The position numbers and the translations under genes are program-made. From Acidobacteriota bacterium (GTDB taxonomy: Bacteria; Acidobacteriota; Terriglobia; Acidiferrales; UBA7541), in the NCBI GenBank assembly GCA_003225295.1, contig QHYZ01000047.1:62001-126000 (forward strand): 64,000 nt of DNA. The letters run 5' to 3'. The notes below the pieces were generated by a model. The model made no database searches. It was given only the letters and a program-made list of their open reading frames with translations, and had not been told where the DNA came from. This document shows, one piece after another, positions 1 to 64,000 of the stretch (positions within the stretch are counted from its first letter, which is position 1; each line of letters starts with the position of its first letter).

Positions 1-15
1 TCCACTCGGGGCCTG

Positions 16-1872
16 ATGCCATTCTCTCGATCCAGCCAATCCGCGGGCCTTCTCCGCGCGACTGCAGTACAAGCCATCTGTGTGACGCTGCTTCTGAACT
101 CCGGGTTGGCCCAACAAAACCCCGCGGAAAAGGAACCCGTCCGAGGACAGCAGAGCGGCACGAGCACGGGCGGCGCGCACGCTCCGGTGAAGGACGCACT
201 TTCGCGACCGATAACGGCCGGCGGCTTTGTTGACGGCGCACCGGTCATTTTTGTCGATATGACGCACACGGCTGGCCTCGACATTTTCCATCATCGCTCA
301 GGAAGGCCCGAGAAAAGGACGATTGTCGAGACGCCCGGCTCCGGTGTGGCGTTGCTCGATTATGACAATGACGGCTGGCTTGATATTTATCTGCTAAACG
401 GCTCAACATTTCCCGCGCTGAAGGGCAAAGAAGCTCCGCCGCGCGCGATGCTGCTGCACAACAACCATGACGGAACATTCACCGACGTCACAGATCAGGC
501 CGGCGTAAGGAATGAACGATGGGGCTTCGGCGTGGCGGTCGGGGACTTCGATAACGACGGCTGGCCGGACATATACGTATCGAACTTCGGCAAGAATCGT
601 CTTTATCATAACAATCACGACGGCACGTTTACCGACGTCGCGAAAACCGCTGGCGTGACGCTCGGCGGGTGGTCGACCGGCGCGACGTGGGGAGACTACG
701 ATCGCGATGGTTACCTTGATCTATTTGTTCCGGGCTATGCGAAGGTCGACCCCGATAACCCTCCGATGGCCGGCAAAGGCGACCTACCGGCAGGGTTTTG
801 CCAGTTTCGCGGGATCGAAGTCATGTGCGGTCCTCGAGGCCTGCCGGGAGAAAGCGATCACCTGTTTCACAACAATGGCGACGGCACCTTTACGGACGTG
901 AGCGTGAAAGCGGGAGTCGCCGACGCGAAAAGATACTATGGATTTTCATCTGTGTTTGTGGACGTGGATGACGACGGGTGGGTCGATCTCTCGGTCGCGA
1001 ACGATTCCGTGCCGAAGTATCTCTACCGGAATAAGCACGACGGCACGTTTGAAGACATCAGCTATCTTTCGGGATTTGCTTTGAACGACGATGGGCGTGA
1101 GCAAGCCGCCATGGGCATGGCCGTCGGGGATTACAACCGTGACGGCAAAGTCGACTTCTACATCACAAATTTTTCAGACGATTACAACACACTCTACCGG
1201 AATGAAGGCGACGCGGCCTTCTCTGACGTCAGCTTTCGCGCCGAAATTGCGACACTGACGATACCGTTTCTGGGCTGGGGCACGGGCTTTCTCGACTACG
1301 ATAACGACGGGTTGCTCGACATATTCGTTGCCAATGGGCACGTCTATCCGGGTGTTGATGCACAAGACTGGGGCACAACCTGGGCGCAGCGGCCGCTGCT
1401 GCTGCGCAATCTGGACGGATCGAAATTCCAGGAGGTTCCGGCGGCAACGAGCAGCGGCCTGGCAGTTCTTGTGTCGGCACGAGGCGCGGCGTTCGGCGAC
1501 CTATTCAACGACGGTCATATCGACGTCGTTCTCAACAACATCGATTCGACGCCCACTTTGTTGCGAAACGTGGTCAAGAATTCGAATCACTGGATAACAC
1601 TAAGGCCTTTGGGAGGCCCCAAGAGCCCCCGCGATGCGATTGGAGCTAAGGTATTTGTCAGGACGGGAGGCGTGCGGCAACGCGGGGACGTCTTCAGCGG
1701 GGGAAGCTATGCATCGAGTTCCGATCAACGCCTGCACTTCGGCCTCGGAACAGCAGTGAAAGTCGACAAGGTGGAGATTCACTGGCCAAGTGGGGCAAAG
1801 GAAGAAATCACGATTCCTGCCGTCGACCGCATCTTTACCGTGAAGGAAGGCAAAGGAATCGTCGCGCCGTGA
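16..1872 (+). CDS. CRTAC1-like protein with FG-GAP/VCBS repeats and ASPIC/UnbV domain
   Basis: This 618-residue protein is probably exported: a positively charged start and a hydrophobic stretch ending near residue 33 (SGLAQ) look like a signal peptide. At least seven calcium-binding-type FG-GAP/VCBS motifs are visible, for example DYDNDGWLD, DFDNDGWPD, DYDRDGYLD, DVDDDGWVD, DYNRDGKVD and DYDNDGLLD, which predict a beta-propeller. The last roughly 90 residues (NHWITLRPLGG to the HFGLG and IHWPSG motifs) match the ASPIC/UnbV domain. Family members are extracytoplasmic and common in Acidobacteriota and Planctomycetota; their biochemical role is unknown. The gene is convergent with the GH30 gene, and nothing upstream is visible because the window starts 15 nt before the ATG. 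Confidence 0.85.
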   Translation: MPFSRSSQSAGLLRATAVQAICVTLLLNSGLAQQNPAEKEPVRGQQSGTSTGGAHAPVKDALSRPITAGGFVDGAPVIFVDMTHTAGLDIFHHRSGRPEKRTIVETPGSGVALLDYDNDGWLDIYLLNGSTFPALKGKEAPPRAMLLHNNHDGTFTDVTDQAGVRNERWGFGVAVGDFDNDGWPDIYVSNFGKNRLYHNNHDGTFTDVAKTAGVTLGGWSTGATWGDYDRDGYLDLFVPGYAKVDPDNPPMAGKGDLPAGFCQFRGIEVMCGPRGLPGESDHLFHNNGDGTFTDVSVKAGVADAKRYYGFSSVFVDVDDDGWVDLSVANDSVPKYLYRNKHDGTFEDISYLSGFALNDDGREQAAMGMAVGDYNRDGKVDFYITNFSDDYNTLYRNEGDAAFSDVSFRAEIATLTIPFLGWGTGFLDYDNDGLLDIFVANGHVYPGVDAQDWGTTWAQRPLLLRNLDGSKFQEVPAATSSGLAVLVSARGAAFGDLFNDGHIDVVLNNIDSTPTLLRNVVKNSNHWITLRPLGGPKSPRDAIGAKVFVRTGGVRQRGDVFSGGSYASSSDQRLHFGLGTAVKVDKVEIHWPSGAKEEITIPAVDRIFTVKEGKGIVAP

Positions 1873-1984
1873 CACGCTGGCCGAAAGCCGATGCTCAACA
1901 TTGCCGTTATCGCGACCTTCATTCCAGGCTTGCAATTGTATTTCTCTATTGCTGCTTTCGGTTCCTGATTCGATCGGGCTGGAC

Positions 1985-3478
1985 TCATACCGCGCCCCGC
2001 GATTTTGGCGGCCAGTGGAACGTAACTACAGCACCGGGCTGAAGCGTGTAGGTGGCATATTGGCTTTTCCAGGCGATGCTAAAGGCTATGGCACTCCCGG
2101 TGGGATTGAGTGCTAGCAACACAATCGAGCCATCTGAATTACGGAAGGCAACGTGTTTGAGCGGCGATTCCTCAGAGGCGATGGAATCGATGCGAAGAGC
2201 ACCTGGGGCAACGAAATTACTGGCGTGGGCCAGAGCGGTGAAGTCCACCGTGGGGGTGACCGTCGCTGGTGATTTGGAGTGGTCGATCGTGACTACGCCG
2301 CGGCAGTCTGTGCAGCCCCCTAAATGCGGCCCGTGATTTTGATCGAGAGCAAGGTTCCAGAGAACGACACTCTGCCCCCAGTTCCGCGTAGTTTCGATAA
2401 TGAGATCCGCTTGAGCCACCAGCAAATTGCCTTTTTGCCATTCGCCGCCCGAACACTCAGTCAGCCAGATGCCTTTCGTGGGGAAATGATCGTGGAGTTT
2501 GGTCTGAGCTTCCGGCCCGCCCCCGTAGCAATGTGTGGCAGTGCCTGCGGAGAATTCCGCGGCGCGGGGATCGCTCAAGATCTCCTCGGGAAAGTCGATC
2601 AAGTCCCAGTTGTGATCGAAGGCCATGATCTTTGTCTTGAGATGAGCGTCTCGAAACGCAGGACCCAAATGTTCGCGGATGAAGACGGTTTGTTGCTCGG
2701 CGGTCATCCCCATGCCAGGATAATCAGCAGGAATGTTGCGCGGCTCGTTCTGGGGAGTAATGGCAAAGAGGGGTACGCCCGCGGCTTGGTAAGCTTGCAC
2801 GAAGCGCACGAAGTAGCACGCAAGCGGGGTGAAGGACGACGGCAGCAGCGTGCCACCAATCATGGAACCGGAAGTTTTCATCCATCCGGGAGGACTCCAG
2901 GGGCTGGCGATGATTTTGAGGTTGGGATTGACGGCCAGTGCTTCGCGAAGAACGGGAAGAATATATTGGCGATCTCGATCGATGGTGAAACGCTTCAGTT
3001 TAGGATCGGATCCCCCGGGCGGCGCATCATCATAGCTGTAGTCTGCGAGAGAGAAATCGCTGGAACCCATGGGCTGGCGGAGAATGGCAAGGCCGATCCC
3101 CTGCTTTGTGTCAAAAAGCTGCTTGAGAAGCGTCCTTCGCTGGGCTGGCGTGAGCTTCTGTGAGAGAAGCCAGGCGGAAGAGTCGGTGAGAGAGGCGCCG
3201 AATCCGTCGACTTGCTGGTATTTGACGGAGTCGTCGATTTCGATGGTGAGAGCCGGGATGCGCGAGGAACCAAATTGCAGCGGCGGCTTTTCGAGAAGCG
3301 ACTCATGCAAGTCCTCCGAGGATTCGACGACATCGATACGCACGGTCCTCTGTCTAACGGCGCGAGGAGTTTCATGCCCAGTCTTTGCTTGCTGCCCAAG
3401 CGCAACAAAAACCACCATCGCGCTCAACGCTGTTGTGCGGCGCAAAACGACGCTCGGGATTTCTGCGAACCGGGACAT
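1985..3478 (-). CDS. Glycoside hydrolase family 30 (glucosylceramidase-like)
   Basis: A 497-residue secreted glycosidase. The N-terminus has a hydrophobic signal-like segment (about residues 16-28). The barrel starts at GFGASLTDSSAW (about 92), a typical GH30 opening. The acid/base glutamate is E245 in TPQNEP and the nucleophile is E341 in WLTECSGG, so both catalytic residues of this retaining family are present. A C-terminal beta domain follows (DSIASEESPLKHVAFRNSDGS). GH30 enzymes cleave beta-glucosyl, beta-xylosyl or related linkages; the substrate cannot be read here. The ATG lies 20 nt after the TPR gene, so the two form an operon; AGGA about 9 nt upstream is a plausible ribosome site. 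Confidence 0.93.
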   Translation of the reverse strand: MSRFAEIPSVVLRRTTALSAMVVFVALGQQAKTGHETPRAVRQRTVRIDVVESSEDLHESLLEKPPLQFGSSRIPALTIEIDDSVKYQQVDGFGASLTDSSAWLLSQKLTPAQRRTLLKQLFDTKQGIGLAILRQPMGSSDFSLADYSYDDAPPGGSDPKLKRFTIDRDRQYILPVLREALAVNPNLKIIASPWSPPGWMKTSGSMIGGTLLPSSFTPLACYFVRFVQAYQAAGVPLFAITPQNEPRNIPADYPGMGMTAEQQTVFIREHLGPAFRDAHLKTKIMAFDHNWDLIDFPEEILSDPRAAEFSAGTATHCYGGGPEAQTKLHDHFPTKGIWLTECSGGEWQKGNLLVAQADLIIETTRNWGQSVVLWNLALDQNHGPHLGGCTDCRGVVTIDHSKSPATVTPTVDFTALAHASNFVAPGALRIDSIASEESPLKHVAFRNSDGSIVLLALNPTGSAIAFSIAWKSQYATYTLQPGAVVTFHWPPKSRGAV

Positions 3479-3497
3479 TCTTTCTATTCCTGAGCGA

Positions 3498-4721
3498 TTA
3501 AGGATTTTGCGAAGCGGGAGGCGATGGCGCGGAATTCGAATTCTGCTGTACCTGGTACCGCTTTAGCGCCTTCTGCGAGCTCTCCGCATCCAGGTCCTTG
3601 AGCTTCTGGAACGTGGCCAGTGCTTTTTGCGCTTCCTCCATTCGATGGAGCCGCCGGTAGACGATTCCGAGCTGATACCAGGACTGCTCGACGACCTCGG
3701 GGTTCGAGCCGGCCGCAGTCGTGGCGCGCTCCAAGTGCCGGGCGGCGGCGGCATCATTGCCAAGCAGCATTTCCGCACGGCCAAGGTGGTAATCAGAATG
3801 AAGAAGACCCGGCTGTTCCTTCAGGGCGGCTTCGATGAGTTCCTTCCCCTTCGCGCCATCGCTTTGTTCGACGGCTAGAACTCCCAATTCGTACTTGGCC
3901 AGGACGTTGTGGGGGGCAATTTCAAGTTCGCGGAGGAAAGATTCTTCAGCTTCCTGAACTTTTCCGAGGCTACGGTACTCCGAACCTAATTCTTCGTGCA
4001 GGCCGGGTTGGGAGGGAGCGAGCTTGATGGCGGCTAGGTATTCGGCAACAGCATCCGTGTGGCGGTCGGCTTCGGCATTCGCCTGGGCAAGAACCTGATG
4101 GACGCGCCAGGAATGTGAATCGACTTTGAACATCCTGCCATAGCTGTTCTTGGATACCTGTAAGTGCGCGCGGCCGCGATGGTAAAGAATGTCCATGTCA
4201 TCTGGCGCGAGCTTGGCAGCTTTGTCTAGCGCCTCGGCGGCCTCCTCAGGCTTTCCCTGCGCTAGCCGCACAACGCCGAGCCACATCCAGGCGGGAGCGT
4301 CTTTCGAATAGGAGGCGCATTCCTTTTGAATTGCGGCCAAGGCTTTATCCAGTCGGTTAAGGCGAAAATAAGCGATGCCCAGAAAGAGGTTTGCCCCATG
4401 CAGTCGCGGTTTTAGCGCCACGGCCTTCTGGAAGCTGGCGATGGCCTCGTCGAACCGGCCCTGCTCTTCGCGGACGAGACCAAGGTTGAAATGCGCTTCA
4501 GCGAAAGCCGGGGCAGCTCTTGCGGCGGCCTCGAACCCGTCACCAGCCACGTTCAAGTTGCCGCGCTGCATCGCCTCCGACGCGTGCCGGAAAATCTCGG
4601 AGGCCGCTGACTCCACTTGCGAGCGGAGAGGGCTGGCCAGACAGAACAGCATCACCACACACGCGAACACGAACTTGGTAGTTGGCTTGCCCGGGCGCTT
4701 TGTTGAAGGAATGTTCACCAC
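3498..4721 (-). CDS. Exported tetratricopeptide-repeat protein
   Basis: A 407-residue protein with an N-terminal hydrophobic segment (about residues 16-34) followed by about nine TPR units, seen as repeats of the A-x-x-x-L-G form (FAEAHFNLGLVREEQGRFDEAI, ANLFLGIAYFRLNRLDKAL, AWMWLGVVRLAQGKPEEA and others). TPR arrays mediate protein-protein contacts; no catalytic domain is visible. It precedes the GH30 gene by 20 nt in the same orientation, so it is probably co-transcribed, but no specific partner can be named. The start is GTG (two tandem GTG codons) with no strong ribosome site, so the exact start is uncertain by a few residues. Confidence 0.85.
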   Translation of the reverse strand: MVNIPSTKRPGKPTTKFVFACVVMLFCLASPLRSQVESAASEIFRHASEAMQRGNLNVAGDGFEAAARAAPAFAEAHFNLGLVREEQGRFDEAIASFQKAVALKPRLHGANLFLGIAYFRLNRLDKALAAIQKECASYSKDAPAWMWLGVVRLAQGKPEEAAEALDKAAKLAPDDMDILYHRGRAHLQVSKNSYGRMFKVDSHSWRVHQVLAQANAEADRHTDAVAEYLAAIKLAPSQPGLHEELGSEYRSLGKVQEAEESFLRELEIAPHNVLAKYELGVLAVEQSDGAKGKELIEAALKEQPGLLHSDYHLGRAEMLLGNDAAAARHLERATTAAGSNPEVVEQSWYQLGIVYRRLHRMEEAQKALATFQKLKDLDAESSQKALKRYQVQQNSNSAPSPPASQNP

Positions 4722-4831
4722 CAGAGTTTATACCCGTTAGCTGGGGCGGCGACGTTTCTTCTAAATGGAAAAGCCTCTTGTGCCTGGTTTGGCGCAGGAG
4801 GTTCCCGGTTATTTCCAGGTTGTGTCCCGCC

Positions 4832-7800
4832 TTAGAATTGGTAGCGGAACGTTAGTTGGATTATTTTTTGTCCATTGACGCTTCCTGGAGAACCCCCGAA
4901 TTGAGCGCCGGGTCGGCCCAAGGTACTGCAAGTTATGCAGCCATCGCCGCGGGCGAGGACGTGCCGGTTAAAGAGGTTCACAAAATCTACTTTAAAGGAC
5001 AGCACGTGCGCTTCGTAAAGCGCGAGGCGCTTGATCAGTGAGAAATCCTCATTCATATAAATAGGGCTGCGGATGTTACCGAAGACCTTAGCAAGATTGC
5101 CGAACTGGTAGCCACGCTGGGCTACCAGGCTGGCAGCATTGGGATCGAGGAACGCTGCGCAGTTGAAGAAGCTGTTCGTTGACATAGGTAGGAATGTGCC
5201 GTCTGGCTGTTCATTGCATCCGCTGCCGAACGAACCGGGATCCAAAAAGGGATTGTAGGACGCTGCATTGGGACTGCGTAACGGTTGGCCAGGAATAAGG
5301 CTCAACCGCGTGTTTGCCGTGCCGAACCGGGAATTGTGCGCGTCACTGGCAAACGGGATGAAAGGCGCACCGCTCTGGTAGCGTTGCACACCGCCCACCT
5401 GCCAGCCGCCCAGCACCTTGTTCACAACCCCGCCCTTGTCCAGGAACTTCTTTCCTTTACCGACGGGCAACTCGTAAAGATAACTGAGCACGAATGCGTG
5501 CGGGACGTCCTGGTAGCTCAAGGCCTTTTCCGACTTTAGGTCGCGCGGATTCTGAGCAGTAAAGGTGTCCGAGCTGCTGAACGCCGTGAGTCCTGCATAC
5601 GCACTGTCCGCGTCGGTAAGCGTTTTGGAATAGGTGTAAGACGCCAAGACGTTCAATCCATTCCGGAAGCGCCGCTCAAGTTTTGCTTGCAGCGCGTTGT
5701 ATGTGGATTGGCCCAGGTTCTCCAAGCAGCAATTGGTATTGATGCCGCCATTGGTTTGCGGGCCGCCAGACTGGTATTGGGGGAAAGGCAACAGTAACTG
5801 GCCAACAAAATCGATTCCCGGCGGCCCGGCCGGCCCGGCCGGCCCATACAACGGCTCGAACCAAGAGGGTACCGTAACGCCCAGGCTTGCCAGCGTAGCC
5901 TGGCCCGCCGCGCTGGTGACCGGATCCAGCAGCTTTGTCCCCAAAGAGAGAAATTTGGGATCGATGGCATTGAGCTGCTGAAGATTCGAATTCAGGTGCG
6001 TGGCATGATTCCCGACGTAACCGACGCTGAAGATGAGATCGGGAGCGAGTTGATGCTGAATTTCAAGGCTCCAGTTTTGTACCATGCCAGATCGGCCGTT
6101 GCTCGGCCCCGCATAGCTTGGGCTGCCTTGAAAATCTCCATTGAGCAGGGCAGGGTCTTGAGCATTGGTAGGGAACGTGACGACCGGAAACCCTGCGTCC
6201 AGTGATCCTTTCCCCTGCACGAGCACGGGCGAAAAGCTGTCCGTGGACGAAAAAGCTGGGTTGATGGTGGACCCACTGCCAAGCGCATCACCGAAGTCGG
6301 TGTAGAAGAGGGCGGCATGATAGACACCATATCCACCGCGGATCACTGTCTGGCTGAACCGACCGAACAGTTTCTCCGGCGCATAGGCAAATCCGATGCG
6401 CGGGCCGAGGTTCTTGTAGTAGGTCCTGGCACCCGTGGCGTTGTAGCCGTAGATGAGCGCCCCCAGTGTTCCACCCGCGCCTGGGTTTGGAGTGTTGAGG
6501 TCCAAAACCGACTGGGCGCCGTGCGCTTCATGTCGAGGAGTATCCACGTCGTAGCGGAAGCCCAAATTCAACGTCAGATTTTTGCGGAACTTAAAATCAT
6601 CCTGGATGTAAGCGGCGTAATAGTGCTGGTTCCACCGGGGAATGGCCGAGGAAAAACGGGCACTCTCCTTCTGCGGGAGACCCAGCAGGAAACTGGCGAA
6701 CGAGTCGCCTGTTTGGGGGTCGCCTGCCGCGAAGGCCGTCTGGAAATTGCTAAATTCGTAGTTCGGTGAAGTGTTGGTGTTATTGAACCTAGAAAACTGG
6801 GAGGCCCGCCACTCAAACCCAATGCGGAATGCATGGCGGGACTTAATCCAAGTAACGCTGTCTGCCACGATCAACCCATTGGGGATGGCGATATCAAAGT
6901 TCCCCGCGCTAAACCCTTGGTACCCGATAGCAAGAGCGTTTGCGTCAAAGCTAAACACCGGAAAAAGAACGCCGTTGGCGCCGGGAATTCCGAGTGTTTT
7001 TGGCCAATCCTGCCCGGTGAAACTATCGGCCTTGCTAGGGTCGTACAGCCGGTTGAAACCGACATTGAAATGATTGAGCAAGGAAGAACTGATGGTTTTG
7101 TCCCATCCAAAACGGAGGTAGTGGGAGAATCGCGACTTGAAAAAGTTCGAGTCGAGGGGCGCAGGGAGGGCTTGGGTTCCGTTAAACTGTTCCTGGTCGC
7201 GACTGCTATAGGAGAAGAAGAATTTATTGCTATTGCCCCAGTTCTCGTCAATCCGGAAACTCATGGTGGTGTCCAGAATGGGGTTATTGGAGATAAAGAT
7301 GAAATTATTAGTCAGCCCCTTTGTGGCGTCCGCATGAACGGTAAGGTAGGAAAGCACCTTTTGAGCAACAGGACTGAGAGGAATATTGATCTTGTTTCCG
7401 GGGAATGCGAGGCGGCCTCCGACGAAGCCAGTGGGACAAGAGGCAGTCGTGGGATCAAAGATCTGTCCCCTCAGTACCGGAGAATTGTCGCAAGGATTGA
7501 TTAGACCAGTAGGCTTGGGCGTGCCCTGCAGGGCAGAAAAGTCGCCCTGGCGCTCCGCGTCCGTGGGCAAGGTGATGGGCAGCACGCCGCCCTGATTATT
7601 GCGGTACTGCTCCCAGGAAAAGAAAAAGAAGGTCTTATCATGGCCGTTGTAAAGCTTGGGAATCCGCACCGGACCACCCAAGCTCCCGCCGTAATCGTTT
7701 TGATGGTCGCGCGGCTTAACATTCGACCCGTTGGAAATATTGTTCCAGGGGACGGCGTTCAACTTGTCGTTGTGAAGCAGGTCAAACGCGGCACCATGGT

Positions 7801-8584
7801 ACGAATTTGTGCCGGACTTGGTGGTAAAAGACTCGATGCCACCGGAAGTACGTCCGAATTCAGCGGGCATGGTCGAAGTGGTGATCTTGAACTCGCTAAT
7901 GGCTTCCACCGAAGGAGCGTTTTCGTCAAAAGTTGGGCCAAGCTCGGCGTGAGCAATGCTGGCGCCATCGAGGACGACTTCGGTACCCAAATTCTGGCCG
8001 CCGGAAATCTTGGACTCAAAAATGCCCGAAGAGGGAGAGTCGCTGAACGTCCCTGGGCCTACCGTGCCGGGAGTTAAGAATACAAACGACTCCACTGACC
8101 GCAAATGACTTTGACCTGTGCCGTTGAGCGCCAGTGGCAGTTCCTCGATTTGCTTTGTGCTGACGACCGTGCCGATGTCCGAAGTTTCTGTCTGGATAGC
8201 TGGCGCATCAGCCAGCACGGTCAATGTTTCCTTCACATCGCCGGCCTGCAATGAGAATTCGACAGTAGCGGTCGAGTTGACCTGCACCACCACTCCAGTC
8301 TTCTTCTCGATCTTAAAACCGGGAGCGGAGACGCTTACGTCATACGTACCGACGCGGACGTCCTGAATACGGAAGCCCCCCGTAGGGCCGGTCGTGGCGC
8401 CATAATTTGCACCGGTTTCCGTGCTTGTGGCGGTGACGGTGACGTTGGCAACGACCCCGCCCGAGCTATCGAGAACGGTGCCCGCAATGGTGCCACGATC
8501 CGACTGAGCTCGAGCCGTTATTCCGGAGATTGTAAGGAAAAGACTAAAGGAAAGAAACCTCAGCAAGGACAGATTGAATCGCAT
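4832..8584 (-). CDS. TonB-dependent receptor, Oar-like, with carboxypeptidase-regulatory domain
   Basis: The receptor is about 1250 residues from the chosen ATG, which gives a clean signal peptide (MRFNLSLLRFLSF to ARAQ). The reading frame is open to a TTG 66 nt further upstream, but that extension would put a charged leader before the signal. Residues about 28-115 form a carboxypeptidase-regulatory beta-sandwich (GTIAGTVLDSSGGVVANVTV). The plug follows (TSDIGTVVSTKQIEELPL, FEWRTS-type strands), then a long outer-membrane barrel ending in the aromatic QLTFRYQF typical of beta-barrel insertion. Such Oar-like receptors import oligosaccharides or other large ligands in Acidobacteriota. Promoter and palindromic operator upstream match those of the oxidoreductase operon at 10.3 kb, which points to a carbohydrate ligand from the same pathway. 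Confidence 0.92.
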   Translation of the reverse strand: MRFNLSLLRFLSFSLFLTISGITARAQSDRGTIAGTVLDSSGGVVANVTVTATSTETGANYGATTGPTGGFRIQDVRVGTYDVSVSAPGFKIEKKTGVVVQVNSTATVEFSLQAGDVKETLTVLADAPAIQTETSDIGTVVSTKQIEELPLALNGTGQSHLRSVESFVFLTPGTVGPGTFSDSPSSGIFESKISGGQNLGTEVVLDGASIAHAELGPTFDENAPSVEAISEFKITTSTMPAEFGRTSGGIESFTTKSGTNSYHGAAFDLLHNDKLNAVPWNNISNGSNVKPRDHQNDYGGSLGGPVRIPKLYNGHDKTFFFFSWEQYRNNQGGVLPITLPTDAERQGDFSALQGTPKPTGLINPCDNSPVLRGQIFDPTTASCPTGFVGGRLAFPGNKINIPLSPVAQKVLSYLTVHADATKGLTNNFIFISNNPILDTTMSFRIDENWGNSNKFFFSYSSRDQEQFNGTQALPAPLDSNFFKSRFSHYLRFGWDKTISSSLLNHFNVGFNRLYDPSKADSFTGQDWPKTLGIPGANGVLFPVFSFDANALAIGYQGFSAGNFDIAIPNGLIVADSVTWIKSRHAFRIGFEWRASQFSRFNNTNTSPNYEFSNFQTAFAAGDPQTGDSFASFLLGLPQKESARFSSAIPRWNQHYYAAYIQDDFKFRKNLTLNLGFRYDVDTPRHEAHGAQSVLDLNTPNPGAGGTLGALIYGYNATGARTYYKNLGPRIGFAYAPEKLFGRFSQTVIRGGYGVYHAALFYTDFGDALGSGSTINPAFSSTDSFSPVLVQGKGSLDAGFPVVTFPTNAQDPALLNGDFQGSPSYAGPSNGRSGMVQNWSLEIQHQLAPDLIFSVGYVGNHATHLNSNLQQLNAIDPKFLSLGTKLLDPVTSAAGQATLASLGVTVPSWFEPLYGPAGPAGPPGIDFVGQLLLPFPQYQSGGPQTNGGINTNCCLENLGQSTYNALQAKLERRFRNGLNVLASYTYSKTLTDADSAYAGLTAFSSSDTFTAQNPRDLKSEKALSYQDVPHAFVLSYLYELPVGKGKKFLDKGGVVNKVLGGWQVGGVQRYQSGAPFIPFASDAHNSRFGTANTRLSLIPGQPLRSPNAASYNPFLDPGSFGSGCNEQPDGTFLPMSTNSFFNCAAFLDPNAASLVAQRGYQFGNLAKVFGNIRSPIYMNEDFSLIKRLALYEAHVLSFKVDFVNLFNRHVLARGDGCITCSTLGRPGAQFGGSPGSVNGQKIIQLTFRYQF

Positions 8585-8594
8585 CCCCCCCCCC
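8585..8594 (-). repeat. Ten-base G homopolymer directly upstream of the receptor ATG
   Basis: On the coding strand of the TonB receptor, ten consecutive G residues (preceded by six T) sit immediately before the ATG at 8584. The tract takes the place of a normal Shine-Dalgarno sequence. Homopolymer tracts at this position can slip during replication and change ribosome access; whether that happens here is inference. Confidence 0.8.
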
Positions 8595-8735
8595 AAAAAA
8601 GGCACCGACCACCAAACAAACCCGCTACTTCGCCGGCGACCGAATCTCAAACAGCGGTTCGCCTTCCGAGCGAACCATTGAAATTCCTGTCGTCGGTCAC
8701 ATCACCGGCAAAAACGCCGATGCGGTCGTTCATGC

Positions 8736-8756
8736 AATCGGTTTCAGAAACCGGTT
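8736..8756 (-). promoter_or_regulatory. LacI-type palindromic operator downstream of the receptor promoter
   Basis: A near-perfect 21-bp palindrome. Read on the minus strand the half-sites are AACCGGTTTC and GAAACCGATT around a central T. The same site occurs at 10188-10208 with a central C, in the same orientation relative to transcription. It begins 12 nt after the -10 box, which fits repression by blocking the polymerase. It also lies upstream of the divergent lacI gene, so that gene could be autoregulated. Confidence 0.75.
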
Positions 8757-8768
8757 ACCTGCCACCCC

Positions 8769-8796
8769 TTTATCAGTGCTGGCTGAACATTGTCAA
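8769..8796 (-). promoter_or_regulatory. Sigma70-type promoter of the TonB receptor gene
   Basis: On the minus strand a consensus -35 TTGACA (8796-8791) is followed after 16 nt by GATAAA (8774-8769). Transcription would start near 8762, just before the palindrome at 8756-8736, giving a leader of about 175 nt to the receptor ATG. Confidence 0.6.
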
Positions 8797-8983
8797 GTCC
8801 TTTTTCTCTTCTTTATCTGGCCTCTTGATAGCCGTAGTCCTTGGCCCCGAAATCGTGATAGGTTGGGCGCGCATTGGCAATCTGCTGGCGGAAAGCGCTT
8901 TCCCAGCACCGTCCATCGCCCGGGAAGGATCGCTACAGCAGAGTCACAGCGGCAGCAGACTCGCTTTTCGCGGAGGAAAACGC

Positions 8984-9982
8984 ATGGGCCACACAATGAG
9001 GGAAGTGGCCAAACGCGCCGGAGTCTCGCCCGCTACGGTCTCCCGCGTCCTCAACAAGACCCACTACATTTCTGTGGAGACCGAGAGGCGCGTTTTAGAA
9101 GTCGTCGGGCAAATGAAATACTTCAAGAATGTCCACGCCCGGCGGCTGGCCACGGGTCGCAGCGATTTGTTCGGGCTGGTGATTTCGGAGATTGCCAACC
9201 CGTATTTCCCCGAAATGATTCACGGATTCCAGGCCGCCGCTTGGGATCGCGGGTTCGACGTCCTTCTTTGCAACACCCAATACGACCAAGCCCGAACTAA
9301 ATCCATCCTGCGGAAGCTGATCGAAAGTGACGTCCGCGGAGTCGCGGTGATGACCTCTTCGATCGACAGGAGCATGGCTTCGGAACTCATCGAAGCGGGA
9401 ATTGGCGTGGTGTTCTGCAACGTGAGCCCGGCCGAGAAGCTGCTGAGCACCATTTCGATAGACTATCAGCGGGGTATCGAGCAGGCCATCGAGCATATCG
9501 TAGGACTCGGTCACCGCTGCGCCGCGGTCATTGCTGGACCGGACGACAACCGGACGGCCATTACCATCAAGGACGCGCTGGTTGCCGGATTGAAAAAGAG
9601 AGACCTCCACCCATTACCAGTGATCAGCAGTAACTACCGCATCGATGCTGGAGCCTCAGCGGTACGTGCCATTCTTTCAACGCCGGACAAGCCCACGGCG
9701 ATCTTCTGCGGCAGCGACCTTATCGCCTTGGGCGCCATGAGCGCTCTCGAAGAGGCGGGTGCGGGGATTCCGGAAGACATCTCCGTTATCGGCATCGACG
9801 ACATCTCCTTTGCTTTCCTGGCACGCCCGCCGCTGACCACCATCCGTGTTCCCCGCGAGCGGGTGGGGGCGACCGCCTTCGAGGCATTGGATAGGATGTT
9901 GAAGCTGAAGCGGCGAAAGGGTGCGGACTACTATTTGGAAACAGAACTCGTCATTCGCAGGTCGACCACGACTGCTCGGTAG
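8984..9982 (+). CDS. LacI-family transcriptional regulator
   Basis: A 332-residue LacI/GalR repressor. The helix-turn-helix is intact at the extreme N-terminus (TMREVAKRAGVSPATVSRVLN, then the hinge region), followed by a periplasmic-binding-protein-like effector domain (LFGLVISEIANPYFPEM, VAVMTSS, VIGIDDISFAFLARPPLTTIRVP). The frame is open for 102 codons upstream, but the ATG at 8984 is chosen because it puts the HTH at residue 5 as in the family and has GGAGG 7 nt upstream. It lies between the divergent receptor gene and the oxidoreductase operon, and the two 21-bp palindromes flank it, so it is the obvious candidate to bind them. The inducer is probably a sugar or sugar phosphate from the pathway. 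Confidence 0.93.
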   Translation: MGHTMREVAKRAGVSPATVSRVLNKTHYISVETERRVLEVVGQMKYFKNVHARRLATGRSDLFGLVISEIANPYFPEMIHGFQAAAWDRGFDVLLCNTQYDQARTKSILRKLIESDVRGVAVMTSSIDRSMASELIEAGIGVVFCNVSPAEKLLSTISIDYQRGIEQAIEHIVGLGHRCAAVIAGPDDNRTAITIKDALVAGLKKRDLHPLPVISSNYRIDAGASAVRAILSTPDKPTAIFCGSDLIALGAMSALEEAGAGIPEDISVIGIDDISFAFLARPPLTTIRVPRERVGATAFEALDRMLKLKRRKGADYYLETELVIRRSTTTAR

Positions 9983-10146
9983 AGCCGTGTTAAACGGTAT
10001 ACCAGAGGGTGGAGAGCCGGGCCCAACCACATCCGGCGCAAGATCGGTCCACAAATTAATCTGCCACAAAAGGAAAAATGCCGAATACTAGTCCAGCCGC
10101 TTGCCTTCTTTGGAGTTAAGGAAGCGTTGTGCAGAAGAATGGAGCC

Positions 10147-10175
10147 TTGACAAGCCATGTGAGGCTGCGTAAAAG
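10147..10175 (+). promoter_or_regulatory. Sigma70-type promoter of the oxidoreductase operon
   Basis: Consensus TTGACA at 10147-10152, a 17-nt spacer and TAAAAG at 10170-10175. The -10 box is followed after exactly 12 nt by the operator, the same geometry as the receptor promoter. It lies in the 311-bp gap (9983-10293) after lacI; apart from this promoter and its operator I see nothing else in that gap. Confidence 0.6.
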
Positions 10176-10187
10176 AGGAGCGAAAGC

Positions 10188-10208
10188 AACCGGTTTCCGA
10201 AACCGATT
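10188..10208 (+). promoter_or_regulatory. LacI-type palindromic operator upstream of the oxidoreductase
   Basis: A 21-bp palindrome with half-sites AACCGGTTTC and GAAACCGATT around a central C. It differs from the receptor operator only at the central base within the 21 bp, and both are preceded or followed by GC dinucleotides. It starts 12 nt downstream of the -10 box, so bound repressor would block transcription of the operon from 10294 onward. Confidence 0.75.
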
Positions 10209-10293
10209 GCACATTTTCGATGCATGGACTGGGATGATCGCGACGGAGCGTGAATACGCGGAAGCTATAAGTAGCGCCAAAGGAGATTGCCAT

Positions 10294-11646
10294 ATGAGCA
10301 AGGCGGATTACTCGCGCCGTGAGTTTTTGCAGAGAAGTGCAGGAATAGCGGGTGCTTCCCTTATCGGCGGCCCCATTCTACTTGAGCCCGAACCTCTGGT
10401 CGCTTTGCCGCGATTGCATGCCCCCAGTGACAAGGTTCGCTTTGGAATTGTGGGGGTCGGCATGGAGGGAACGGGACTGCTGACCACTGCCGTTCAGCTC
10501 CCCGGAGTGGAGTGCGCGGCCGCCTGCGATCTTTACGATGGGCGTCACGAGCTGGCACGGGAAATTGTCGGAAAACCGATGCGCACTACGCGACGATACA
10601 AAGAGTTGCTCGACGACAAAGAGATAGACGCCATCATCATTGCAGTTCCCGACCACTGGCATAAACAGGTCGTTGTGGACGCCGTGAGCGCAGGTAAGGA
10701 TGTGTACTGCGAGAAGCCCATGTCGCACAGCCCGGCCGACGGCGTGGCGATGGTCGCAGCCGCCAAGAAGACGGATCGCATCGTCCAGATCGGCGCACAG
10801 CGCACCAGTTCCGTCTTGTGTGCCAAAGCGAAGGAGCTTTACGCCAGCGGAGCCATCGGTGAACTAAGCCTTGTCGAAGGGAGCCTGGGCCGCAACGATC
10901 CCACCGGAGCCTGGGAATATCCGCCCCCGGCGGACTTGTCTCCCGAGAATCTGGATTGGGATACCTGGCTCGGCACCGCGCCCAAGAAACCTTTTGACCC
11001 CTATCTATTCGCGCGCTGGCGTTGCTGGAAGGAATATGGCACCGGTGTAGCGGGCGACTTGCTTGTTCACTTGATCAGCGGCATGCAATTTGTTCTCGGA
11101 ATCAATGAAGCTCCCAAACGAGCATCGGCTTTTGGCGGCATTTACCGCTGGAAAGATGGGCGCAACACGCCCGACGTGCATCCGGTTCTCTTTGAGTACG
11201 CAAATGTCCCGGTGTACATGCGCTTGACGCTGGGCACGGAAACGTCCGAAGTCACCCGCTTTATGGGCTCCAAGGGCATCATCGAGCTTACGGAGTTTGG
11301 TCTGAGCTACACCCCCCAGGCCGGGATTGATTTGGCCCCTAGCTATTATTGCTACGGCCTTCCGAGTCGTCTGAAAAATGCCTACTTCAAGCAGTGGCAC
11401 GACGAGCATGATCCCAAACCGGGAGATGAACCCGCTCCGCAGAGCGTAAGCTATCGGGGAAACGACTATGACGATCTGCGGCCGCATCTTTGGAATTTCT
11501 TCCAGTCCGTCAGGTCGCGGAAGCCGGTCGTGCAGGACGTTGTGTTCGGTCACAACGCAGCGCTCGGCTGTCACATGGCAAACGAGTCTTACTACCGGAA
11601 GAGCCCGGTGTATTGGGATGCGGTTTCGCAGACCATAAAGTCCTAA
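10294..11646 (+). CDS. Tat-exported Gfo/Idh/MocA-family oxidoreductase
   Basis: A 450-residue NAD(P)-dependent sugar oxidoreductase. It starts at the ATG preceded by AAAGGAGA, which places a twin-arginine signal (SRREFLQRS) at residue 7. The Rossmann motif is VRFGIVGVGMEGTGL and the family signature is the EKPMSH segment after IDAIIIAVPDHWH. Members oxidise or reduce sugar hydroxyls, often at C3, usually with tightly bound NAD(P). Export by Tat fits delivery of a folded, cofactor-bound enzyme to the periplasm. It is first in an operon with a DUF1080 protein, and that pair is known from 3-keto-glycoside pathways in Bacteroides and Agrobacterium, so oxidation of a glycoside at C3 is the likely reaction (inference). 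Confidence 0.9.
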   Translation: MSKADYSRREFLQRSAGIAGASLIGGPILLEPEPLVALPRLHAPSDKVRFGIVGVGMEGTGLLTTAVQLPGVECAAACDLYDGRHELAREIVGKPMRTTRRYKELLDDKEIDAIIIAVPDHWHKQVVVDAVSAGKDVYCEKPMSHSPADGVAMVAAAKKTDRIVQIGAQRTSSVLCAKAKELYASGAIGELSLVEGSLGRNDPTGAWEYPPPADLSPENLDWDTWLGTAPKKPFDPYLFARWRCWKEYGTGVAGDLLVHLISGMQFVLGINEAPKRASAFGGIYRWKDGRNTPDVHPVLFEYANVPVYMRLTLGTETSEVTRFMGSKGIIELTEFGLSYTPQAGIDLAPSYYCYGLPSRLKNAYFKQWHDEHDPKPGDEPAPQSVSYRGNDYDDLRPHLWNFFQSVRSRKPVVQDVVFGHNAALGCHMANESYYRKSPVYWDAVSQTIKS

Positions 11647-11734
11647 CGCGGTTGATTGGCGCGGCGGAGCGAGATGGAAGCATGATGGTCCGCAAACCGC
11701 TGTTTAGCTCCGGACAGAAGGGATTCATAGTGCT

Positions 11735-12706
11735 ATGAAGCCTCAGAGGATCGCATTCGTGCTAGTGATGGGCATGTTGACGTTGTCTGCCAGGGTGTAT
11801 TCCCAAACCGAAAAATCCGCAAAAAACACCCCCGAATCCGTCAACGCTTTTCTGGGACGCTGGGATTTGACGCTAGAGGCGTCAGACCGGGAGTATCCCT
11901 CATGGTTGGAACTTCGCCAGGAGAGTGGACAGTTGAAGGCTCGGATGGTGAGCCGTTGGGGAAACGCACGGGCGCTTCCCAAAGTTGACCTCTCGAACGG
12001 CCGCCTCACTTTCGTTTCTCCCAAAGAGGAAGAAGAACGGCCCGATGATATGGTCTTTGAAGGAACGCTCATTGGGAAGAGGCTGTCGGGGACCACGACG
12101 GGACCAGACGGAACCCCCTGGCAGTGGACCGGTCAGAGAGCGCCAGCTCTGAATCGAGAACGTGCCCCGAAGTGGGGGACGCCGATTTCCTTGTTCAACG
12201 GAAAAGATCTGGCTGGTTGGAGAATGAAAGGACCGGGCACGAGGGTTTGGAAGGTTGAAAACGGAAACTTGCTAAGTCCTGGAAACGGTCCTGAACTGAT
12301 CCATGATGCCAAGTTTGAAGATTTCAAGCTGCATGTCGAATTCAATTGCGGGGCGAATTCCAATAGTGGGATCTATTTGCGCGGCCGCTACGAAGTCCAG
12401 GTAGAAACAGACTCCCTCGAGGAACCACCCAGTCATCACATGGGTGGCGTCTACGGTTTCCTAGCCGCTTCGCCGGAACTTCCCCGCAAGCCGGGAGAAT
12501 GGCAGAGCTTCGATATCACGCTGGTCGGGAGATGGATCACCGTCGTCCAAAACGGCCAGACCATCATCGATAAACAGGAGATCCCAGGCATTACGGGTGG
12601 TGCCCTGGACAGCCACGAAGAACTGCCGGGCCCCATCTATCTTCAGGGAAGTGAAAAAGGGCTCGTAGCCTATCGCAGCATCATCATCACGCCTGCGAAG
12701 CAGTAG
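11735..12706 (+). CDS. DUF1080 (3-keto-disaccharide hydrolase) protein
   Basis: A 323-residue secreted protein with signal peptide MKPQRIAFVLVMGML to ARVYSQ. Residues about 40-130 form a small beta-rich domain of unknown role. The DUF1080/PF06439 domain spans about 148-320 and starts with the diagnostic ISLFNGKDLAGW, followed by SNSGIYLRG and YEVQVETD. Characterised members are concanavalin-like enzymes that cleave or eliminate glycosidic bonds of 3-keto-glycosides made by Gfo/Idh/MocA oxidoreductases. Its position 88 nt after the oxidoreductase and the shared periplasmic location support that role. The ribosome site is weak (AGAAGGGA about 12 nt upstream). Confidence 0.88.
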   Translation: MKPQRIAFVLVMGMLTLSARVYSQTEKSAKNTPESVNAFLGRWDLTLEASDREYPSWLELRQESGQLKARMVSRWGNARALPKVDLSNGRLTFVSPKEEEERPDDMVFEGTLIGKRLSGTTTGPDGTPWQWTGQRAPALNRERAPKWGTPISLFNGKDLAGWRMKGPGTRVWKVENGNLLSPGNGPELIHDAKFEDFKLHVEFNCGANSNSGIYLRGRYEVQVETDSLEEPPSHHMGGVYGFLAASPELPRKPGEWQSFDITLVGRWITVVQNGQTIIDKQEIPGITGGALDSHEELPGPIYLQGSEKGLVAYRSIIITPAKQ

Positions 12707-12732
12707 CAAGATCAACACGCACGGGGCGACCA

Positions 12733-13809
12733 ATGACTCACTTCTTGCGCGACATTCTTCGCCAGCCGACGGAGTTGCAGCGGACCATCGATTTTCTCAT
12801 GGGCGTGGGCCGTCCCAGTTTGAATGCGGCGGCGGAGGTCATCCGTGGTGCTCGCCACGTCTACTTGACGGGAATCGGCAGTAGTTGGCACGCGGCATTG
12901 GGTGCCGCGCCACTTTTCTACCTTGGTGCTTGCCCGGTTTATGTGCAGGAAACAGCCGAGTTGCTCCAATTCGCCACTCTTCCGCCGGATTCGGTAGTTA
13001 TCGTAATTTCGCGCAGCGGCCGGAGCGTGGAAATTGTCAATTTGCTCGTCAAAGTTCGCAACGGCGGTGTGACCGTTATCGGCATCACCAATTCCGAGGA
13101 CGGGCCACTCGCAAGACAGGCGCAGATTTCCATGGTGGTGCCGATCGAGATGGATTACGCGATTTCCGTCAATACCTACTCCACTTTGGCGGCCACCGCC
13201 GGGATTCTGGCGAGTTTCGTGGTCCGCTCTTGGAGTGTCAGTCTCGCAACTTCACTATCACGCGCCCTGGAAATGACCGGGGCCGCCATTGCGGACTGGC
13301 AAGTACAGATTGCAGGCACGCCCTGGCTGGCACCCGGTGCCGTCTATTATTTCCTGGCTCGTGGTTCCGGTCTGGGGAGTTGCCAAGAGGCCAGACTCCT
13401 TTGGGAGGAAGGCGTCAAATCGCCGGCCACCGCTATGGGCACTGCCGGCTTCAGGCATGGCCCGCAGGAAATGGTTGCCAAGGGTGCGCGTTTCGGCATG
13501 TGGATTGACGGCGAGCGTATGCGTGGGCAAGATCTTGCCGTTGCTCGGGATCTGCGGCGACTAGGAGCTTCTGTCATGCTCATTGGCCGAGACCTGCCAA
13601 AGGATGCCGGGGACCTTGTTTTCCAGCTTCCGGCCGTGCCACCCGACTGGCAATTTCTGATCGACTCCATCCCGGCGCAACTCGCAGCCGAACAGTTGGC
13701 GCGTCTCTCCGGTGTCGATTGCGATTCCTTTCGTTTTTGTTCCTTCATTGTCGAAGACGAGTACGGCTTGCTAGGCGAAGAAGCTGGAGCCCCCAAAGAT
13801 CAGAAATAG
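12733..13809 (+). CDS. SIS-domain sugar isomerase or deaminase (GlmS-C/NagB-II-like)
   Basis: A 358-residue cytoplasmic protein with two SIS (sugar isomerase) domains and no glutaminase domain. The first domain has the sugar-phosphate-binding GIGSSWHAALGAAPLFY followed by ISRSGRSVEIVNLL; the second has LARGSGLGSCQEARLLWEEG and GFRHGPQEM, which parallels the GlmS isomerase half. Stand-alone proteins of this type include NagB-II glucosamine-6-phosphate deaminase and AgaS. The ROK kinase follows 20 nt later, and ROK plus NagB-II plus FHS transporter under a LacI regulator is a known amino-sugar layout in Proteobacteria. No NagA deacetylase is present in the window, so the substrate stays uncertain. 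Confidence 0.82.
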   Translation: MTHFLRDILRQPTELQRTIDFLMGVGRPSLNAAAEVIRGARHVYLTGIGSSWHAALGAAPLFYLGACPVYVQETAELLQFATLPPDSVVIVISRSGRSVEIVNLLVKVRNGGVTVIGITNSEDGPLARQAQISMVVPIEMDYAISVNTYSTLAATAGILASFVVRSWSVSLATSLSRALEMTGAAIADWQVQIAGTPWLAPGAVYYFLARGSGLGSCQEARLLWEEGVKSPATAMGTAGFRHGPQEMVAKGARFGMWIDGERMRGQDLAVARDLRRLGASVMLIGRDLPKDAGDLVFQLPAVPPDWQFLIDSIPAQLAAEQLARLSGVDCDSFRFCSFIVEDEYGLLGEEAGAPKDQK

Positions 13810-13829
13810 TGCCGGGCGCTCGGAGATTA

Positions 13830-14807
13830 GTGAACAAAGCGAAATCAGGCTCGGAAGGGAAGATCGTGATTGGCGCCATTGACATCGGTGGAACAAAGAT
13901 AGCGGTCGGCATAGTGGATGACGCCGGGAAAGTGTTGTCCAAGTTGGAGTCCGCGACGAATGCCCGCGGCGGTTACGCAAACGGACTCCAGCGAATTATC
14001 GGCATGCTGCGAGAAACGGCACGTGAAGCCGGCGTCGAAATCGGCGGCATCGGCATTGGATCCACCGGTATCGTGTACCCATTTAGCGGCGCCTTTGGCG
14101 ACGTTGACTTTCTCCCCGACTGGCAAGGGAACAACCCCGTGGAAGATCTGGCGCGGGAGTTCAGCGTGACCACGGCCCTGGAAAACGACGCGGATGCCTC
14201 CGCCCTCGGGGAGGCCGGTTGGGGCGCTGGTAAAGGTAAGTCGCGAATTGTCTATGTGACGGTGGGCACAGGCATCGGGGGCGGGATCATCATAGATGGA
14301 CAGCTTTACCGCGGCGCAGACATGGCCCATCCCGAAATTGGTCACCACGTTATCGACCCATCCGGACCGCTCTGCTCCTGCGGTTTCCGGGGATGTTGGG
14401 AATCGCTGGCGACCGGTCCAGCCCTGGCTGCATGGCTCAAAATGAATGCAGCTGCGGACCACCGCTATCCCGAGGATCTCACGGCCAAACAAATCTGCAT
14501 GCTTGCGCAACAGGGGGATGAGCTGGCTTGCCGGGCGGTTGAGCGCCAAGCCTACTACTTGGGTCTCGGTCTGGCCAATCTGGTCAATCTTTTTGTGCCG
14601 GACGTGATCGTCTTAGGCGGCAGCGTGATGAAGAGTGCGGCCCTTTTCCTTGACGGCATCCGCAAAGTGATTAGCCAAGGTTGCCGATTCGTTCCGTTTG
14701 AAAAGACAGAACTGGCACTGGCGTCGCTGGGAGAGGACGCTAATCTCATAGGTGCAGCGCGGGTCTGGCACCATCGATTCAGGCAGGGAGTCGGCCGGAG
14801 TTCGTGA
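13830..14807 (+). CDS. ROK-family sugar kinase
   Basis: A 325-residue ROK protein. The phosphate-binding loop is AIDIGGTKIAVGIVD near the N-terminus. The zinc-binding ROK signature CSCGFRGCWES follows GHHVIDPSGPL, with the catalytic region ENDADASALGE and the second nucleotide motif VLGGSVM. There is no HTH, so it is an enzyme rather than a repressor. The frame is open far upstream into the SIS gene, but the GTG at 13830 is preceded by GGAG and gives the family's normal start. ROK kinases phosphorylate glucose, N-acetylglucosamine, fructose or allose; the neighbouring SIS protein favours an amino sugar or hexose. Confidence 0.9.
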   Translation: MNKAKSGSEGKIVIGAIDIGGTKIAVGIVDDAGKVLSKLESATNARGGYANGLQRIIGMLRETAREAGVEIGGIGIGSTGIVYPFSGAFGDVDFLPDWQGNNPVEDLAREFSVTTALENDADASALGEAGWGAGKGKSRIVYVTVGTGIGGGIIIDGQLYRGADMAHPEIGHHVIDPSGPLCSCGFRGCWESLATGPALAAWLKMNAAADHRYPEDLTAKQICMLAQQGDELACRAVERQAYYLGLGLANLVNLFVPDVIVLGGSVMKSAALFLDGIRKVISQGCRFVPFEKTELALASLGEDANLIGAARVWHHRFRQGVGRSS

Positions 14808-14942
14808 CTTACGGCCGCTGCGGCCCTCTGCGAGACCTATCCAGTCAATCCCCGGCGTTGCAGGGACACGCTGCAATTAGTTGCGAGAGCGTCACGAAGG
14901 CGGAACGCACCTCCACGAAGCAGGGAGGTGAAAAGGCAGGTC

Positions 14943-16208
14943 ATGGTCAGAAGCCGCTATACGGTCAGCTTGGTCTTCCTTACTTTTTTCGTGATCTCCT
15001 TGCTAACCAATATTCTTGGTCCCATCGTTCCGGATATCATCAGCAGCTTTCAGGTGAGTTTGACTGCCGCGGGATTTCTGGCTTTTGCTTTCTTCATCGC
15101 TTACGGAGTGATGTCCATCCCCGCCGGTTTTTTGGTGGAACGATCCACCGAAAAACCCGTGATGGCGCTGGCCTTCTTGGCTGGCATGCTGGGCTCGCTG
15201 AGTTTCGCTCTATTCCCTGGATACCGCGTAGCAGTTGTTTCCTACTTCACTATCGGAGCAGGGATGGCCGTTCTGCAGGTGGCCATCAATCCCTTATTGC
15301 GTGTTGCCGGCGGGGAAGAACACTATGCGTTCAATTCGACTTTGGCCCAATTGGTGTTTGGCAGCGCATCATTTATTAGTCCGCGGATTTACTCTTATCT
15401 GGTGCTAAACCTCAAGGATCCTTCGCCCGATCAAAATATCGTTTTGCGCATGGTGCGAAGGCTGACGCCAGTAGAGTTGCCGTGGGCCTCCATCTACTGG
15501 ATTTTCGCCCTTTCCGCATTGGTGATGGTGGTGGTTTTGTTCTTTTCCAAATTCCCTAAGGTTCAGCACACCGCCGAAGAGCGTGTGGGCTCCCTGGACA
15601 TGTACCGAACCTTGGCGCGGCAACGGGTTGTGTGGCTTTACTTTGCGGCGATGTTTGCTTATGTCGGATGCGAACAAGGAACCGCCGACTGGATGTCGAG
15701 TTTTTTGCGCCAGTATCATGGTTGGGATCCCCATACGACAGGTGCGACGGCGGTTTCCTGGTTCTGGGGCTTGCTCACGGCTGGTTGCCTGGTCGGGATG
15801 CTATTGCTGAAGATATTTGACAGCCGCAAGGTGCTTATCGGTGCGTGCCTGGGGGCTCTGTTGTCACTGTCTGCAGCCTTGTTTGGACCTGCGATGGTTT
15901 CCGTCATTGCTTTTCCTGCCGTGGGTCTGTTTGCATCGGTGATGTGGCCTATCGTGGTGTCGCTTGCCCTCAACTCCGTCGCGGAATTCCACGGCTCTTT
16001 CTCGGGCATTTTAGGTACCGGAATCATAGGCGGAGCAGTGGTGCCGGTGATCATTGGGCGCATCGGAGACTACGCGGGACTGCGGAGCGGATTGGCGTTT
16101 CTCTATGTCACGTTTGGGTTTGTCCTCAGCGTTGGCTTTTGGGCACGACCGATGATCAACAATGCCACCATTCGTCGCCAGAAAGCTTCTGCTGAGCTGG
16201 TTGACTAA
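14943..16208 (+). CDS. MFS sugar transporter (FHS/fucose-permease-like)
   Basis: A 421-residue inner-membrane protein with about twelve hydrophobic helices. The first helices (LTFFVISLLTNILGPIVPDI, FLAFAFFIAYGVMSIPAGFLVERSTEKPVM) match the FHS subfamily (FucP, GluP, NagP), which moves sugars with protons. The ATG at 14943 is chosen because the GGGAGGT just upstream overlaps the alternative GTG at 14928 and cannot serve it. It is the last gene of the run starting at 10294 and lies 135 nt after the ROK kinase. It would carry the monosaccharide released in the periplasm into the cell. The stop codon runs directly into a GAGT microsatellite. Confidence 0.88.
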   Translation: MVRSRYTVSLVFLTFFVISLLTNILGPIVPDIISSFQVSLTAAGFLAFAFFIAYGVMSIPAGFLVERSTEKPVMALAFLAGMLGSLSFALFPGYRVAVVSYFTIGAGMAVLQVAINPLLRVAGGEEHYAFNSTLAQLVFGSASFISPRIYSYLVLNLKDPSPDQNIVLRMVRRLTPVELPWASIYWIFALSALVMVVVLFFSKFPKVQHTAEERVGSLDMYRTLARQRVVWLYFAAMFAYVGCEQGTADWMSSFLRQYHGWDPHTTGATAVSWFWGLLTAGCLVGMLLLKIFDSRKVLIGACLGALLSLSAALFGPAMVSVIAFPAVGLFASVMWPIVVSLALNSVAEFHGSFSGILGTGIIGGAVVPVIIGRIGDYAGLRSGLAFLYVTFGFVLSVGFWARPMINNATIRRQKASAELVD

Positions 16209-16245
16209 GTAAGTGAGTGAGTGAGTGAGTGAGTGAGTGAGTGAG
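16207..16245 (+). repeat. GAGT tetranucleotide microsatellite at the transporter stop codon
   Basis: Two AAGT units are followed by seven perfect GAGT units (16215-16242) and a partial GAG. The tract begins inside the TAA stop of the MFS gene, so changes in copy number would alter only the 3' untranslated region. Confidence 0.9.
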
Positions 16246-16349
16246 GCTGCTCGGCAGAGATGAACAGCAGACACCAACCGCCTTGATCTGACCGAGGATT
16301 CTGGGGTCTGTCCCGTCAAATAGTCCGGGCAGGAGTATCTGTTACCTCA

Positions 16350-18037
16350 TCATTCCCTGTGCGCCTCCGTCGCCAGTCGAAGCAGTTCGCGCTCGGCCTT
16401 TCGAAACTGAGCCACATTGCGTAGGTAATCCGTGAATGTAGGCATCACCGCTCGGGCTAGTGCGTCGGTACTTGCTGGCGCGTGTCGGGCGGATTCCATC
16501 AGCAGTTCGTAATCCTCAATGCCCTCTCGCATCACTTCTAGACGCATCGATACCAACACCCCGTCGTGTTCCGGGTCGGGGTATACGATGGCGTTATCAC
16601 CGGCGGGGAGAACGAAACCTCCTCCCCAATCTGGTTGAAGGTTCTCAAACGGTCGATCTGTCCAGAAATTCCCTCCCCGTGTAGGTATCCAGTAAGCCCA
16701 TACCGGTAGTTTACCCACGGCAGCAGCCGCACCTTGATCAACGGGAAGTCGATAAACCGATTGAGGTATTTGCCGCGCGGATCCAGGCAGATGTAGTACC
16801 AGCTCTGGCCCCCACGCGCCTTATGCGCTGCAATTGCAGCAAGCTGTTCATCGAATGTGCCGAGTTTAGGCACCCAGATGGTGGTCGCCTCCTGTGCGGA
16901 AATATCTTCGCGCAGGCTTATGGCGTCTAGCGTTGGCACTCCCGGCAGCTCCTCACTGACGATATGGACGAAGCGCCGGTAGATAGGCATCTCTGTTCCA
17001 TGCGGCTCATCGTGAACGTGCTGGACGTAACGGCTAAGCCAGCCTTTCTCTTTCAAGTGATCACGGAGCTGCCGCAAGAACTCCCGGAGATTGTGTTCAG
17101 CACGCGGATCGTCTGCCGCCAGATCCTTCCTCACCATCTGACCGTTTTCGACCAGGTCCGTCGGGATCACATAGGGCGAGTCATATCCACCGCCGAGCCG
17201 TCCGCTCAAGTGGCCGCCCTCGATCATGTGCGCCATACCGGCTTTGTCAAAGGTCTCAATCCAGCGGTCCACTAGGCTGAAATCGTATTGGACGGCGCCG
17301 TCCGCCAGTTGTGCTTTGGCCAGCGTGCGCACGGGAACAAACACAACATTTTGTTTATACTCGGCCATCGTCCGCCCGATGTTCTCCAACACTCTCCAAT
17401 AGCGATCCGAATCGGACTTCAATTTGGGATAGTGCTTGGCCATCAGTTCGTGCTCGAACCAGAACCAGTTGGTGACCCAGAGTTGTTGTTCCTTCGGCAC
17501 GGTTGCGGCGAAGACTTCTACTTGAAAGGACAGCCTTGACTTCTGCTTCCCTGCATCGACCTCGACCATGCCCCGGTAAGTCCCTGCCCGCGTCTCCTTC
17601 GGCGCGAATACGGAAACCCATAATGCCTCGGTGAGGGATGCTTCCAAGACAATTTCTTTCTCCAGCGGAAACAAGGGATCGGGATATGGACCTACTGCCG
17701 AACGCACCACTTCGTCCAAGGGTGTGTCAGTAGGATGCGAGTTCACCCTCACAGTTCCTACTCGGTAATTCTGGACCTTAAGTGCCGCGTTCCCCAAGCG
17801 CGGGGCAATGACGCGTACCCGTACCAGTCGGTGTGATTCGGATCGCAACGCGACCTGCAGACTACTGTGGCCATTGCGAGCGGTCACCAAAACAAGTTCG
17901 AAACTTGATGTTACTGCCGGGCTGTCAGGAAAGACCTTCACCAGCGAATCTACGAACCAGACTGAAAGGTTGTCACGTTGCGCAGCGTGCAGCGGCACAG
18001 TGAAAAAGCAGATAAACCCAACGAGAAGGCTCCGCAT
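16350..18037 (-). pseudogene. DUF4091 / GH123-like glycoside hydrolase, split by a frameshift
   Basis: Two overlapping reading frames together encode one DUF4091 protein of about 562 residues. The first (from 18037) has a signal peptide (MRSLLVGFICFFTVPLHAA), a beta-sandwich domain and a barrel region (WVTNWFWFEHEL, HVHDEP, GGQSWYYICLDPRGKYLNRFIDFP). At about 16679 the frame breaks: the normal GYLHWGGNFW would need one extra base in CAC-GGGGAGGG, and the remaining DUF4091 end (GGNFWTDRPFENLQPDWGGGF to the LRLEVMREGIEDYELL helix region) continues in the other frame down to 16350. DUF4091 proteins are related to GH123 beta-N-acetylgalactosaminidases. Either the gene is inactivated by a one-base deletion or the base is a sequencing error. 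Confidence 0.8.
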
Positions 18038-18145
18038 AATCAGCTATCTTAAGCCGCAGTGTTCCAGATGGCCACATGACCCTTTTTGCCAACTGTTTTA
18101 CAGGGGGAAGAGCATAACGGCGAGTTCTGTTAGAATCGCGGGGAA

Positions 18146-18847
18146 ATGGCAACAGGCGAGCAGTTACGATTTGGCGTGGACGGCGGAGTTGAGGTGTCGG
18201 CGCTGCTGTCGATGCCGGCGAAGGCGCGGCGGCTGCTAGTGCTGGCGCATGGAGCGGGGGCGGGAATGCATCACCCATTTATGGAGATGCTGGCGGGCGA
18301 ACTGGCTAGCGTGGGCGTGGCGACGTTTCGATACCAGTTTCCCTACATGGAGGAACGGCGGCGCATTCCTGACTCGCCAGCCGTGCTGACGGCAGCCGTT
18401 GTGGCCGCGGTACGAGCGGCTGCCGAGGCGGCTCCTGGCTTGCCGTTGTTGGCGGGAGGCAAGTCAATGGGAGGACGAATGACTTCGCAAGCTGCGGCAG
18501 AGCATCCATTGGACGGAGTGCGAGGATTGGTGTTCTTTGGTTTCCCGCTGCACCCGCCCAACCGACCGGGAACGAAACGAGCTGACCACCTAGCGAGGGT
18601 TACGATGCCGATGCTGTTCCTGCAGGGAACGCGGGATGCGCTTGCCGATCTCAAGTTGTTGCGTCCCCTGTGTGCGAAACTAGGGTCGCGAGCGACGTTG
18701 CACATCATTGAAACGGCAGATCATTCGTTTCATGGGCTGAAGAGGTCAGGAAGGAGCGACGCTGAGGTGTTGCGGGAATTAGCGGAAACGGCAGCCTCCT
18801 GGGCGGAGGGAATCGAAGGGATACAATCGAAAATTGTCCTTCAGTAA
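18146..18847 (+). CDS. Alpha/beta hydrolase (KANL3/Tex30-type domain)
   Basis: A 233-residue alpha/beta hydrolase. The oxyanion region is VLAHGAGAGMHHPFM, the nucleophile elbow is GGKSMGGRM with Ser, the acid is probably the Asp in QGTRDALAD, and the His lies in ETADHSFHGL. These are the hallmarks of the small KANL3/Tex30-like hydrolase group found in many bacteria. There is no signal peptide, so it is cytoplasmic; the substrate is unknown. It stands alone between the frameshifted DUF4091 gene and the antitoxin remnant. Confidence 0.88.
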   Translation: MATGEQLRFGVDGGVEVSALLSMPAKARRLLVLAHGAGAGMHHPFMEMLAGELASVGVATFRYQFPYMEERRRIPDSPAVLTAAVVAAVRAAAEAAPGLPLLAGGKSMGGRMTSQAAAEHPLDGVRGLVFFGFPLHPPNRPGTKRADHLARVTMPMLFLQGTRDALADLKLLRPLCAKLGSRATLHIIETADHSFHGLKRSGRSDAEVLRELAETAASWAEGIEGIQSKIVLQ

Positions 18848-18910
18848 ATCCTTTTGCTGCTGAGCCTGCCCAAAAACCTTGACGAAATTGAGGTCATAAA
18901 CCCATGCTTT

Positions 18911-19065
18911 TCACTTGCCCACAATTTCGCGAGGCAGCTTTCCCACGGCAACGGGCGGCGCATCATTCTCGATGACGACTTCCGCACCGTGCGAACGCGG
19001 GCCATCCGTGACGCGAAGTCTCTCGCCGCTTCTGCTTCCGAGGTGTGGATCACATTCTTAGCCAT
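18911..19065 (-). pseudogene. Phd-type antitoxin remnant
   Basis: The gene begins MAKNVIHTSEAEAARDF, typical of Phd/YefM antitoxins, then loses frame within the ARVR segment. If one G is restored in the CGCAC-GGTGCGG stretch (about 18990-19000), the frame continues as GAEVVIENDAPPVAVGKL, the classic antitoxin core, and stops at 18911, giving only about 51 residues. No partner toxin is recognisable downstream, where the alpha/beta hydrolase ends at 18847 on the other strand. It is therefore an orphan, decayed antitoxin. The rest of the gap 18848-19259 shows nothing more. Confidence 0.65.
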
Positions 19066-19259
19066 ACCGTCATTATAGATCGTCACGCCTTCTCCTTGGA
19101 GGAGCCTTGGAGCGCGGAGGATGGCGCGCATAGTGCATTGGATAACGATCCCGTTAGCCGGTGGCCTTTTTCGCCGTATACTCATCCCCGATTGTGAAGG
19201 ATAGTTGGCACGGACTCAGTAGCCCGACAGGGCGGAATGGGACACGCGCGGTGCGACCT

Positions 19260-20213
19260 ATGATCAAGAATACTTCCCGTAGAACATTTGTGAAAGCAGC
19301 AGCTTCTGGTCTCGCTGCTTCCTTTCTGGAGATCCCAGCTATGAATGCCAGTCCTTTGAATCTGCCGATCGGACTGCAGCTTTACACCGTCGGCCAAGAA
19401 ATGGATACCGATCCGGCTGGAACGTTGCAGGCAGTGGCGGCCGCCGGGTACACACAAGTGGAGCTTTCTCCACTTACTAAAACATCGGCGAAAGATCTGA
19501 AGAAAATGCTCGACGACGCGGGCCTGAAAAATCCTTCAGGGCACTACATACTTCCCGATTTGATCAGCACTCTTCACGAGAAGATTGGTTTTGCCCATCA
19601 GTTTGGGCAGGAGTTTATGGTTGTCACCGTTCCTTGGGTTGCCGATCCGTCGCGCTTCAAGCCCGATCCGCAGTTGGGGCAGATCGGAGTTTTTATTGCA
19701 ATCATCAAGGGGCTTACGCTCGACGACTGGAAGTGGAATGCTGAGCGGTTCAATAAACTAGGGGAGCAGATTAACAAAGCTGGGCTGCAGCTCGCGTATC
19801 ACAACCACAACTTTGAGTGGAAGTCGTACGGCGGCGTGACGGGTTACGATGAATTTCTTCGGTTGACCGATTCGCGGTTGGTCAAACTAGAGTTAGACTG
19901 CGGTTGGGCGACTGTTGCGGGCCAGGATCCGGTTGCCTTGCTGACGAAATATCCGGAGCGCTACAGTTTGCTGCACATTAAAGACTTCCGAAAGGGATTT
20001 ACGCCCCGGACGACATTGATGGACAAAGATCCTGGGGCGCCGGTACCAACCGAATTGGGGCGGGGCGCGATCGACTATGGCCGAATTTTCGCTGCGGCTC
20101 AGAAGGCGCCGATTCGTGCGCTGTTTGTCGAACAGGAGCCGCCTTTCACCGAGATGCCGGCTCTGGAGGCGATCAAAGTGGATTACGAGTACATGAAGAA
20201 TCTGAAGTCGTGA
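19260..20213 (+). CDS. Tat-exported sugar phosphate isomerase/epimerase-like TIM barrel
   Basis: A 317-residue xylose-isomerase-like TIM barrel (AP endonuclease family 2 fold). The ATG at 19260 gives a twin-arginine signal (SRRTFVKAAASG) at residue 5; an in-frame GTG at 19251 is an alternative and no strong ribosome site is present. Barrel motifs are GLQLYTVGQEM, LAYHNHNFEW, LELDCGWATVAG and LLHIKDF, with metal-ligand-type Glu, Asp and His residues. Exported members act with Gfo/Idh/MocA enzymes, for instance as hydratases of 3-keto-glycal intermediates. It opens an operon with the cytochrome c and PQQ dehydrogenase genes (starts within 17 nt and 4-nt overlap). Confidence 0.86.
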   Translation: MIKNTSRRTFVKAAASGLAASFLEIPAMNASPLNLPIGLQLYTVGQEMDTDPAGTLQAVAAAGYTQVELSPLTKTSAKDLKKMLDDAGLKNPSGHYILPDLISTLHEKIGFAHQFGQEFMVVTVPWVADPSRFKPDPQLGQIGVFIAIIKGLTLDDWKWNAERFNKLGEQINKAGLQLAYHNHNFEWKSYGGVTGYDEFLRLTDSRLVKLELDCGWATVAGQDPVALLTKYPERYSLLHIKDFRKGFTPRTTLMDKDPGAPVPTELGRGAIDYGRIFAAAQKAPIRALFVEQEPPFTEMPALEAIKVDYEYMKNLKS

Positions 20214-20230
20214 GGCCCGGGAGAGACAGA

Positions 20231-21124
20231 ATGTCCAGTCATTACTTCGTTGCTGTCGCAGCCTTGCTTCTGTTTGCGTCGATCAGTTCGGGGCAGGCCG
20301 ACCAGGCGGCCAATGCGGAGAAGCAGAAGGCGAACCGGCAACAGAAAGACGCTCCGCAGAAGGAGGACGCCGGGGATGCGCTTGCCGCGTTGACGGGTGG
20401 CGCGCATATCGACAAAGAAGCGGCGGAACGTGGGCGGAAAATCTTTGTGCCTTCGTGCGGGTTCTGTCACGGCAATGATGCCCATGGAAAGAGCGGTCCT
20501 GATCTTGTGCGGTCGGCCTCGGTACTGCACGACAACAAGGGTGATGTCATCGGTCCTGTCATCCAAAATGGGCGGCCGGAGCGCGGGATGCCGGCTTTTT
20601 CGGCGCTTTCTGCCGAGCAGATTGCCGATATCTCGGTCTTTTTGCATTCGCAAGCGGCTGACGTTTCGAACCGGTTTGCTTACAAGATCGGCGATCTGAT
20701 CACGGGTGACGCGCAGAAAGGCGCGTCGTTCTTCAATGGTGACGGGCATTGCGGGAGCTGTCACTCGGCGAGCGGTGATCTCGCGCATGTGGCAACCAAG
20801 TATGAACCTGTCGAGTTGCAGCGGCGGATGTTGTATCCCGCGCCGAACCTAATTGATGTGTTTCTGGGACGAGCAGTGACGCCTCCTGCGCCCACCAAAG
20901 TTACTGTTCAGCTGCTTTCCGGTGAGCGGGTTTCGGGGACGCTTGATCATCTGGATGAATTTACGGTGTCACTGCGCGATTCTGCCGGCTGGCACCGCTC
21001 CTTCCCGCGTGAAAGCGTGACTGTGGATGTACAGGATCCTCGGGCCGCGCACGAAGGGCTGCTGCCGAAGTACACCGATCAAGAAATGCACGATGTTTTG
21101 GCGTATCTGGAAACTTTAAAATGA
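20231..21124 (+). CDS. Di-haem cytochrome c
   Basis: A 297-residue periplasmic protein with signal peptide MSSHYFVAVAALLLF to SSGQA. Two covalent haem-binding motifs are present, CGFCH (76-80) and CGSCH (174-178), with GMPAFS near 119-124 as a probable axial methionine for the first. The C-terminal part has a beta-rich segment (VTVQLLSGERVSGTLDHLDEF) and ends with YTDQEMHDVLAYLETL. The ATG at 20231 is preferred over a GTG at 20210 that overlaps the previous stop. Its stop overlaps the start of the PQQ dehydrogenase (ATGA), so it is very probably the electron acceptor of that enzyme. Confidence 0.9.
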   Translation: MSSHYFVAVAALLLFASISSGQADQAANAEKQKANRQQKDAPQKEDAGDALAALTGGAHIDKEAAERGRKIFVPSCGFCHGNDAHGKSGPDLVRSASVLHDNKGDVIGPVIQNGRPERGMPAFSALSAEQIADISVFLHSQAADVSNRFAYKIGDLITGDAQKGASFFNGDGHCGSCHSASGDLAHVATKYEPVELQRRMLYPAPNLIDVFLGRAVTPPAPTKVTVQLLSGERVSGTLDHLDEFTVSLRDSAGWHRSFPRESVTVDVQDPRAAHEGLLPKYTDQEMHDVLAYLETLK

Positions 21125-22698
21125 GAGTCTGGGCCCCCACTCTCGTGCTGTCGCTAGCCCCGGTCGTGCTTTGTGGGCAGGAATTGACTCCAGAGGCGCT
21201 CGTGAAGCCGGGGACTGATAGTTGGCCCACGTATAACGGCGAATATTCGGGGCAGCGTCACAGTCCGTTGGATCAGATCAACGGGTCGAATGTGGCTTCT
21301 TTGGCGTTGGCCTGGATGTATCGTGCCAGCAATTACGGGGCGGCCGGGTTCGGTTCGGTCATCAAGTCGACACCGATTGAAGTGAATGGCGTGCTTTACT
21401 TCACCATGCCGGATAACGTGTGGGCCATCGATGCGCGCAACGGGCGGGAAATTTGGCATTACAAGTATCCGCCTAACGAGGGCCTGCACATCGGCCAGCG
21501 TGGTGTGGCCATGCTGGGTAGTTCAATTTACACCGAAACACCGGACTGCAATCTCGTTTCGTTGAACGCCCAGGATGGCAAGGAGCGCTGGCGAAAGCAG
21601 ATCGCAGACGTAAAGCTCGAGTATTTCTGCACGATGTCGCCCTTGGTCGTGGGCAACCACATCATCACCGGCGTAGGCGGCGATTCGCTGGATAATCCCG
21701 GATATCTGGAATCACGCGACCCTGAAACTGGCGAGGTGCAGTGGCATTGGAATACTGAACCCAATCCCGGCGAACCTGGTTCCGAGAGTTGGCCCGATGC
21801 TGAAGCTCGAAGCCATGGTGGCGGTATGACGTGGATGACCGGCACGTACGATCCGGCCCTACGCTTGATCTACTGGGGGATCGGTAATCCTAATCCAGTG
21901 CACTCTGGGGCAGGGCGGAAGGGCGACAATTTGTGGACCTGCTCGATCGTTGCGTTAAGAGTAGACAGCGGAAAGCTGCTGTGGGGCTATCAGGTCTCGC
22001 CGCACGATACGCATGACTGGGATGCTACACAGACACCGATTCTGTTTGATGGGGAGTTCAAGGGAAAGCAGCGCAAACTTGTGGCACAGGCGAGCCGAAA
22101 TGGATTTTTCTTTGTGCTGGACCGAAGCAACGGCGAGCATCTGCTGACCGCGCCATTCATTAACAGCAATTGGACTCTGGGGATCAACGCGAAGGGGCAA
22201 CCCATTCCCAATCCGAAGAAAGAGCCTGCGCGTGATGGTACGCTCGTCTCGCCCAGCTCGAATGGTGCGTCGAATTGGTTTGCTCCCAGTTTCAATCCGC
22301 TGGCCGGTCTTTTCTACGTGGTGGCGTCACAGAGTTACAGCGTCTTTTACTTGACCTCAGAGGGAAAAGCCGAAGGATTTGCCGGGCGCGATGATTCTCT
22401 GAATTATCCGGGGACCATTAAGGCCATCGACTACAAAACGGGAGAGATTCGTTGGACACATGACCTGGGCGGCATGGGTAGTGGCCTGCTGACCACGGCG
22501 GGGAATTTGCTCTTTGCCGGCGACTTCTCGAGGCATATCCTGGCCATCGATGCAACGACCGGAAAAACGCTTTGGCACACTACCGTCGCAGCCAATCAAG
22601 CGAACGGCGCGATCACCTACGAACTCGACGGCAAACAGTACGTGGTTGTTGGAGCGGGTGACTCACTGTTTGCGTTCGCCCTGGGGGCCAGCCACTGA
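21121..22698 (+). CDS. PQQ-dependent dehydrogenase (acidobacterial type)
   Basis: A 525-residue quinoprotein with signal peptide MRVWAPTLVLSLAPVVLCG. Propeller motifs are repeated: WPTYNGEYSGQRHSPLDQIN, WAIDARNGREIWHYKY, GKLLWGYQ, DTHDWDATQTPILF, WFAPSFNPLAGLFYVVA, IKAIDYKTGEIRW and ILAIDATTGKTLWHT. This is the eight-bladed fold of methanol/ethanol dehydrogenases that oxidise alcohols or aldoses with PQQ and pass electrons to cytochrome c. It shares a 4-nt overlap with the cytochrome gene. No PQQ synthesis genes are in the window. The substrate is unknown; the isomerase in the operon suggests a sugar. Confidence 0.9.
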   Translation: MRVWAPTLVLSLAPVVLCGQELTPEALVKPGTDSWPTYNGEYSGQRHSPLDQINGSNVASLALAWMYRASNYGAAGFGSVIKSTPIEVNGVLYFTMPDNVWAIDARNGREIWHYKYPPNEGLHIGQRGVAMLGSSIYTETPDCNLVSLNAQDGKERWRKQIADVKLEYFCTMSPLVVGNHIITGVGGDSLDNPGYLESRDPETGEVQWHWNTEPNPGEPGSESWPDAEARSHGGGMTWMTGTYDPALRLIYWGIGNPNPVHSGAGRKGDNLWTCSIVALRVDSGKLLWGYQVSPHDTHDWDATQTPILFDGEFKGKQRKLVAQASRNGFFFVLDRSNGEHLLTAPFINSNWTLGINAKGQPIPNPKKEPARDGTLVSPSSNGASNWFAPSFNPLAGLFYVVASQSYSVFYLTSEGKAEGFAGRDDSLNYPGTIKAIDYKTGEIRWTHDLGGMGSGLLTTAGNLLFAGDFSRHILAIDATTGKTLWHTTVAANQANGAITYELDGKQYVVVGAGDSLFAFALGASH

Positions 22699-22941
22699 GG
22701 CGACGGTCAGATCTTCCCATTCATCTGTTACGTTCATAAATCAGTATGGATTCACCCGTGCGCCGCTGTTCCTCTCCCCGTGTGTAGCTTTCCAAAGCAT
22801 GGAGAGATGAGGTAGTGGCCTGCTCGAGCGGCTTATTAAAGCTCTGCACCGAGGCGCGCGATTCACCCAGCTTGTTTCGCAGACCGGCAGCAGCCTTTCC
22901 GAGGACTGCCAAAACCTGCTCTCTGCCATTTGTCCAGGACC

Positions 22942-24132
22942 TTAAGGCCGGTGGCGGCCACGCACGCAGGTTTCCATCAGCGGGAGAGCATGGGTGAGGA
23001 CTTCTGTCACGACCTGCTTGGAGTCAAAATGTGTCTCGGCGATTTGCCGGGCGGCTTGGCTTTGCCGCCGGTAGCTGGCGTTTATAACTTCAAGGGCATC
23101 GGCGGCATCTTGAAGCGTCAGGAAACGAAACATCCCTTCTCCGTTGGGAAGGAATGAACTAGGACCAGTATGCTGCACGACGACAGGTTTGCCACTGGCC
23201 AGGTAGCAAATGGTGCGGTCGCTGATCCAAGAGGTTTGCAACTTGATGTAAGAGGGTTTGGCGCAACTGAACTCTCCGCGCGAGCACTGAATATAGGCTT
23301 GGTACATCTCAGGCGTGCCGGCGACCTCGCACGCATGTCGGATGCTCCAACCGCAGTCCTCGAGGTTTTTCCGCTCTCGCATGTCCCGTTCCGTGCGCAG
23401 GAACAGAGCCAACTCCAACGGTTGAGGGGTAAGCTGGGGAAGGCCGGCGAACTCTAAGAACGCCACCCGCTTGGTGTTCTCGTAGGTCTCATCGGGGCTG
23501 ACAACCCAGTCCGAGGAATCCCAGGTGGAGACCGTCGTGAATGCCTTGCAACAAGGGTCAAACGCATAGGGCCAGCGCTCCAGGCAAATCGCCGGACGAA
23601 TGTGAATCCAATGCGGATTGTCACTGGGAATTTTGCCTCCGTGGCGCCCGACGCCCTCGGCGGTACTGAAGTAAAAATCATGGCGTGGCACGCGGAGTTG
23701 CCCACTGGTGATCCAAAACTGCAGAAGGCCGGGATCGATGTCCACCAGGGCCGTGCGCCGGAAGAAGGACAGCAACGCCGGACTTATAGCATAGTGAAAA
23801 TTCAATAATAGGTCCGCTCGTCGGAAGACCGCTTCGGCTTCCTTACGTGTCATGTTCACGTACTCCGCCGGCGCCTCGGACAGGGGCTCTTTGCTCCGCG
23901 TGCGGTAAAGGATACATCTCCCGCCAAGGCCATACTGTTCCATTCGCGCCTGGAACGTGGCCACCGCAGCGGCTTCTTGCTCCTCCCGCCCCTTGGTGCG
24001 AAAAGCTTCCAGCCAATATACGTCGTGGCCCAGGAGGCGCAAACCGAGGACGTATTGTAGATACACCCAGAAGTGTCCGCCGCCCTGCGGATAATTCACA
24101 ACGTCATACGCGGAAATAACCACGGTGGCCAT
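22942..24132 (-). CDS. GT-B-like glycosyltransferase, last gene of the 23-32 kb operon
   Basis: A 396-residue soluble protein. The N-terminus (MATVVISAYDVVNYPQGGGHFWVYLQYVLGL) and the C-terminal donor-binding region (YLASGKPVVVQHTGPSSFLPNGEGMFRF then LQDAADALEVI) have the layout of GT-B glycosyltransferases, which carry a Gly-rich acceptor loop and a donor site. I cannot name the GT family. It begins 7 nt after the stop of the kinase gene upstream, so it belongs to the tight operon. The 243-nt gap after its stop (22699-22941), shared with the convergent PQQ gene, shows no gene. Confidence 0.65.
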   Translation of the reverse strand: MATVVISAYDVVNYPQGGGHFWVYLQYVLGLRLLGHDVYWLEAFRTKGREEQEAAAVATFQARMEQYGLGGRCILYRTRSKEPLSEAPAEYVNMTRKEAEAVFRRADLLLNFHYAISPALLSFFRRTALVDIDPGLLQFWITSGQLRVPRHDFYFSTAEGVGRHGGKIPSDNPHWIHIRPAICLERWPYAFDPCCKAFTTVSTWDSSDWVVSPDETYENTKRVAFLEFAGLPQLTPQPLELALFLRTERDMRERKNLEDCGWSIRHACEVAGTPEMYQAYIQCSRGEFSCAKPSYIKLQTSWISDRTICYLASGKPVVVQHTGPSSFLPNGEGMFRFLTLQDAADALEVINASYRRQSQAARQIAETHFDSKQVVTEVLTHALPLMETCVRGRHRP

Positions 24133-24139
24133 GCCAAAC

Positions 24140-25135
24140 CTATATCAGCCCCAGTCGTTTTGCTGATGCATGAAGGTATTCGTAACGCGAGAGATTTTTT
24201 TCACGGACGGTCCAATCGGGCCGCTCGCCGAGCCAACGGAAATGCAGGTAGATTCTGGCGGCGTCGAGAGTACGCCTGAAGCCGGGAGGAGCACCGTCCG
24301 GCCAGCGCGCACGTACGTAAGCGCGCTCGCATCTACGCACGACGTCAGCTGGCCAGTGTTTTCCTTCCGTCAGGGCCGCCAAGTCGATTTCCCCGGCGGC
24401 GATTGCGGCCGATTCCCAGTCCACGATGAACACAGTTTGGCTGCGAACTAGGATGGTCTTGGCGTAAAACTCGCCGTGAATGACGGTCTGCGGCTCAGCC
24501 AGCAGCGGGGCGAACCACCGATCGGTGTGGCATAGTTTGGTGAGCCAGGGGAAAAGCTCGTACAACGGGCGTGAGAATTCAAAACTCCGTTGCGCCCAAC
24601 CGCGGTAATAACTGGCATCGTACCGCTTCAGGAACGCCAGCGCGGGATCCTTGGCCTGCGCCACGTGCCGGGCGTGGAATTGCCCGATCCAGCAAGCTGC
24701 CTGGGCCATCGCCCGGGGCTGACGCGTTTGACGCATCCGGACCATGTCGCTCAAGCGCACGCTGCGATAGAGGTATTCGAGGAATAAAGAGATGCTACCG
24801 GTGTCGTGGTCAGCGTGCGCCCCCAGGCACTTGGGTCGGAAGTTTGGCAGGGAGTGAAGCAGCCGGCGATAGACATCGGTTTCGTAACGAACATCACCGC
24901 GGTGCCCGTAGCAGTTGTGGCTTTGACCGGCCTGGTATTTGATAAACACGCGCCTTTTGCGACCATCTGGCAATCGGCAGGTGACGATCTCGTTCGGGAA
25001 CGTGCTCATGAATGGCGGAAGGGTTCTCCTGAGGATTCTTACGTGCCGCCGTTCATACCCGTCTCGGCCCAAGGCAGCCGTGAGCCGGAGTTTCAGAGTC
25101 ATGGAATCAGGCAGCAGCGAAACCGGCGTTTTCAA
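24140..25135 (-). CDS. APH-type phosphotransferase with altered catalytic loop
   Basis: A 331-residue protein of the aminoglycoside/choline/homoserine kinase fold. The catalytic loop reads HGEFYAKT at 220-227: the usual HGDxxxxN pattern has Glu for the catalytic Asp and Thr for the metal-binding Asn. The second metal motif VDWE (D239) is kept, as is an N-lobe FIKYQ lysine. HGE variants exist in some APH-like families, but the loss of Asn as well makes a weakened kinase or pseudokinase possible. The gene overlaps the next kinase by 4 nt (ATGA) and lies 7 nt before the glycosyltransferase. Its substrate is probably a sugar or small molecule of the operon's product. Confidence 0.82.
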   Translation of the reverse strand: MKTPVSLLPDSMTLKLRLTAALGRDGYERRHVRILRRTLPPFMSTFPNEIVTCRLPDGRKRRVFIKYQAGQSHNCYGHRGDVRYETDVYRRLLHSLPNFRPKCLGAHADHDTGSISLFLEYLYRSVRLSDMVRMRQTRQPRAMAQAACWIGQFHARHVAQAKDPALAFLKRYDASYYRGWAQRSFEFSRPLYELFPWLTKLCHTDRWFAPLLAEPQTVIHGEFYAKTILVRSQTVFIVDWESAAIAAGEIDLAALTEGKHWPADVVRRCERAYVRARWPDGAPPGFRRTLDAARIYLHFRWLGERPDWTVREKNLSRYEYLHASAKRLGLI

Positions 25136-26196
25136 GATGGGACGTCCTGCAATTCGTTTTCACACGGCAGCACCGGCTCAAGGTCTTCAAACCACTGGTC
25201 CACCTCTGCCAATGCTTCCCAAGCCCAAGGCGCTCGATCCTGCACCAGTGCGATGGCAGGCCAGATAATGCGATTGGCCAAGCGCGCATACTCGGCGGTC
25301 TCAAATAGGACGTTCAACATTCTACCTGTCGGCAGACGCCAGCCTGCACGCGAGGTCTCCACACGGTAGGTCTGTAAAACCCAGGACCGCTCTTGAGGCG
25401 GCAAGCGCAAGAGGAAAGTCGAAAGGTCGTAGCTTGCCGGTCCGACCGAGGCGTGGTCCCAATCGATAAAGCGCACGTGGAGCCCCCGGGCGGCGGGGAT
25501 GACGAAAATGTTGATGTGCCATAAATCGCCATGCAGCAATGTCTCCGGTCCGCCCCAGGCGTCCAGCACGTGTGAGCGCTGCGGCAATTCTTGGCGCAAT
25601 TTGGACAGCCGTTCGAGCAGGCGGCCGTGCAATGAGGCTTGCTCATGAGATGGCTGGCACGCTTCCAGTGCATAAGTAGCGTCGCGCACACTGGCGGCGT
25701 AGAAGTGGATACCCAGGTCGCACCCGTGCAGCCGAACTTCTCCGAGCAGCGGATGCCGAGCGAACTGCATGTGAAGTTGTGCTACCAGCTTGATCGCCGC
25801 GCTGACGCTGTCGGGGTCGAGTGGGTTGGTAAGGAGTTCGAATGGGCCAAGGTCGTCATAGACATGCCAGACACAATTGCCGCCGGGCTCGGCGACGCTA
25901 CCCAGCAAAGCCGGACCGTTGTCGCTCATGCCCACTGCAGGCAACCAGCGGTGCGCTACCAATTCGCTCCGGCGGCCGATTTCGGGTTTTAGACGCTTGA
26001 CGATCACTTGACGAGTTTTGCCGTTAATGCCGAAGCGCAGGCGGAAAACACGCAAGGCGCGAGGCTGCAGAGTCTGCTCCTCCATCAGACGACCCTCCAC
26101 CTCGTGTCCGCCCAGCAGGTTCTGCAGCAACCCGCGCAATTCGCTCAAGCCAGGCTGGCCGTAACGTTCGAGAACTTGGTTCAAGCCTTCAATCAT
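25132..26196 (-). CDS. APH-type phosphotransferase
   Basis: A 354-residue kinase of the APH/choline-kinase fold with a canonical catalytic loop HGDLWHIN (H222, D224, N229) and IDWDHAS (D245) as the second metal site. The N-lobe lysine is in VIVKRLK. It is the middle one of three such kinases encoded in tandem; sequence resemblance to its neighbours is limited outside the motifs, so they are not recent duplicates. It overlaps both neighbours by 4 nt, which indicates translational coupling. Cytoplasmic; the substrate cannot be deduced. Confidence 0.85.
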   Translation of the reverse strand: MIEGLNQVLERYGQPGLSELRGLLQNLLGGHEVEGRLMEEQTLQPRALRVFRLRFGINGKTRQVIVKRLKPEIGRRSELVAHRWLPAVGMSDNGPALLGSVAEPGGNCVWHVYDDLGPFELLTNPLDPDSVSAAIKLVAQLHMQFARHPLLGEVRLHGCDLGIHFYAASVRDATYALEACQPSHEQASLHGRLLERLSKLRQELPQRSHVLDAWGGPETLLHGDLWHINIFVIPAARGLHVRFIDWDHASVGPASYDLSTFLLRLPPQERSWVLQTYRVETSRAGWRLPTGRMLNVLFETAEYARLANRIIWPAIALVQDRAPWAWEALAEVDQWFEDLEPVLPCENELQDVPS

Positions 26197-27209
26197 GCCC
26201 AGCTCCGCTCGAAGGCGCGCAGCGCTCCAAGGATCGCGGATTCATAAGATCGCAGCAGCCCTATGGCTTTAACGAGCTGGGCGGGAAAAACGAACTCTTG
26301 GTCTACGGTGGCCCAGCTAATTTGGTCGATCATGCGCAGGAGATTGCCGCAGGCGGCGACGGCTTGAATATCGCGTAAATCCAGGTGTGCTTGCCCGCCT
26401 TTCAAGATCGAACAGTAGAGGTTGAGGTCTGGACTGGCGACGCGATCTATGAACTGAGCCAGATCCGTGGCGGGCACGCCCCAGCCAGCGAATTCCCAGT
26501 CGAAGACCAGCAGCGCGGGGCTTGCGGCGGCGGTACGGACGCGCAGATTCTTGGTGACGAAATCGCCGTGCACCAGAGTTCGCGGCATCACCTCACAGAT
26601 TTTCTCCACCTTGCCCCAGAGCGATTCGAGAGCGTCGAGGTGCGCAGCAATATTGCGCAACAACGCGGCATCTTCGGCCAAGAATGCGCCGCCGCCCAAG
26701 TGATCGAGTAACATGCCACGGCAGGCGCGCAGCAATCGCAGGTAATGATCGAGTTCGCGGTCCGGGAGGTAGGACTTGAGGTTGGCAGACATGGCCGCCA
26801 ACTGTGTTTCCGCCAACCAACGGCCGGCAAGCCCGCGATTGTGGGGAAGCTGCGGCGAGTAACGAGCACCGGCAGCATCTTCCAGGAAAAGCCAGCAAAA
26901 CTCCCCGTCTGACTCCTCCTGAAGGCCATAGCAACACAGCGCCGGCATCCTCGTGAGCGGCAGCAATTGCTCGTAAATCGTCTGTTCGATACGCGCTGTC
27001 GCTACCCGGCACCTCTTGGCGATAACTCTCGTGGCCTCCTCGTTGACCTGCTTGAGCCGGTAAACGGTGCTGTATCTTCTCTGTTGCAGCACTTCCAGGC
27101 TACCAGGCTCCCAGGAGCCCGATTGGATTTGAAGCCAAGCCTGTACGGCTTGATGCTCCTGCACACCTTCGGTCAAAATTTCGGGGATCGTTTGCTTAGA
27201 CATGGGCAT
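26193..27209 (-). CDS. APH-type phosphotransferase
   Basis: A 338-residue kinase with APH motifs: N-lobe RVIAKRC (K65), catalytic HGDFVTKN (H214, D216, N221) and FDWEFAGWG (D237). An in-frame ATG two codons downstream is an equally good start. It is the first of three tandem kinases and its start lies inside the ATP-grasp gene (14-nt overlap). Together with that ligase it suggests that the operon modifies a small acceptor by ATP-dependent steps. It could be a sugar 1-kinase, as some APH-fold enzymes phosphorylate maltose or other sugars. Confidence 0.85.
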   Translation of the reverse strand: MPMSKQTIPEILTEGVQEHQAVQAWLQIQSGSWEPGSLEVLQQRRYSTVYRLKQVNEEATRVIAKRCRVATARIEQTIYEQLLPLTRMPALCCYGLQEESDGEFCWLFLEDAAGARYSPQLPHNRGLAGRWLAETQLAAMSANLKSYLPDRELDHYLRLLRACRGMLLDHLGGGAFLAEDAALLRNIAAHLDALESLWGKVEKICEVMPRTLVHGDFVTKNLRVRTAAASPALLVFDWEFAGWGVPATDLAQFIDRVASPDLNLYCSILKGGQAHLDLRDIQAVAACGNLLRMIDQISWATVDQEFVFPAQLVKAIGLLRSYESAILGALRAFERSWA

Positions 27210-28059
27210 GGCTCGCAGCGACGGTCAGCGCGGCTGTTTGCGGCGGCTCTCCCTGGGCGGCCTGCTCCGCCGCCGCGAAGAAGTATTCTGCCAGCAGCCG
27301 CGGGGCGTCCGGAATACCTTTGAAGCCGGGAATGCTGCACATGTCCACGACGTACGGTGTCCCTTCACTCTCGATGATGTCTACGCCGTATAGGTCGATA
27401 CCAAAGGCACGACCACAGCTGGCGGCAACCTCACGCAACTCCGGCGTGAGAGTGAAGGGTTCCCCCTGTTTTTCTTCTTCCGTCCGGCGTGGAAAGACTT
27501 TCTTGACCCCAAAGAGACGACCTCCGATCGCATAAATCTTTCGATCGTACCCGTCGTTCGCGTGGTAGCGCTGGGCAAACACGGGGTCGCGGCCACAATT
27601 CACCTCGGCGAGTTCGCCAGGGGACCGGATAATGCGAACATGGTGGCCGCCAGCCCCTTGATACGGCTTGATGACCAGCGGCCCCAAATCCAGCAGCGCA
27701 AGTAACTCGTCGGGGCGCGATGCAAGGTACGTCGCGGGAATACGGATGCCTGCAGCCTGCAGGATTCGGGAGGCGATGATCTTGTCGCGCAGCGCGGCAG
27801 ACACCGGATACGGATTCACGATAGCGGCGCCCAGCGCATGGAGCGCACCCGCCAAGCTAAGAGAAAGACCGCTGGTATGGCGCAGCACATAGAGGTCATG
27901 CTCGACCCGGACTTTCGATAGGTCGACCATCCCGTCCACCGGGTGGATGACGTCGACGAGCGCGCCACATTCCCCGAGCGCTCGCACAACCTCGGGCATA
28001 AGGCTTCTACTTTTTTGCGAATAATGCGGAAGCAGGAATCCCACACGCACTCTTCTCAT
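27196..28059 (-). CDS. ATP-grasp ligase, RimK-like
   Basis: A 287-residue ATP-grasp protein. Recognisable parts are the N-terminal Rossmann-like domain (VGFLLPHYSQKS), the entry helix NPYPVSAALRDKIIASRILQ, the ATP-binding strand PLVIKPYQGAGGHHV, and the metal-binding end IDLYGVDIIESEGTPYVVDMCSIPGF with D and E residues (the usual xExN is replaced by VDMC, so one Mg ligand differs). RimK-like enzymes join a carboxylate to an amine through an acyl phosphate. The start overlaps the stop of the ABC transporter gene by 4 nt. In this operon it could add an amino acid to the product. Confidence 0.85.
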   Translation of the reverse strand: MRRVRVGFLLPHYSQKSRSLMPEVVRALGECGALVDVIHPVDGMVDLSKVRVEHDLYVLRHTSGLSLSLAGALHALGAAIVNPYPVSAALRDKIIASRILQAAGIRIPATYLASRPDELLALLDLGPLVIKPYQGAGGHHVRIIRSPGELAEVNCGRDPVFAQRYHANDGYDRKIYAIGGRLFGVKKVFPRRTEEEKQGEPFTLTPELREVAASCGRAFGIDLYGVDIIESEGTPYVVDMCSIPGFKGIPDAPRLLAEYFFAAAEQAAQGEPPQTAALTVAASHAHV

Positions 28060-29846
28060 TGCTTATTCTCCATCACGGGAACCATTTCCGTCCCGGCGCT
28101 TGGCTCAAACGCCACAAGCCGTCCGTCTTCAATTCTCACGACGACATCGCACAGCTTCAAAGCACTGAGCCGGTGAGTGATAACAAACGTCGTCCGCCCT
28201 CGGGCAAGCCGTTCCGTTGCCTCTAAGATGAACGCCTCTGTCCGGACATCCACTGCGCTGGTTGGCTCGTCCAGAATCAAGACCGACGCATCTTTGAGGA
28301 AAGCTCGAGCGAGGGAAATGCGCTGACGCTCACCCCCGGAGAGGCACAGTCCCCGTTCACCCACCATGGTCGCGTAACCCTGAGGAAGGCGGATCACGAA
28401 ATCGTGTGCGTTTGCAGCCTTGGCCGCGGCTACGATCTCGGCTTCACTCGCGTTCGGCCGGGCATACGCGATGTTTTCGGCAATACTCGTGGAAAAGAGC
28501 ACCGGATCCTGAAGAACGATGGCAAACTGGCTGCGCAAATCGACTAATTTGTATTCGCGCAGGTCGACATCATCGAGCAAGATCTGTCCTTCAGTAGGAT
28601 CGTAGAAACGAGTCAGGAGATTCACCAACGTGGTTTTGCCTGCGCCCGTCGGCCCCACGATGCCTACGCGCATTCCCGGATCCAACTGAAACGAAACTTG
28701 GCTCAGGGCCGGCCGGTTGCTCTGCCCATAACTAAATGAAACGTTCTGGAAAGCAATCTTGCCCGTGGCGCGCACCAGTGAGCGCGGATCGGTTTTCTCT
28801 TCGACTTCGGGAAGTTCATCGAGCAAAGCGAAGGCCCGCTCGATATGGGCTAAGTAGGACTGCAGGGCCGCCGAGTTTTTGCCCATGGTTTTTAGGGGAT
28901 CGTAAAGCTGGGTCACATATCCCATCATGAGCATGAGATCACCAAGGGTGATGATGCCTGATTGCACCTGCCGGAATCCCACAAATAGCACCGTGGCCGT
29001 TCCAATCGCGGAGGTCAGACCAACCAAGAAGTTGTACTTTCCCTCCGCCAGCGCTAGCTTCAGCCGCGCACGCATACCTTCGAAGCTACGCCGCACGAAA
29101 CGATGCCTCTCATGTTCCTCTTTTCCGAATGCTTTCACCACGCGGAGCGCCCCGAGCACTTCCTGCACGACGCCCAGCGCGAATTTTTCTAGCTTCTTCA
29201 CCTCGCGCGCCCCGCCGCGCAGGCGGCGCCGGTAGAATTTGGAAATCAAAAAAAGAATGGGCGAGATCACCAAGGCAACCAGCGCCAGTTGCCAATCGAT
29301 TTTCATGGTGACGTACAGCATTCCGAGCAGCGTGAAAGCGGAACCAATGAGCGGAATGAAGCGTTCCGCCAGGACTGTCTGAACCGCGGCCGCGTCGTAT
29401 TGAACGTTGTACAGCGATTCAGCGATTCCCTTAACGTCGTGATAAAAAAGCGACAAGCGCTGCATCTGGCCGAAAAGTCCAGATCGAAATTCCAGGAGGA
29501 GCTTTTCGCCGGTGTACGTCTTCAGGAGCCCCAGGGCTAGTGTCTGAATCTGGGTGAGAATGGTCACAGCAATCAGCAAGCCGACAGCGAAGAGCAACGC
29601 TGAGGATGGGGAGAGGCTGAATCCGGGGGGCACGAATGGCCGAAGCAAATGAGGAAGGGGCCGGGATCCGAGGCCGCTATCGAGAGCTATCTTCAGCGGC
29701 AAAGGGACCAGCAAAGCCAGGGGAGTTGCCAGTAAGCTGAGAAGGAAAAGACCAACGAGGTGCGGCCAACAGGGCCTGGCCCACCGAAACAAACGGAGGT
29801 AAAGTGCCAGGTCGCGGTTGGGGCTGGGCTTCCCGGTAGTCGTCAT
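28056..29846 (-). CDS. ABC exporter, fused permease and ATPase
   Basis: A 596-residue type-IV (MsbA/LmrA-like) half transporter. Six membrane helices occupy about residues 25-300 (PHLVGLFLLSLLATPLAL, ALLFAVGLLIAVTILTQI, IGSAFTLLGMLYVT, LALVALVISPILFLI and others). The ATPase has Walker A GPTGAGKT (398-405), signature LSGGERQR (502-509), Walker B LILDEPTS and the switch His in VITHR (558). All catalytic residues are intact, so it should work as a homodimer. Such exporters flip lipid-linked or amphiphilic molecules. It overlaps its neighbours by 4 nt on both sides, tying export to the glycosyltransferase, ligase and kinases. Confidence 0.93.
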   Translation of the reverse strand: MTTTGKPSPNRDLALYLRLFRWARPCWPHLVGLFLLSLLATPLALLVPLPLKIALDSGLGSRPLPHLLRPFVPPGFSLSPSSALLFAVGLLIAVTILTQIQTLALGLLKTYTGEKLLLEFRSGLFGQMQRLSLFYHDVKGIAESLYNVQYDAAAVQTVLAERFIPLIGSAFTLLGMLYVTMKIDWQLALVALVISPILFLISKFYRRRLRGGAREVKKLEKFALGVVQEVLGALRVVKAFGKEEHERHRFVRRSFEGMRARLKLALAEGKYNFLVGLTSAIGTATVLFVGFRQVQSGIITLGDLMLMMGYVTQLYDPLKTMGKNSAALQSYLAHIERAFALLDELPEVEEKTDPRSLVRATGKIAFQNVSFSYGQSNRPALSQVSFQLDPGMRVGIVGPTGAGKTTLVNLLTRFYDPTEGQILLDDVDLREYKLVDLRSQFAIVLQDPVLFSTSIAENIAYARPNASEAEIVAAAKAANAHDFVIRLPQGYATMVGERGLCLSGGERQRISLARAFLKDASVLILDEPTSAVDVRTEAFILEATERLARGRTTFVITHRLSALKLCDVVVRIEDGRLVAFEPSAGTEMVPVMENKQ

Positions 29847-32410
29847 GTGCCCTCGAAGTCCAGCTTGATGAGGGCGCGATGGATCGCACCGACGGCTACG
29901 GCGCCGCTCCTAAACGTTATCGCCCCGAACACCGCGCTCAATGTGCCGAGGACGGCGGCAGCGCATACGGAGTGGTCCAATAGCGCTCCAAAGCACCCAA
30001 TCATCAATAGGAGTGTCGTCCCGGCTCCCGAGATGGAGAACCACGGCCGAGAGCGAAGCCGCACCATGTACTTGCCTCGCCCGTAGTTTTCCGAGGCCGT
30101 AGAGACGCGTACGCCGCCAAACAAGCCGCCACGTATCTCCAGGTCCCAACTGTCGTAATCGCCGCCTCGACGCACGACTGCGCCACTGGACCGCAGCACC
30201 GATTCCAATGGCAGGAGTACCTCGCTGCTATCGAGCCATTTTTCACTCCAGAGCTGAAACATCCGCGGCCATGGGAAGGAGAGAGTTGGAAAACGGCGGA
30301 TTCTCCAGGCCGTGAGGGAGTAGACCAGACGGCTCCACAGGCGAGCAAGAGGCTGCATCAGGTGAAGCAGTCCCGTGAGAACGCGCAGGCGAAAGCGAGT
30401 AAAGCGGCCTTTTGTCGACGCAGGAAAGCGGACTTTCAACGACGCACTTATTGCCGGGATCATCGAAAGCACAAGGGCGGCTACTGCTACTGGTAAGACG
30501 CTCAGCAGCCGTCTCCACGTAATGCCGACGGCACAGAGTGCCACCAGGACAAGAGTCGTGAGCTGCCATTCGTGCATCAGCGGCAGAGAGTTCAGAAGAT
30601 TCGGCGCAGGCTGGTACAGCCGCGCATAACCTGCTGTTCCCCAAGTTCCCTGATATATCCGTCCACGAGACAAGGAGAGCGTGCGAAGGATTCCGTTCAC
30701 ATATATGCGTCCTGCCCACGTTGCGTAGCCACCCGAATTGTATTTTTCCGGCCACTTCCTCTCGAGCATGGCCTCGGCCGTGCCGTAGCCGAGCTGCTGC
30801 CTCAAGTACGCCCACACGGTCCGGCGATAGTGATGCCAAACCATGGCCGGCGGACAGAACCCAAGTTTCCCGCCACTTCCTCGCGTTCTCCAGCAAATAT
30901 CAACGTCGTCGCCGGCTTGCCGGAATTGCGGATCGAATCCATTGATGGCCTCGAGCCAGCTCTTGCGGAATGCCATGTTGCAGCCGGGGATATGTTCTGC
31001 TTCGCAATCAGAAAGAAGCACATGAGCCGGTCCGCCCGGAGAGCCCGCGACACAACTCGCGGTCTCTCCGTCGTCCGGGACTGGAATGTTCGGCCCGCCG
31101 ACGCCAGCGTAATCTTCCTTGAGGAATGCAGCGGCGAGATATGTCAACCAATGCGGATCGGGGCGGGCATCATCATCAATGTAAGCGATGATCTCTCCGG
31201 TTGCCGATTGCCATCCCAAGTTTCGGGCCGCGCTCAGACCCTGGTTTTCTGTGCGGATCAAGCGGACGTCATACTCGGCCGCAATATCACCAACGCCATC
31301 CGTTGAGCCATCATCAATCACGATGGTTTCGTAGTTGGGATAGCAGAGTTTTCCGATTCCTTCCAAACAATCACGAATGGTACGGCTCCCGTTAAAGGTG
31401 CATACCACGACTGATATTTTCGGCCATGCATCTTGGGCGGCGAACGGAACCTCCTCGAACGCTTCTCGAACAACGCCGAGTGCCCGCTTCGGCTCTCTTG
31501 TCCGGCTCAGCAGACCAAAATCCCAGTCGGTGACCTCCTCACCCCCTCTGTACCATTCGTCGGTCCAAGCATAAACGAATGCCCCCGCACACCCTGCAGC
31601 GAAGGCCTTCCGTATCTGCCAGTCCAGGCAAGCAGCCTGCGCCTTCTCTCCATTCCTGTGGCTGTCGAGTCCAATTTCCGTTACCAGTAGTGGACGATTG
31701 CCGGCGAGGTTTTGGAGTCGCGCGAGATAGGCTTCATAGCTGTCCTGCGACTCGAGAAAAACGTTGAAACAGATCAGATCGAGAAAAGACAAATCCAAAT
31801 ATTCCGTCGGTGGATAATTTGCGTAGGAAACCAGCGCTTCGGGATCCTCTTCCTTTACTTCGTCCCATAACTGCTTTAGAAATCTCTCTACGGCGCTGGT
31901 CCCATGCCAACGCACGATGGATGCGGGGATCTCGTTGGCAACAAGATAGCCCAGAACTGCGGGGTGACCGGCGCACACTCGCGCTCCGCTTCTAACCTGG
32001 TTTCTGATCTCGCGAACAGTTTTTTTTTGGTGCAGAAATGTGTAGTGACGCTCTCCTTGCAACCCGACTAGGATGCGCAAGTTACACTTGTGAGCAATTT
32101 CCAACAGCCAGTGTGGCGGGGCGGTGTAGGTTCGAACGGCGTTCACGCCGTTTGCAGACATCTGAGAAAAATCCTGTTCCACCACTCTCGGCGAAGGAAA
32201 CGCCCCGCCATCTATGCCTGGCCGAAATGTTCCATAGGTTACGCCCCGGACATAGAGCTTCTCCTGGCCGACCAAAAGAAATTTGCCTCCCAAAGTAGCG
32301 CGCGAACCATGGGGAACCGCTCCTGAGGCGGGAGTATGTTTCAAAACAATTTCCGACGCCGGCGCCGGCGCTTCAGCCGCAGCCCCGATGGGAATAATTC
32401 TCACCGCCAT
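29843..32410 (-). CDS. Fusion of GH-A-type glycosidase barrel and GT2 glycosyltransferase
   Basis: An 855-residue, first-in-operon protein. Residues about 40-320 form a TIM barrel like GH2/GH5 with LVANEIP (E160, acid/base position) and LVTEIG (E245, nucleophile position), so both clan GH-A catalytic glutamates are kept. Residues about 330-580 are a GT2 domain: VVVCTFNGS, IVIDDGSTDG, YIDDDARPD (DxD at 412-414), GCNMAFRK and GDDVDICWR. Two hydrophobic hairpins (about 640-690 and near the C-terminus) anchor it to the inner membrane. The ATG at 32410 is preferred to one 45 nt upstream because TAGGAG lies 7 nt before it. GH-GT2 fusions are known only as predicted proteins; cutting and building the same glycan is one possible logic. 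Confidence 0.85.
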   Translation of the reverse strand: MAVRIIPIGAAAEAPAPASEIVLKHTPASGAVPHGSRATLGGKFLLVGQEKLYVRGVTYGTFRPGIDGGAFPSPRVVEQDFSQMSANGVNAVRTYTAPPHWLLEIAHKCNLRILVGLQGERHYTFLHQKKTVREIRNQVRSGARVCAGHPAVLGYLVANEIPASIVRWHGTSAVERFLKQLWDEVKEEDPEALVSYANYPPTEYLDLSFLDLICFNVFLESQDSYEAYLARLQNLAGNRPLLVTEIGLDSHRNGEKAQAACLDWQIRKAFAAGCAGAFVYAWTDEWYRGGEEVTDWDFGLLSRTREPKRALGVVREAFEEVPFAAQDAWPKISVVVCTFNGSRTIRDCLEGIGKLCYPNYETIVIDDGSTDGVGDIAAEYDVRLIRTENQGLSAARNLGWQSATGEIIAYIDDDARPDPHWLTYLAAAFLKEDYAGVGGPNIPVPDDGETASCVAGSPGGPAHVLLSDCEAEHIPGCNMAFRKSWLEAINGFDPQFRQAGDDVDICWRTRGSGGKLGFCPPAMVWHHYRRTVWAYLRQQLGYGTAEAMLERKWPEKYNSGGYATWAGRIYVNGILRTLSLSRGRIYQGTWGTAGYARLYQPAPNLLNSLPLMHEWQLTTLVLVALCAVGITWRRLLSVLPVAVAALVLSMIPAISASLKVRFPASTKGRFTRFRLRVLTGLLHLMQPLARLWSRLVYSLTAWRIRRFPTLSFPWPRMFQLWSEKWLDSSEVLLPLESVLRSSGAVVRRGGDYDSWDLEIRGGLFGGVRVSTASENYGRGKYMVRLRSRPWFSISGAGTTLLLMIGCFGALLDHSVCAAAVLGTLSAVFGAITFRSGAVAVGAIHRALIKLDFEGT

Positions 32411-32751
32411 ATTCGCGCTCCTACTGGCCTGGTTCACAGTTCTCCAACCCCGCATTCGATGTGCTGTTGAAATTTGAACCGCACTTCACTGGCCGGGTTC
32501 AAGCCCTCAGGCGCGAATAATCTTGTTGCGTGATTCACGGCGCAGCCTGCTCTGCCATTCACGAAAACCCGAATTCCAGAATGGGACGGTTGCTCATGCA
32601 AGCACGATTTGTTCGAAGAAGCTGTCCTAGTCATCCATCACCACCATGGCTGGAAATCGAGAAACACGCAAAGCCTGCTAACCATTGAGATAGGGGAGGG
32701 CTGGGGCTAGCCGGGCACCGGAGTTTCTCTGAAATCCCTCCTCGTGAAAAT
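32411..32751 (-). other. 341-bp intergenic region upstream of the operon
   Basis: This should hold the promoter of the 22.9-32.4 kb operon and the end of the TonB receptor transcript. A TTGAAC-like -35 (near 32500) with a poor -10 is the best I see; I do not call it. A 66-codon frame at 32434-32634 has no ribosome site and is not accepted as a gene. Confidence 0.4.
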
Positions 32752-35376
32752 TCAAAAACTGTATTTCGCGGAAAGCTGGATCGTTCTTCCCGGGCCTGCC
32801 GCATCGGCTTGACCGAAGAGCGGAGAGCTCACCACTCCGATAATTCCGGTAACGTTTGTGTGGTTGATGGCGTTGAACGCGTCCACACTGAATTCCATGT
32901 TGCGTCTTGAACGACGATGCTCGGCCGCAGAAGCACGCTGGAGGCTGAACGCCTTGGACAGCCGAATGTCGAGTTGCACAGTTGCCGGACCGCGACCCGT
33001 ATTGCGCGTTACTCCGGGAGGACGCGTCATGGTGTCGCCACTGGGATCCGATCCGGTTGTAATATTGAACGGCGCCCCGCTGGCGACGGACAGAATTGAA
33101 CCCATTCGGAAACCAAAAGGCAATTGCACGGTTCCTGCGAAGTTCAGGCGATGCCGGCGGTCCAAATCGGCCGGCCCTATTTCTGGCCGCAAATTGTAGT
33201 TGTCGGCCGGGAACGAAAATATTCCTGATGTATCGTTGGTGTATTTGGAGAAGACGTATTGCCCGTAGCCTTTAAAGTGCTTTCCCCATCCTCCGCGAAA
33301 GGTCAGAGTCAAAGCATGCCCGCGAAGGAATGCCGTCGATTGGACCTCCGCAATGTTTGAAAAGTTTGGATCCGGGCGCAGTCCAGACCCCGAAGGCAGC
33401 GGAGCGTTAGCGTCCCGAAGGCGGAACAGATGCACCCCGCGCAAAAACGAGTATTCCAGTGATAGCCAAGTATCTTTCCATATTTCTTGCTCGACTCCGG
33501 CGCTTGTTTGTATCAGGTACGGAGAATGGGCGGCGGATGCCACGCGTGCGATGCTCGGGGGTGGAGATGTCACTTGGCCGCCCAGAAATGGATCCGGATA
33601 GGACGGATGGGAAATGTCGATTTCACGGACGCGCGCACCGTCCATGAGCAGAGCGTCCTGTGCGGCTGAGCGCGGCAAGTTGTCATAGAACATCCCGGCT
33701 CCGGCGCGTAGCACTGTCCTCTTGCCGGGGGTAAATGCAAGGGCAAGACGGGGGGCAAGATCTCGGCGGTCGTCAAGTGTGTTTTGCCAGTCGTACCGCA
33801 GCCCCAACGTAAGGCTGAGGTTTGGGAAGACGCGCATGGTGTCCTGCGCAAATCCGCTGGTTTGCTGCGTGAGGAAGGAAACTCTTGGGTTTCCTTCGTT
33901 GATTTGAAACAGATCAGGGGCCCCCAAGTGGTTCTGGACCACAGCTCTGTACTGATCAAGGCTGCTAAATTCAAAAGTTCCGCCGAAATTTGATGCGTCG
34001 AAGACGTTCCACCAATCTGTCCTGATTGTGGCGCCGAAAAGAAGGGTGTGTTTTCCGCGGATGTAGGTCGCGGTATCCTGGACATCAAACGCACGTCCCT
34101 CTTTGCCATCATAGGATTGGGACGGACCGCCTATGAACACGCCGCTTACTGCGATTTCCGGCCCGCTGGCACGATTTCCGGATTGTGACGTCTGGTCTTT
34201 GAAGATCAGAATGAGCTCGTTGCGAAATTGTGGTGAAAAAGCTGCACTTTCGATCAATTGCGCCCGATGCGTTTGCCGACTGGAGCTGGTCCCTTGCTCT
34301 GGAAGACTTAGGGCGCCTACTCCGTTGTTTTTATTCGAGTGGTCGGTGAACGTGTAGTTTAGGGAAAGTGTTTGCATTTCCGTCAGTGACCACTGCGCAC
34401 GCAAGAAAAGATGATCGCGTCGCTGTGGGGCGGGCACATTGAGGTTGAGGGGCCCGCTCAGGGCGACGGTATTCAAAGCATTCACAACTGAGCTTTCATC
34501 GTCCATCAAACGCTCACCCGCGACAAAAAAGTTGCCACTCTTGCCAAACAGCGGCCCGCCCACGCCGACCTCCACAAACCGCCGACTCAGATCTGGATTC
34601 GTGGTTGCAAAGGCGTTTCGCGCGTCGTAGACGGAATTCCGGGCGAAAAATGCCGCGCTGCCGTAATACCGACGCTTGTGCCCGTGCTTTGTGGTGATTT
34701 CCGCTCTTGCGCTGCCGGGATGCTGAAACTCTGCCGAATAAGGATCGCGGTTGATTTTCACTGTCCTGATGGCCGCGGTCGGCATGTCGAGCTCTCCGCC
34801 ATCCATGCTGTCGACAACAATCGAAGTTCCTTCACCTCCCTGTGCTGCGGGATTCGTAAATGTGTCAATGAATGACATGAGGTAATCGACTGCGAGAGGA
34901 AGCCCGCTGAAAAAGGTCTCGTCGATTTTCATCGAATCCGTGTTGGTTTCCGGGGACAGCCGATCATCGGCGGTGTCGGGGTGAACGGTAATTTCCTCTT
35001 CGACAGTTCGAAGTTTCAGTTTGATCTTCAAGGGGCCCAGCTTTTCCGTCCCCACTTGAATGTTCGCCTTGTATGGCTCGAAACCGTTCGCTTCAATCTG
35101 AAGGAGGTAAGTTCCCGGTTTCAGATCCGTGAGACTGAATCTGCCATCTTCTGCCGTCACCGCCGCCAGTTTTGCGTTGGTCTCTTGATTGACCAGAGTC
35201 ACTTTCACTCCGGCCAACTTTCCGCCGCCAGATTCCTCAACTTTTCCAGTCATGCTTCCGTTCTCCTGCCCCAGAAGAAGAACCGGGAACATCACAAATA
35301 CGAGAAACAGGCAGAATGCGAGACGCCAGGTGACGGTGAGAACTGCGCAGCTATCCCAGGAAAAAAGGCGGCACAT
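32752..35376 (-). CDS. TonB-dependent receptor, Oar-like, short form
   Basis: About 874 residues from the ATG at 35376, which gives a signal peptide (WRLAFCLFLVFVMFPVLLLGQ); the frame is open 89 codons further upstream into galE but that part has no signal. The carboxypeptidase-regulatory domain is GSMTGKVEESGGGKLAGVKV to DLKPGTYLLQIEANGFE. A plug-like region with TSIVVDSMDGGELD and SAEFQHPGSARAEITTK follows, then a barrel ending IQLSAKYSF. It is about 370 residues shorter than the receptor at 4.8 kb. It lies downstream of galE and upstream of the glycoconjugate operon on the same strand; whether they are functionally linked is open. Confidence 0.9.
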   Translation of the reverse strand: MCRLFSWDSCAVLTVTWRLAFCLFLVFVMFPVLLLGQENGSMTGKVEESGGGKLAGVKVTLVNQETNAKLAAVTAEDGRFSLTDLKPGTYLLQIEANGFEPYKANIQVGTEKLGPLKIKLKLRTVEEEITVHPDTADDRLSPETNTDSMKIDETFFSGLPLAVDYLMSFIDTFTNPAAQGGEGTSIVVDSMDGGELDMPTAAIRTVKINRDPYSAEFQHPGSARAEITTKHGHKRRYYGSAAFFARNSVYDARNAFATTNPDLSRRFVEVGVGGPLFGKSGNFFVAGERLMDDESSVVNALNTVALSGPLNLNVPAPQRRDHLFLRAQWSLTEMQTLSLNYTFTDHSNKNNGVGALSLPEQGTSSSRQTHRAQLIESAAFSPQFRNELILIFKDQTSQSGNRASGPEIAVSGVFIGGPSQSYDGKEGRAFDVQDTATYIRGKHTLLFGATIRTDWWNVFDASNFGGTFEFSSLDQYRAVVQNHLGAPDLFQINEGNPRVSFLTQQTSGFAQDTMRVFPNLSLTLGLRYDWQNTLDDRRDLAPRLALAFTPGKRTVLRAGAGMFYDNLPRSAAQDALLMDGARVREIDISHPSYPDPFLGGQVTSPPPSIARVASAAHSPYLIQTSAGVEQEIWKDTWLSLEYSFLRGVHLFRLRDANAPLPSGSGLRPDPNFSNIAEVQSTAFLRGHALTLTFRGGWGKHFKGYGQYVFSKYTNDTSGIFSFPADNYNLRPEIGPADLDRRHRLNFAGTVQLPFGFRMGSILSVASGAPFNITTGSDPSGDTMTRPPGVTRNTGRGPATVQLDIRLSKAFSLQRASAAEHRRSRRNMEFSVDAFNAINHTNVTGIIGVVSSPLFGQADAAGPGRTIQLSAKYSF

Positions 35377-35464
35377 ACCTCTGTGGCGGCGGCCAGAGTG
35401 TAGGTCCGGCGGCACGAGCGATCGCCCATCCCAGCCAACAGGGACTAAGCCGAGGTAGTGGTAG

Positions 35465-36514
35465 TCAGTCTGCTGCTGCACGCGGACTTGCACCTCCGTG
35501 CGCCTCCAGATTTGCTTGGGCTGTGCGCACGCGGGGAGAAACGTGGGATTGACTAACGTGCCATTGCCAGGCCGTTTCCATGATTTCATCCAGCGAAGAG
35601 TGGCGTGGCTGCCATCCGAGAAGTTCCTTGGCCTTCCTGCCATCTGCCACTAGACACGGGGGATCGCCGGCACGGCGCTCCACCTCGCGAACGGGAACAT
35701 GACAGCCACTCGCCCGTTCCACAGCGGCAATGACTTCACGCACGGAGTGACCCTTTCCGGTTCCCAGATTGAGGGCAGCGCTCTGGACTCCGTCCAAGAT
35801 GTTGGCGAGCGCGAGGTAGTGCGCTTCCGCCAAGTCCGTCACATGGATGTAATCCCGGATTGCGGTTCCGTCGGGTGTTGGATAGTCTGAGCCGTAGATC
35901 TCCACAAAGGGAATTTCACCCAGCTCGGCCTTGATCGCGCGTGGTATTAGGTGGGGTTCAGGATCGTGGTCCTCTCCAATCTCACCCGCTGGGTCCGCGC
36001 CCGCAGCATTGAAATACCGCAAAGCCATCCATCGCAACTCGTAAGACTGGGCATACCAGTTGAGCATCCGCTCCACGAAGAGCTTGGACTCTCCGTAGGG
36101 ACTGACGGGCGACTGGGGGTGATGCTCGGGAATGGGAACCTCTTGCGGAACTCCGTATGTGGCACAAGTAGAAGAGAAGATGATGTGCTTCACCCTCGTA
36201 TCGACCATGGCATCCAGCAAATTGAGCGTATTCACCACGTTGTTGTGGAAGTATTTGCGAGGGTTGCCCATGGATTCGCCAACGTAGGCGTTCCCAGCAA
36301 AATGGATGATGGCTTGAATGTCGTAGTCCCTTATCATGTCTCGGAGTAAGTTGAAATCTGCCAGATCGCCCTGTACAAAAGGTCCCCACTGCACGGCCCA
36401 GCGATGACCGGTGCTCAGATTATCCAGCGCGATCGGCTCATATCCGGCTCGTGCCAACAACTTAGCAGTATGGCTGCCGATGTACCCTGCACCACCCGTG
36501 ACCAATATTTGCAC
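35465..36514 (-). CDS. galE: UDP-glucose 4-epimerase
   Basis: A 349-residue extended short-chain dehydrogenase. NAD-binding GGAGYIGSH at residues 7-15, catalytic SST (Ser/Thr) in IIFSSTCATYG, the YGESK motif (Tyr and Lys), and GalE-specific RYFNAAGADP, NLGTGKGHSVREVI and PLVADGRKAKELLGW-like end. It interconverts UDP-glucose and UDP-galactose and so supplies galactose for the glycosyltransferases nearby. The start codon is GTG preceded by AGAGAG. A short 88-nt gap separates it from the TonB receptor downstream. The 211-bp region upstream (36515-36725) carries no gene. Confidence 0.95.
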   Translation of the reverse strand: MQILVTGGAGYIGSHTAKLLARAGYEPIALDNLSTGHRWAVQWGPFVQGDLADFNLLRDMIRDYDIQAIIHFAGNAYVGESMGNPRKYFHNNVVNTLNLLDAMVDTRVKHIIFSSTCATYGVPQEVPIPEHHPQSPVSPYGESKLFVERMLNWYAQSYELRWMALRYFNAAGADPAGEIGEDHDPEPHLIPRAIKAELGEIPFVEIYGSDYPTPDGTAIRDYIHVTDLAEAHYLALANILDGVQSAALNLGTGKGHSVREVIAAVERASGCHVPVREVERRAGDPPCLVADGRKAKELLGWQPRHSSLDEIMETAWQWHVSQSHVSPRVRTAQANLEAHGGASPRAAAD

Positions 36515-36725
36515 TTTTTCTCTCTCTGAAAACGGAGCGACCTGGCTGGGCGGTGGTCCAGGTCAACATGCCTTGAATGCTTTGCGAACGTTTCATTACA
36601 ACCGGGGCCACCATACGGGAGCAAGAAGGCCGCGTCAATTACCGTGCGGGCTAACCCCGTCGGCTAGTACTGCAAGCTCGTTTTGATTTGTCGAATTACC
36701 CAGGCGAGGCTTCGGCGCGCATCCT

Positions 36726-37031
36726 TCAGATAACGTATTGGAGGCCGATACGGTAATGCCTCGGAGACGCCCGCTCTATCCAACGGACTTGAACAAGCGT
36801 GGGGATCTGTGCAGGCATATGAGGGAGCCTGAGCTGGCCTTGCAGGAGCGCGGATTGCTTGGGGGTGTGAGTCGCAAGAAGGCAGAACCCGCCGTCGGAG
36901 ATATCCTTTACCCGCCCGCTGATGGCCACTGTTTTGTTCTTCGTCTGATACGAAGACAATTCGCTACCCGCAAATTTCCCGTCGACTGGATAGCGGGAAT
37001 GGCTTCGTTTTGTACGCGATTGTAAATCCAT
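36726..37031 (-). CDS. PilZ-domain protein
   Basis: A 101-residue single-domain protein. The N-terminal RSHSR (R-x3-R) and the DISDGGFCLL motif (D-x-S-x-G-G) are the two cyclic-di-GMP-binding elements of PilZ domains; the C-terminal RIGLQYVI matches the usual GxxF end with variation. PilZ proteins relay cyclic-di-GMP levels to motility or exopolysaccharide machinery. It lies just downstream of the LuxR-type gene (87 nt) and near polysaccharide genes, consistent with that role, though its partner is unknown. Confidence 0.85.
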   Translation of the reverse strand: MDLQSRTKRSHSRYPVDGKFAGSELSSYQTKNKTVAISGRVKDISDGGFCLLATHTPKQSALLQGQLRLPHMPAQIPTLVQVRWIERASPRHYRIGLQYVI

Positions 37032-37118
37032 CTCATCACAGGGAGAACATAACCATTAGTTTTCGTGCCTTATTATAGAGTCAGAGTAATCCAGTATCGA
37101 TGGATGAAGAACGGCGCT

Positions 37119-37817
37119 TCACCCTGATGCACCTTGCGAAAACTGCAGGATTCTCGCCAGGATGCCGGACCGGTCACAAGCTCCAGTTTTGAACATAAGG
37201 GATCTCAAGAAAGCCTTTGCGGTATTGGGACTGATGTCCATTCGGCAGGCGATCTGCTTTGTTGCATGTCCCTGCATCAGAAGTCCGAGCGTTTCCGTTT
37301 CCCGCTGCGTCAAGCGAAATTTCTGAGCCACCAGTCCAAGATCAAGCGGTGCTCGGTGGTTCCTTTCCAGCAGAATGGCCAGACTCGGCCCGGCACCGTT
37401 TGCCATGTTAGATTTTAAGGTGAACACGCGTAACTGATACTGCCTCTTACCAGATGTAACCACATTGGAGAATCTTGGGCGCTGATTGCCGTTCGGCTTC
37501 GGAAGCAGCGACTCGATCCGTCGCACGAGGAGATTGTCAAAGCCTTTGTTTCGTCGCGGGGTTTCCGGATAAGAAAGGATACAAACAGCTTCCTCGTCTG
37601 CGTTAAGAGGCCGCAGGAAGGCGTCCAGCAATATAAGCCCAGCGGAATGGGAATTTGTTCTTTCAGACGGTCGAGGTATCAGTTCCTTCGCCCTCGCGCT
37701 TACCTCGGGCAGACCTCTTGACAGGCCATTTCCGTTTGTCGCGGAAGCGCGACGGAGTCTACCTCGAGGTCGGTCTTCGTTGGCGCGGCCCAGCTCACGT
37801 GTATACAGCATTTGCAT
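37119..37817 (-). CDS. LuxR-type transcriptional regulator
   Basis: A 232-residue protein. The C-terminal HTH (about 168-225) reads KFRLTQRETETLGLLMQGHATKQIACRMDISPNTAKAF, the LuxR/FixJ signature with conserved glutamates and the recognition helix. The first ~150 residues have no recognisable receiver Asp or autoinducer domain; a PAS-like segment (LILLDAFLRPLNADEEAVCIL) is possible. It may regulate the neighbouring PilZ gene 87 nt downstream. The signal sensed is unknown. Confidence 0.85.
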   Translation of the reverse strand: MQMLYTRELGRANEDRPRGRLRRASATNGNGLSRGLPEVSARAKELIPRPSERTNSHSAGLILLDAFLRPLNADEEAVCILSYPETPRRNKGFDNLLVRRIESLLPKPNGNQRPRFSNVVTSGKRQYQLRVFTLKSNMANGAGPSLAILLERNHRAPLDLGLVAQKFRLTQRETETLGLLMQGHATKQIACRMDISPNTAKAFLRSLMFKTGACDRSGILARILQFSQGASG

Positions 37818-38024
37818 TGCCCCACTCCAAAAACTGAAGAGTAGTAATTATAGAAATTGGATAGCTGGGTGGCGGTGGCCCGGCTGACAAAGTATCGTCA
37901 GCAATTCGAATCCCTTGGCCCATAGAGGCAGCCTAGGGTAGCAATCAGCGTCAGACTCGGTAATCCGCTGAATACAGGAGCCAGGAAACAGGAACAACTG
38001 AAACGCATGTAGAGGAAAGACCTC

Positions 38025-38180
38025 ATGAGCTTGTATTTCACTCAGTGCCTCTATTGCTCCTCAGGGCCTCCAGCAGGCACTCTCGGGGCTCCCGCGGAAC
38101 CGACGTACCAACGAAAGGTCTTGCTCACTTTGGACTTACAAGCATTTGGTCGTTCTACTCAAACACGGTTTTCGCTCTAA
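38025..38180 (+). CDS. Possible small protein (51 codons)
   Basis: An ATG with AGAGGAAAG about 9 nt upstream starts a frame MSLYFTQCLYCSSGPP that ends at 38180. It has a CLYC pair but no known motif. Only the ribosome site supports it; it may be chance. Confidence 0.2.
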   Translation: MSLYFTQCLYCSSGPPAGTLGAPAEPTYQRKVLLTLDLQAFGRSTQTRFSL

Positions 38181-38252
38181 AGCTGTTTCCGGCGGCTCGC
38201 GCCGGATGTTCTTCCCGGCCTGGTTCGTCTCGCCCGCTAGGAACGGGAAGAT

Positions 38253-38663
38253 ATGCTTACTATGTGGACCACAATCTCTTCTGAAAGTCCTTTGTATTGT
38301 CCGTCTTACAACCAAACGCAATTCCAAGAAAATAGCCATGAGGGTTTTACGAGGTCTCACCTCTTAAACGTACTTAAGGGGCCTCGCCCGAAGCAAACTG
38401 TCGCCAAGGCCGAGAAATTGAGCGACTCCCATCAGTTCGCAATGATTCAGGTCAAGAATGAAGCTCAGACAAAGGTTTTAATTGCCGTTGCACTGTCGAA
38501 AGTAGGCAAAACCGCAGATGCAATCGCTACAGCCGAAGCGGCGGTTCCACAACTTGCTCGCGTTCAGTCGGATGAAAGCATGCTTGCTGCTATCCGAGAT
38601 GATGCAGCGCGCTCGCTTCGAGACGCACAGGGTCTGCTAGACTATCTGAAGCCCATCCAATAG
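38253..38663 (+). CDS. Hypothetical protein, possible TPR-like fragment
   Basis: A 136-codon frame. The second half is rich in Ala and helical (KTADAIATAEAAVPQLARVQ, AAIRDDAARSLRDAQGLL) and resembles one TPR-like helical pair; the first 45 residues look non-coding. It could be the 3' remnant of a longer helical-repeat gene. No family identified. Confidence 0.3.
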   Translation: MLTMWTTISSESPLYCPSYNQTQFQENSHEGFTRSHLLNVLKGPRPKQTVAKAEKLSDSHQFAMIQVKNEAQTKVLIAVALSKVGKTADAIATAEAAVPQLARVQSDESMLAAIRDDAARSLRDAQGLLDYLKPIQ

Positions 38664-39003
38664 ATGCTTACCAATCTTGGTACCCAATTCTCGGATTACC
38701 CTGATAAGCCAATTCGGGGGAAAGTGATGAACCACTGACCATCACAAAATCCGCTTGGCATCAGTGCATCGCTACTCTGCCAGTCGCGTTACCTTACTCT
38801 TGGGCCGTTTCTACGGTCACTGGCCCGATTCGATATCGCGTCGAAGGAGCAATCCGAGCGATGGAAAAGGCTTGGACCACCGCGGGGAACACCTCGCCGT
38901 TGCCGTCATAGACGTAGCCGATGACCCGCCCGAGTCTCAACCAGGCCCGGTCGCAAAAGCTGACTTGCTTGGCCACGACGCCGGAAAGTGGAAGTGCGGG
39001 CAA

Positions 39004-40416
39004 TCAATTGCGAACACTAATTGGCAAGCGGAATTTCTCTCTCAAATCGCGCAATGCCTGCGCCGGAACAACCCGAAATTGGTTGTAAAGTAACTCTTCC
39101 CAATACACTGAGCCGTATCTTGGCAGTAGGTGTGTTTGCCACTGGTATATCAAGCCCAGATTCCAGACGACGAAAAGCACTACGAGGGGGACCAATCGGA
39201 CCGAAGCGCCTCGACTCTCTGGCCACAGCCGCGCGGCCCAGGCGAACAGCGAAGCAAGTCCGAGAATAAAGATCGGTGTCAAAGAGATAAAGAAGCGATT
39301 GCCAAATCCGACGTTTCCATACCACCACGGATAGCAAGAGACGAGACCGTAGAAAACAAGAGTTATGGTTAAGCAAATCGCTCCAACAACCTTGTCCAAG
39401 ATCCACCGACAAAAAAGTCCCGCAATTGCCAGGACGAGAATGGGCGTAAATACAAACAGCCCATGATCTGTTGAGAACAACACCCTCTCAAAGGCTGGAG
39501 ACGCCCAGTTCCAAGTGCTAAGTGCGTATGGCCCCATGCTGAGAGGATTTCCGAATACGATTTGCCTTGTGATGAGAGTCGGTAGTAGAGCGAAGAGAGT
39601 GCCGCCTCCAAAAATTCCATGTAGGCGCAGCGTGTTAGCAAACCCCTCCTGTCTACTACTGCCTGCGGCCAGAATTTCCGCATAAGAGGAAAAGACTTCA
39701 AATGCCACCGCCACCAAAAAAACAACATTGAGCTGGTAAACATCTATCATCAAGCCCGACAACAGCCCCAGCTTCAGCCATTGTCTAGTCGTGCGCGTGC
39801 CGCGCGTTCGCAGCCAATACCAGAGGAACAACGCATCTACAAAGACTGAATGCGCGTGGGACCACGCAGGCAGTAGATAAATGTACATCGGAACTGAGCT
39901 CCCAAACCAAACTCCGATCGTGGCCCAAAATGCCCACTGCTCCTTCACAAACCTTCGGGCCACCGCAAACGAAAGACAGAGGCCTGCGAAGCCGTACAGG
40001 GCTGTCGAAGCCGTCATCGCCGCCAAATAAGGCCAGGAGTGTCCATCAGGCGCAATATGCCAACCGAGATGCGCCAATCCAAAAACCGTCAGATGTGTGG
40101 GGATCAGAAACGGGCTCCAGAGAATGGCGGGACCGACCGAATAGAAATTCGGCAGATGTCCTGTTTTCGTTATCGGATTGTCAACAAAATGATCTACTAA
40201 AAAGATTTTCAGCAATTCCTCATTCGGATTCTGGAAGTCTGAGGAAAAACTGAAATTATGATCAACTAGTGGAGAACGAAGGTAAGCATAATATCCGACC
40301 CCGTCACCGCCGACTTGAGCATGAAGAAAGGGGAGGCTCAGCAGGAATACGAAGAAGAGTGCCTTCTCGTAGTTCGACCGCCCGCGCCAAAAACGCTGGA
40401 GGAAGTTGGTTTTCAT
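39004..40416 (-). CDS. Polytopic membrane protein, probable GT-C glycosyltransferase
   Basis: A 470-residue protein with about ten hydrophobic helices and a large first extracytoplasmic loop containing GGDGVGYYAYLRSPLVD, the position where GT-C enzymes keep an acidic catalytic motif. Other features are HSHSVF-like AWSHAHSVF and PWWYGNVGFGNRFF. The layout is that of the DUF2029/ArnT-like polyprenyl-phosphate sugar transferases, so it probably adds a sugar to a lipid-linked or protein acceptor on the outer face of the inner membrane. It forms a loose cluster with the next two genes on the same strand (gaps of 134 and 277 nt). Confidence 0.7.
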   Translation of the reverse strand: MKTNFLQRFWRGRSNYEKALFFVFLLSLPFLHAQVGGDGVGYYAYLRSPLVDHNFSFSSDFQNPNEELLKIFLVDHFVDNPITKTGHLPNFYSVGPAILWSPFLIPTHLTVFGLAHLGWHIAPDGHSWPYLAAMTASTALYGFAGLCLSFAVARRFVKEQWAFWATIGVWFGSSVPMYIYLLPAWSHAHSVFVDALFLWYWLRTRGTRTTRQWLKLGLLSGLMIDVYQLNVVFLVAVAFEVFSSYAEILAAGSSRQEGFANTLRLHGIFGGGTLFALLPTLITRQIVFGNPLSMGPYALSTWNWASPAFERVLFSTDHGLFVFTPILVLAIAGLFCRWILDKVVGAICLTITLVFYGLVSCYPWWYGNVGFGNRFFISLTPIFILGLASLFAWAARLWPESRGASVRLVPLVVLFVVWNLGLIYQWQTHLLPRYGSVYWEELLYNQFRVVPAQALRDLREKFRLPISVRN

Positions 40417-40550
40417 CGACCTTGACAGTGATTCGAACTGTTCGACAAGTGCAGGCTAGCATGACGAAAGCAGCGACGCCACACGCCCGCTTGATGCGGT
40501 ATTAACTTAGGATAAGCATTCAGAGAAAATCCAAATACGGCGGAAAGAAC

Positions 40551-42125
40551 TTAGGCGAGGTCGATTTTGGCTGGAGATGAATGGATTGGCATTCCGGCCG
40601 CTTCAAGACCCGGCTTGCTAAGCACAGCGATGAGTGAAAGTGGAGGCAAGGGCAAGAGTTTGTCCAGCACGCGGAACACAGGAGTCAGCACGTTCAGCAG
40701 TTTAATTTGCAAGAAGCCAAAGGCACGCCGCCGCAAGAGTTTCCCGTTAATCCACCAGGCGACGACGCCGACACGGTTAAATTCCAGCATAGTATCCACG
40801 TGGAAGCCCGCTCTACTGGCCAGCACTCTTAATTGATCTTGCGTATAGCGCCGCTGATGGCCCAGAGCATCATCAAGTGTCCCCATGAGCCAAGGACCGC
40901 ACGGAACCAGAATGATCGCTCGCCCATCCTGCTCCAGAGCTTCACGGATATTCCGCAAAGCCCCCAGGTCGTTGGCCAGATGTTCAACCACGTTCAAGCA
41001 AATCACCGTGTCAAATTCTTGTTCCTTTGGATACGTCTCTCCAGATTGTCCATCCGTGTAACCAACATGAAGGTATGGCCGATTCCGGCTAATATTTTCG
41101 AGGTATGTAAGATACAACGGATTGATGTCGCTGGCCCAGTACACTTTGCGTGGAACCAGTTGCAAAGTCAGATTGCCTGTTCCCGCGCCTATCTCCAATA
41201 CTTTCTCGCCCACGTAAGGACGGATAACATCCGCCATCCACTTTGTGAAGCGTGGTGCGCGATTGAGGCGGCCGAGAATCTGGCTTCCATAAACGTCCTC
41301 GGCGTAGATGTGGTCGGAAAAGCCAAACCGCAATATCGCGCCGATGGCCCGGATGCCATCCTTCCATTTGATCTTTTTCCCTTCCTGATAAGTGCGGCCT
41401 GCATAGCGAATCGGGACTTCGAATATGCGCGCTCCGCGTTTGGCCAGCTTGATGCTGATTTCCGGCTCGATTTCAAACCCTTGGCCCACTAGTGGCACGC
41501 TTTTCATCAAATCGGTTCTGACCATCTTGTAGCAGGTTTCCATGTCCGTGAGATTCAGATCCGACACGAGGTTGCACAAAAGAGTTAGAAAGCGATTCCC
41601 CAGCTCATGGCGGAAGAAGAGAACACGCCGGTATTCGCTGGCGAGAAAGCGCGAACCAAACACGGCGTCGGCTTGTTCTTCCAAAAAGACCTTGACCATT
41701 TTAAGGAGATCGGAAGGATGGTACTCAAGATCCGCATCATGAATAACGGTCAATTCTGCGTTGGCCTGCGACAATGCCGTGTGGATTGCCGCCGCCTTTC
41801 CCTGGTTTGTCTCGTGTCGGAGAAATAGCCATTCCAGCTTGTGGGGAGGTGCTGCAACCACCGACTGTTGAAACTCACTCAAGGCCGTCCCAGTCTGGTC
41901 GCTCGAACCGTCGTCCACCACAATAACTTCGATATGGTCCAGCAGCGGAGACTGACCCAGGATTTTGAGCCGTTCGAGACTAGTGCAGACCAAATGCTCC
42001 TCATTGTAAACGGGCACAAGAATGGAAAGTGTCGTCGAGGCTTTCATTGGAAATCTGGCGTCGCCCTCTCTCGAACCATTAAGGTCCAACGGATTTAACG
42101 CCTCTCTGGGAAAGAAGACACTCAC
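40551..42125 (-). CDS. GT2 glycosyltransferase fused to a class I SAM methyltransferase
   Basis: A 524-residue bifunctional protein. Residues about 30-270 are a GT2/DPM1-like domain: SILVPVYNEEH, VIVVDDGSSD, VIHDADLEYHP (DAD at 130-132) and GSRFL. From about 290 a methyltransferase begins: motif I VLEIGAGTG (309-317), DINPLYL, and VICLNVVEHLAND, the pattern of ubiE/BioC-type O- or C-methyltransferases. The GTG at 42125 with GAGG 9 nt upstream is chosen; an ATG 78 nt downstream is an alternative. Polyprenol-phosphate sugar synthesis would feed the adjacent GT-C enzymes. The methyltransferase may cap or modify the glycan. Cytoplasmic. Confidence 0.88.
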   Translation of the reverse strand: MSVFFPREALNPLDLNGSREGDARFPMKASTTLSILVPVYNEEHLVCTSLERLKILGQSPLLDHIEVIVVDDGSSDQTGTALSEFQQSVVAAPPHKLEWLFLRHETNQGKAAAIHTALSQANAELTVIHDADLEYHPSDLLKMVKVFLEEQADAVFGSRFLASEYRRVLFFRHELGNRFLTLLCNLVSDLNLTDMETCYKMVRTDLMKSVPLVGQGFEIEPEISIKLAKRGARIFEVPIRYAGRTYQEGKKIKWKDGIRAIGAILRFGFSDHIYAEDVYGSQILGRLNRAPRFTKWMADVIRPYVGEKVLEIGAGTGNLTLQLVPRKVYWASDINPLYLTYLENISRNRPYLHVGYTDGQSGETYPKEQEFDTVICLNVVEHLANDLGALRNIREALEQDGRAIILVPCGPWLMGTLDDALGHQRRYTQDQLRVLASRAGFHVDTMLEFNRVGVVAWWINGKLLRRRAFGFLQIKLLNVLTPVFRVLDKLLPLPPLSLIAVLSKPGLEAAGMPIHSSPAKIDLA

Positions 42126-42402
42126 TATAGTCGCCTCGCGATTCGCTGAGACGTCAATCTTCTGCCAGAAATAGTTCGTGAACTGGTCAATAGTCTCATT
42201 CAGGTCGTCCCAGGACGGAGCTTATAGGTAAGGCAACAAGTATTTTCTCAGAAGGCATGCATTGCATTACGACTTCGAAATCCGGTTCGTAGCCTTTTGG
42301 TAACGCACCTACTAAGGCAAGGAGTTGCTACCGGGGTGCTGGCCGCACGTGGAAACTGATGCACTCATAAAGCCAAGGACAGGGTCCCGGGAAGAGAACG
42401 CC

Positions 42403-43698
42403 TCAAGCCTTGCGATGCGCGAGCGCGCGAATCTCACCCCAGACGACGAATGCAAGATAGACGGAAAGTAGAATAAGCTCCGGCTCGATGGCGTGACGGT
42501 ACTTTGCGGTCGGATACGCGAGGTAATACGGAATCGGATAGATAATGATTGCCGCGGAAAAGAGAAGCCAGCCGCGTGGTCGCCTGGTTAAACCAAAGAG
42601 AATGCCCAGCCACCCAAGTAGAGACAACGGCCAAAATTCCCAGGCTTTCCACCATTCCCGTGTCCAATAAATTAGCAAACTGCCATCCCAAAACCACAGT
42701 GCTCGGTGAAGCGTCAGGTGGACAAATTCGGAGGGATACTTGCGAATGAAGGCCAAGCTGTCCTGCTTGTAATAATCGATGTAGCGCATTTCACCCCAGG
42801 CGGCATATTTCTGAAGCTCCCCTGGATTGAGCCCCGGATGAATGCCCGCATAGCCCATTCCATTGCTGAAATGATAGTTGCCCAGGTGGAATTCAAACCA
42901 ATAATTGCTGCGAAAGAAAACCGGGCGGCCGAACACGAGTTCGTTGCGAATCAGCCAGGGGGATACCAGCGCTGCGAAGAGGACACCGGCGAGCGTCATG
43001 GGCGCGAGCCATCTCCGGAGTGCGCGATGATTTACGAAACCAACGTAGGCAAACGTGAATGGCATCACGCTGAGCAATGCGGGATTGGTTAGCGCAATCA
43101 ATGCCCAAATTGCGCCGAACGCTAGCCAAAGTCTTCTGCTGTTCTTCTCCGCAACGTCCAGTGTGACGATGAACACAACGGAAAGCAGAAATGCGCTCGC
43201 CGTGAAGTCCCAAATCCAGGAAACTGGCCAGCGAAAGAAAAAAGGGCTGAGCGCCCAAATCCACGCGGCGCACAATCCGACTTGCGTACCAAGACTGCGG
43301 CGACCCAAGCCGTAGATGGCAACTCCCGTTGCGGCTGCGATGATGCACTGGATACCGATCAGCACCAGTGCCGAGGTTTCGGAGTAAATTCCGAAGATTC
43401 GAAACACCAGGGCACACAAGTAAGGATAAACAGGAGCGATCCATGCAGTGGGCCCGGTGTCCTGGTAAAAAGGCGCACTGAAACCCTGCCCGCGCACGAT
43501 ATGCTCGGCGATGCTGCAAATTTCCGCTCCAAAAGGAAGAATCGATCCGGGAGCGCGGACGTAGGTTTTCTTCCACAGAACAAAACCGAAGCGCAGAATA
43601 AGTCCGCAAATGAAAAGCAAGATTTGTAAATATCTGTCAGACGTGGAATTGGCCGGCGAACCGGGAGTTGTAGGAGTTTCCGGAGCGATGACGGACAT
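42403..43698 (-). CDS. ArnT/PMT-like GT-C glycosyltransferase
   Basis: A 431-residue integral membrane protein with about ten helices. Its first extracytoplasmic loop (FGAEICSIAEHIVRGQGFSAPFYQDTGPTAWIAPVYPYL) has the acidic residue and the G-x-P-Y-P pattern seen in the ArnT/Pmt and GT39/83 families, which transfer sugars from polyprenyl phosphate. A 12-15 residue motif FRSNYWFEFHLGNYHFSNGMGYAGIHP lies in the C-terminal half. It would use the product of the GT2 domain of the gene at 40.5 kb. The 277-nt space between them carries nothing recognised. Confidence 0.8.
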   Translation of the reverse strand: MSVIAPETPTTPGSPANSTSDRYLQILLFICGLILRFGFVLWKKTYVRAPGSILPFGAEICSIAEHIVRGQGFSAPFYQDTGPTAWIAPVYPYLCALVFRIFGIYSETSALVLIGIQCIIAAATGVAIYGLGRRSLGTQVGLCAAWIWALSPFFFRWPVSWIWDFTASAFLLSVVFIVTLDVAEKNSRRLWLAFGAIWALIALTNPALLSVMPFTFAYVGFVNHRALRRWLAPMTLAGVLFAALVSPWLIRNELVFGRPVFFRSNYWFEFHLGNYHFSNGMGYAGIHPGLNPGELQKYAAWGEMRYIDYYKQDSLAFIRKYPSEFVHLTLHRALWFWDGSLLIYWTREWWKAWEFWPLSLLGWLGILFGLTRRPRGWLLFSAAIIIYPIPYYLAYPTAKYRHAIEPELILLSVYLAFVVWGEIRALAHRKA

Positions 43699-44007
43699 AG
43701 GTTCTATTGTGAGAGACTATCTGGAACAGTCGCAAGATCGAGTTGGACAGCCCAACTCTTATTCGGCACTAGGGAACGCGCTCTAGAGTGGCAAAATCGG
43801 ACCGTCCTACGCCTAGGACTCCACGTCTGCGGTAATCAGAGTTTATTGCTGCCTAGAAACGCGAGATTTCAATCGCGCTGGTGACTGGATGTCCAACCTG
43901 ATACACGGGTCGGTGCGAGGATAAACACGCGATCCTAGCCAGGATTTGGCGGAGCCAGCCCCTACCTACCTTAGGCTGTTAAACTCTGGATGATGAGGTG
44001 AATGCAG
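43699..44007. other. 309-bp region upstream of the DUF433 gene
   Basis: Divergent intergenic region between the GT-C gene and the antitoxin gene. GAGGTG just before 44008 is the only clear signal; no gene or repeat found. Confidence 0.4.
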
Positions 44008-44217
44008 ATGGCTGGCGTCATGATCAAAGATCTGAATATCCTCGGAGGCCGGCCCGTCTTCCGCGGCACGCGTGTCCCGTTCAAGGTCTTGATTGACTAT
44101 TTGGAGGGGGGCGACACTTTGGATCAGTTTCTGGAGCAGTATCCAAGCGTGAACCGCGAACTTGCCACTACTGCCATCGAAGAAGCACGGCAGAGTCTTG
44201 TGGCACAACTCAAGTGA
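44008..44217 (+). CDS. DUF433 antitoxin
   Basis: A 69-residue protein with the DUF433 pattern: the turn ILGGRPVFRGTRVPFKVLIDYLEGGDT followed by FLEQYPSVNRELATTAIEEAR. DUF433 proteins are VapB-like antitoxins that fold as a winged helix-like domain and sit before a DUF5615 PIN-like toxin. The ATG at 44008 has GAGG 9 nt upstream; an ATG two codons earlier is too close to it. Its stop overlaps the GTG of the toxin remnant (GTGA), the normal arrangement of the pair. Confidence 0.85.
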   Translation: MAGVMIKDLNILGGRPVFRGTRVPFKVLIDYLEGGDTLDQFLEQYPSVNRELATTAIEEARQSLVAQLK

Positions 44218-44563
44218 AAGTTCCGATCGACGAGTGCGCTCCCAAAGCGCTTAAAAGGCACCTGACAAATCGCGTCCACGAATGTGTCACTGTTCAGGAA
44301 GCGGTTGGTCTGGAAAGCAGAACGGCGAACTTTTGAGCCTCGCGGAAGCTGCTTTTGATGTTTTGGTCACGGTGGACACAAACCTCCGCTACCAACAAAA
44401 CTTGGCGGATCGCAGAATCGCTATTTTGCTTCTCCAGTCATCCTCCAATCGTCTGGAGCACCTCCGCCAACACTTCCCCGCCTCGGCAGTGATACCTGAG
44501 TCTCCCATGGAGGCTCGAAAAGCTTCAGGGAGAGTCCGGCGAACTGCGCCTCCGCGTCGGTGA
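44214..44563 (+). pseudogene. DUF5615 (PIN-like) toxin gene, frameshifted
   Basis: Starting at the GTG that overlaps the antitoxin stop, the frame reads VKVPIDECAPKALKRHL then HECVTVQEA, the DUF5615 N-terminus with its active-site Asp. At about 44304 GCG-GT-TGG lacks one base, and the rest of the toxin (WSGKQNGELLSLAEAAFDVLVTVDTNL then RRIAILLLQSSSNRLEHLRQHFPA) continues in the next frame. Restoring a single G gives about 116 residues, the family length. So the toxin is probably inactive, or the G-run is misread. An antitoxin left without toxin can persist. Confidence 0.75.
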
Positions 44564-44833
44564 CTACCGCGAAGCAGCCGACCGATTTAGGAATCGAATG
44601 CCTCTTCTTCACCCCGTACTCTTCGATGGCTTCCAAGGTCTGACCCTCGGCAGGTTTAATGGAATTTGTTCGCTCGTACGATTCCACCAACTTCGGCCTT
44701 CCCTCGAACCGGGACGGGTCGGCTCCTGCATTACGCTTTTCTAGGCCTGTCCGCGGCACTAGCGGTTGTCCGTTACGCATTCTCGGAATGCCGTTCCGCC
44801 CCTACCCAGAAACAAATGGATTAGAGGATTCCC

Positions 44834-46246
44834 CTAATTCTGGGGCGCGATTTGGTATTGTTCCAGCTTGCCGTCCGGCATTTCGTAGATCGGGGCGCTT
44901 AGTTCTGTTTTTGGAAATTTGATGGTGTACACGCGTAGCTTCATACCCCCACGCAATTCCTGGTGAATCTGGATAAATTCTTCCGGCGTTCCCAGCGGGC
45001 CCAAGCTGCTGGCGAAATCCTTTAAGGCCTGTTCATTGAAATAAAAATTGGCGTTGTCCGTGAAGAGAGAGCGGTCAATCGTGCCATGCTGCAACCCTTC
45101 GAAGATTTTGCGCGCCTGCACCAGCTTGTCCGGAGTAGCCGGGTCATCGGTGGCGAGCAGCAGCCGTGCAATGCCCTTGGCGATCGCGCCCGAAGCGTCG
45201 GTGGCGTCCAGGTTTGTGAGCACCACCACGGCAACGCGCTCGTCCGGGAAGACGACATTTTCTGACGTGAAGCCCGAAACCTCGCCGCCGTGAGACAACG
45301 AACGATGGCCAAGCTCCGACCGGACACCCACGCCGAGCCCGTAACCCGTTCCCAAGCCATCCTTGAGCAAGACTTCCGTTTCAAAGTCGTGATAGGAAGA
45401 GGGTTTCATCAATTTCTGATTGATGATCGAAATGTCCCACTTTGCCAGGTCTTCCACGGGCATGGCCAGTTCGCCTGCCGCAAAGAGCCAGCCGCTTCCT
45501 ATCTTGGGCGCCGGACGCGGCGGGCCGAGCGCATAACGCAGGTAACCGATTGGATCTGTGTCGAAGAGCTTGGCCCTATCAATGTCGGTGACGCTTTTCA
45601 TGTTGAGGGGCGTAAATATCTTTTCCTGCAGAAATTGCAGCAGCGGTTTGCCACTGGCCTTTTCGACGATGAGTCCGGCGATGACATAATTCGTGTTGCT
45701 GTACTGCCACTTCGTGCCGGGCTCAAAATCGAGCGGCTTGCGCGCCCAAGTGTCCAGAATCCTTTCTGCCGTGACTGGCTGCAACATATTGGGCATCACG
45801 TAGTCCTGCGGCCAGAAGTCTTGATAGCCGGAGGTGTGTGAAAGAAGCTGGCGAATGGTTACTTCGTTCGCGCGCGTAAGTCCGGGAAGAAATTTACCGA
45901 CCTTATCATCGAGCGAAAGTTTGCCCTGTTCCTGCAGAAGCAAAATGCCCGCAGCCGTGAATTGCTTGCTGATGGAGCCAATGCTGAAACGCATTTCGGG
46001 CTTCGCCGGTGTGGCAGTATCGAGCCGCGCATTCCCATAGGCGTGCAGATAGGCGATCTGCCCATCCTTTACCACCGCGACGGAGGCGCTTGGTAGGCCC
46101 GTTTTGGCGAGCGCGTCGGTAGCCACCTTATCAATCTTGTGCTGCATTTCGGCCGGGAGCTGGTCCTGCGCATTCGCCCTGGCGCAGGAACACGCAAGGA
46201 TCAAAGTTGCCAAGCGGAAAGCTGAACATAAAATTGCACACCGCAT
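44834..46246 (-). CDS. Serine hydrolase, beta-lactamase (class C/PBP) family
   Basis: A 470-residue secreted protein with signal peptide MRCAILCSAFRLATLILACSC to NAQ. The ATG at 46246 is preferred over one 93 nt upstream because it carries GGAGG 7 nt before it. Active-site motifs are SISK (S91, K94), YSN in KWQYSNTNY and HGG in LSHGGEVSGF. A C-terminal domain of about 120 residues follows. Such enzymes are esterases or D-peptide hydrolases rather than true beta-lactamases. It resembles the serine hydrolase at 58.7 kb but lacks its TPRs. Confidence 0.9.
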   Translation of the reverse strand: MRCAILCSAFRLATLILACSCARANAQDQLPAEMQHKIDKVATDALAKTGLPSASVAVVKDGQIAYLHAYGNARLDTATPAKPEMRFSIGSISKQFTAAGILLLQEQGKLSLDDKVGKFLPGLTRANEVTIRQLLSHTSGYQDFWPQDYVMPNMLQPVTAERILDTWARKPLDFEPGTKWQYSNTNYVIAGLIVEKASGKPLLQFLQEKIFTPLNMKSVTDIDRAKLFDTDPIGYLRYALGPPRPAPKIGSGWLFAAGELAMPVEDLAKWDISIINQKLMKPSSYHDFETEVLLKDGLGTGYGLGVGVRSELGHRSLSHGGEVSGFTSENVVFPDERVAVVVLTNLDATDASGAIAKGIARLLLATDDPATPDKLVQARKIFEGLQHGTIDRSLFTDNANFYFNEQALKDFASSLGPLGTPEEFIQIHQELRGGMKLRVYTIKFPKTELSAPIYEMPDGKLEQYQIAPQN

Positions 46247-46368
46247 GAAAACCTCCTCCGACAAACTCCGCAGTGTAGCACGGGCCAATCGTGTGGCACT
46301 CGGACGCATCGTCCCGTTAGCGGAGCAGGCATTGAACACTTAGCGCAGGGCTGACTTTCAATCTCCAA

Positions 46369-47616
46369 TCAGATCGGCTCTAGGCTTTCTCGACAGTTGG
46401 CAACAATGAGCGTGATGTCGTCTTGCTGTTCGTTAGGATTGAATTGCCGAACTTCATCGAGAAGTGATGAAACCAAGGCCTGAGAAGACTCTCCACGATG
46501 CCGCTGTAGCGCTTCGATCAGGCGCTGCTCTCCGAATTCCTCTCCGGAATCGTTGAACGATTCGGTCATGCCGTCCGTGTAGAGAACCAGTGTGTCTCCC
46601 GGGAATAGCTGTCGCTCCTCCAGCATGCAATCCCAATCCTCAAACAGGCCCAGAACCGTCGCGATGGAGGCGAGCCGTTCCAAAGTGCCATCGCGTCGGA
46701 GAAGAAGCGCGGCAAGATGTCCGCAATTCGCGAAGCGCAACCACTTAGTTTTATCGTTATATTCCGCGAAGAAAAATGTTGCGTAGTCGCCGTCGGCCGT
46801 ATTCTCGTAAAACAGCTGATTCACTGATCGCAAGAACCGCCGCGGCTCGTCTGCGGCAATCGCGCACTGGCTGCGCAGGTTGGCCTGCAGATTGGCCATC
46901 AGCAGAGCGCCCGCGATTCCCTTACCTGCGATATCGCCGATCACTAGGACAAGTCGTTCTCGTCCGAGGTCAAGAAAATCGTAGTAATCTCCCCCCACCT
47001 CCCGCGCCTGAAGACAAGCTCCAGCATATTCCAGGGTGCGAACCGCTGGCATTCTTTGCGGAAAGGGCCTCGCCTGCACCTGCCGCGCGATTTCCAGGTC
47101 GCGCGCGGCGCGCCGTTCGGATTCGAGCTTTTGGGCGATGGTGCGGCGTTGCGATTCCACTCCAAGCGTTAATTCGTCGAAACCAGCAAGGCCGAACGAA
47201 TTCCCGTCCACATCCTCAAATCGTGTGAAGGTTCCGCCCCATTCCGGTACCTGTGGTGGAAAGTGAAAGCGAACTCCACGACCGCTCCATTCGTTGAACT
47301 TGGCGTTGACATCCTCGGTGATAAAGTAGATCCGGGTATCGTGCCCAATGAGTTTGTATTCCTCGGAGTCGGGGGTCGCCAGAGCTAGGGAGAGGCTCGC
47401 GTTGCCGTCCGGAGGCGCAATCTCGATCCACCGGCCGCCAGATTCAAAACGTTGATCCACCACTAGCCTGAAGCCAAGCTGGTCAACGTAGAATCGCAGG
47501 CTTCGTTCCTGATCGCGAACGAAGATCATGATGAAATGCAGGCAGAAATAGGGATCCTGACTGTCCAAGCGCAGAAGGGATCGGTCAATCCCAAAGGGTA
47601 GAGACGAGTCGTCCAT
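46369..47616 (-). CDS. VOC (glyoxalase-fold) domain fused to a SpoIIE/RsbU-type PP2C phosphatase
   Basis: A 415-residue protein from the ATG at 47616 (the frame is open 36 codons upstream, weakly supported). Residues about 24-150 are a VOC domain (HFIMIFVRDQERSLRFYVDQLGF to WGGTFTRFEDVDGNSFGL). A short helical linker with SERRAARDLEIARQVQ leads to the PP2C domain: EVGGDYYDF (208-214), VIGDIAGKGIAGALLM (226-240), LYTDGMTES and QQDDITLIV, with all metal-binding aspartates. SpoIIE-like phosphatases dephosphorylate anti-sigma-factor antagonists. The VOC domain probably acts as the ligand sensor in place of the usual GAF or PAS domain. Confidence 0.88.
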   Translation of the reverse strand: MDDSSLPFGIDRSLLRLDSQDPYFCLHFIMIFVRDQERSLRFYVDQLGFRLVVDQRFESGGRWIEIAPPDGNASLSLALATPDSEEYKLIGHDTRIYFITEDVNAKFNEWSGRGVRFHFPPQVPEWGGTFTRFEDVDGNSFGLAGFDELTLGVESQRRTIAQKLESERRAARDLEIARQVQARPFPQRMPAVRTLEYAGACLQAREVGGDYYDFLDLGRERLVLVIGDIAGKGIAGALLMANLQANLRSQCAIAADEPRRFLRSVNQLFYENTADGDYATFFFAEYNDKTKWLRFANCGHLAALLLRRDGTLERLASIATVLGLFEDWDCMLEERQLFPGDTLVLYTDGMTESFNDSGEEFGEQRLIEALQRHRGESSQALVSSLLDEVRQFNPNEQQDDITLIVANCRESLEPI

Positions 47617-48124
47617 CTGCGCGATTATACGTTTGAAGACTGTTTTTCCGGAAGGCCGGCATTGCGCGTGCACTCGGTCCCGAGATGTTGCCCCAGTCCG
47701 ACGTGTACTCACGAAACCGGACAAGTTCCCCGGTCCCCTTTCGCGCTGAATCCGCTGCGACGATTACGGCGCTTGCTCTGAAGTGCTTAGCGGTAGATGG
47801 GGCGGCCGTCGGTAGGAACCGATCTACAAACGATCGTAGGCGACTGATATACTTCGTCGGTGCTCTACGACCAACCTAGCTCTCAAAATGACTCCTCCGC
47901 GCGACCCGCCAGGTTGCGACCTCCATCGATCAGGTCCGCTTCTCCGAATTGAGGCGGAGCTGTCCATCCAATCAAGAGAATGCTTTGAGTGTTGGTGAAC
48001 CGGGGAGGACCGGAACCTCCAACCCGCTGTTAAATCCAGAAACGCTATGAAGAATGAACAGCAGGGTCATCATCTGGTGCAGGCGCAACCCTGATGGATG
48101 GTTGAAACGGCGCATAAATCCAAT
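47617..48124. other. 508-bp region holding the left copy of the tRNA-Lys repeat
   Basis: Contains no gene. Its only recognised feature is the tRNA-Lys 3'-end copy at 47992-48029, described separately. Confidence 0.5.
47992..48029 (-). repeat. Copy of the tRNA-Lys 3' end (att-like), left
   Basis: 38 nt that match the 3' end of the tRNA-Lys gene (54699-54736), including the T arm, acceptor strand and CCA, with two adjacent-region mismatches (CG for TC in the T loop). Same orientation as the intact gene and as the middle copy at 54196. Confidence 0.85.
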
Positions 48125-50251
48125 CTACTTCTCCTCAACGATGGCTGCGTCCCACGGCTTCAGTGTTAATTGCAGGCCCTGGGTCACAGGCGCCTGCGAA
48201 AGCAAATCCACGCCGGGACGGTAGGCATAGGCAAATGATTGGGCAGCGTTCGAATAGTTTAGGTAGTAGTGCACCATTTTGCCTGAGCGGTTCGCACCGT
48301 GCTTGACGCGAACCGGCGTCGGCAAGTCCTGATCAGGACCCGTTAACCCTGCCTGTTCCAGAGCATCCAGGATCACACTCTGCTGCAGCTTGTCGCTGAG
48401 TACGGTTCCTTCGTACGTCAAGGTGCCTTTACCAAAGGAATTGCGGGTAATGGCTGGATACTTTGCGAAGAAAGGATGATCGTAGTAGGCGATCGGTTTT
48501 GCGGTATCTGCGATCAGCATCTCCGCCCATTCGGAAACTCTATTGTCCGCACCGACTTGAAATGGATCATCCTTTAGCGCCAAGGGCCGGAGCAATGAGG
48601 AAAACTCCTGGTAGTGCAAGCCTGCGGCCTGGCGTAAAGGTCCCGGCGCCATTTCCCAGCGAACTGTCGAATATTCATTGCAGAATCCGCTCTTAAATGC
48701 GAGGACGAGGTTTCCGCCGCCTTTTACATAATCCACAAGTCTCCCAAGCACCTCATCGCTCGCCACATAAAGCGGCGGAACGAGAATCACCTTGTACGCG
48801 GAAAGATTTTTACTTTCGGGAAAAACGAAATCCACCCCGACGTTCAACCGGTACAGCGCACTGTACATCTGCCGAAGTATCGTGCGGTAGTTCACACGAT
48901 CGCTGAACTTCATAAACTCGATGCCGTAATAGGAATCGTCGCTGTAAAGAATCGCGACTTGATTCTGGCGCTGAAGATCGACGATTTCCGGACCGACCCG
49001 TCTCAACTCATGCGCCGTGAGGCTCACTTCGTCCTACGCGCGGCCCGGCGTCAGGTCGTGCCCCAACACGCCTTTCCAGTAGGTTTCCTGACCATAATGA
49101 ATCGAGTGCCAGTGCCAATACTCGACCATGTTGGCGCCTGAAGCGGCGTGTGTATACACATCCAAGCGTAACTGACCATCGTAGGGTGGAAATTGCTCTT
49201 TGGAATCCCATCCGATGGCCTCAGCGTTCGTTTCCGTGATCAGGTAATTTGTCTGCTTGAGCGAGCGGACGTAGTCGCCAACGTAAGAAGATGCTTCACC
49301 GTCAAACTGGTCCTGCGTTCCGTGATACGGGTTCGCTGCCGCGATGTCGAGCGTCTTGACCACTTCAGGCTCGTTCACTTCCGGGCGAGGAGGCCCCGCA
49401 AAGTCATGCATCACAAACTGATCGGGACGCTTGTACTCATTGACGATGGCTGCCTGCCAGGCAAGAAAATCGGTGGTCATCCACTGCGAGTAGCGCTCCC
49501 ATTCGAGCTTCCATCCAGGGTTGATAATGCCGTCGCGTGGCGGAAGCTCGGACCAATCGTTCAGGCGCTGTCCCCAATAGTTCAGCCCCCAAATCTTGTT
49601 GAGATTATCTGTCGTTTTGAATTTTGATTTCAGGTAATCGCCGAACCCAACCTGAACGTCGTGATTTGCCGCACCAGCCGAGGAAGTTTCATTGTCGATC
49701 TGGTAGCCGATGATCGCCGGATTGTTCTTGTAATGTTCCAGAATCTTTCGGGTCACGCGTTCGCAATAGAATCTGTAGGTTGGGTTCGAAAGATCCGAGT
49801 TTTGCCGATATCCGAAATAGAGATATTGCCCTCCCAGCCGCGTCACGACAATCTCAGGATGTTCTTTATAGAGCCAGGCAGGAATGGAGGCTGTCGGCGT
49901 GCCCATGATGACGCGGATGCCGGCCGCGTGGAGCTTTTCTACAGCACGATCCATCCATGCGAATGCAAACTTGCCATCTTCCGGCTCCCACAACCCCCAG
50001 CTGAATTCCCCGATACGGACGACGGTTATACCGGCCTTCTGCATGAGCTGCACATCCTGCTCGAGCCGGTCGTAGGGCATATACTCCGGGTAATACGCTA
50101 CGCCGTACAGCACGGTATCCATGCGATCAGCCCGGAAAGGTTCGCGGGCCTGGGCTTTCCCCGGTAGAGCAGTGCAAAGCAGGCCAAAGAAAACAATCCC
50201 TGCTCGAAGACTCCACGAAAGTGCAATGCGATCCCGTTCACAGGGAATCAT
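48125..50251 (-). pseudogene. GH42 beta-galactosidase with an internal amber stop
   Basis: Two frames in the same phase form one GH42 enzyme of 708 residues. The first part (from 50251) has a signal peptide, YGVAYYPEYMPYDRLEQDVQLM, acid/base E188 in QIDNETS and nucleophile E340 in LITETNAEAIGW. A TAG at 49036-49034 (codon 406, probably a Tyr codon originally) interrupts GHDLTPGRA from DEVSLTAHEL; the rest encodes the trimerisation and C-terminal domains. A GTG six bases after the TAG, with AGGA before it, could allow reinitiation. The enzyme would be secreted and cut galactosides. The gene ends just before the tRNA repeat and overlaps the lacI remnant upstream by 4 nt. Confidence 0.8.
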
Positions 50252-51266
50252 GACCTACCCTTTCCCGGATTCATCGCCGTTGAATCCCGCAGAACAAAAC
50301 TCGTCTTGAGCACATATTCGGTTCCCTTTGGATTCGGAGTCTCAAGTTGCACGTCATGCAGCAGCGCCTGAAACGCGAGGCGTCCCAATTCGGTCTGCGA
50401 CACCTCGATGGTCGTCAGCGGCGGGAGAATGTATCGCGACAGGTGGATATTGTCGAAGCCGATCACCGAAAGATCCTGCGGAACCTCGATCTTCTCGCTG
50501 TAGCACTTGTGCATCACCCCAATCGCCGTCGTGTCGTTCGAACACAACACTGCGCTCGGACGCAACGCCCCATTCAACAATTTCGCGAAGGCCTCTTCCC
50601 CACCCTCCAGCGTATGGTTGCCGCCGACGATTAACTCCGGATCGCAGGCCAATCCGATCTCGTCCATCGACTGGACAAATGCATCCTTTCGAGCAATGGC
50701 GGACTTCAAGGTCAGCGGACCTGTAATGAACGCGATCCTCTCATGGCGCAACGCCGCAAGATGTTGCACCGCCTGCCGGATGCCATTCAGATAATCGATG
50801 CCAATATTGCTGACCCGCGGCCGTGGCGGTCCGACGTCCACGAACACCAGCGGCACGTTGCGAAGCTTGAGATCCTCGAGCAGCGATTCTTCCATTCCGA
50901 ACGTCATGACCGCCACGCCTTCGACTCGGTGTTCCAGCATACGCCGCGCTGAAGTCTTCATGCGCTCGGGATCGTGAACTGTGGAAGTCACTAGGATTTC
51001 GTAGTTGTTTTGGAGGGCGGTCTCTTCGAAAACACGTACGCTCTCCGGGAAAAATGGGTTCGTGATTCCTGAAACGATCAATCCAAAAATTCGGCTCCGC
51101 CCGGAAACCAGAGCCCGCGCCTGAGTGCTTGGGAAATATCCGAGCTCTTCGATGATTCGCCACACGCGTTTCGCCAATTGGGGTTGCACGCTGGGATGAC
51201 GATTCATCGGCGCGACACCGTGGCGGTGGAAACTCTTGCGCGTTTGGCGATCTCGCGGATATTCAT
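50248..51266 (-). pseudogene. LacI-family regulator with frameshift in the DNA-binding domain
   Basis: An ATG at 51266 starts MNIREIAKRARVSTATVSR, a perfect LacI HTH, but a TGA follows after CGC CGA. One base is missing at about 51208: with it the frame joins MNRHPSVQPQLAKRVWRIIEELGY, and the effector domain (IFGLIVSGITNPFFPE, VIGFDNIHLSRYILPPLTTIEVS) runs intact to 50248. Total length with one base restored is 340 codons, as expected. Starting at 51207 instead gives a protein without HTH that cannot bind DNA normally. It would have controlled the GH42 gene, which it overlaps by 4 nt. Confidence 0.8.
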
Positions 51267-51313
51267 AGGTCTGTACTCAAAGGTCCGATTAGCGCCTTGT
51301 ATCGCTCCTCGCA

Positions 51314-52897
51314 CTATTTGCAGTCGTCCGATTGAAAAGCTCCCCGATCGGTTGCGCCACACGACGGCACGGCGTGGCCCCAAAGATCATGCTCGCCACC
51401 TTTTTCGATAGGCTTTCCGTTTTTTCTTGCGGGAGAAGCCGCCTGCAAACGATACCCAGTTAAAGAGAGTATCCCGTCAGTGCCTTGGCCAGGCGCAATC
51501 AGCTTCGGATCAACCGTCAGCGCGTGAGAATCGCTGGCCGCCACTTCCACGCCATAATAATCATTGGCATCGAACAGATTGTCTTTGCTCTCTCCAAAAC
51601 CATGGGCAGTTAGGTAAGCGCCGTCCGAAGCGCGCGAAACTCCATACGAAAACCGCGCTGTTCCAGCCACGTAAAAAATGTTGTTGTAAAAAGAGGTGCT
51701 GTCTGACCAGCCATGCCAATCCGAAAAAAGCAACAGGTCCACTGAATGATGTGGCCCGACGTAAATAGTGTTGTTGTAAATCAGGCTTTCTTTCACGGGA
51801 CCGGCGATATTGATGCCGCGCGTGCGGTCATTTTGGCTGATGTTGTAGCGCACTACCGTACCCGTGTTACCGGCGCTTTCTTCAGGCTTATGCCCGCCTT
51901 CGTTGCAAATCAGGAGAAAACCACCGTCGTTGTCGTGGCTGTAATTGTACTGGATGACGGTATTGCGGCTATTCCAGTCGGAATCAAAGCCCTCCCCGTC
52001 GCGCTGTCCTTTCGTTCCATAAGCCTCGTTGTGCTGAATCACCGTATTGTCGGCGCTCCAGGCCCAGATGGCTACGTTGTATCCATCCGACCTTTGATTG
52101 GCATGCCCGACAACGTTGCGTTCGACGATGGCGCCGTCTGTCGCAACCACCACGATGCCATCGCCGCCGATGTCATGCAGGTGGTTTCCCCGAAGCCGCA
52201 CCTCAAGACTCGGATTCCATCTCGAGCGAACCCACGAATCCGCCCAGCCGAAAATTCCGCTGCGGTCCACGCGGTAAATCTCGTTGTTCTCGATGCGTAA
52301 GTCGACAAAGCGGCTCGGTTTCTTGGCGCCCACCGAGGTGTAGTTAATTCCGCCATTCGGCTTGACGTCGTCCACTCCATTCACGTCGTGGATTGTCAGT
52401 GAACGAATATAGATGTGGTGTGCGTCGCCATAGTTTTCCAGCGCAACATGAACGCCACGTCGTTCGGCGCGTTGTGGAGCGGTGTTCGTAATCTCAAGGT
52501 CCGCAATTTCCCAATACTCCTGGTTTTTCAGCAGAACGGCGTCCTCGAACAAACCTTCGCCGTTGATCACCGGCTTCACTCCGCCGCCATACATCCCAAC
52601 TGTGATCGGCCGCCCCTCGACCCCCGATCCTTTCGGCCACAATTGTCCATTCCACATGGAGCTGGATTTCAATAGGATGCGCTCACCAGGTAGAAATGTT
52701 CTCGCATTCACTTTCTCCAACGACTTCCAAGCGCTCGCTGGACTTGTGCCCACGTTCGAATCGTCACCGGCTCGTGAATCCACGTAATAGATGTTGCTTG
52801 GAACGTCAGCACATCCGTCCGGCCTTCTCCCCGCACTGGCATCACCGTTCGAACCAAGGAGAGTGCCGAACAGAACGAAACCGAGAAGGCTCTTCAT
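51314..52897 (-). CDS. Secreted right-handed beta-helix protein (polysaccharide lyase-like)
   Basis: A 527-residue protein with signal peptide MKSLLGFVLFGTLLGSNGDASAG; the frame is open 55 codons upstream but without a signal. After YYVDSRAGDDSNVGTSPASAWKSLEKV, typical for parallel beta-helix enzymes, many short turns rich in N, D and G follow (LRGNHLHDIGGDGIVV, IERNVVGHANQRSDGYN, VIQYNYSHDNDGGF). Such folds occur in pectate lyases, alginate lyases and GH55-type enzymes; no catalytic site can be assigned. It lies between the lacI remnant and the receptor C-terminus, inside the tRNA-Lys island, and looks intact. Confidence 0.82.
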   Translation of the reverse strand: MKSLLGFVLFGTLLGSNGDASAGRRPDGCADVPSNIYYVDSRAGDDSNVGTSPASAWKSLEKVNARTFLPGERILLKSSSMWNGQLWPKGSGVEGRPITVGMYGGGVKPVINGEGLFEDAVLLKNQEYWEIADLEITNTAPQRAERRGVHVALENYGDAHHIYIRSLTIHDVNGVDDVKPNGGINYTSVGAKKPSRFVDLRIENNEIYRVDRSGIFGWADSWVRSRWNPSLEVRLRGNHLHDIGGDGIVVVATDGAIVERNVVGHANQRSDGYNVAIWAWSADNTVIQHNEAYGTKGQRDGEGFDSDWNSRNTVIQYNYSHDNDGGFLLICNEGGHKPEESAGNTGTVVRYNISQNDRTRGINIAGPVKESLIYNNTIYVGPHHSVDLLLFSDWHGWSDSTSFYNNIFYVAGTARFSYGVSRASDGAYLTAHGFGESKDNLFDANDYYGVEVAASDSHALTVDPKLIAPGQGTDGILSLTGYRLQAASPARKNGKPIEKGGEHDLWGHAVPSCGATDRGAFQSDDCK

Positions 52898-53074
52898 TCT
52901 TCGAGAATTCACCGATAGAGCGATCCTCCTCGACGCGAACCAACGATGCAGAAACCGTGTATTTTCCCGTTCCCGCCCCGGCAGATTCACGATCTCCCCA
53001 GGTCGGTGCCTGCCGGGGTCGCGTAGCGGCTCGCTGCACCGCGAACAGATCCTCTCCCTCAAGACGCTTGCGGC

Positions 53075-53203
53075 CTAGAACGTGAATCGCAGCGCAAACT
53101 GGCCGGTTCGCGGAGAGCTATTCGCGCCGGTTACGAAATCCAACGGCTGGCCCGCGCTAGCTTGGGTATGCGAGCCTCCGCAGCCGTTGATTCCAAAGTA
53201 TCT
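53075..53203 (-). pseudogene. C-terminal remnant of a TonB-dependent receptor
   Basis: On the minus strand a frame from about 53203 reads YFGINGCGGSHTQASAG, then GANSSPRTGQFALRFTF and a stop at 53075. The aromatic FALRFTF end and the TGANSSPR stretch resemble the last barrel strands of Oar-like receptors. No upstream receptor part exists; the sequence joins directly to the acetylesterase remnant in another frame, so a deletion probably removed most of a receptor gene. Confidence 0.4.
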
Positions 53204-54076
53204 CGAACACACTGTCCGGCGCGCCTTGCCAGTCATACGTCCAACTGCCCCCCGTAGCTATTTGCGCCGCGCCATCGTCGAAGTTGCTGAGGCTCAATGC
53301 GCCTTGGGGATCGTTCTCCGCGCGAAACAGTTCAAAATCATCGAACTCCGTTGAGAATTCCATGGGATGTGCTGCGTAGGAGTTACCTCCGCGGCCGAAG
53401 CCTCCCATCGCTCTACGATCGGCCTAAGGACAGGATCGCGCCGCAATGAATCCGGGTCCGTCCGTTCCTCGCCGGCAGTACCGGGCCAGACGCTCAGGAT
53501 GATTCCGACCGGCACACCGAGCTCCTTGTGCAAGTGGCGCGCAAGAAAGTAGCTCACTGCCGAAAACTTTTTCGCCGTCTCGGGCGAACATACTTCCCAC
53601 GCCGCTGGCAAGGTGTCTGACTGCGGCGCGACCGCAATTCTCTTTGGAACGGTGAAGAATCTTATTCCTGGATAGTCTGCCTGGAGTATTCCCTTGTCGC
53701 CGCCCGTGGCTCCGCTTAGGGCATAGGTCATGTTCGATTGACCCGATGCAACCCAGACTTCGCCTAGCATCACATCGCGGAACACAATTGTCTTCTTGCC
53801 TTGGATGATCAATGCGAAGGGACCGCCCACTCGCATCGCAGGCAGGATGACTCGCCAGCTGCCATTGGTGTCCGTAGTGGCTTGTCCGTTGCCAGTTCCA
53901 AGGCTGACAGAAATCTTCTCCCCCGGATCGGCCCATCCCCAAATGCGGATTTCTGTTTCTCGCTGTATCACCATGTGATCGCTGAAAATGTGAGACAGCA
54001 CCGGTTCCGCACAAAGGGGTGAGCGAAGAAACGCGAAGAACATCAAGTAATAAACCAATATTCTAAGACTTTTCAT
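53204..54076 (-). pseudogene. Sialate O-acetylesterase (SGNH) gene, truncated and frameshifted
   Basis: From the ATG at 54076 the protein has a signal peptide, a beta domain (SHIFSDHMVIQRETEIRIWGWADPGE) and the SGNH block I with the catalytic serine (GEVWVASGQSNMTY). At about 53345-53350 the frame breaks within TPTQHIPW; the next frame continues EFSTEFDDFELF to GGSWTYDWQGAPDSVFE. The C-terminal half with the catalytic Asp/His block is absent, replaced by the receptor remnant. So the enzyme, which would remove acetyl groups from sugars, is inactive. Confidence 0.7.
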
Positions 54077-54195
54077 TAAGCTGCATGCTCTCTATTCACG
54101 AGCTGAGGGTTTTGCAAATCAAGAGTGAACCACAATTTCGCATCTAAGGCCAGTTTGTCAGCTAAAACGAGTTCAAGAAAAATAGGAGGAAATTG

Positions 54196-54232
54196 TGGTG
54201 AACCGAGGAGGACGCGAACCTCCAACCCGCTG
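54196..54232 (-). repeat. Copy of the tRNA-Lys 3' end (att-like), middle
   Basis: 37 nt matching the tRNA-Lys 3' end with two mismatches, same orientation as the intact gene 0.5 kb away. It marks the right end of the decayed hydrolase cargo. Confidence 0.85.
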
Positions 54233-54673
54233 TCACCGCTCCCAATGCTAAGTTATTGATTCGTCTAGCTTCACCTGAATCCCCTCTCCTGCCTCTGCCG
54301 CGCAAGGCTCCCCTCTGCTACCATTCCCTTCCATGCGTCGCTACGATTTAAGCTCGCGTGACGAACCCAAGCCCATGACCATACTCCAATTCGTGAATGC
54401 CGCTGACATCCCCTGGCTTTCGAAGCTATGCCTCGCTGCAGTGCTCTACTTTTGCAAGATATTCGGTGGGCTTCAGCTCATGAAGCCTGTCACCATAAGG
54501 CCTCCTGAGCCTCCTGAGTAGGTAGGTTTTACTGCGGTAGATAAGATCCCCACCGTGGCGGTTACTATCAAAGCGCTCCTGCCAGCAAGCTTACCCGTAC
54601 TTTCACTCCCTCCTTCCTCGTTCGCCGTAGAACAAACGTAAAACCCTAACCCGCTGTGCTCCCCTCCCTACTC

Positions 54674-54688
54674 AAAAACTGCGTTTTT
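54674..54688 (-). terminator. Possible terminator of tRNA-Lys
   Basis: A short hairpin AAAAAC-TGC-GTTTTT, 11 nt beyond the tRNA 3' end in the direction of transcription. It is AT-only apart from one pair, so weak. Confidence 0.3.
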
Positions 54689-54699
54689 ATTGTGAATTT

Positions 54700-54774
<75 letters not shown>

Positions 54775-54920
54775 AGTTTGTGTTTAGAATTTTACACGGG
54801 CGAAACAATTTTGTCGAACAGCCCGGAAACGGTGATAGGGACTCGGTTTGACTTGTGATAAACAAAGCTGAAGGGCGCCCTCCAGGGTAAGTTCCCGCAT
54901 TCACAAAAAGACTACCAAAC

Positions 54921-55358
54921 ATGACCGGGTCGTCTGCGGGCTGCCAATGGGTCAAGCACACGAGTTTCAAAGATTATCAAAGCGCCGCGCGGCTCGCGCC
55001 GGACAATATGAGCGGCCATGTGCATGTCTTCGACGCGCGCGAGGGTGGCATATTCCGAATCTCGCTCAAGTACCAAGTCCAAGCGCACTCGCTCAGCGGC
55101 AAGACATCCGAAGACACGGACACCTCCCAAGGAGATTTGTCGAATTGATCCCTTACGAAGGATCGTTGAAGTCTTGTGTTCGAGTCGCCGGAGCCGCGAT
55201 TTGCAGTTGAGATGAGAATGATTGTGAGCTTTGCGGACGTCGACGGAGGAACGGAAGTCGCCGTGCTCTGGGAGGACATACCAGAAACCATTCGATCCGA
55301 AGATAATGAAATGGGCTGCAAGGAATCTCTACAGAAGCTAGCCGCGCTCATTGAATAA
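54921..55358 (+). pseudogene. SRPBCC/AHSA1-like protein remnant
   Basis: Three phases together encode the core of an SRPBCC (activator of Hsp90 ATPase-like) protein: NMSGHVHVFDAREGGIFRISL in the first, RFVELIPYEG in the second, and FESPEPRFAVEMRMIVSFADVDGGTEVAVL to ESLQKLAALIE in the third. At least two indels lie at about 55130-55175, next to GG pairs, and the N-terminal third is missing. So the gene is decayed. It lies directly after the tRNA-Lys gene. Confidence 0.65.
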
Positions 55359-55413
55359 TGCCGAAATTCAAAATGCATCACTGCCGAAACGGTTGCCGTC
55401 CGCGATAGGCGCC

Positions 55414-56373
55414 TTAATTTCCGCGCAGTGTGGCGGCTAGACCGAGGGCAACTTCACGCGCTCGGTGCAGATCTCCCGGCTCAAAGGAAATGGCAGAGAC
55501 CCGCGGATGGCCGCCACCACCAAATTTCTCGGCGAGTGAAGCCAAGTTCTGGTTCGCGGTCGCCTGATTCCACGGGTTCGTGCCCAGTGAAATTTTCGCC
55601 CGCACCGCCGAGGCACTGACGCTCACAGAATAAACACACTCCGGATGTAGCAGATAGGGTATGAACTTGTTGTAGCCCTCAAGATCCATGTCGCTGACAT
55701 CGAAGAAAATGACGCCGCCACGCGCGTCGATCCGTTCGCGCAGAATCTCAATCGACCTGCGATGCCTTTCAAGAAGCGGCCCAAGATGCTTCGCCACCAA
55801 GGGCAGCCTCACCATTTCACTCAGCGGGCGGTGGGCCAGATCTGGAATGATTCGTGCGGGCAGGCCGTTCTCTGGCGCAGCTTCAATCACCAAAGCTAGC
55901 TGTGTCGCCGGCTCGGTTAGTTCGACAGCCGATTGCGGCGTCGGATACTGCGCCCCATCAATGATGTCGCCCCAATGAATTAAGTCCTCGAGCGGCTTGG
56001 TATCGAAGCCAAATTTTTCTTTGGCGATCGTCGCAATGAGCTTGGTGCACGACTTGTAATCCGGCTCGTAAAACATCCGCGGGCCGGGCCGCTTGCGGAA
56101 TTGCTCGGCGTCGGCCGGCGTGAGAAATGCGCTCTGGTGATGGTCGAACCACCAAGTCACTTTCGACGAATTGGAAAACTTGAAGTCCACGATGACGTTT
56201 TCGTCGCCATCGAACAGGCCGGCTTCCCAGGGTTGCGCGGCGCGGTGAGTCATCCCCGTGAAGCTGAACTCTGCGGCCTGGTCAAAGCGTTCGCAATAAA
56301 AGCGGTAGAAGAGAGCAGCGGAAGCAGTGCCATCAAAGCAGCGATCGTGAAAACAGAGCCGGACCTTGGTCAT
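55414..56373 (-). CDS. DHH-family phosphoesterase
   Basis: A 319-residue protein from the ATG at 56373 (open 20 codons upstream, unsupported). The N-terminal motif HDRCFDGTASAAL and the WFDHHQS signature supply Asp and His ligands for two metals; the C-terminal EKFGGGGHPRVSA is the DHHA1 substrate-binding motif. DHH-DHHA1 proteins hydrolyse short RNA, pAp or cyclic dinucleotides. This one lacks a membrane segment. Substrate not determined; nearest idea is an NrnA-like or bifunctional oligoribonuclease. Confidence 0.85.
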   Translation of the reverse strand: MTKVRLCFHDRCFDGTASAALFYRFYCERFDQAAEFSFTGMTHRAAQPWEAGLFDGDENVIVDFKFSNSSKVTWWFDHHQSAFLTPADAEQFRKRPGPRMFYEPDYKSCTKLIATIAKEKFGFDTKPLEDLIHWGDIIDGAQYPTPQSAVELTEPATQLALVIEAAPENGLPARIIPDLAHRPLSEMVRLPLVAKHLGPLLERHRRSIEILRERIDARGGVIFFDVSDMDLEGYNKFIPYLLHPECVYSVSVSASAVRAKISLGTNPWNQATANQNLASLAEKFGGGGHPRVSAISFEPGDLHRAREVALGLAATLRGN

Positions 56374-56656
56374 AAGTGAGCGGGTTCGCCGCTTCGCCTC
56401 CAGACTGGTCGGCAGACAGGGCGGCGAAGCCAACCAAGATGTACGTGGGCGGCAGGATTGTCAAGCAGAAAGGCTTGCCACAATTGGCTTGGGATTTTCA
56501 GGCATTCCTCTCGGCACGTGCGCTAATGCAACGGTGCCACTGGTTTGACACTGGTTTACTTACACTGGTTTACTTCGCTTGACTTTCAGCACCGACTAGC
56601 CTTACTAACTTTACTACCCCGGCATTCACAATCGATTTGTGTGACCAGGAGGCCGC

Positions 56657-56953
56657 ATGCCCGAAGAAAAGAACTTATTTACGGGGCTTTTTGATTTCTC
56701 TTTCAGTCATTTGCTGCTTCGCCGCCTTGTAAAATTATTGTATGCCATCGCCATCCTGTCCGGCGGAATCACGGTGGTCGCCTGCGTCGTGCTCGGCATG
56801 CAGCAATCGCCGGCCCAAGGCCTGATCAATCTCGTCGCAGGGATCGTGGCTCTCTTCGTGGGCATTCTGGTTGTGCGCGCCCTGCTTGAGCTAGCGCTGG
56901 TCATTCTGCGTATCGCGGAGGGCATCGAGCACGCCACACATCCCGGAAGCTAA
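56657..56953 (+). CDS. DUF4282 membrane protein
   Basis: A 98-residue protein with AGGAGG 8 nt before the ATG. Two hydrophobic helices (LLYAIAILSGGITVVACVVLGM and LINLVAGIVALFVGILVVRALLEL) and the FTGLFDFSFSHLLLRRLVKLLY opening match DUF4282. Function unknown; inner membrane. Confidence 0.85.
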   Translation: MPEEKNLFTGLFDFSFSHLLLRRLVKLLYAIAILSGGITVVACVVLGMQQSPAQGLINLVAGIVALFVGILVVRALLELALVILRIAEGIEHATHPGS

Positions 56954-56990
56954 CGGCGAGACGGGATTGGGACGCACAGGGCTGGCTTGC

Positions 56991-57839
56991 TCAGACGCCG
57001 ATGGCGACCCGCGCGTTCATCCGTCGTGTGTCTCCGGCACGTAACGTAAATCTCTGCCCGAAATAGGGAGCCTGCGCCAGAACTTTCTGAAGGTCAAGAT
57101 CATCCGCATAGCGCCGCTTGGGAATTCGCCGCGCCAGAATGCTGATCTCCAACGGGTCGCGACGAAAGGGATAGGGCTCCAGCCTCGCACCGTTGTTCCC
57201 TTCGGGTTGCAGATCCCAATCCACTTCGGTGCCCTGGTAGTCGGCCGGTACCGCATCGATCGTGGCGCCTTCCAAGGGCCCGAGGCAAAAATAAAGGGAG
57301 AGGCGGTCTAACGCCTCGAGACGCTGCGCGTTGGCCTGCAACCATTTCTCGTCGACAAAACTTACCTTCGTGGGATCCGCGCGAAGGTCCACTTTCAGCC
57401 GCAATTGCTGCAAACGCAGTGTTTGCAAGAAATTACCGACGACAGGAGCCTCGTGAGCCTTCACGGACTTGGCGGAGAATCCCGGCATCGTGGCGCGTGT
57501 TCGATCATACAGGCCCGCGCAGTGCAAGCTGACAAGCAGACCGGCGTAGCGGTCCACTTTTACAATGCGTTCGATTCCCCGGTGGTAGAGATCAATGTGC
57601 TCCTGCGTGGGCAGGGACATGAAGCTGTAGGGCAAAAAGCTGACGGGGTCGATGCGCGGCTGGAGCTCCCACTCGTTCCAGCCATTGTCGTGCTCCGTGG
57701 CAGCGAGTTGGAACGATTCCAAAGGCTCGGGCCTCGCGAAACCTTCATTGCCCAATTCGCGCGCAAAATACCCAGACAGAACCGCGTGGTCCGTCTGGCG
57801 AATCAAGATCAGATGATCACCGTGCTCTTGAATGATCAT
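56991..57839 (-). CDS. DUF3891 protein
   Basis: A 282-residue soluble protein starting MIIQEHGDHLILIRQTDHAVLSG, as DUF3891 members do, followed by AATEHDNGWNEWE with the conserved HD pair, and LHCAGLYDR. The family has an HD-domain-like helical fold that may bind metal; no function is established. The ATG at 57839 has GAGGG 7 nt upstream; two ATGs further upstream are possible but have none. Convergent with the DUF4282 gene. Confidence 0.85.
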   Translation of the reverse strand: MIIQEHGDHLILIRQTDHAVLSGYFARELGNEGFARPEPLESFQLAATEHDNGWNEWELQPRIDPVSFLPYSFMSLPTQEHIDLYHRGIERIVKVDRYAGLLVSLHCAGLYDRTRATMPGFSAKSVKAHEAPVVGNFLQTLRLQQLRLKVDLRADPTKVSFVDEKWLQANAQRLEALDRLSLYFCLGPLEGATIDAVPADYQGTEVDWDLQPEGNNGARLEPYPFRRDPLEISILARRIPKRRYADDLDLQKVLAQAPYFGQRFTLRAGDTRRMNARVAIGV

Positions 57840-58064
57840 GGCGCTGCCCTCGTTAGCAGCGACGCTTGAAACATACGCCTTCAGAGTTAAACGCATTGGC
57901 CCGGCGGGTAGACTGGCCAAGTAATTCTCTTATCGACGATGGTATTATGCCTTCACCTATGCCTCGAATCCAGCACGTTCGCGCGGCTGGCAATTCCTTT
58001 CAAAATACCTCCCAAAATCCCAGTGGAGGGGCACTTCGCATGCTTGTAGAATAGAGCCAACACT

Positions 58065-58103
58065 ACGGGAGTGGCGGAACTGGCAGACGCGCAAGACTTA
58101 GGA
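58065..58103 (+). repeat. 5'-half copy of tRNA-Leu (TAG)
   Basis: The bases from 58066 to 58103 are identical to the first part of the intact tRNA-Leu (63902-63939): acceptor 5' strand, D arm and anticodon stem through the loop CTTAGGA. Homology ends there; base 58065 is A in place of G. The D arm and anticodon loop are present but the variable, T and 3' acceptor parts are absent, so it is not functional. Confidence 0.85.
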
Positions 58104-58339
58104 ACAAATCCTCGCGTATTGTAAACAAACGACTTGCAGGAAAACAAAGCCAGTTGACTCACCGGACTTCACCGGGCCTTTAGAGACCCTTCTCTCATAG
58201 TTAATACATAGACTAAGCGGTTGCCATTGCTTCATTCTTGAGGCGGCTTGCGAGGGCTGTTTGCGCCGGGCGTGGAACTTGCGCTGCGGCGGTTGGTTGC
58301 GAACCAGTCACATCTGAAAGGTTCTGGAGGCCACCTACT

Positions 58340-58510
58340 CATTTCGGTGGTCCCCGGCTGACGCCGATGCGCCGTTGGACCTCTCGCAAGAGGGCTTCGT
58401 TTCGAAACTCGCCGAGCATACGAAGGATCTGGATATCGGCCTTGTGGTCTCGAATGCTGGCACGCCAAGCCCGGGCGAGTTCCTGAAGCTCGATCGACGG
58501 CTACGAAACA
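58340..58510 (+). pseudogene. Short-chain dehydrogenase fragment
   Basis: A frame containing ADADAPLDLSQEGFVSKL, then DLDIGLVVSNAGTPSPGEFLKLDRR: the NNAG-like motif (SNAG) and preceding strand of an SDR enzyme. There is no Rossmann GxxxGxG part before it and no YxxxK after it. It is a fragment of an SDR gene, next to the broken tRNA-Leu copy. The surrounding gap (57840-58707) has no other gene. Confidence 0.5.
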
Positions 58511-58707
58511 TCGAGCTGACGCCGTTTCGCGCTCAAGAAAATCCAGTACCCGCTTACGAGACAACTCTGACGTAACAAGATTAGGTAAGGGTTGACGATT
58601 ATTACACGCCCAGAGACTCGTATTTTGTTTCCCGCAACAATGTTTCCGGCCAGCGAGGGCACACTTCGCGAATTGAGCTCGGCATATCGGATAAGAGCAG
58701 TGTTCCA

Positions 58708-60162
58708 CTATTTTTGTTCGAGTTGTTTCAGTTTGTCCGCTGCATTCTGATTTTTGGGATCGAGCTCGAGGGATTTGCGGTAGTTGGTGATGGCCTGTTG
58801 TTTTTGGCCGTCCTTGGCGTATGCTTCGGCCAAACTGTGATAGACGTTGCCTGACTTGGGATATTCCTCGACATTGAGTCTGAAGATGGCGATGGCGTCG
58901 GCATTCCGGCCCTTTTCCAGGAGCATGTAGCCGAGCTGATTGAGGGCATGTTCGTCGAAATTATAACCATGGGGATTGGTGCGCTTGAGTTCGCGGTATT
59001 GAGCAACGGCAGCATCGACGCCACGATTCACCAAAGTCTCACCGAGATCAGGGACCAGCGGGCGTTTCGGCGCGGCCGGCTCCTTCTCATACAGAATCGC
59101 GCGAATTCCTTTCGCCATTTCGCCCAAGTTCGCCCCCGGCGTGTTATTGAAAATCACGATCAGGTCGTGATCGCCCACCAGCCGCTGTTCCAGCGTATTG
59201 AACCCGTTGATTCCCCCGCCATGCGAAATCACCGTCTGCCCCGCGCCAGGCTCATCCGTCGGAATTGTCCGAATATCCCAACCATATCCATAGTGCTCCA
59301 GGTTCGGCGTAAATAGCCTTTGCTTCAGCTCGTTCGGAACGAGTTTATGCGTGTAAAGCGCCTGGTCCCACTTGTAGAGATCCTCCACGGTCGAATAAAG
59401 CGAACCCGCCGCATACGGCAACGACATATCCAGATACGGCGCGTTCTCCACTCCGCCCAACTCCTGCTGATACCCCGTGGCACGATTCGCCAAAATGTCG
59501 GCATGGTGGTCGTAGCCGGAATCCTTCATTCCCAGCGGCACGAAAATGCTCTCCTTCAGCAGCGTCTCGTACGTTTTCCCCGTCACGCGCTCGAGTATTG
59601 CCCCCAGCAGGAAATATCCGGAGTTGTCGTAGTGAAACTTCGTCCCTGGCTCGAACTGCAAATCGCCGCTGCAGAATTTCTTCGCGAACTCCTCGACCCC
59701 ATAAGGGTTTCGCGAAACGTCGGCGAAGAAATTCGGTGCGTCTGTATAACTGGGAATCCCGGACGTATGGCTCAGCAGCTGGCTGATGGTGACTTTCGAA
59801 CCGGTGTCCTGGCGGTAGTAGGGGAGATAGTCGGAGAGGTGGCCGTCGAGCTCAATAGTGCCCTTGGCCACTTGCTGCATGATCAGCATAGAAGTGAATT
59901 GTTTGGTGATGGAGCCGAGGCGAAACTTCACCTCCGGCGTGTTCGGGATGTTCCACTCGCGATTAGCCAGGCCATAACCTTTTTTGAAAATGACCTTGTC
60001 GTGGTCCGAGACCAGCACCGTGCCGGTGAATGAACAGCAGTCTGCATACTGGGACATGAGCTTATCGATTTTTGCGGCGTTGTCGGGGGTGTCTGCGGCG
60101 GAGGCGGACGAAATTTGCCAGAGGAGAGTTAAAAGAAGAACGCGCAGGATGAATTTCTTCAT
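58708..60162 (-). CDS. Serine hydrolase (beta-lactamase/PBP family) with C-terminal TPRs
   Basis: A 484-residue secreted enzyme with signal peptide MKKFILRVLLLTLLWQISSASA; the ATG at 60162 has GAGGG 6 nt upstream, better than the GTG at 60174. Active-site motifs are SITK (S84, K87), YDN in KFHYDNSGYF and HGGGINGF. After about residue 390 two to three TPR units occur (NQLGYMLLEKGRNADAIAIFRLN, YHSLAEAYAKDGQKQQAI). It is probably an esterase or peptidase acting outside the cytoplasm. Similar to the enzyme at 44.8 kb, which has no TPR. Confidence 0.9.
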   Translation of the reverse strand: MKKFILRVLLLTLLWQISSASAADTPDNAAKIDKLMSQYADCCSFTGTVLVSDHDKVIFKKGYGLANREWNIPNTPEVKFRLGSITKQFTSMLIMQQVAKGTIELDGHLSDYLPYYRQDTGSKVTISQLLSHTSGIPSYTDAPNFFADVSRNPYGVEEFAKKFCSGDLQFEPGTKFHYDNSGYFLLGAILERVTGKTYETLLKESIFVPLGMKDSGYDHHADILANRATGYQQELGGVENAPYLDMSLPYAAGSLYSTVEDLYKWDQALYTHKLVPNELKQRLFTPNLEHYGYGWDIRTIPTDEPGAGQTVISHGGGINGFNTLEQRLVGDHDLIVIFNNTPGANLGEMAKGIRAILYEKEPAAPKRPLVPDLGETLVNRGVDAAVAQYRELKRTNPHGYNFDEHALNQLGYMLLEKGRNADAIAIFRLNVEEYPKSGNVYHSLAEAYAKDGQKQQAITNYRKSLELDPKNQNAADKLKQLEQK

Positions 60163-60517
60163 CGTGGCCCTCACATTTAGAGATGGCCTAGCCTGTCAAG
60201 TCAGGAGGGATTATATATTCAAGACTGCGACAGTACATCGAGCAATCGCTCAAGGGAACTCGAGCCCCTGGCTGCGAACTCGATGGCCATTGTCAGAAGA
60301 GTCCCTACTCGCTCCTGATTTGGGGGCAGAATGGACGATTCACCACGTCCAGAACCTCATCTTTCGATTCCCACACCACCTTTGTGGACTCCGAACAACG
60401 CAAGCTCCTTAATTACCATTGCTTTGGCGAATCGCTATTATGCTCAACTTCGCAGCCCAGTAAATTTTTTTGGAACTTTTTGGATATTCAGACGTCTATG
60501 TATTACGAGGACTGAGT
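60163..60517. other. 355-bp divergent region before padR
   Basis: Divergent promoters of the serine hydrolase and padR should lie here. I see no repeat or palindrome clear enough to call. Confidence 0.4.
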
Positions 60518-60847
60518 ATGCCAAAATCTGACTCACTCCAGGGTTCACTCGATTTGCTGGTGCTAAAGATTCTCTCGCGCCGGGCGCGGCTGCATGGCTA
60601 CGCCATCATGTCGGCAATTCAGAACATGTCCGGCGAAGTGCTGCGCGTGGAGGAAGGTTCGCTGTACCCGGCGCTTCACCGCATGGAGGAAGCAGGCTGG
60701 ATTCGCGCGGAATGGATCACCAAAGACTCCGGGAAGCGGGCGCGCATGTATGAATTGACTGCGGCGGGCAGGAAGCAGCTTGGCACCGAAGAGTCGCGCT
60801 GGCAAGCGGTGACTTCCGCAATCAATCGCGTTCTACGGGAGGCCTGA
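60518..60847 (+). CDS. PadR-family transcriptional regulator
   Basis: A 109-residue PadR repressor: SLDLLVLKILSRRARLHGYAIMSAIQ, VLRVEEGSLYPALHRMEEAGWIRAEW and the final ELTAAGRKQL are the winged-helix signature. The ATG at 60518 has GAGG 7 nt upstream; 16 codons of open frame before it are not used. One base separates its stop from the start of the ADOP permease gene, the standard PadR-ADOP arrangement in Acidobacteriota, and it should control that gene. Confidence 0.92.
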   Translation: MPKSDSLQGSLDLLVLKILSRRARLHGYAIMSAIQNMSGEVLRVEEGSLYPALHRMEEAGWIRAEWITKDSGKRARMYELTAAGRKQLGTEESRWQAVTSAINRVLREA

Positions 60848-60848
60848 T

Positions 60849-63521
60849 ATGCCGCTGTGGTCACGGTTAGCCAATTTTCTTCGCGGCGATCGTTTGAATC
60901 GTGAAATCGACGAAGAATTTCAGTCGCACATTGAAGAAGCGATCGAGCACGGCCGCGACCCCGCTGAAGCCCGAAAAGCGTTCGGCTCCGCGCTGCGGCA
61001 CCGCGAGGAGAGCCGCGATATCCGGCTAGTGGCGTGGCTTGAATCGTTGCGCGCGGACGCGGTGTTCGGCTGGCGGCAGCTTAATAAGACCAGGGTCACG
61101 TCTCTCGCGGCAATCTTGTCCCTGGCACTGGCAATCGGTGCATGTACATCTGCATTCCGGTTGATCGACGCCCTGCTACTGCGTCCCTTGCCCGTGGCGA
61201 ACGCTGAGCGTCTGTACGATTTGTCACGGCAAGGGATAGGTCCCGATAACAAGCCGCAGACGTTCGATGGCTGGGCTTATCCGGACTTCCAATTGATGCG
61301 GGCTGCGGTTGCAAATCAGGCCGAGTTGATCGCCGTCTCGTATGCCGAGCCGATCGATCTGACTTACAAGTCAGACGAGGAGACGGAAAGCGCGTACCTG
61401 CAATGTGTTTCCGGTTGGATGTTCCCCACGCTGGGTATTCGGCCTGCCTTAGGGAGAGTTTTTACAGAAAACGACGATCTCATGCCTGGCGGGCATCCTT
61501 ATGCCGTGCTGTCGCACGATTACTGGACGCACCGCTTTGGCCAGGATCCTGGCGTGATAGGCCGTACCTTCCGACTGGGCAACACAATTTACGAGATCAC
61601 CGGCGTCGCGGAGGCACCCTTTACCGGCACCGAGCCCGGCACGATAGTCGATATTTTCGTGCCCATCATGATGCATCCCGGCGTGACGCGCAAAGACTGG
61701 ACCTGGCACAGAACGTTGTTCATGCCAAAACCGGGGGCGCTGGAAAATGACAGAGCAGCCCTCGAATCGATCCGGCAAAAACTGCAGGCAACTTCTCGCG
61801 CATTCGAGGAAGAGCGAGCCAAAGGTTTTCTGGGGATGCGCAAAGAAGACATCGATCATTTTTTGAACCAGACGCTTTTGCTCTTGCCGGCAGCGACCGG
61901 AGTTTCGTCGCTGCAGTCCGAGACACGCCGGCCGCTTGAGATTCTCGGAGTGCTGGTAGCTTTGGTGTTGCTCATCGCTTGTGCCAACGTCGCGAATCTG
62001 ATGACGGCGCAGGCCTCGGCACGGGCGCGGGAGATGGCCGTGCGCGTGTCCATCGGCGGCGGACGATGGCGCCTTGTTCAGTTGGTCCTTCTGCAAAGTG
62101 CCTGGCTCGCCTTACTTGCGGCTGTGCTCGGCGGGTTGTTTGCCTGGTGGTCCGGACCGTTTGTCGTCAGCATGATCAATCCTCCCGACAATCCGGCGCG
62201 CTTGCTCCTTCCTGCAGACTGGCGAGTGCTCAGTTTTGGATTGGCGCTGGCCCTTGGCGTGACGCTGCTTTTTGGCCTGGCTCCTGCCTTACGCGCATCT
62301 TCCGTGAATCCAGTTAGCGGGCTTAAAGGAGGAGAGGACCCACACTCCAGGAGGCGATTGATGCATGCGCTGATCGCCGTGCAAGTGGCGTTTTGTTTCC
62401 TTGTGCTTTTCGTCGCAGGGCTTTTCGTCACCACGTTTAAGCGCTTGTCCAATCAGCCGACCGGCTTTTCCGCGGACCGGTTACTGGTTCTCGATACCGT
62501 GGCAAAGCAGCCTCAATCGCTGGAGTTCTGGGAGCAAGTGGCCGAGCGGCTGCAAAGCGTGCAGGGAGTCGAAAAGGTCGCGCTGGCGGATGAGCCGCTG
62601 CTCGGTGGCGGCAGTTGGAACAATTTCATTTCGGTCAACGGAGCGCCACCCAACGGGATTCTGTCTTACATGCGGGCCGTTTCTCCCGGCTGGCTGGAAA
62701 CGATGAAGGTTCCCCTGATTGATGGCCGGGACTTCCTTCCGAGCGATGCACATCCGGGGGCAGCGCTGGTTAACGAAACTTTCGCGAAGGTCTACTTTGA
62801 CGGTCTGGATCCGGTGGGCAAGACGTTCGACCTCAGTTTTGACGAGGGCGTGCGCCTCCGATATCAGATCGTGGGACTTGTGGGGGATGTTCGTTATAAG
62901 AGTCTGCGCGAGCCGATCTTGCCCCAGCTATATGTTCCTTTTCACTCCGTTGACGCCACGGGGGCAACCGTCAAGAAAACCAACGGAACACTGCTTGTGC
63001 GCACATCGCTTTCCAGCCCGCTTGTGCTGGCGTCAACCTTGCGTCAAGAGGTATCGCAAGCCCGGTCCGAGTTCCGCGTCAGCCGCATCCGCAGGCAACT
63101 GGAAATCAACGAGTCGCACACGGTGCGCGAGCGTTTGCTGGCAACATTGGCGCTTTTCTTCGCCATTGTCGCGCTATTGATCGCCGGCGTCGGACTTTAT
63201 GGCGTGCTGCACTATTCCGTTCTGCAACGGCGGCGCGAAATCGGCATCCGCATCGCGGTAGGCGCACAGGCAGGAGGCATCGCGCGGCTGGTCACCATGG
63301 ATGTCTTTTCCATGGTGCTATTCGGTGCGGCCGCGGGCGTTGGCCTGGGGATGGTTTCCATTCGATTCATCGAGTCACTGTTCTACCAGGTGAAGGCCAC
63401 TGACCTCCAAATGCTCGCACTTCCGGCGCTGACCATCCTCGGGGGAGCGTTACTGGCTGCGCTGCCTGCCGTGATCCGCGCAGTGCGGATCGATCCAGTC
63501 ACGATGCTGCGCGCCGAATAA
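60849..63521 (+). CDS. ADOP-family ABC permease (MacB/FtsX-like)
   Basis: An 890-residue membrane protein. The N-terminal ~75 residues (RLANFLRGDRLNREIDEEFQSHIEEAIEHG) are the ADOP-specific helical domain. A MacB periplasmic core lies between TM1 (about 87-108) and a second helix group; FtsX-type helices occur at about 360-470 and in the last 150 residues (FFAIVALLIAGVGLYGVLHYSVLQRRREIGIRIAVGA). The two FtsX repeats are the duplicated halves that give the family its name. There is no ATPase gene beside it, as expected for an orphan. Probable role: mechanotransmission or export in the envelope. Confidence 0.92.
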   Translation: MPLWSRLANFLRGDRLNREIDEEFQSHIEEAIEHGRDPAEARKAFGSALRHREESRDIRLVAWLESLRADAVFGWRQLNKTRVTSLAAILSLALAIGACTSAFRLIDALLLRPLPVANAERLYDLSRQGIGPDNKPQTFDGWAYPDFQLMRAAVANQAELIAVSYAEPIDLTYKSDEETESAYLQCVSGWMFPTLGIRPALGRVFTENDDLMPGGHPYAVLSHDYWTHRFGQDPGVIGRTFRLGNTIYEITGVAEAPFTGTEPGTIVDIFVPIMMHPGVTRKDWTWHRTLFMPKPGALENDRAALESIRQKLQATSRAFEEERAKGFLGMRKEDIDHFLNQTLLLLPAATGVSSLQSETRRPLEILGVLVALVLLIACANVANLMTAQASARAREMAVRVSIGGGRWRLVQLVLLQSAWLALLAAVLGGLFAWWSGPFVVSMINPPDNPARLLLPADWRVLSFGLALALGVTLLFGLAPALRASSVNPVSGLKGGEDPHSRRRLMHALIAVQVAFCFLVLFVAGLFVTTFKRLSNQPTGFSADRLLVLDTVAKQPQSLEFWEQVAERLQSVQGVEKVALADEPLLGGGSWNNFISVNGAPPNGILSYMRAVSPGWLETMKVPLIDGRDFLPSDAHPGAALVNETFAKVYFDGLDPVGKTFDLSFDEGVRLRYQIVGLVGDVRYKSLREPILPQLYVPFHSVDATGATVKKTNGTLLVRTSLSSPLVLASTLRQEVSQARSEFRVSRIRRQLEINESHTVRERLLATLALFFAIVALLIAGVGLYGVLHYSVLQRRREIGIRIAVGAQAGGIARLVTMDVFSMVLFGAAAGVGLGMVSIRFIESLFYQVKATDLQMLALPALTILGGALLAALPAVIRAVRIDPVTMLRAE

Positions 63522-63900
63522 GCGTACCAACCTGCGAATCCCACTCTTGCACGTGGGCCAGAAGCTCAGTTCTGGAGGGCCGTGATCGGTTACGTTACGA
63601 TCGGCCCCCGATTGATCCGGGGTGACAATCTGGGAGTGATCGTCTTGTGGGTGAAATCGAAATCCTGGCTGCGGCCCCTTCCACGGACGATCCGTAATTA
63701 GGCGAGTAAGGTGAGAATGGCTCTAAACGTCCCGTAAGCAACGCCAGACAAGTCAACGGGTTGGCGCGGTGAGAGCAAGACAAAAAGCCACGCGCGCCGA
63801 CTGCGAACCTGAACGCTTCATAGATAACTCATAGTTGAGGCAGAAACGCCCGTCGAAACCCGAAAGGAAAATGCCCAGAAGCCTGTATAATGAGTGAGTT
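63522..63900. other. 379-bp region before tRNA-Leu
   Basis: No gene. TATAAT at 63886-63891 is a likely -10 box for the tRNA (start near 63898), but no good -35 lies 16-18 nt upstream. Confidence 0.4.
63886..63891 (+). promoter_or_regulatory. Candidate -10 box of tRNA-Leu
   Basis: Consensus TATAAT 9 nt before the first base of the tRNA. The 5'-half copy at 58 kb has TAGAAT at about the same distance, so part of the promoter was probably copied with it. Confidence 0.45.
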
Positions 63901-63987
63901 GCGGGAGTGGCGGAACTGGCAGACGCGCAAGACTTAGGATCTTGTGGCCGAAAGGCCGTGGGGGTTCAAATCCCTCCTTCCGCACCA
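63901..63987 (+). tRNA. tRNA-Leu (TAG)
   Basis: An 87-nt class II tRNA with encoded CCA. The acceptor GCGGGAG pairs with CTTCCGC (one G-U), the anticodon stem CAAGA/TCTTG holds CTTAGGA (anticodon TAG at 63935-63937), a long variable arm TGGCCGAAAGGCCG follows, and the T arm is GGGGGTTCAAATCCC. It reads CUA/CUN leucine codons. Confidence 0.95.
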
Positions 63988-64000
63988 GAATTTCCGCCGA

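Follow-up and report, generated by a model that had tools for sequence, protein, structure and literature searches.

The window analyzed here, a 64,000-nucleotide stretch of an Acidobacteriota genome, contains a tRNA-Leu(TAG) gene and a displaced half of the same gene, both on the forward strand. The intact gene lies at positions 63901-63987 and is the sole tRNA-Leu(TAG) called by ARAGORN in the window; the half copy (58066-58103, 38/38 bases identical to the intact gene) lies 5.8 kb upstream on the same strand. A 37-base tRNA-Leu query found exactly two sites in the window (58067-58103 and 63903-63939, at most three mismatches) and none in 100 shuffles at the same threshold. BLAST extended the identity to 38 bases, in agreement with the preliminary description, which had noted 38 identical bases from the acceptor to the anticodon loop at 58.07 kb and at the intact gene. 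The first base of the displaced copy is A, against G in the intact tRNA. Shared identity stops at the 3' edge of the anticodon loop (CAAGA-CTTAGGA), one of the classes of crossover point inside tRNA genes, along with the T-loop and the 3' end, and the bases just past it differ (ACAAA after the half, TCTTG in the intact copy). The displaced copy is indeed the 5' part, as had been stated, and it keeps its native 5' flank, including the promoter-like TAGAAT reported before it, a native -10-like box 12 nt upstream (58047-58052, forward strand).

The native 5' neighbor of tRNA-Leu(TAG) is a DUF3891 gene (56991-57920, reverse strand; PF13030), which in the genus adjoins the intact tRNA in 13 genomes and a half copy in five. 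On the 3' side, the intact gene is followed by Rieske, Tig, ClpP, ClpX and Lon. The interval between the two copies carries a serine hydrolase of the beta-lactamase family with a TPR tail (58708-60174, reverse strand; PF00144), a PadR regulator (60470-60847, forward strand; PF03551) and a MacB/FtsX permease (60849-63521, forward strand; PF12704 and PF02687) that we take, with the preliminary description, to be of the ADOP type. There is no phage gene among this named cargo, and the GC content of 0.53-0.60 across the interval, against 0.51-0.59 before it, gives no foreign signature. The search for integrases proposed in the preliminary description found no integrase gene in the 58-64 kb interval but did find the last ~84 bp of one before the intact tRNA. 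A nearby tRNA-Lys in the same genome is accompanied by a 37-nt 3' fragment, a footprint of the usual 3'-type, which is thus present in this genome as well.

Comparison with relatives lacking the interval, also proposed earlier, reveals an empty site in which DUF3891 is followed by a single intact tRNA-Leu and this by Rieske or trigger factor. In G001, G009 and G033, DUF3891, the intact tRNA-Leu(TAG) and Rieske or Tig lie on one contig with gaps of no more than about 0.9 kb. In the window, the native flanks are divided: the half retains the 5' side and the intact gene retains the 3' side. The half side matches nine genomes with an uninterrupted gene as far as the anticodon loop, and bases 58042-58103 are 89-97% identical to eight such relatives. 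The intact side matches the same number through the tRNA, running about 25-45 bp beyond it in G029, G008 and G013, with G029 passing the 3' end by about 45 bp (87% over 134 columns); in six of the nine the match barely passes the tRNA 3' end, and the native 3' side can there be read from gene order at most. From the G029 match and gene order, 63940-63987 (forward strand) is the native 3' half, followed by the native 3' side, and from the gene call and flank comparison, 63901-63939 (forward strand) is read as an element-derived 5' half of a rebuilt gene. Within 1.5 kb of the tRNA, the nine uninterrupted-gene genomes contain nothing that matches the inner flank of either copy. Most of the compared genomes are draft assemblies.

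The divided flanks bear on three rival explanations. An ordinary 3'-type element that left the apparent 5' half as a by-product would be in keeping with the 3'-type footprints of this genome, such as that at tRNA-Lys, but the native 3' side follows the intact gene and the locus scan found no second tRNA-Leu(TAG) 3' half, and we consider this explanation extremely unlikely. A full tRNA-Leu duplicate at 58 kb that lost its 3' half by deletion, with no element involved, could account for the promoter-like box retained by the displaced copy, and duplicated tRNA genes are common. This is nevertheless very improbable: the flanks are split between the copies as insertion predicts, an integrase relic precedes the intact gene, half copies of six other kinds (Asp, Gln, Thr, Ser, Leu(CAG) and Met tRNAs) break at the edge of the anticodon loop as this one does, and two full native tRNA-Leu(TAG) genes at one locus, the old duplicate in relatives that the preliminary description had envisaged, were found in none of the 33 loci examined. 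One of the genomes, G032, has one half and one divergent full tRNA-Leu gene.

The third explanation, that the 5' part was copied by segmental duplication or homologous recombination, finds some encouragement in the ordinary chromosomal-type genes of the interval and its lack of an integrase gene. Divergence of the flanks, suggested earlier as a check, speaks against it: the sequences upstream of the half and of the intact copy are unrelated, so that the two copies have no more than 38 bp in common, and the empty sites match neither inner flank. Both ends of the interval instead match those of an element in a congener, G017, that still bears its integrase, which leaves duplication with only a minute probability. 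Directly before the intact gene are 84 bp (63817-63900, forward strand) with in-frame stops that align with the 3' end of the G017 integrase (72% over 88 columns, E 9e-7; 41 bits, against 22 or less for the best of 200 shuffles). The G017 integrase likewise ends just before tRNA-Leu(TAG), and the intact tRNA there begins at the eighth base past the stop codon. At the opposite end, the DNA past the crossover (58104-58211, forward strand), the putative right arm of attP, aligns with the DNA past the G017 half copy (83% over 117 alignment columns, E 1e-32).

The integrase-bearing form of the island is present in G024, G017 and others, and some integrase copies in the genus are interrupted by stops; because only the ~84-bp relic is left in the window, we refer to its locus as a decayed island. 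PF00589 matches the integrases of the relatives with E values of 1e-20 (G024) and 7e-8 (G017). In 10 aligned integrase rows H306, R309, H332 and Y341 are invariant and R219 and K246 nearly so, positions that are presumably the catalytic R, K, HxxR, H and Y of tyrosine recombinases. By Pfam match and by residues, the relatives' integrase is a tyrosine recombinase.

Very probably a tyrosine-integrase element, now decayed, gave rise to the interval: it recombined in the anticodon loop of tRNA-Leu(TAG) and brought in a new 5' half. The attP of the element would have lain directly after the integrase stop codon and held the 5' half of the same tRNA, and the integrase would have exchanged strands in the anticodon loop, an activity that we infer together with the exact cleavage positions. 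Because attP held a 5' half, the gene made intact by integration, at 63.9 kb, would consist of the element's 5' half and the host's 3' half, and the 5' half native to the host would have been stranded together with its promoter at the other end of the element, at 58.07 kb. The integrase would later have been lost save for its last ~84 bp, while the cargo stayed. With no integrase gene in the interval and no phage gene in the named cargo, the type of element is judged from G017 and others, and it was probably a prophage or a phage-derived island. The earlier suggestion of integration in the anticodon loop, with the incoming element bringing the new 5' half, is supported by what is observed directly: the two junctions, the empty sites, the relic, the ends shared with G017, the same layout at other tRNAs and the form of attP in a phage.

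PF00589 matches occur in all 36 genus genomes, 45 of them in the window's own genome; the 30 loci with the strongest matches look XerC/D-like by size and score, and no fraction is drawn from them. In a different set, 30 loci of related integrases in the genus, 22 have an intact tRNA in the same direction directly after the integrase, with its first base -13 to 68 bases from where the integrase frame ends and with ten isoacceptors represented; the frame ends before the tRNA in 21 of the 22 and overlaps it by ~13 bp in one. The remaining eight have a tRNA on the opposite strand (three), no tRNA (four) or no match (one). In six of the 22 (Asp, Gln, Thr, Ser-TGA and Leu-CAG twice) the same contig holds a displaced 5' half further upstream; in three Leu(TAG) cases the half is on another contig, by a presumed link. 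At the other 13 loci the upstream DNA read, roughly 1-39 kb, showed no 5' half; 11 of these stretches reach a contig end, and the 13 include five Glu loci that have an inverted 3' half instead. The half copies examined end no more than 2 nt from the 3' edge of the anticodon loop.

A comparable arrangement is seen in the viral contig L244, in which the integrase stop codon is followed by 7 bp and then by a 39-nt tRNA-Leu(TAG) 5' half, and a 3' half is absent from the 300 bp that follow the stop codon. The same record has genes for tail sheath, tape measure and baseplate proteins. Judged from its sequence, L244 carries a putative attP of the form predicted by integration of a 5' half. Integrase relatives in named phage records have less than 32% identity among the 20 matches listed.

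A search of the window's own genome found the rebuilt gene as its only intact tRNA-Leu(TAG), which must therefore be transcribed from element-derived DNA. Transcription probably starts from a TATAAT within the integrase relic (63886-63891, forward strand), 9 nt upstream of the gene, the G017 counterpart of which is TACAAT inside the integrase reading frame; where an element still has a live integrase, the tRNA is perhaps expressed by read-through. As a set, the rebuilt tRNAs show no significant enrichment of TATAAT-like boxes upstream (7/36 matching at least five of six positions, against a shuffle mean of 4.6), a count of seven being reached in 32 of 200 shuffles. We also considered whether the element's upstream DNA was captured from the host tRNA promoter, and rejected this: 11 pairs were no more similar than by chance (429 of 2000 permutations as high), with convincing similarity for Ser in G019 only. 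A candidate inverted motif, about CGTAAGTYRTTGA, on both sides of the half is present in 12/36 integrase sides (shuffle mean 3.4, maximum 8 in 300 shuffles) and in 9/15 half sides (3.1, maximum 7), and is only a lead because the motif was drawn from the same sequences in which it was counted.

The mirror-image 5' arrangement is already known but rare, and the integration is unusual, as first described, in that it is infrequent across prokaryotes and yet has precedents. In classic 3'-type islands and prophages the 3' half comes with the element and, with few exceptions, the tRNA stays behind its original promoter (PMC8371274). The element described here has in common with them a tyrosine integrase, an attP beside the integrase gene and a crossover inside the tRNA gene; here, however, the displaced part is a 5' half with its native 5' flank. 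Of the 3,919 islands in Islander, 159 have a 5' tDNA fragment and 3,760 a 3' fragment (PMC4383910). The locus in the window resembles those 159: its target is a tRNA gene, which stands intact at one end, and a 5' fragment is displaced upstream on the same strand, with foreign DNA between. No integrase group is named for them in the available text of that report, whereas here the layout is common to related integrases at many tRNAs. Archaeal pTN3-like integrases also use a tRNA-Leu 5' half, and there the rebuilt tRNA is parted from its original promoter, as here, and integration of pTN3 disrupts the integrase gene (Cossu et al. 2017, PMC5495485; PMC8371274). The present elements differ in being bacterial and in that the integrase gene in the genus loci is whole and ends just before the tRNA.

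What is new is that 5' polarity clusters on the integrase tree and is a regular form for groups of related integrases. Twenty-seven of the 30 5'-type cases are in Acidobacteriota, a phylum in which the usual 3'-type also occurs. Deltaproteobacterial and Nitrospirota relatives, and other Acidobacteriota groups, mostly have the tRNA turned round, with its 3' end facing the integrase, and these relatives use the same kinds of tRNA, often Leu. Left out of the tree were identical rows, 11 known duplicates and 29 newer loci (20 lacking a labeled tRNA and nine lacking a readable open frame). From the 25 genus loci that had a labeled tRNA we also dropped L056, kept as L126, and the broken or short L061, L071, L077 and L078. 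One retained row, L164, is probably misread (branch length 10), and the clustering was unchanged in a second quick tree from which it and eight further long or doubtful rows had been removed. The locus set started from one 5'-type integrase, which biases any count of polarity switches. We give an even chance to the idea that integrase lineages pass on the polarity with which they capture tRNA halves, and that this trait has flipped on a few occasions. With a nearly symmetrical anticodon arm, the same fold of the enzyme would be able to act on a core reversed relative to the gene, and 5'-type integrases would carry the 5' half with new upstream DNA right behind their stop codon. If this is true, hosts of 5'-type elements would need element-borne DNA to transcribe tRNAs such as tRNA-Leu(TAG), and such dependence would select against clean loss of the integrase end.

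A filter requiring an integrase would miss the copy in the window, which has lost its own, and relics of this kind should be sought as 5' halves upstream as well as 3' halves downstream. Within the 5'-type set are phage attP sites, empty sites, and copies that are occupied, serial or dead. With it, two questions become testable: how an integrase lineage switches the tRNA half that it carries, and by what means a needed tRNA with a single gene copy is expressed after mobile DNA has replaced its promoter. The 5'-type tRNA islands, hitherto treated as rare exceptions, are a regular arrangement among groups of integrases in a phylum that is abundant in soil.

The window covers positions 62001-126000 of contig C224. 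Its only intact tRNA-Leu(TAG) gene occupies positions 63901-63987, and a search of the organism's own 8.1 Mb genome found no second intact copy. The first half of this gene is repeated exactly at 58066-58103, except that base 1 is A rather than G, and identity with the intact gene ends at the anticodon loop's 3' edge. A chance origin is excluded because none of 100 shuffles matched.

The native gene order in the genus, whose members are Acidobacteriota MAGs, is tRNA-Lys, a gene presumed to be of the DHH type (Pfam gave no match), a DUF4282 gene, DUF3891, tRNA-Leu(TAG) and a Rieske dioxygenase, followed by genes that we take, by sequence recognition, to be trigger factor, ClpP, ClpX and Lon. 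Among 33 loci checked, DUF3891 adjoins the intact tRNA-Leu(TAG) in 13 genus genomes and the half copy in five (the window's own genome G000, G017, G018, G021 and G032); the other loci either have no DUF3891 or come from outside the genus. In G001, G009 and G033, DUF3891, the tRNA and either the Rieske dioxygenase or Tig follow one another on a single contig. The tRNA-Leu(TAG) and its upstream box are inverted relative to DUF3891 in two of the 13, G022 (L042) and G023 (L041).

Both the half side of the window (flank and half) and its intact side match nine genomes possessing an uninterrupted gene, whereas the inner sides of the two copies have no match in those nine. The match past the tRNA 3' end extends for approximately 25-45 bp in G029, G008 and G013 and for about 10 bp in G014 and G023, the other four showing none, so that gene order is the main evidence for the native 3' side. 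The 5.8 kb separating the copies is therefore an insertion, and the half left at 58 kb is the host's own 5' half.

The G017 genome encodes an integrase (PF00589), and an intact tRNA-Leu(TAG) starts at the 8th base past its stop codon; a tRNA-Leu(TAG) 5' half adjoins DUF3891 on a different contig. Window positions 63817-63900 match the 3' end of this integrase (72%, E 9e-7, 41 bits; the best of 200 shuffles did not exceed 22 bits), and the DNA past the window half matches that past the G017 half (83% over 117 columns, E 1e-32), so that both element ends are accounted for. The integrase relic at 63817-63900 contains in-frame stop codons, and comparison with the G017 integrase revealed no further integrase parts. 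TACAAT within the G017 reading frame corresponds to TATAAT in the relic, which also creates a stop codon, and TATAAT is probably the promoter.

The preliminary description had proposed, as the first of two readings, integration in the anticodon loop by an element that brought a new 5' half, and the empty sites, the integrase relic and the element ends common to G017 bear this out. On sequence comparison, the locus very probably belongs, in decayed form, to a class that is known but rare; our confidence is slightly reduced, since past the tRNA the 3' flank matches clearly in just three of the nine genomes. Islander contains 159 islands with a 5' fragment and 3,760 with a 3' fragment (PMC4383910). 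A review of archaeal recombinases presents pTN3-like integrases, in whose systems the integrase promoter drives the rebuilt tRNA, as the only archaeal ones to use the 5' half, a use seldom met in bacteria according to its citation of Williams 2002 (PMC8371274). Titles and abstract openings, a coverage that largely excludes subscription literature, gave no description of an Acidobacteria integrase group of this kind; the Solibacter genome paper, in the portion available, refers to integrases and to islands lying near tRNA genes, but not to the 5'-half layout.

Other tRNA fragments occur nearby and in related genomes. A 37-nt tRNA-Lys 3'-half copy (54196-54232, minus strand, 94.6%) beside tRNA-Lys (54700-54774, minus strand) is a classic 3'-type footprint standing about 3.8 kb from the 5'-type tRNA-Leu half; in G027, a fragment of this kind is 5.3 kb away from tRNA-Lys. 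In G032 (L047:8914-9181), a divergent full tRNA-Leu(TAG) (70/87 identical), perhaps carried by the element, comes about 144 bp after the tRNA-Leu(TAG) 5' half that adjoins DUF3891. A 32-nt tRNA-Leu 5' part on G022 contig C6 (L055:8770-8801) lies away from the native site, which is intact, and is possibly a secondary-site integration or a displaced attP.

With the G024 integrase as query, relatives were detected in 23 of the 36 genus genomes, some broken by stop codons. At 22 of 30 fetched loci, an intact same-direction tRNA begins at -13 to 68 bases relative to the integrase frame end, comprising Leu(TAG, CAA, CAG), Asp(GTC), Thr(CGT), Gln(CTG), Ser(GCT, TGA) and Glu(CTC, TTC); the others have an opposite-strand tRNA (three), no nearby tRNA (four) or no match (one). 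Upstream DNA was searched for displaced halves over about 1-39 kb, as far as contigs reached, and six of the 22 have one on the same contig (Asp in G031, Gln in G033, Thr in G027 with one base missing, Ser in G019, and Leu(CAG) in G024 and G017). We infer that three Leu(TAG) integrases (G017, G021, G024) belong with a 5' half on a different contig. No half was found for the other 13, five of them Glu loci, and 11 of these 13 upstream stretches reach the contig end. Further 5' halves with this break precede tRNA-Met in G018 and, as two in series, tRNA-Met in G011. On G024 contig C33, an integrase relic lies before the tRNA-Leu half, which would be expected had a second element inserted into the gene that a first one rebuilt.

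The Glu loci L097, L098, L100, L104 and L105 yielded no displaced 5' half but carry a tRNA-Glu 3' half in inverted orientation, upstream of the integrase match by about 0.5-0.65 kb; the arrangement may be a different one or an invertible one. The window's own genome, on contigs C343, C139, C81 and C159 (L316, L317, L319, L320) and others, holds several 3'-half copies of tRNA-Asp(GTC) and also places matching the integrase end plus 5' half; this tRNA is a heavily used integration hot spot, perhaps for both polarities.

Among 80 IMG/VR contigs with related integrases, 44 have a tRNA-like stretch between 120 bp ahead of the integrase stop and 300 bp past it. Four carry a same-strand 5' half without the 3' half: L244 (39/39 identical), L278 (92% over 38), L273 (93% over 30) and L299 (97% over 38, but 205 bp away). 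The L244 half starts 7 bp after the integrase stop codon and is identical to the tRNA-Leu(TAG) half of the Acidobacteriaceae MAG L127; the record also encodes RecT- and RecE-like, tail sheath, tape measure and baseplate proteins. The classic form, an opposite-strand 3' part alone, was seen in 18 of the 80, several matches being short and one at a contig end.

In a set of named genomes, the tRNA is on the opposite strand facing the integrase 3' end at 50 of 62 non-Acidobacteriota loci (same-direction 3, none in range 9), and in the same direction at 12 of 18 Acidobacteriota loci (opposite 2, none 4). The 29 class-wide loci divide into 13 same-direction, nine opposite and seven without a tRNA; eight of the 13 come from the window's genus, so that outside it the opposite kind prevails, 9 to 5, in this sample. 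Where short flanks reach a displaced fragment, it is mostly as polarity predicts (a 5' half at same-direction L205, 3' halves at opposite L165 and L191), the exceptions being three Glu loci with an inverted 3' fragment and L220 with a 14-nt 5' match. A tree of 86 integrases, 56 opposite and 30 same-direction (27 from Acidobacteriota), requires seven changes of polarity, compared with an average of 25 for shuffled labels; a pruned quick tree of 77 requires four against 22, and in neither case did any of 500 shuffles need as few. In this set, selected for its resemblance to 5'-type integrases, polarity therefore clusters strongly and has switched more than once, with the exact number provisional and either direction possible. 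The wider pattern is a more interesting result than the locus itself.
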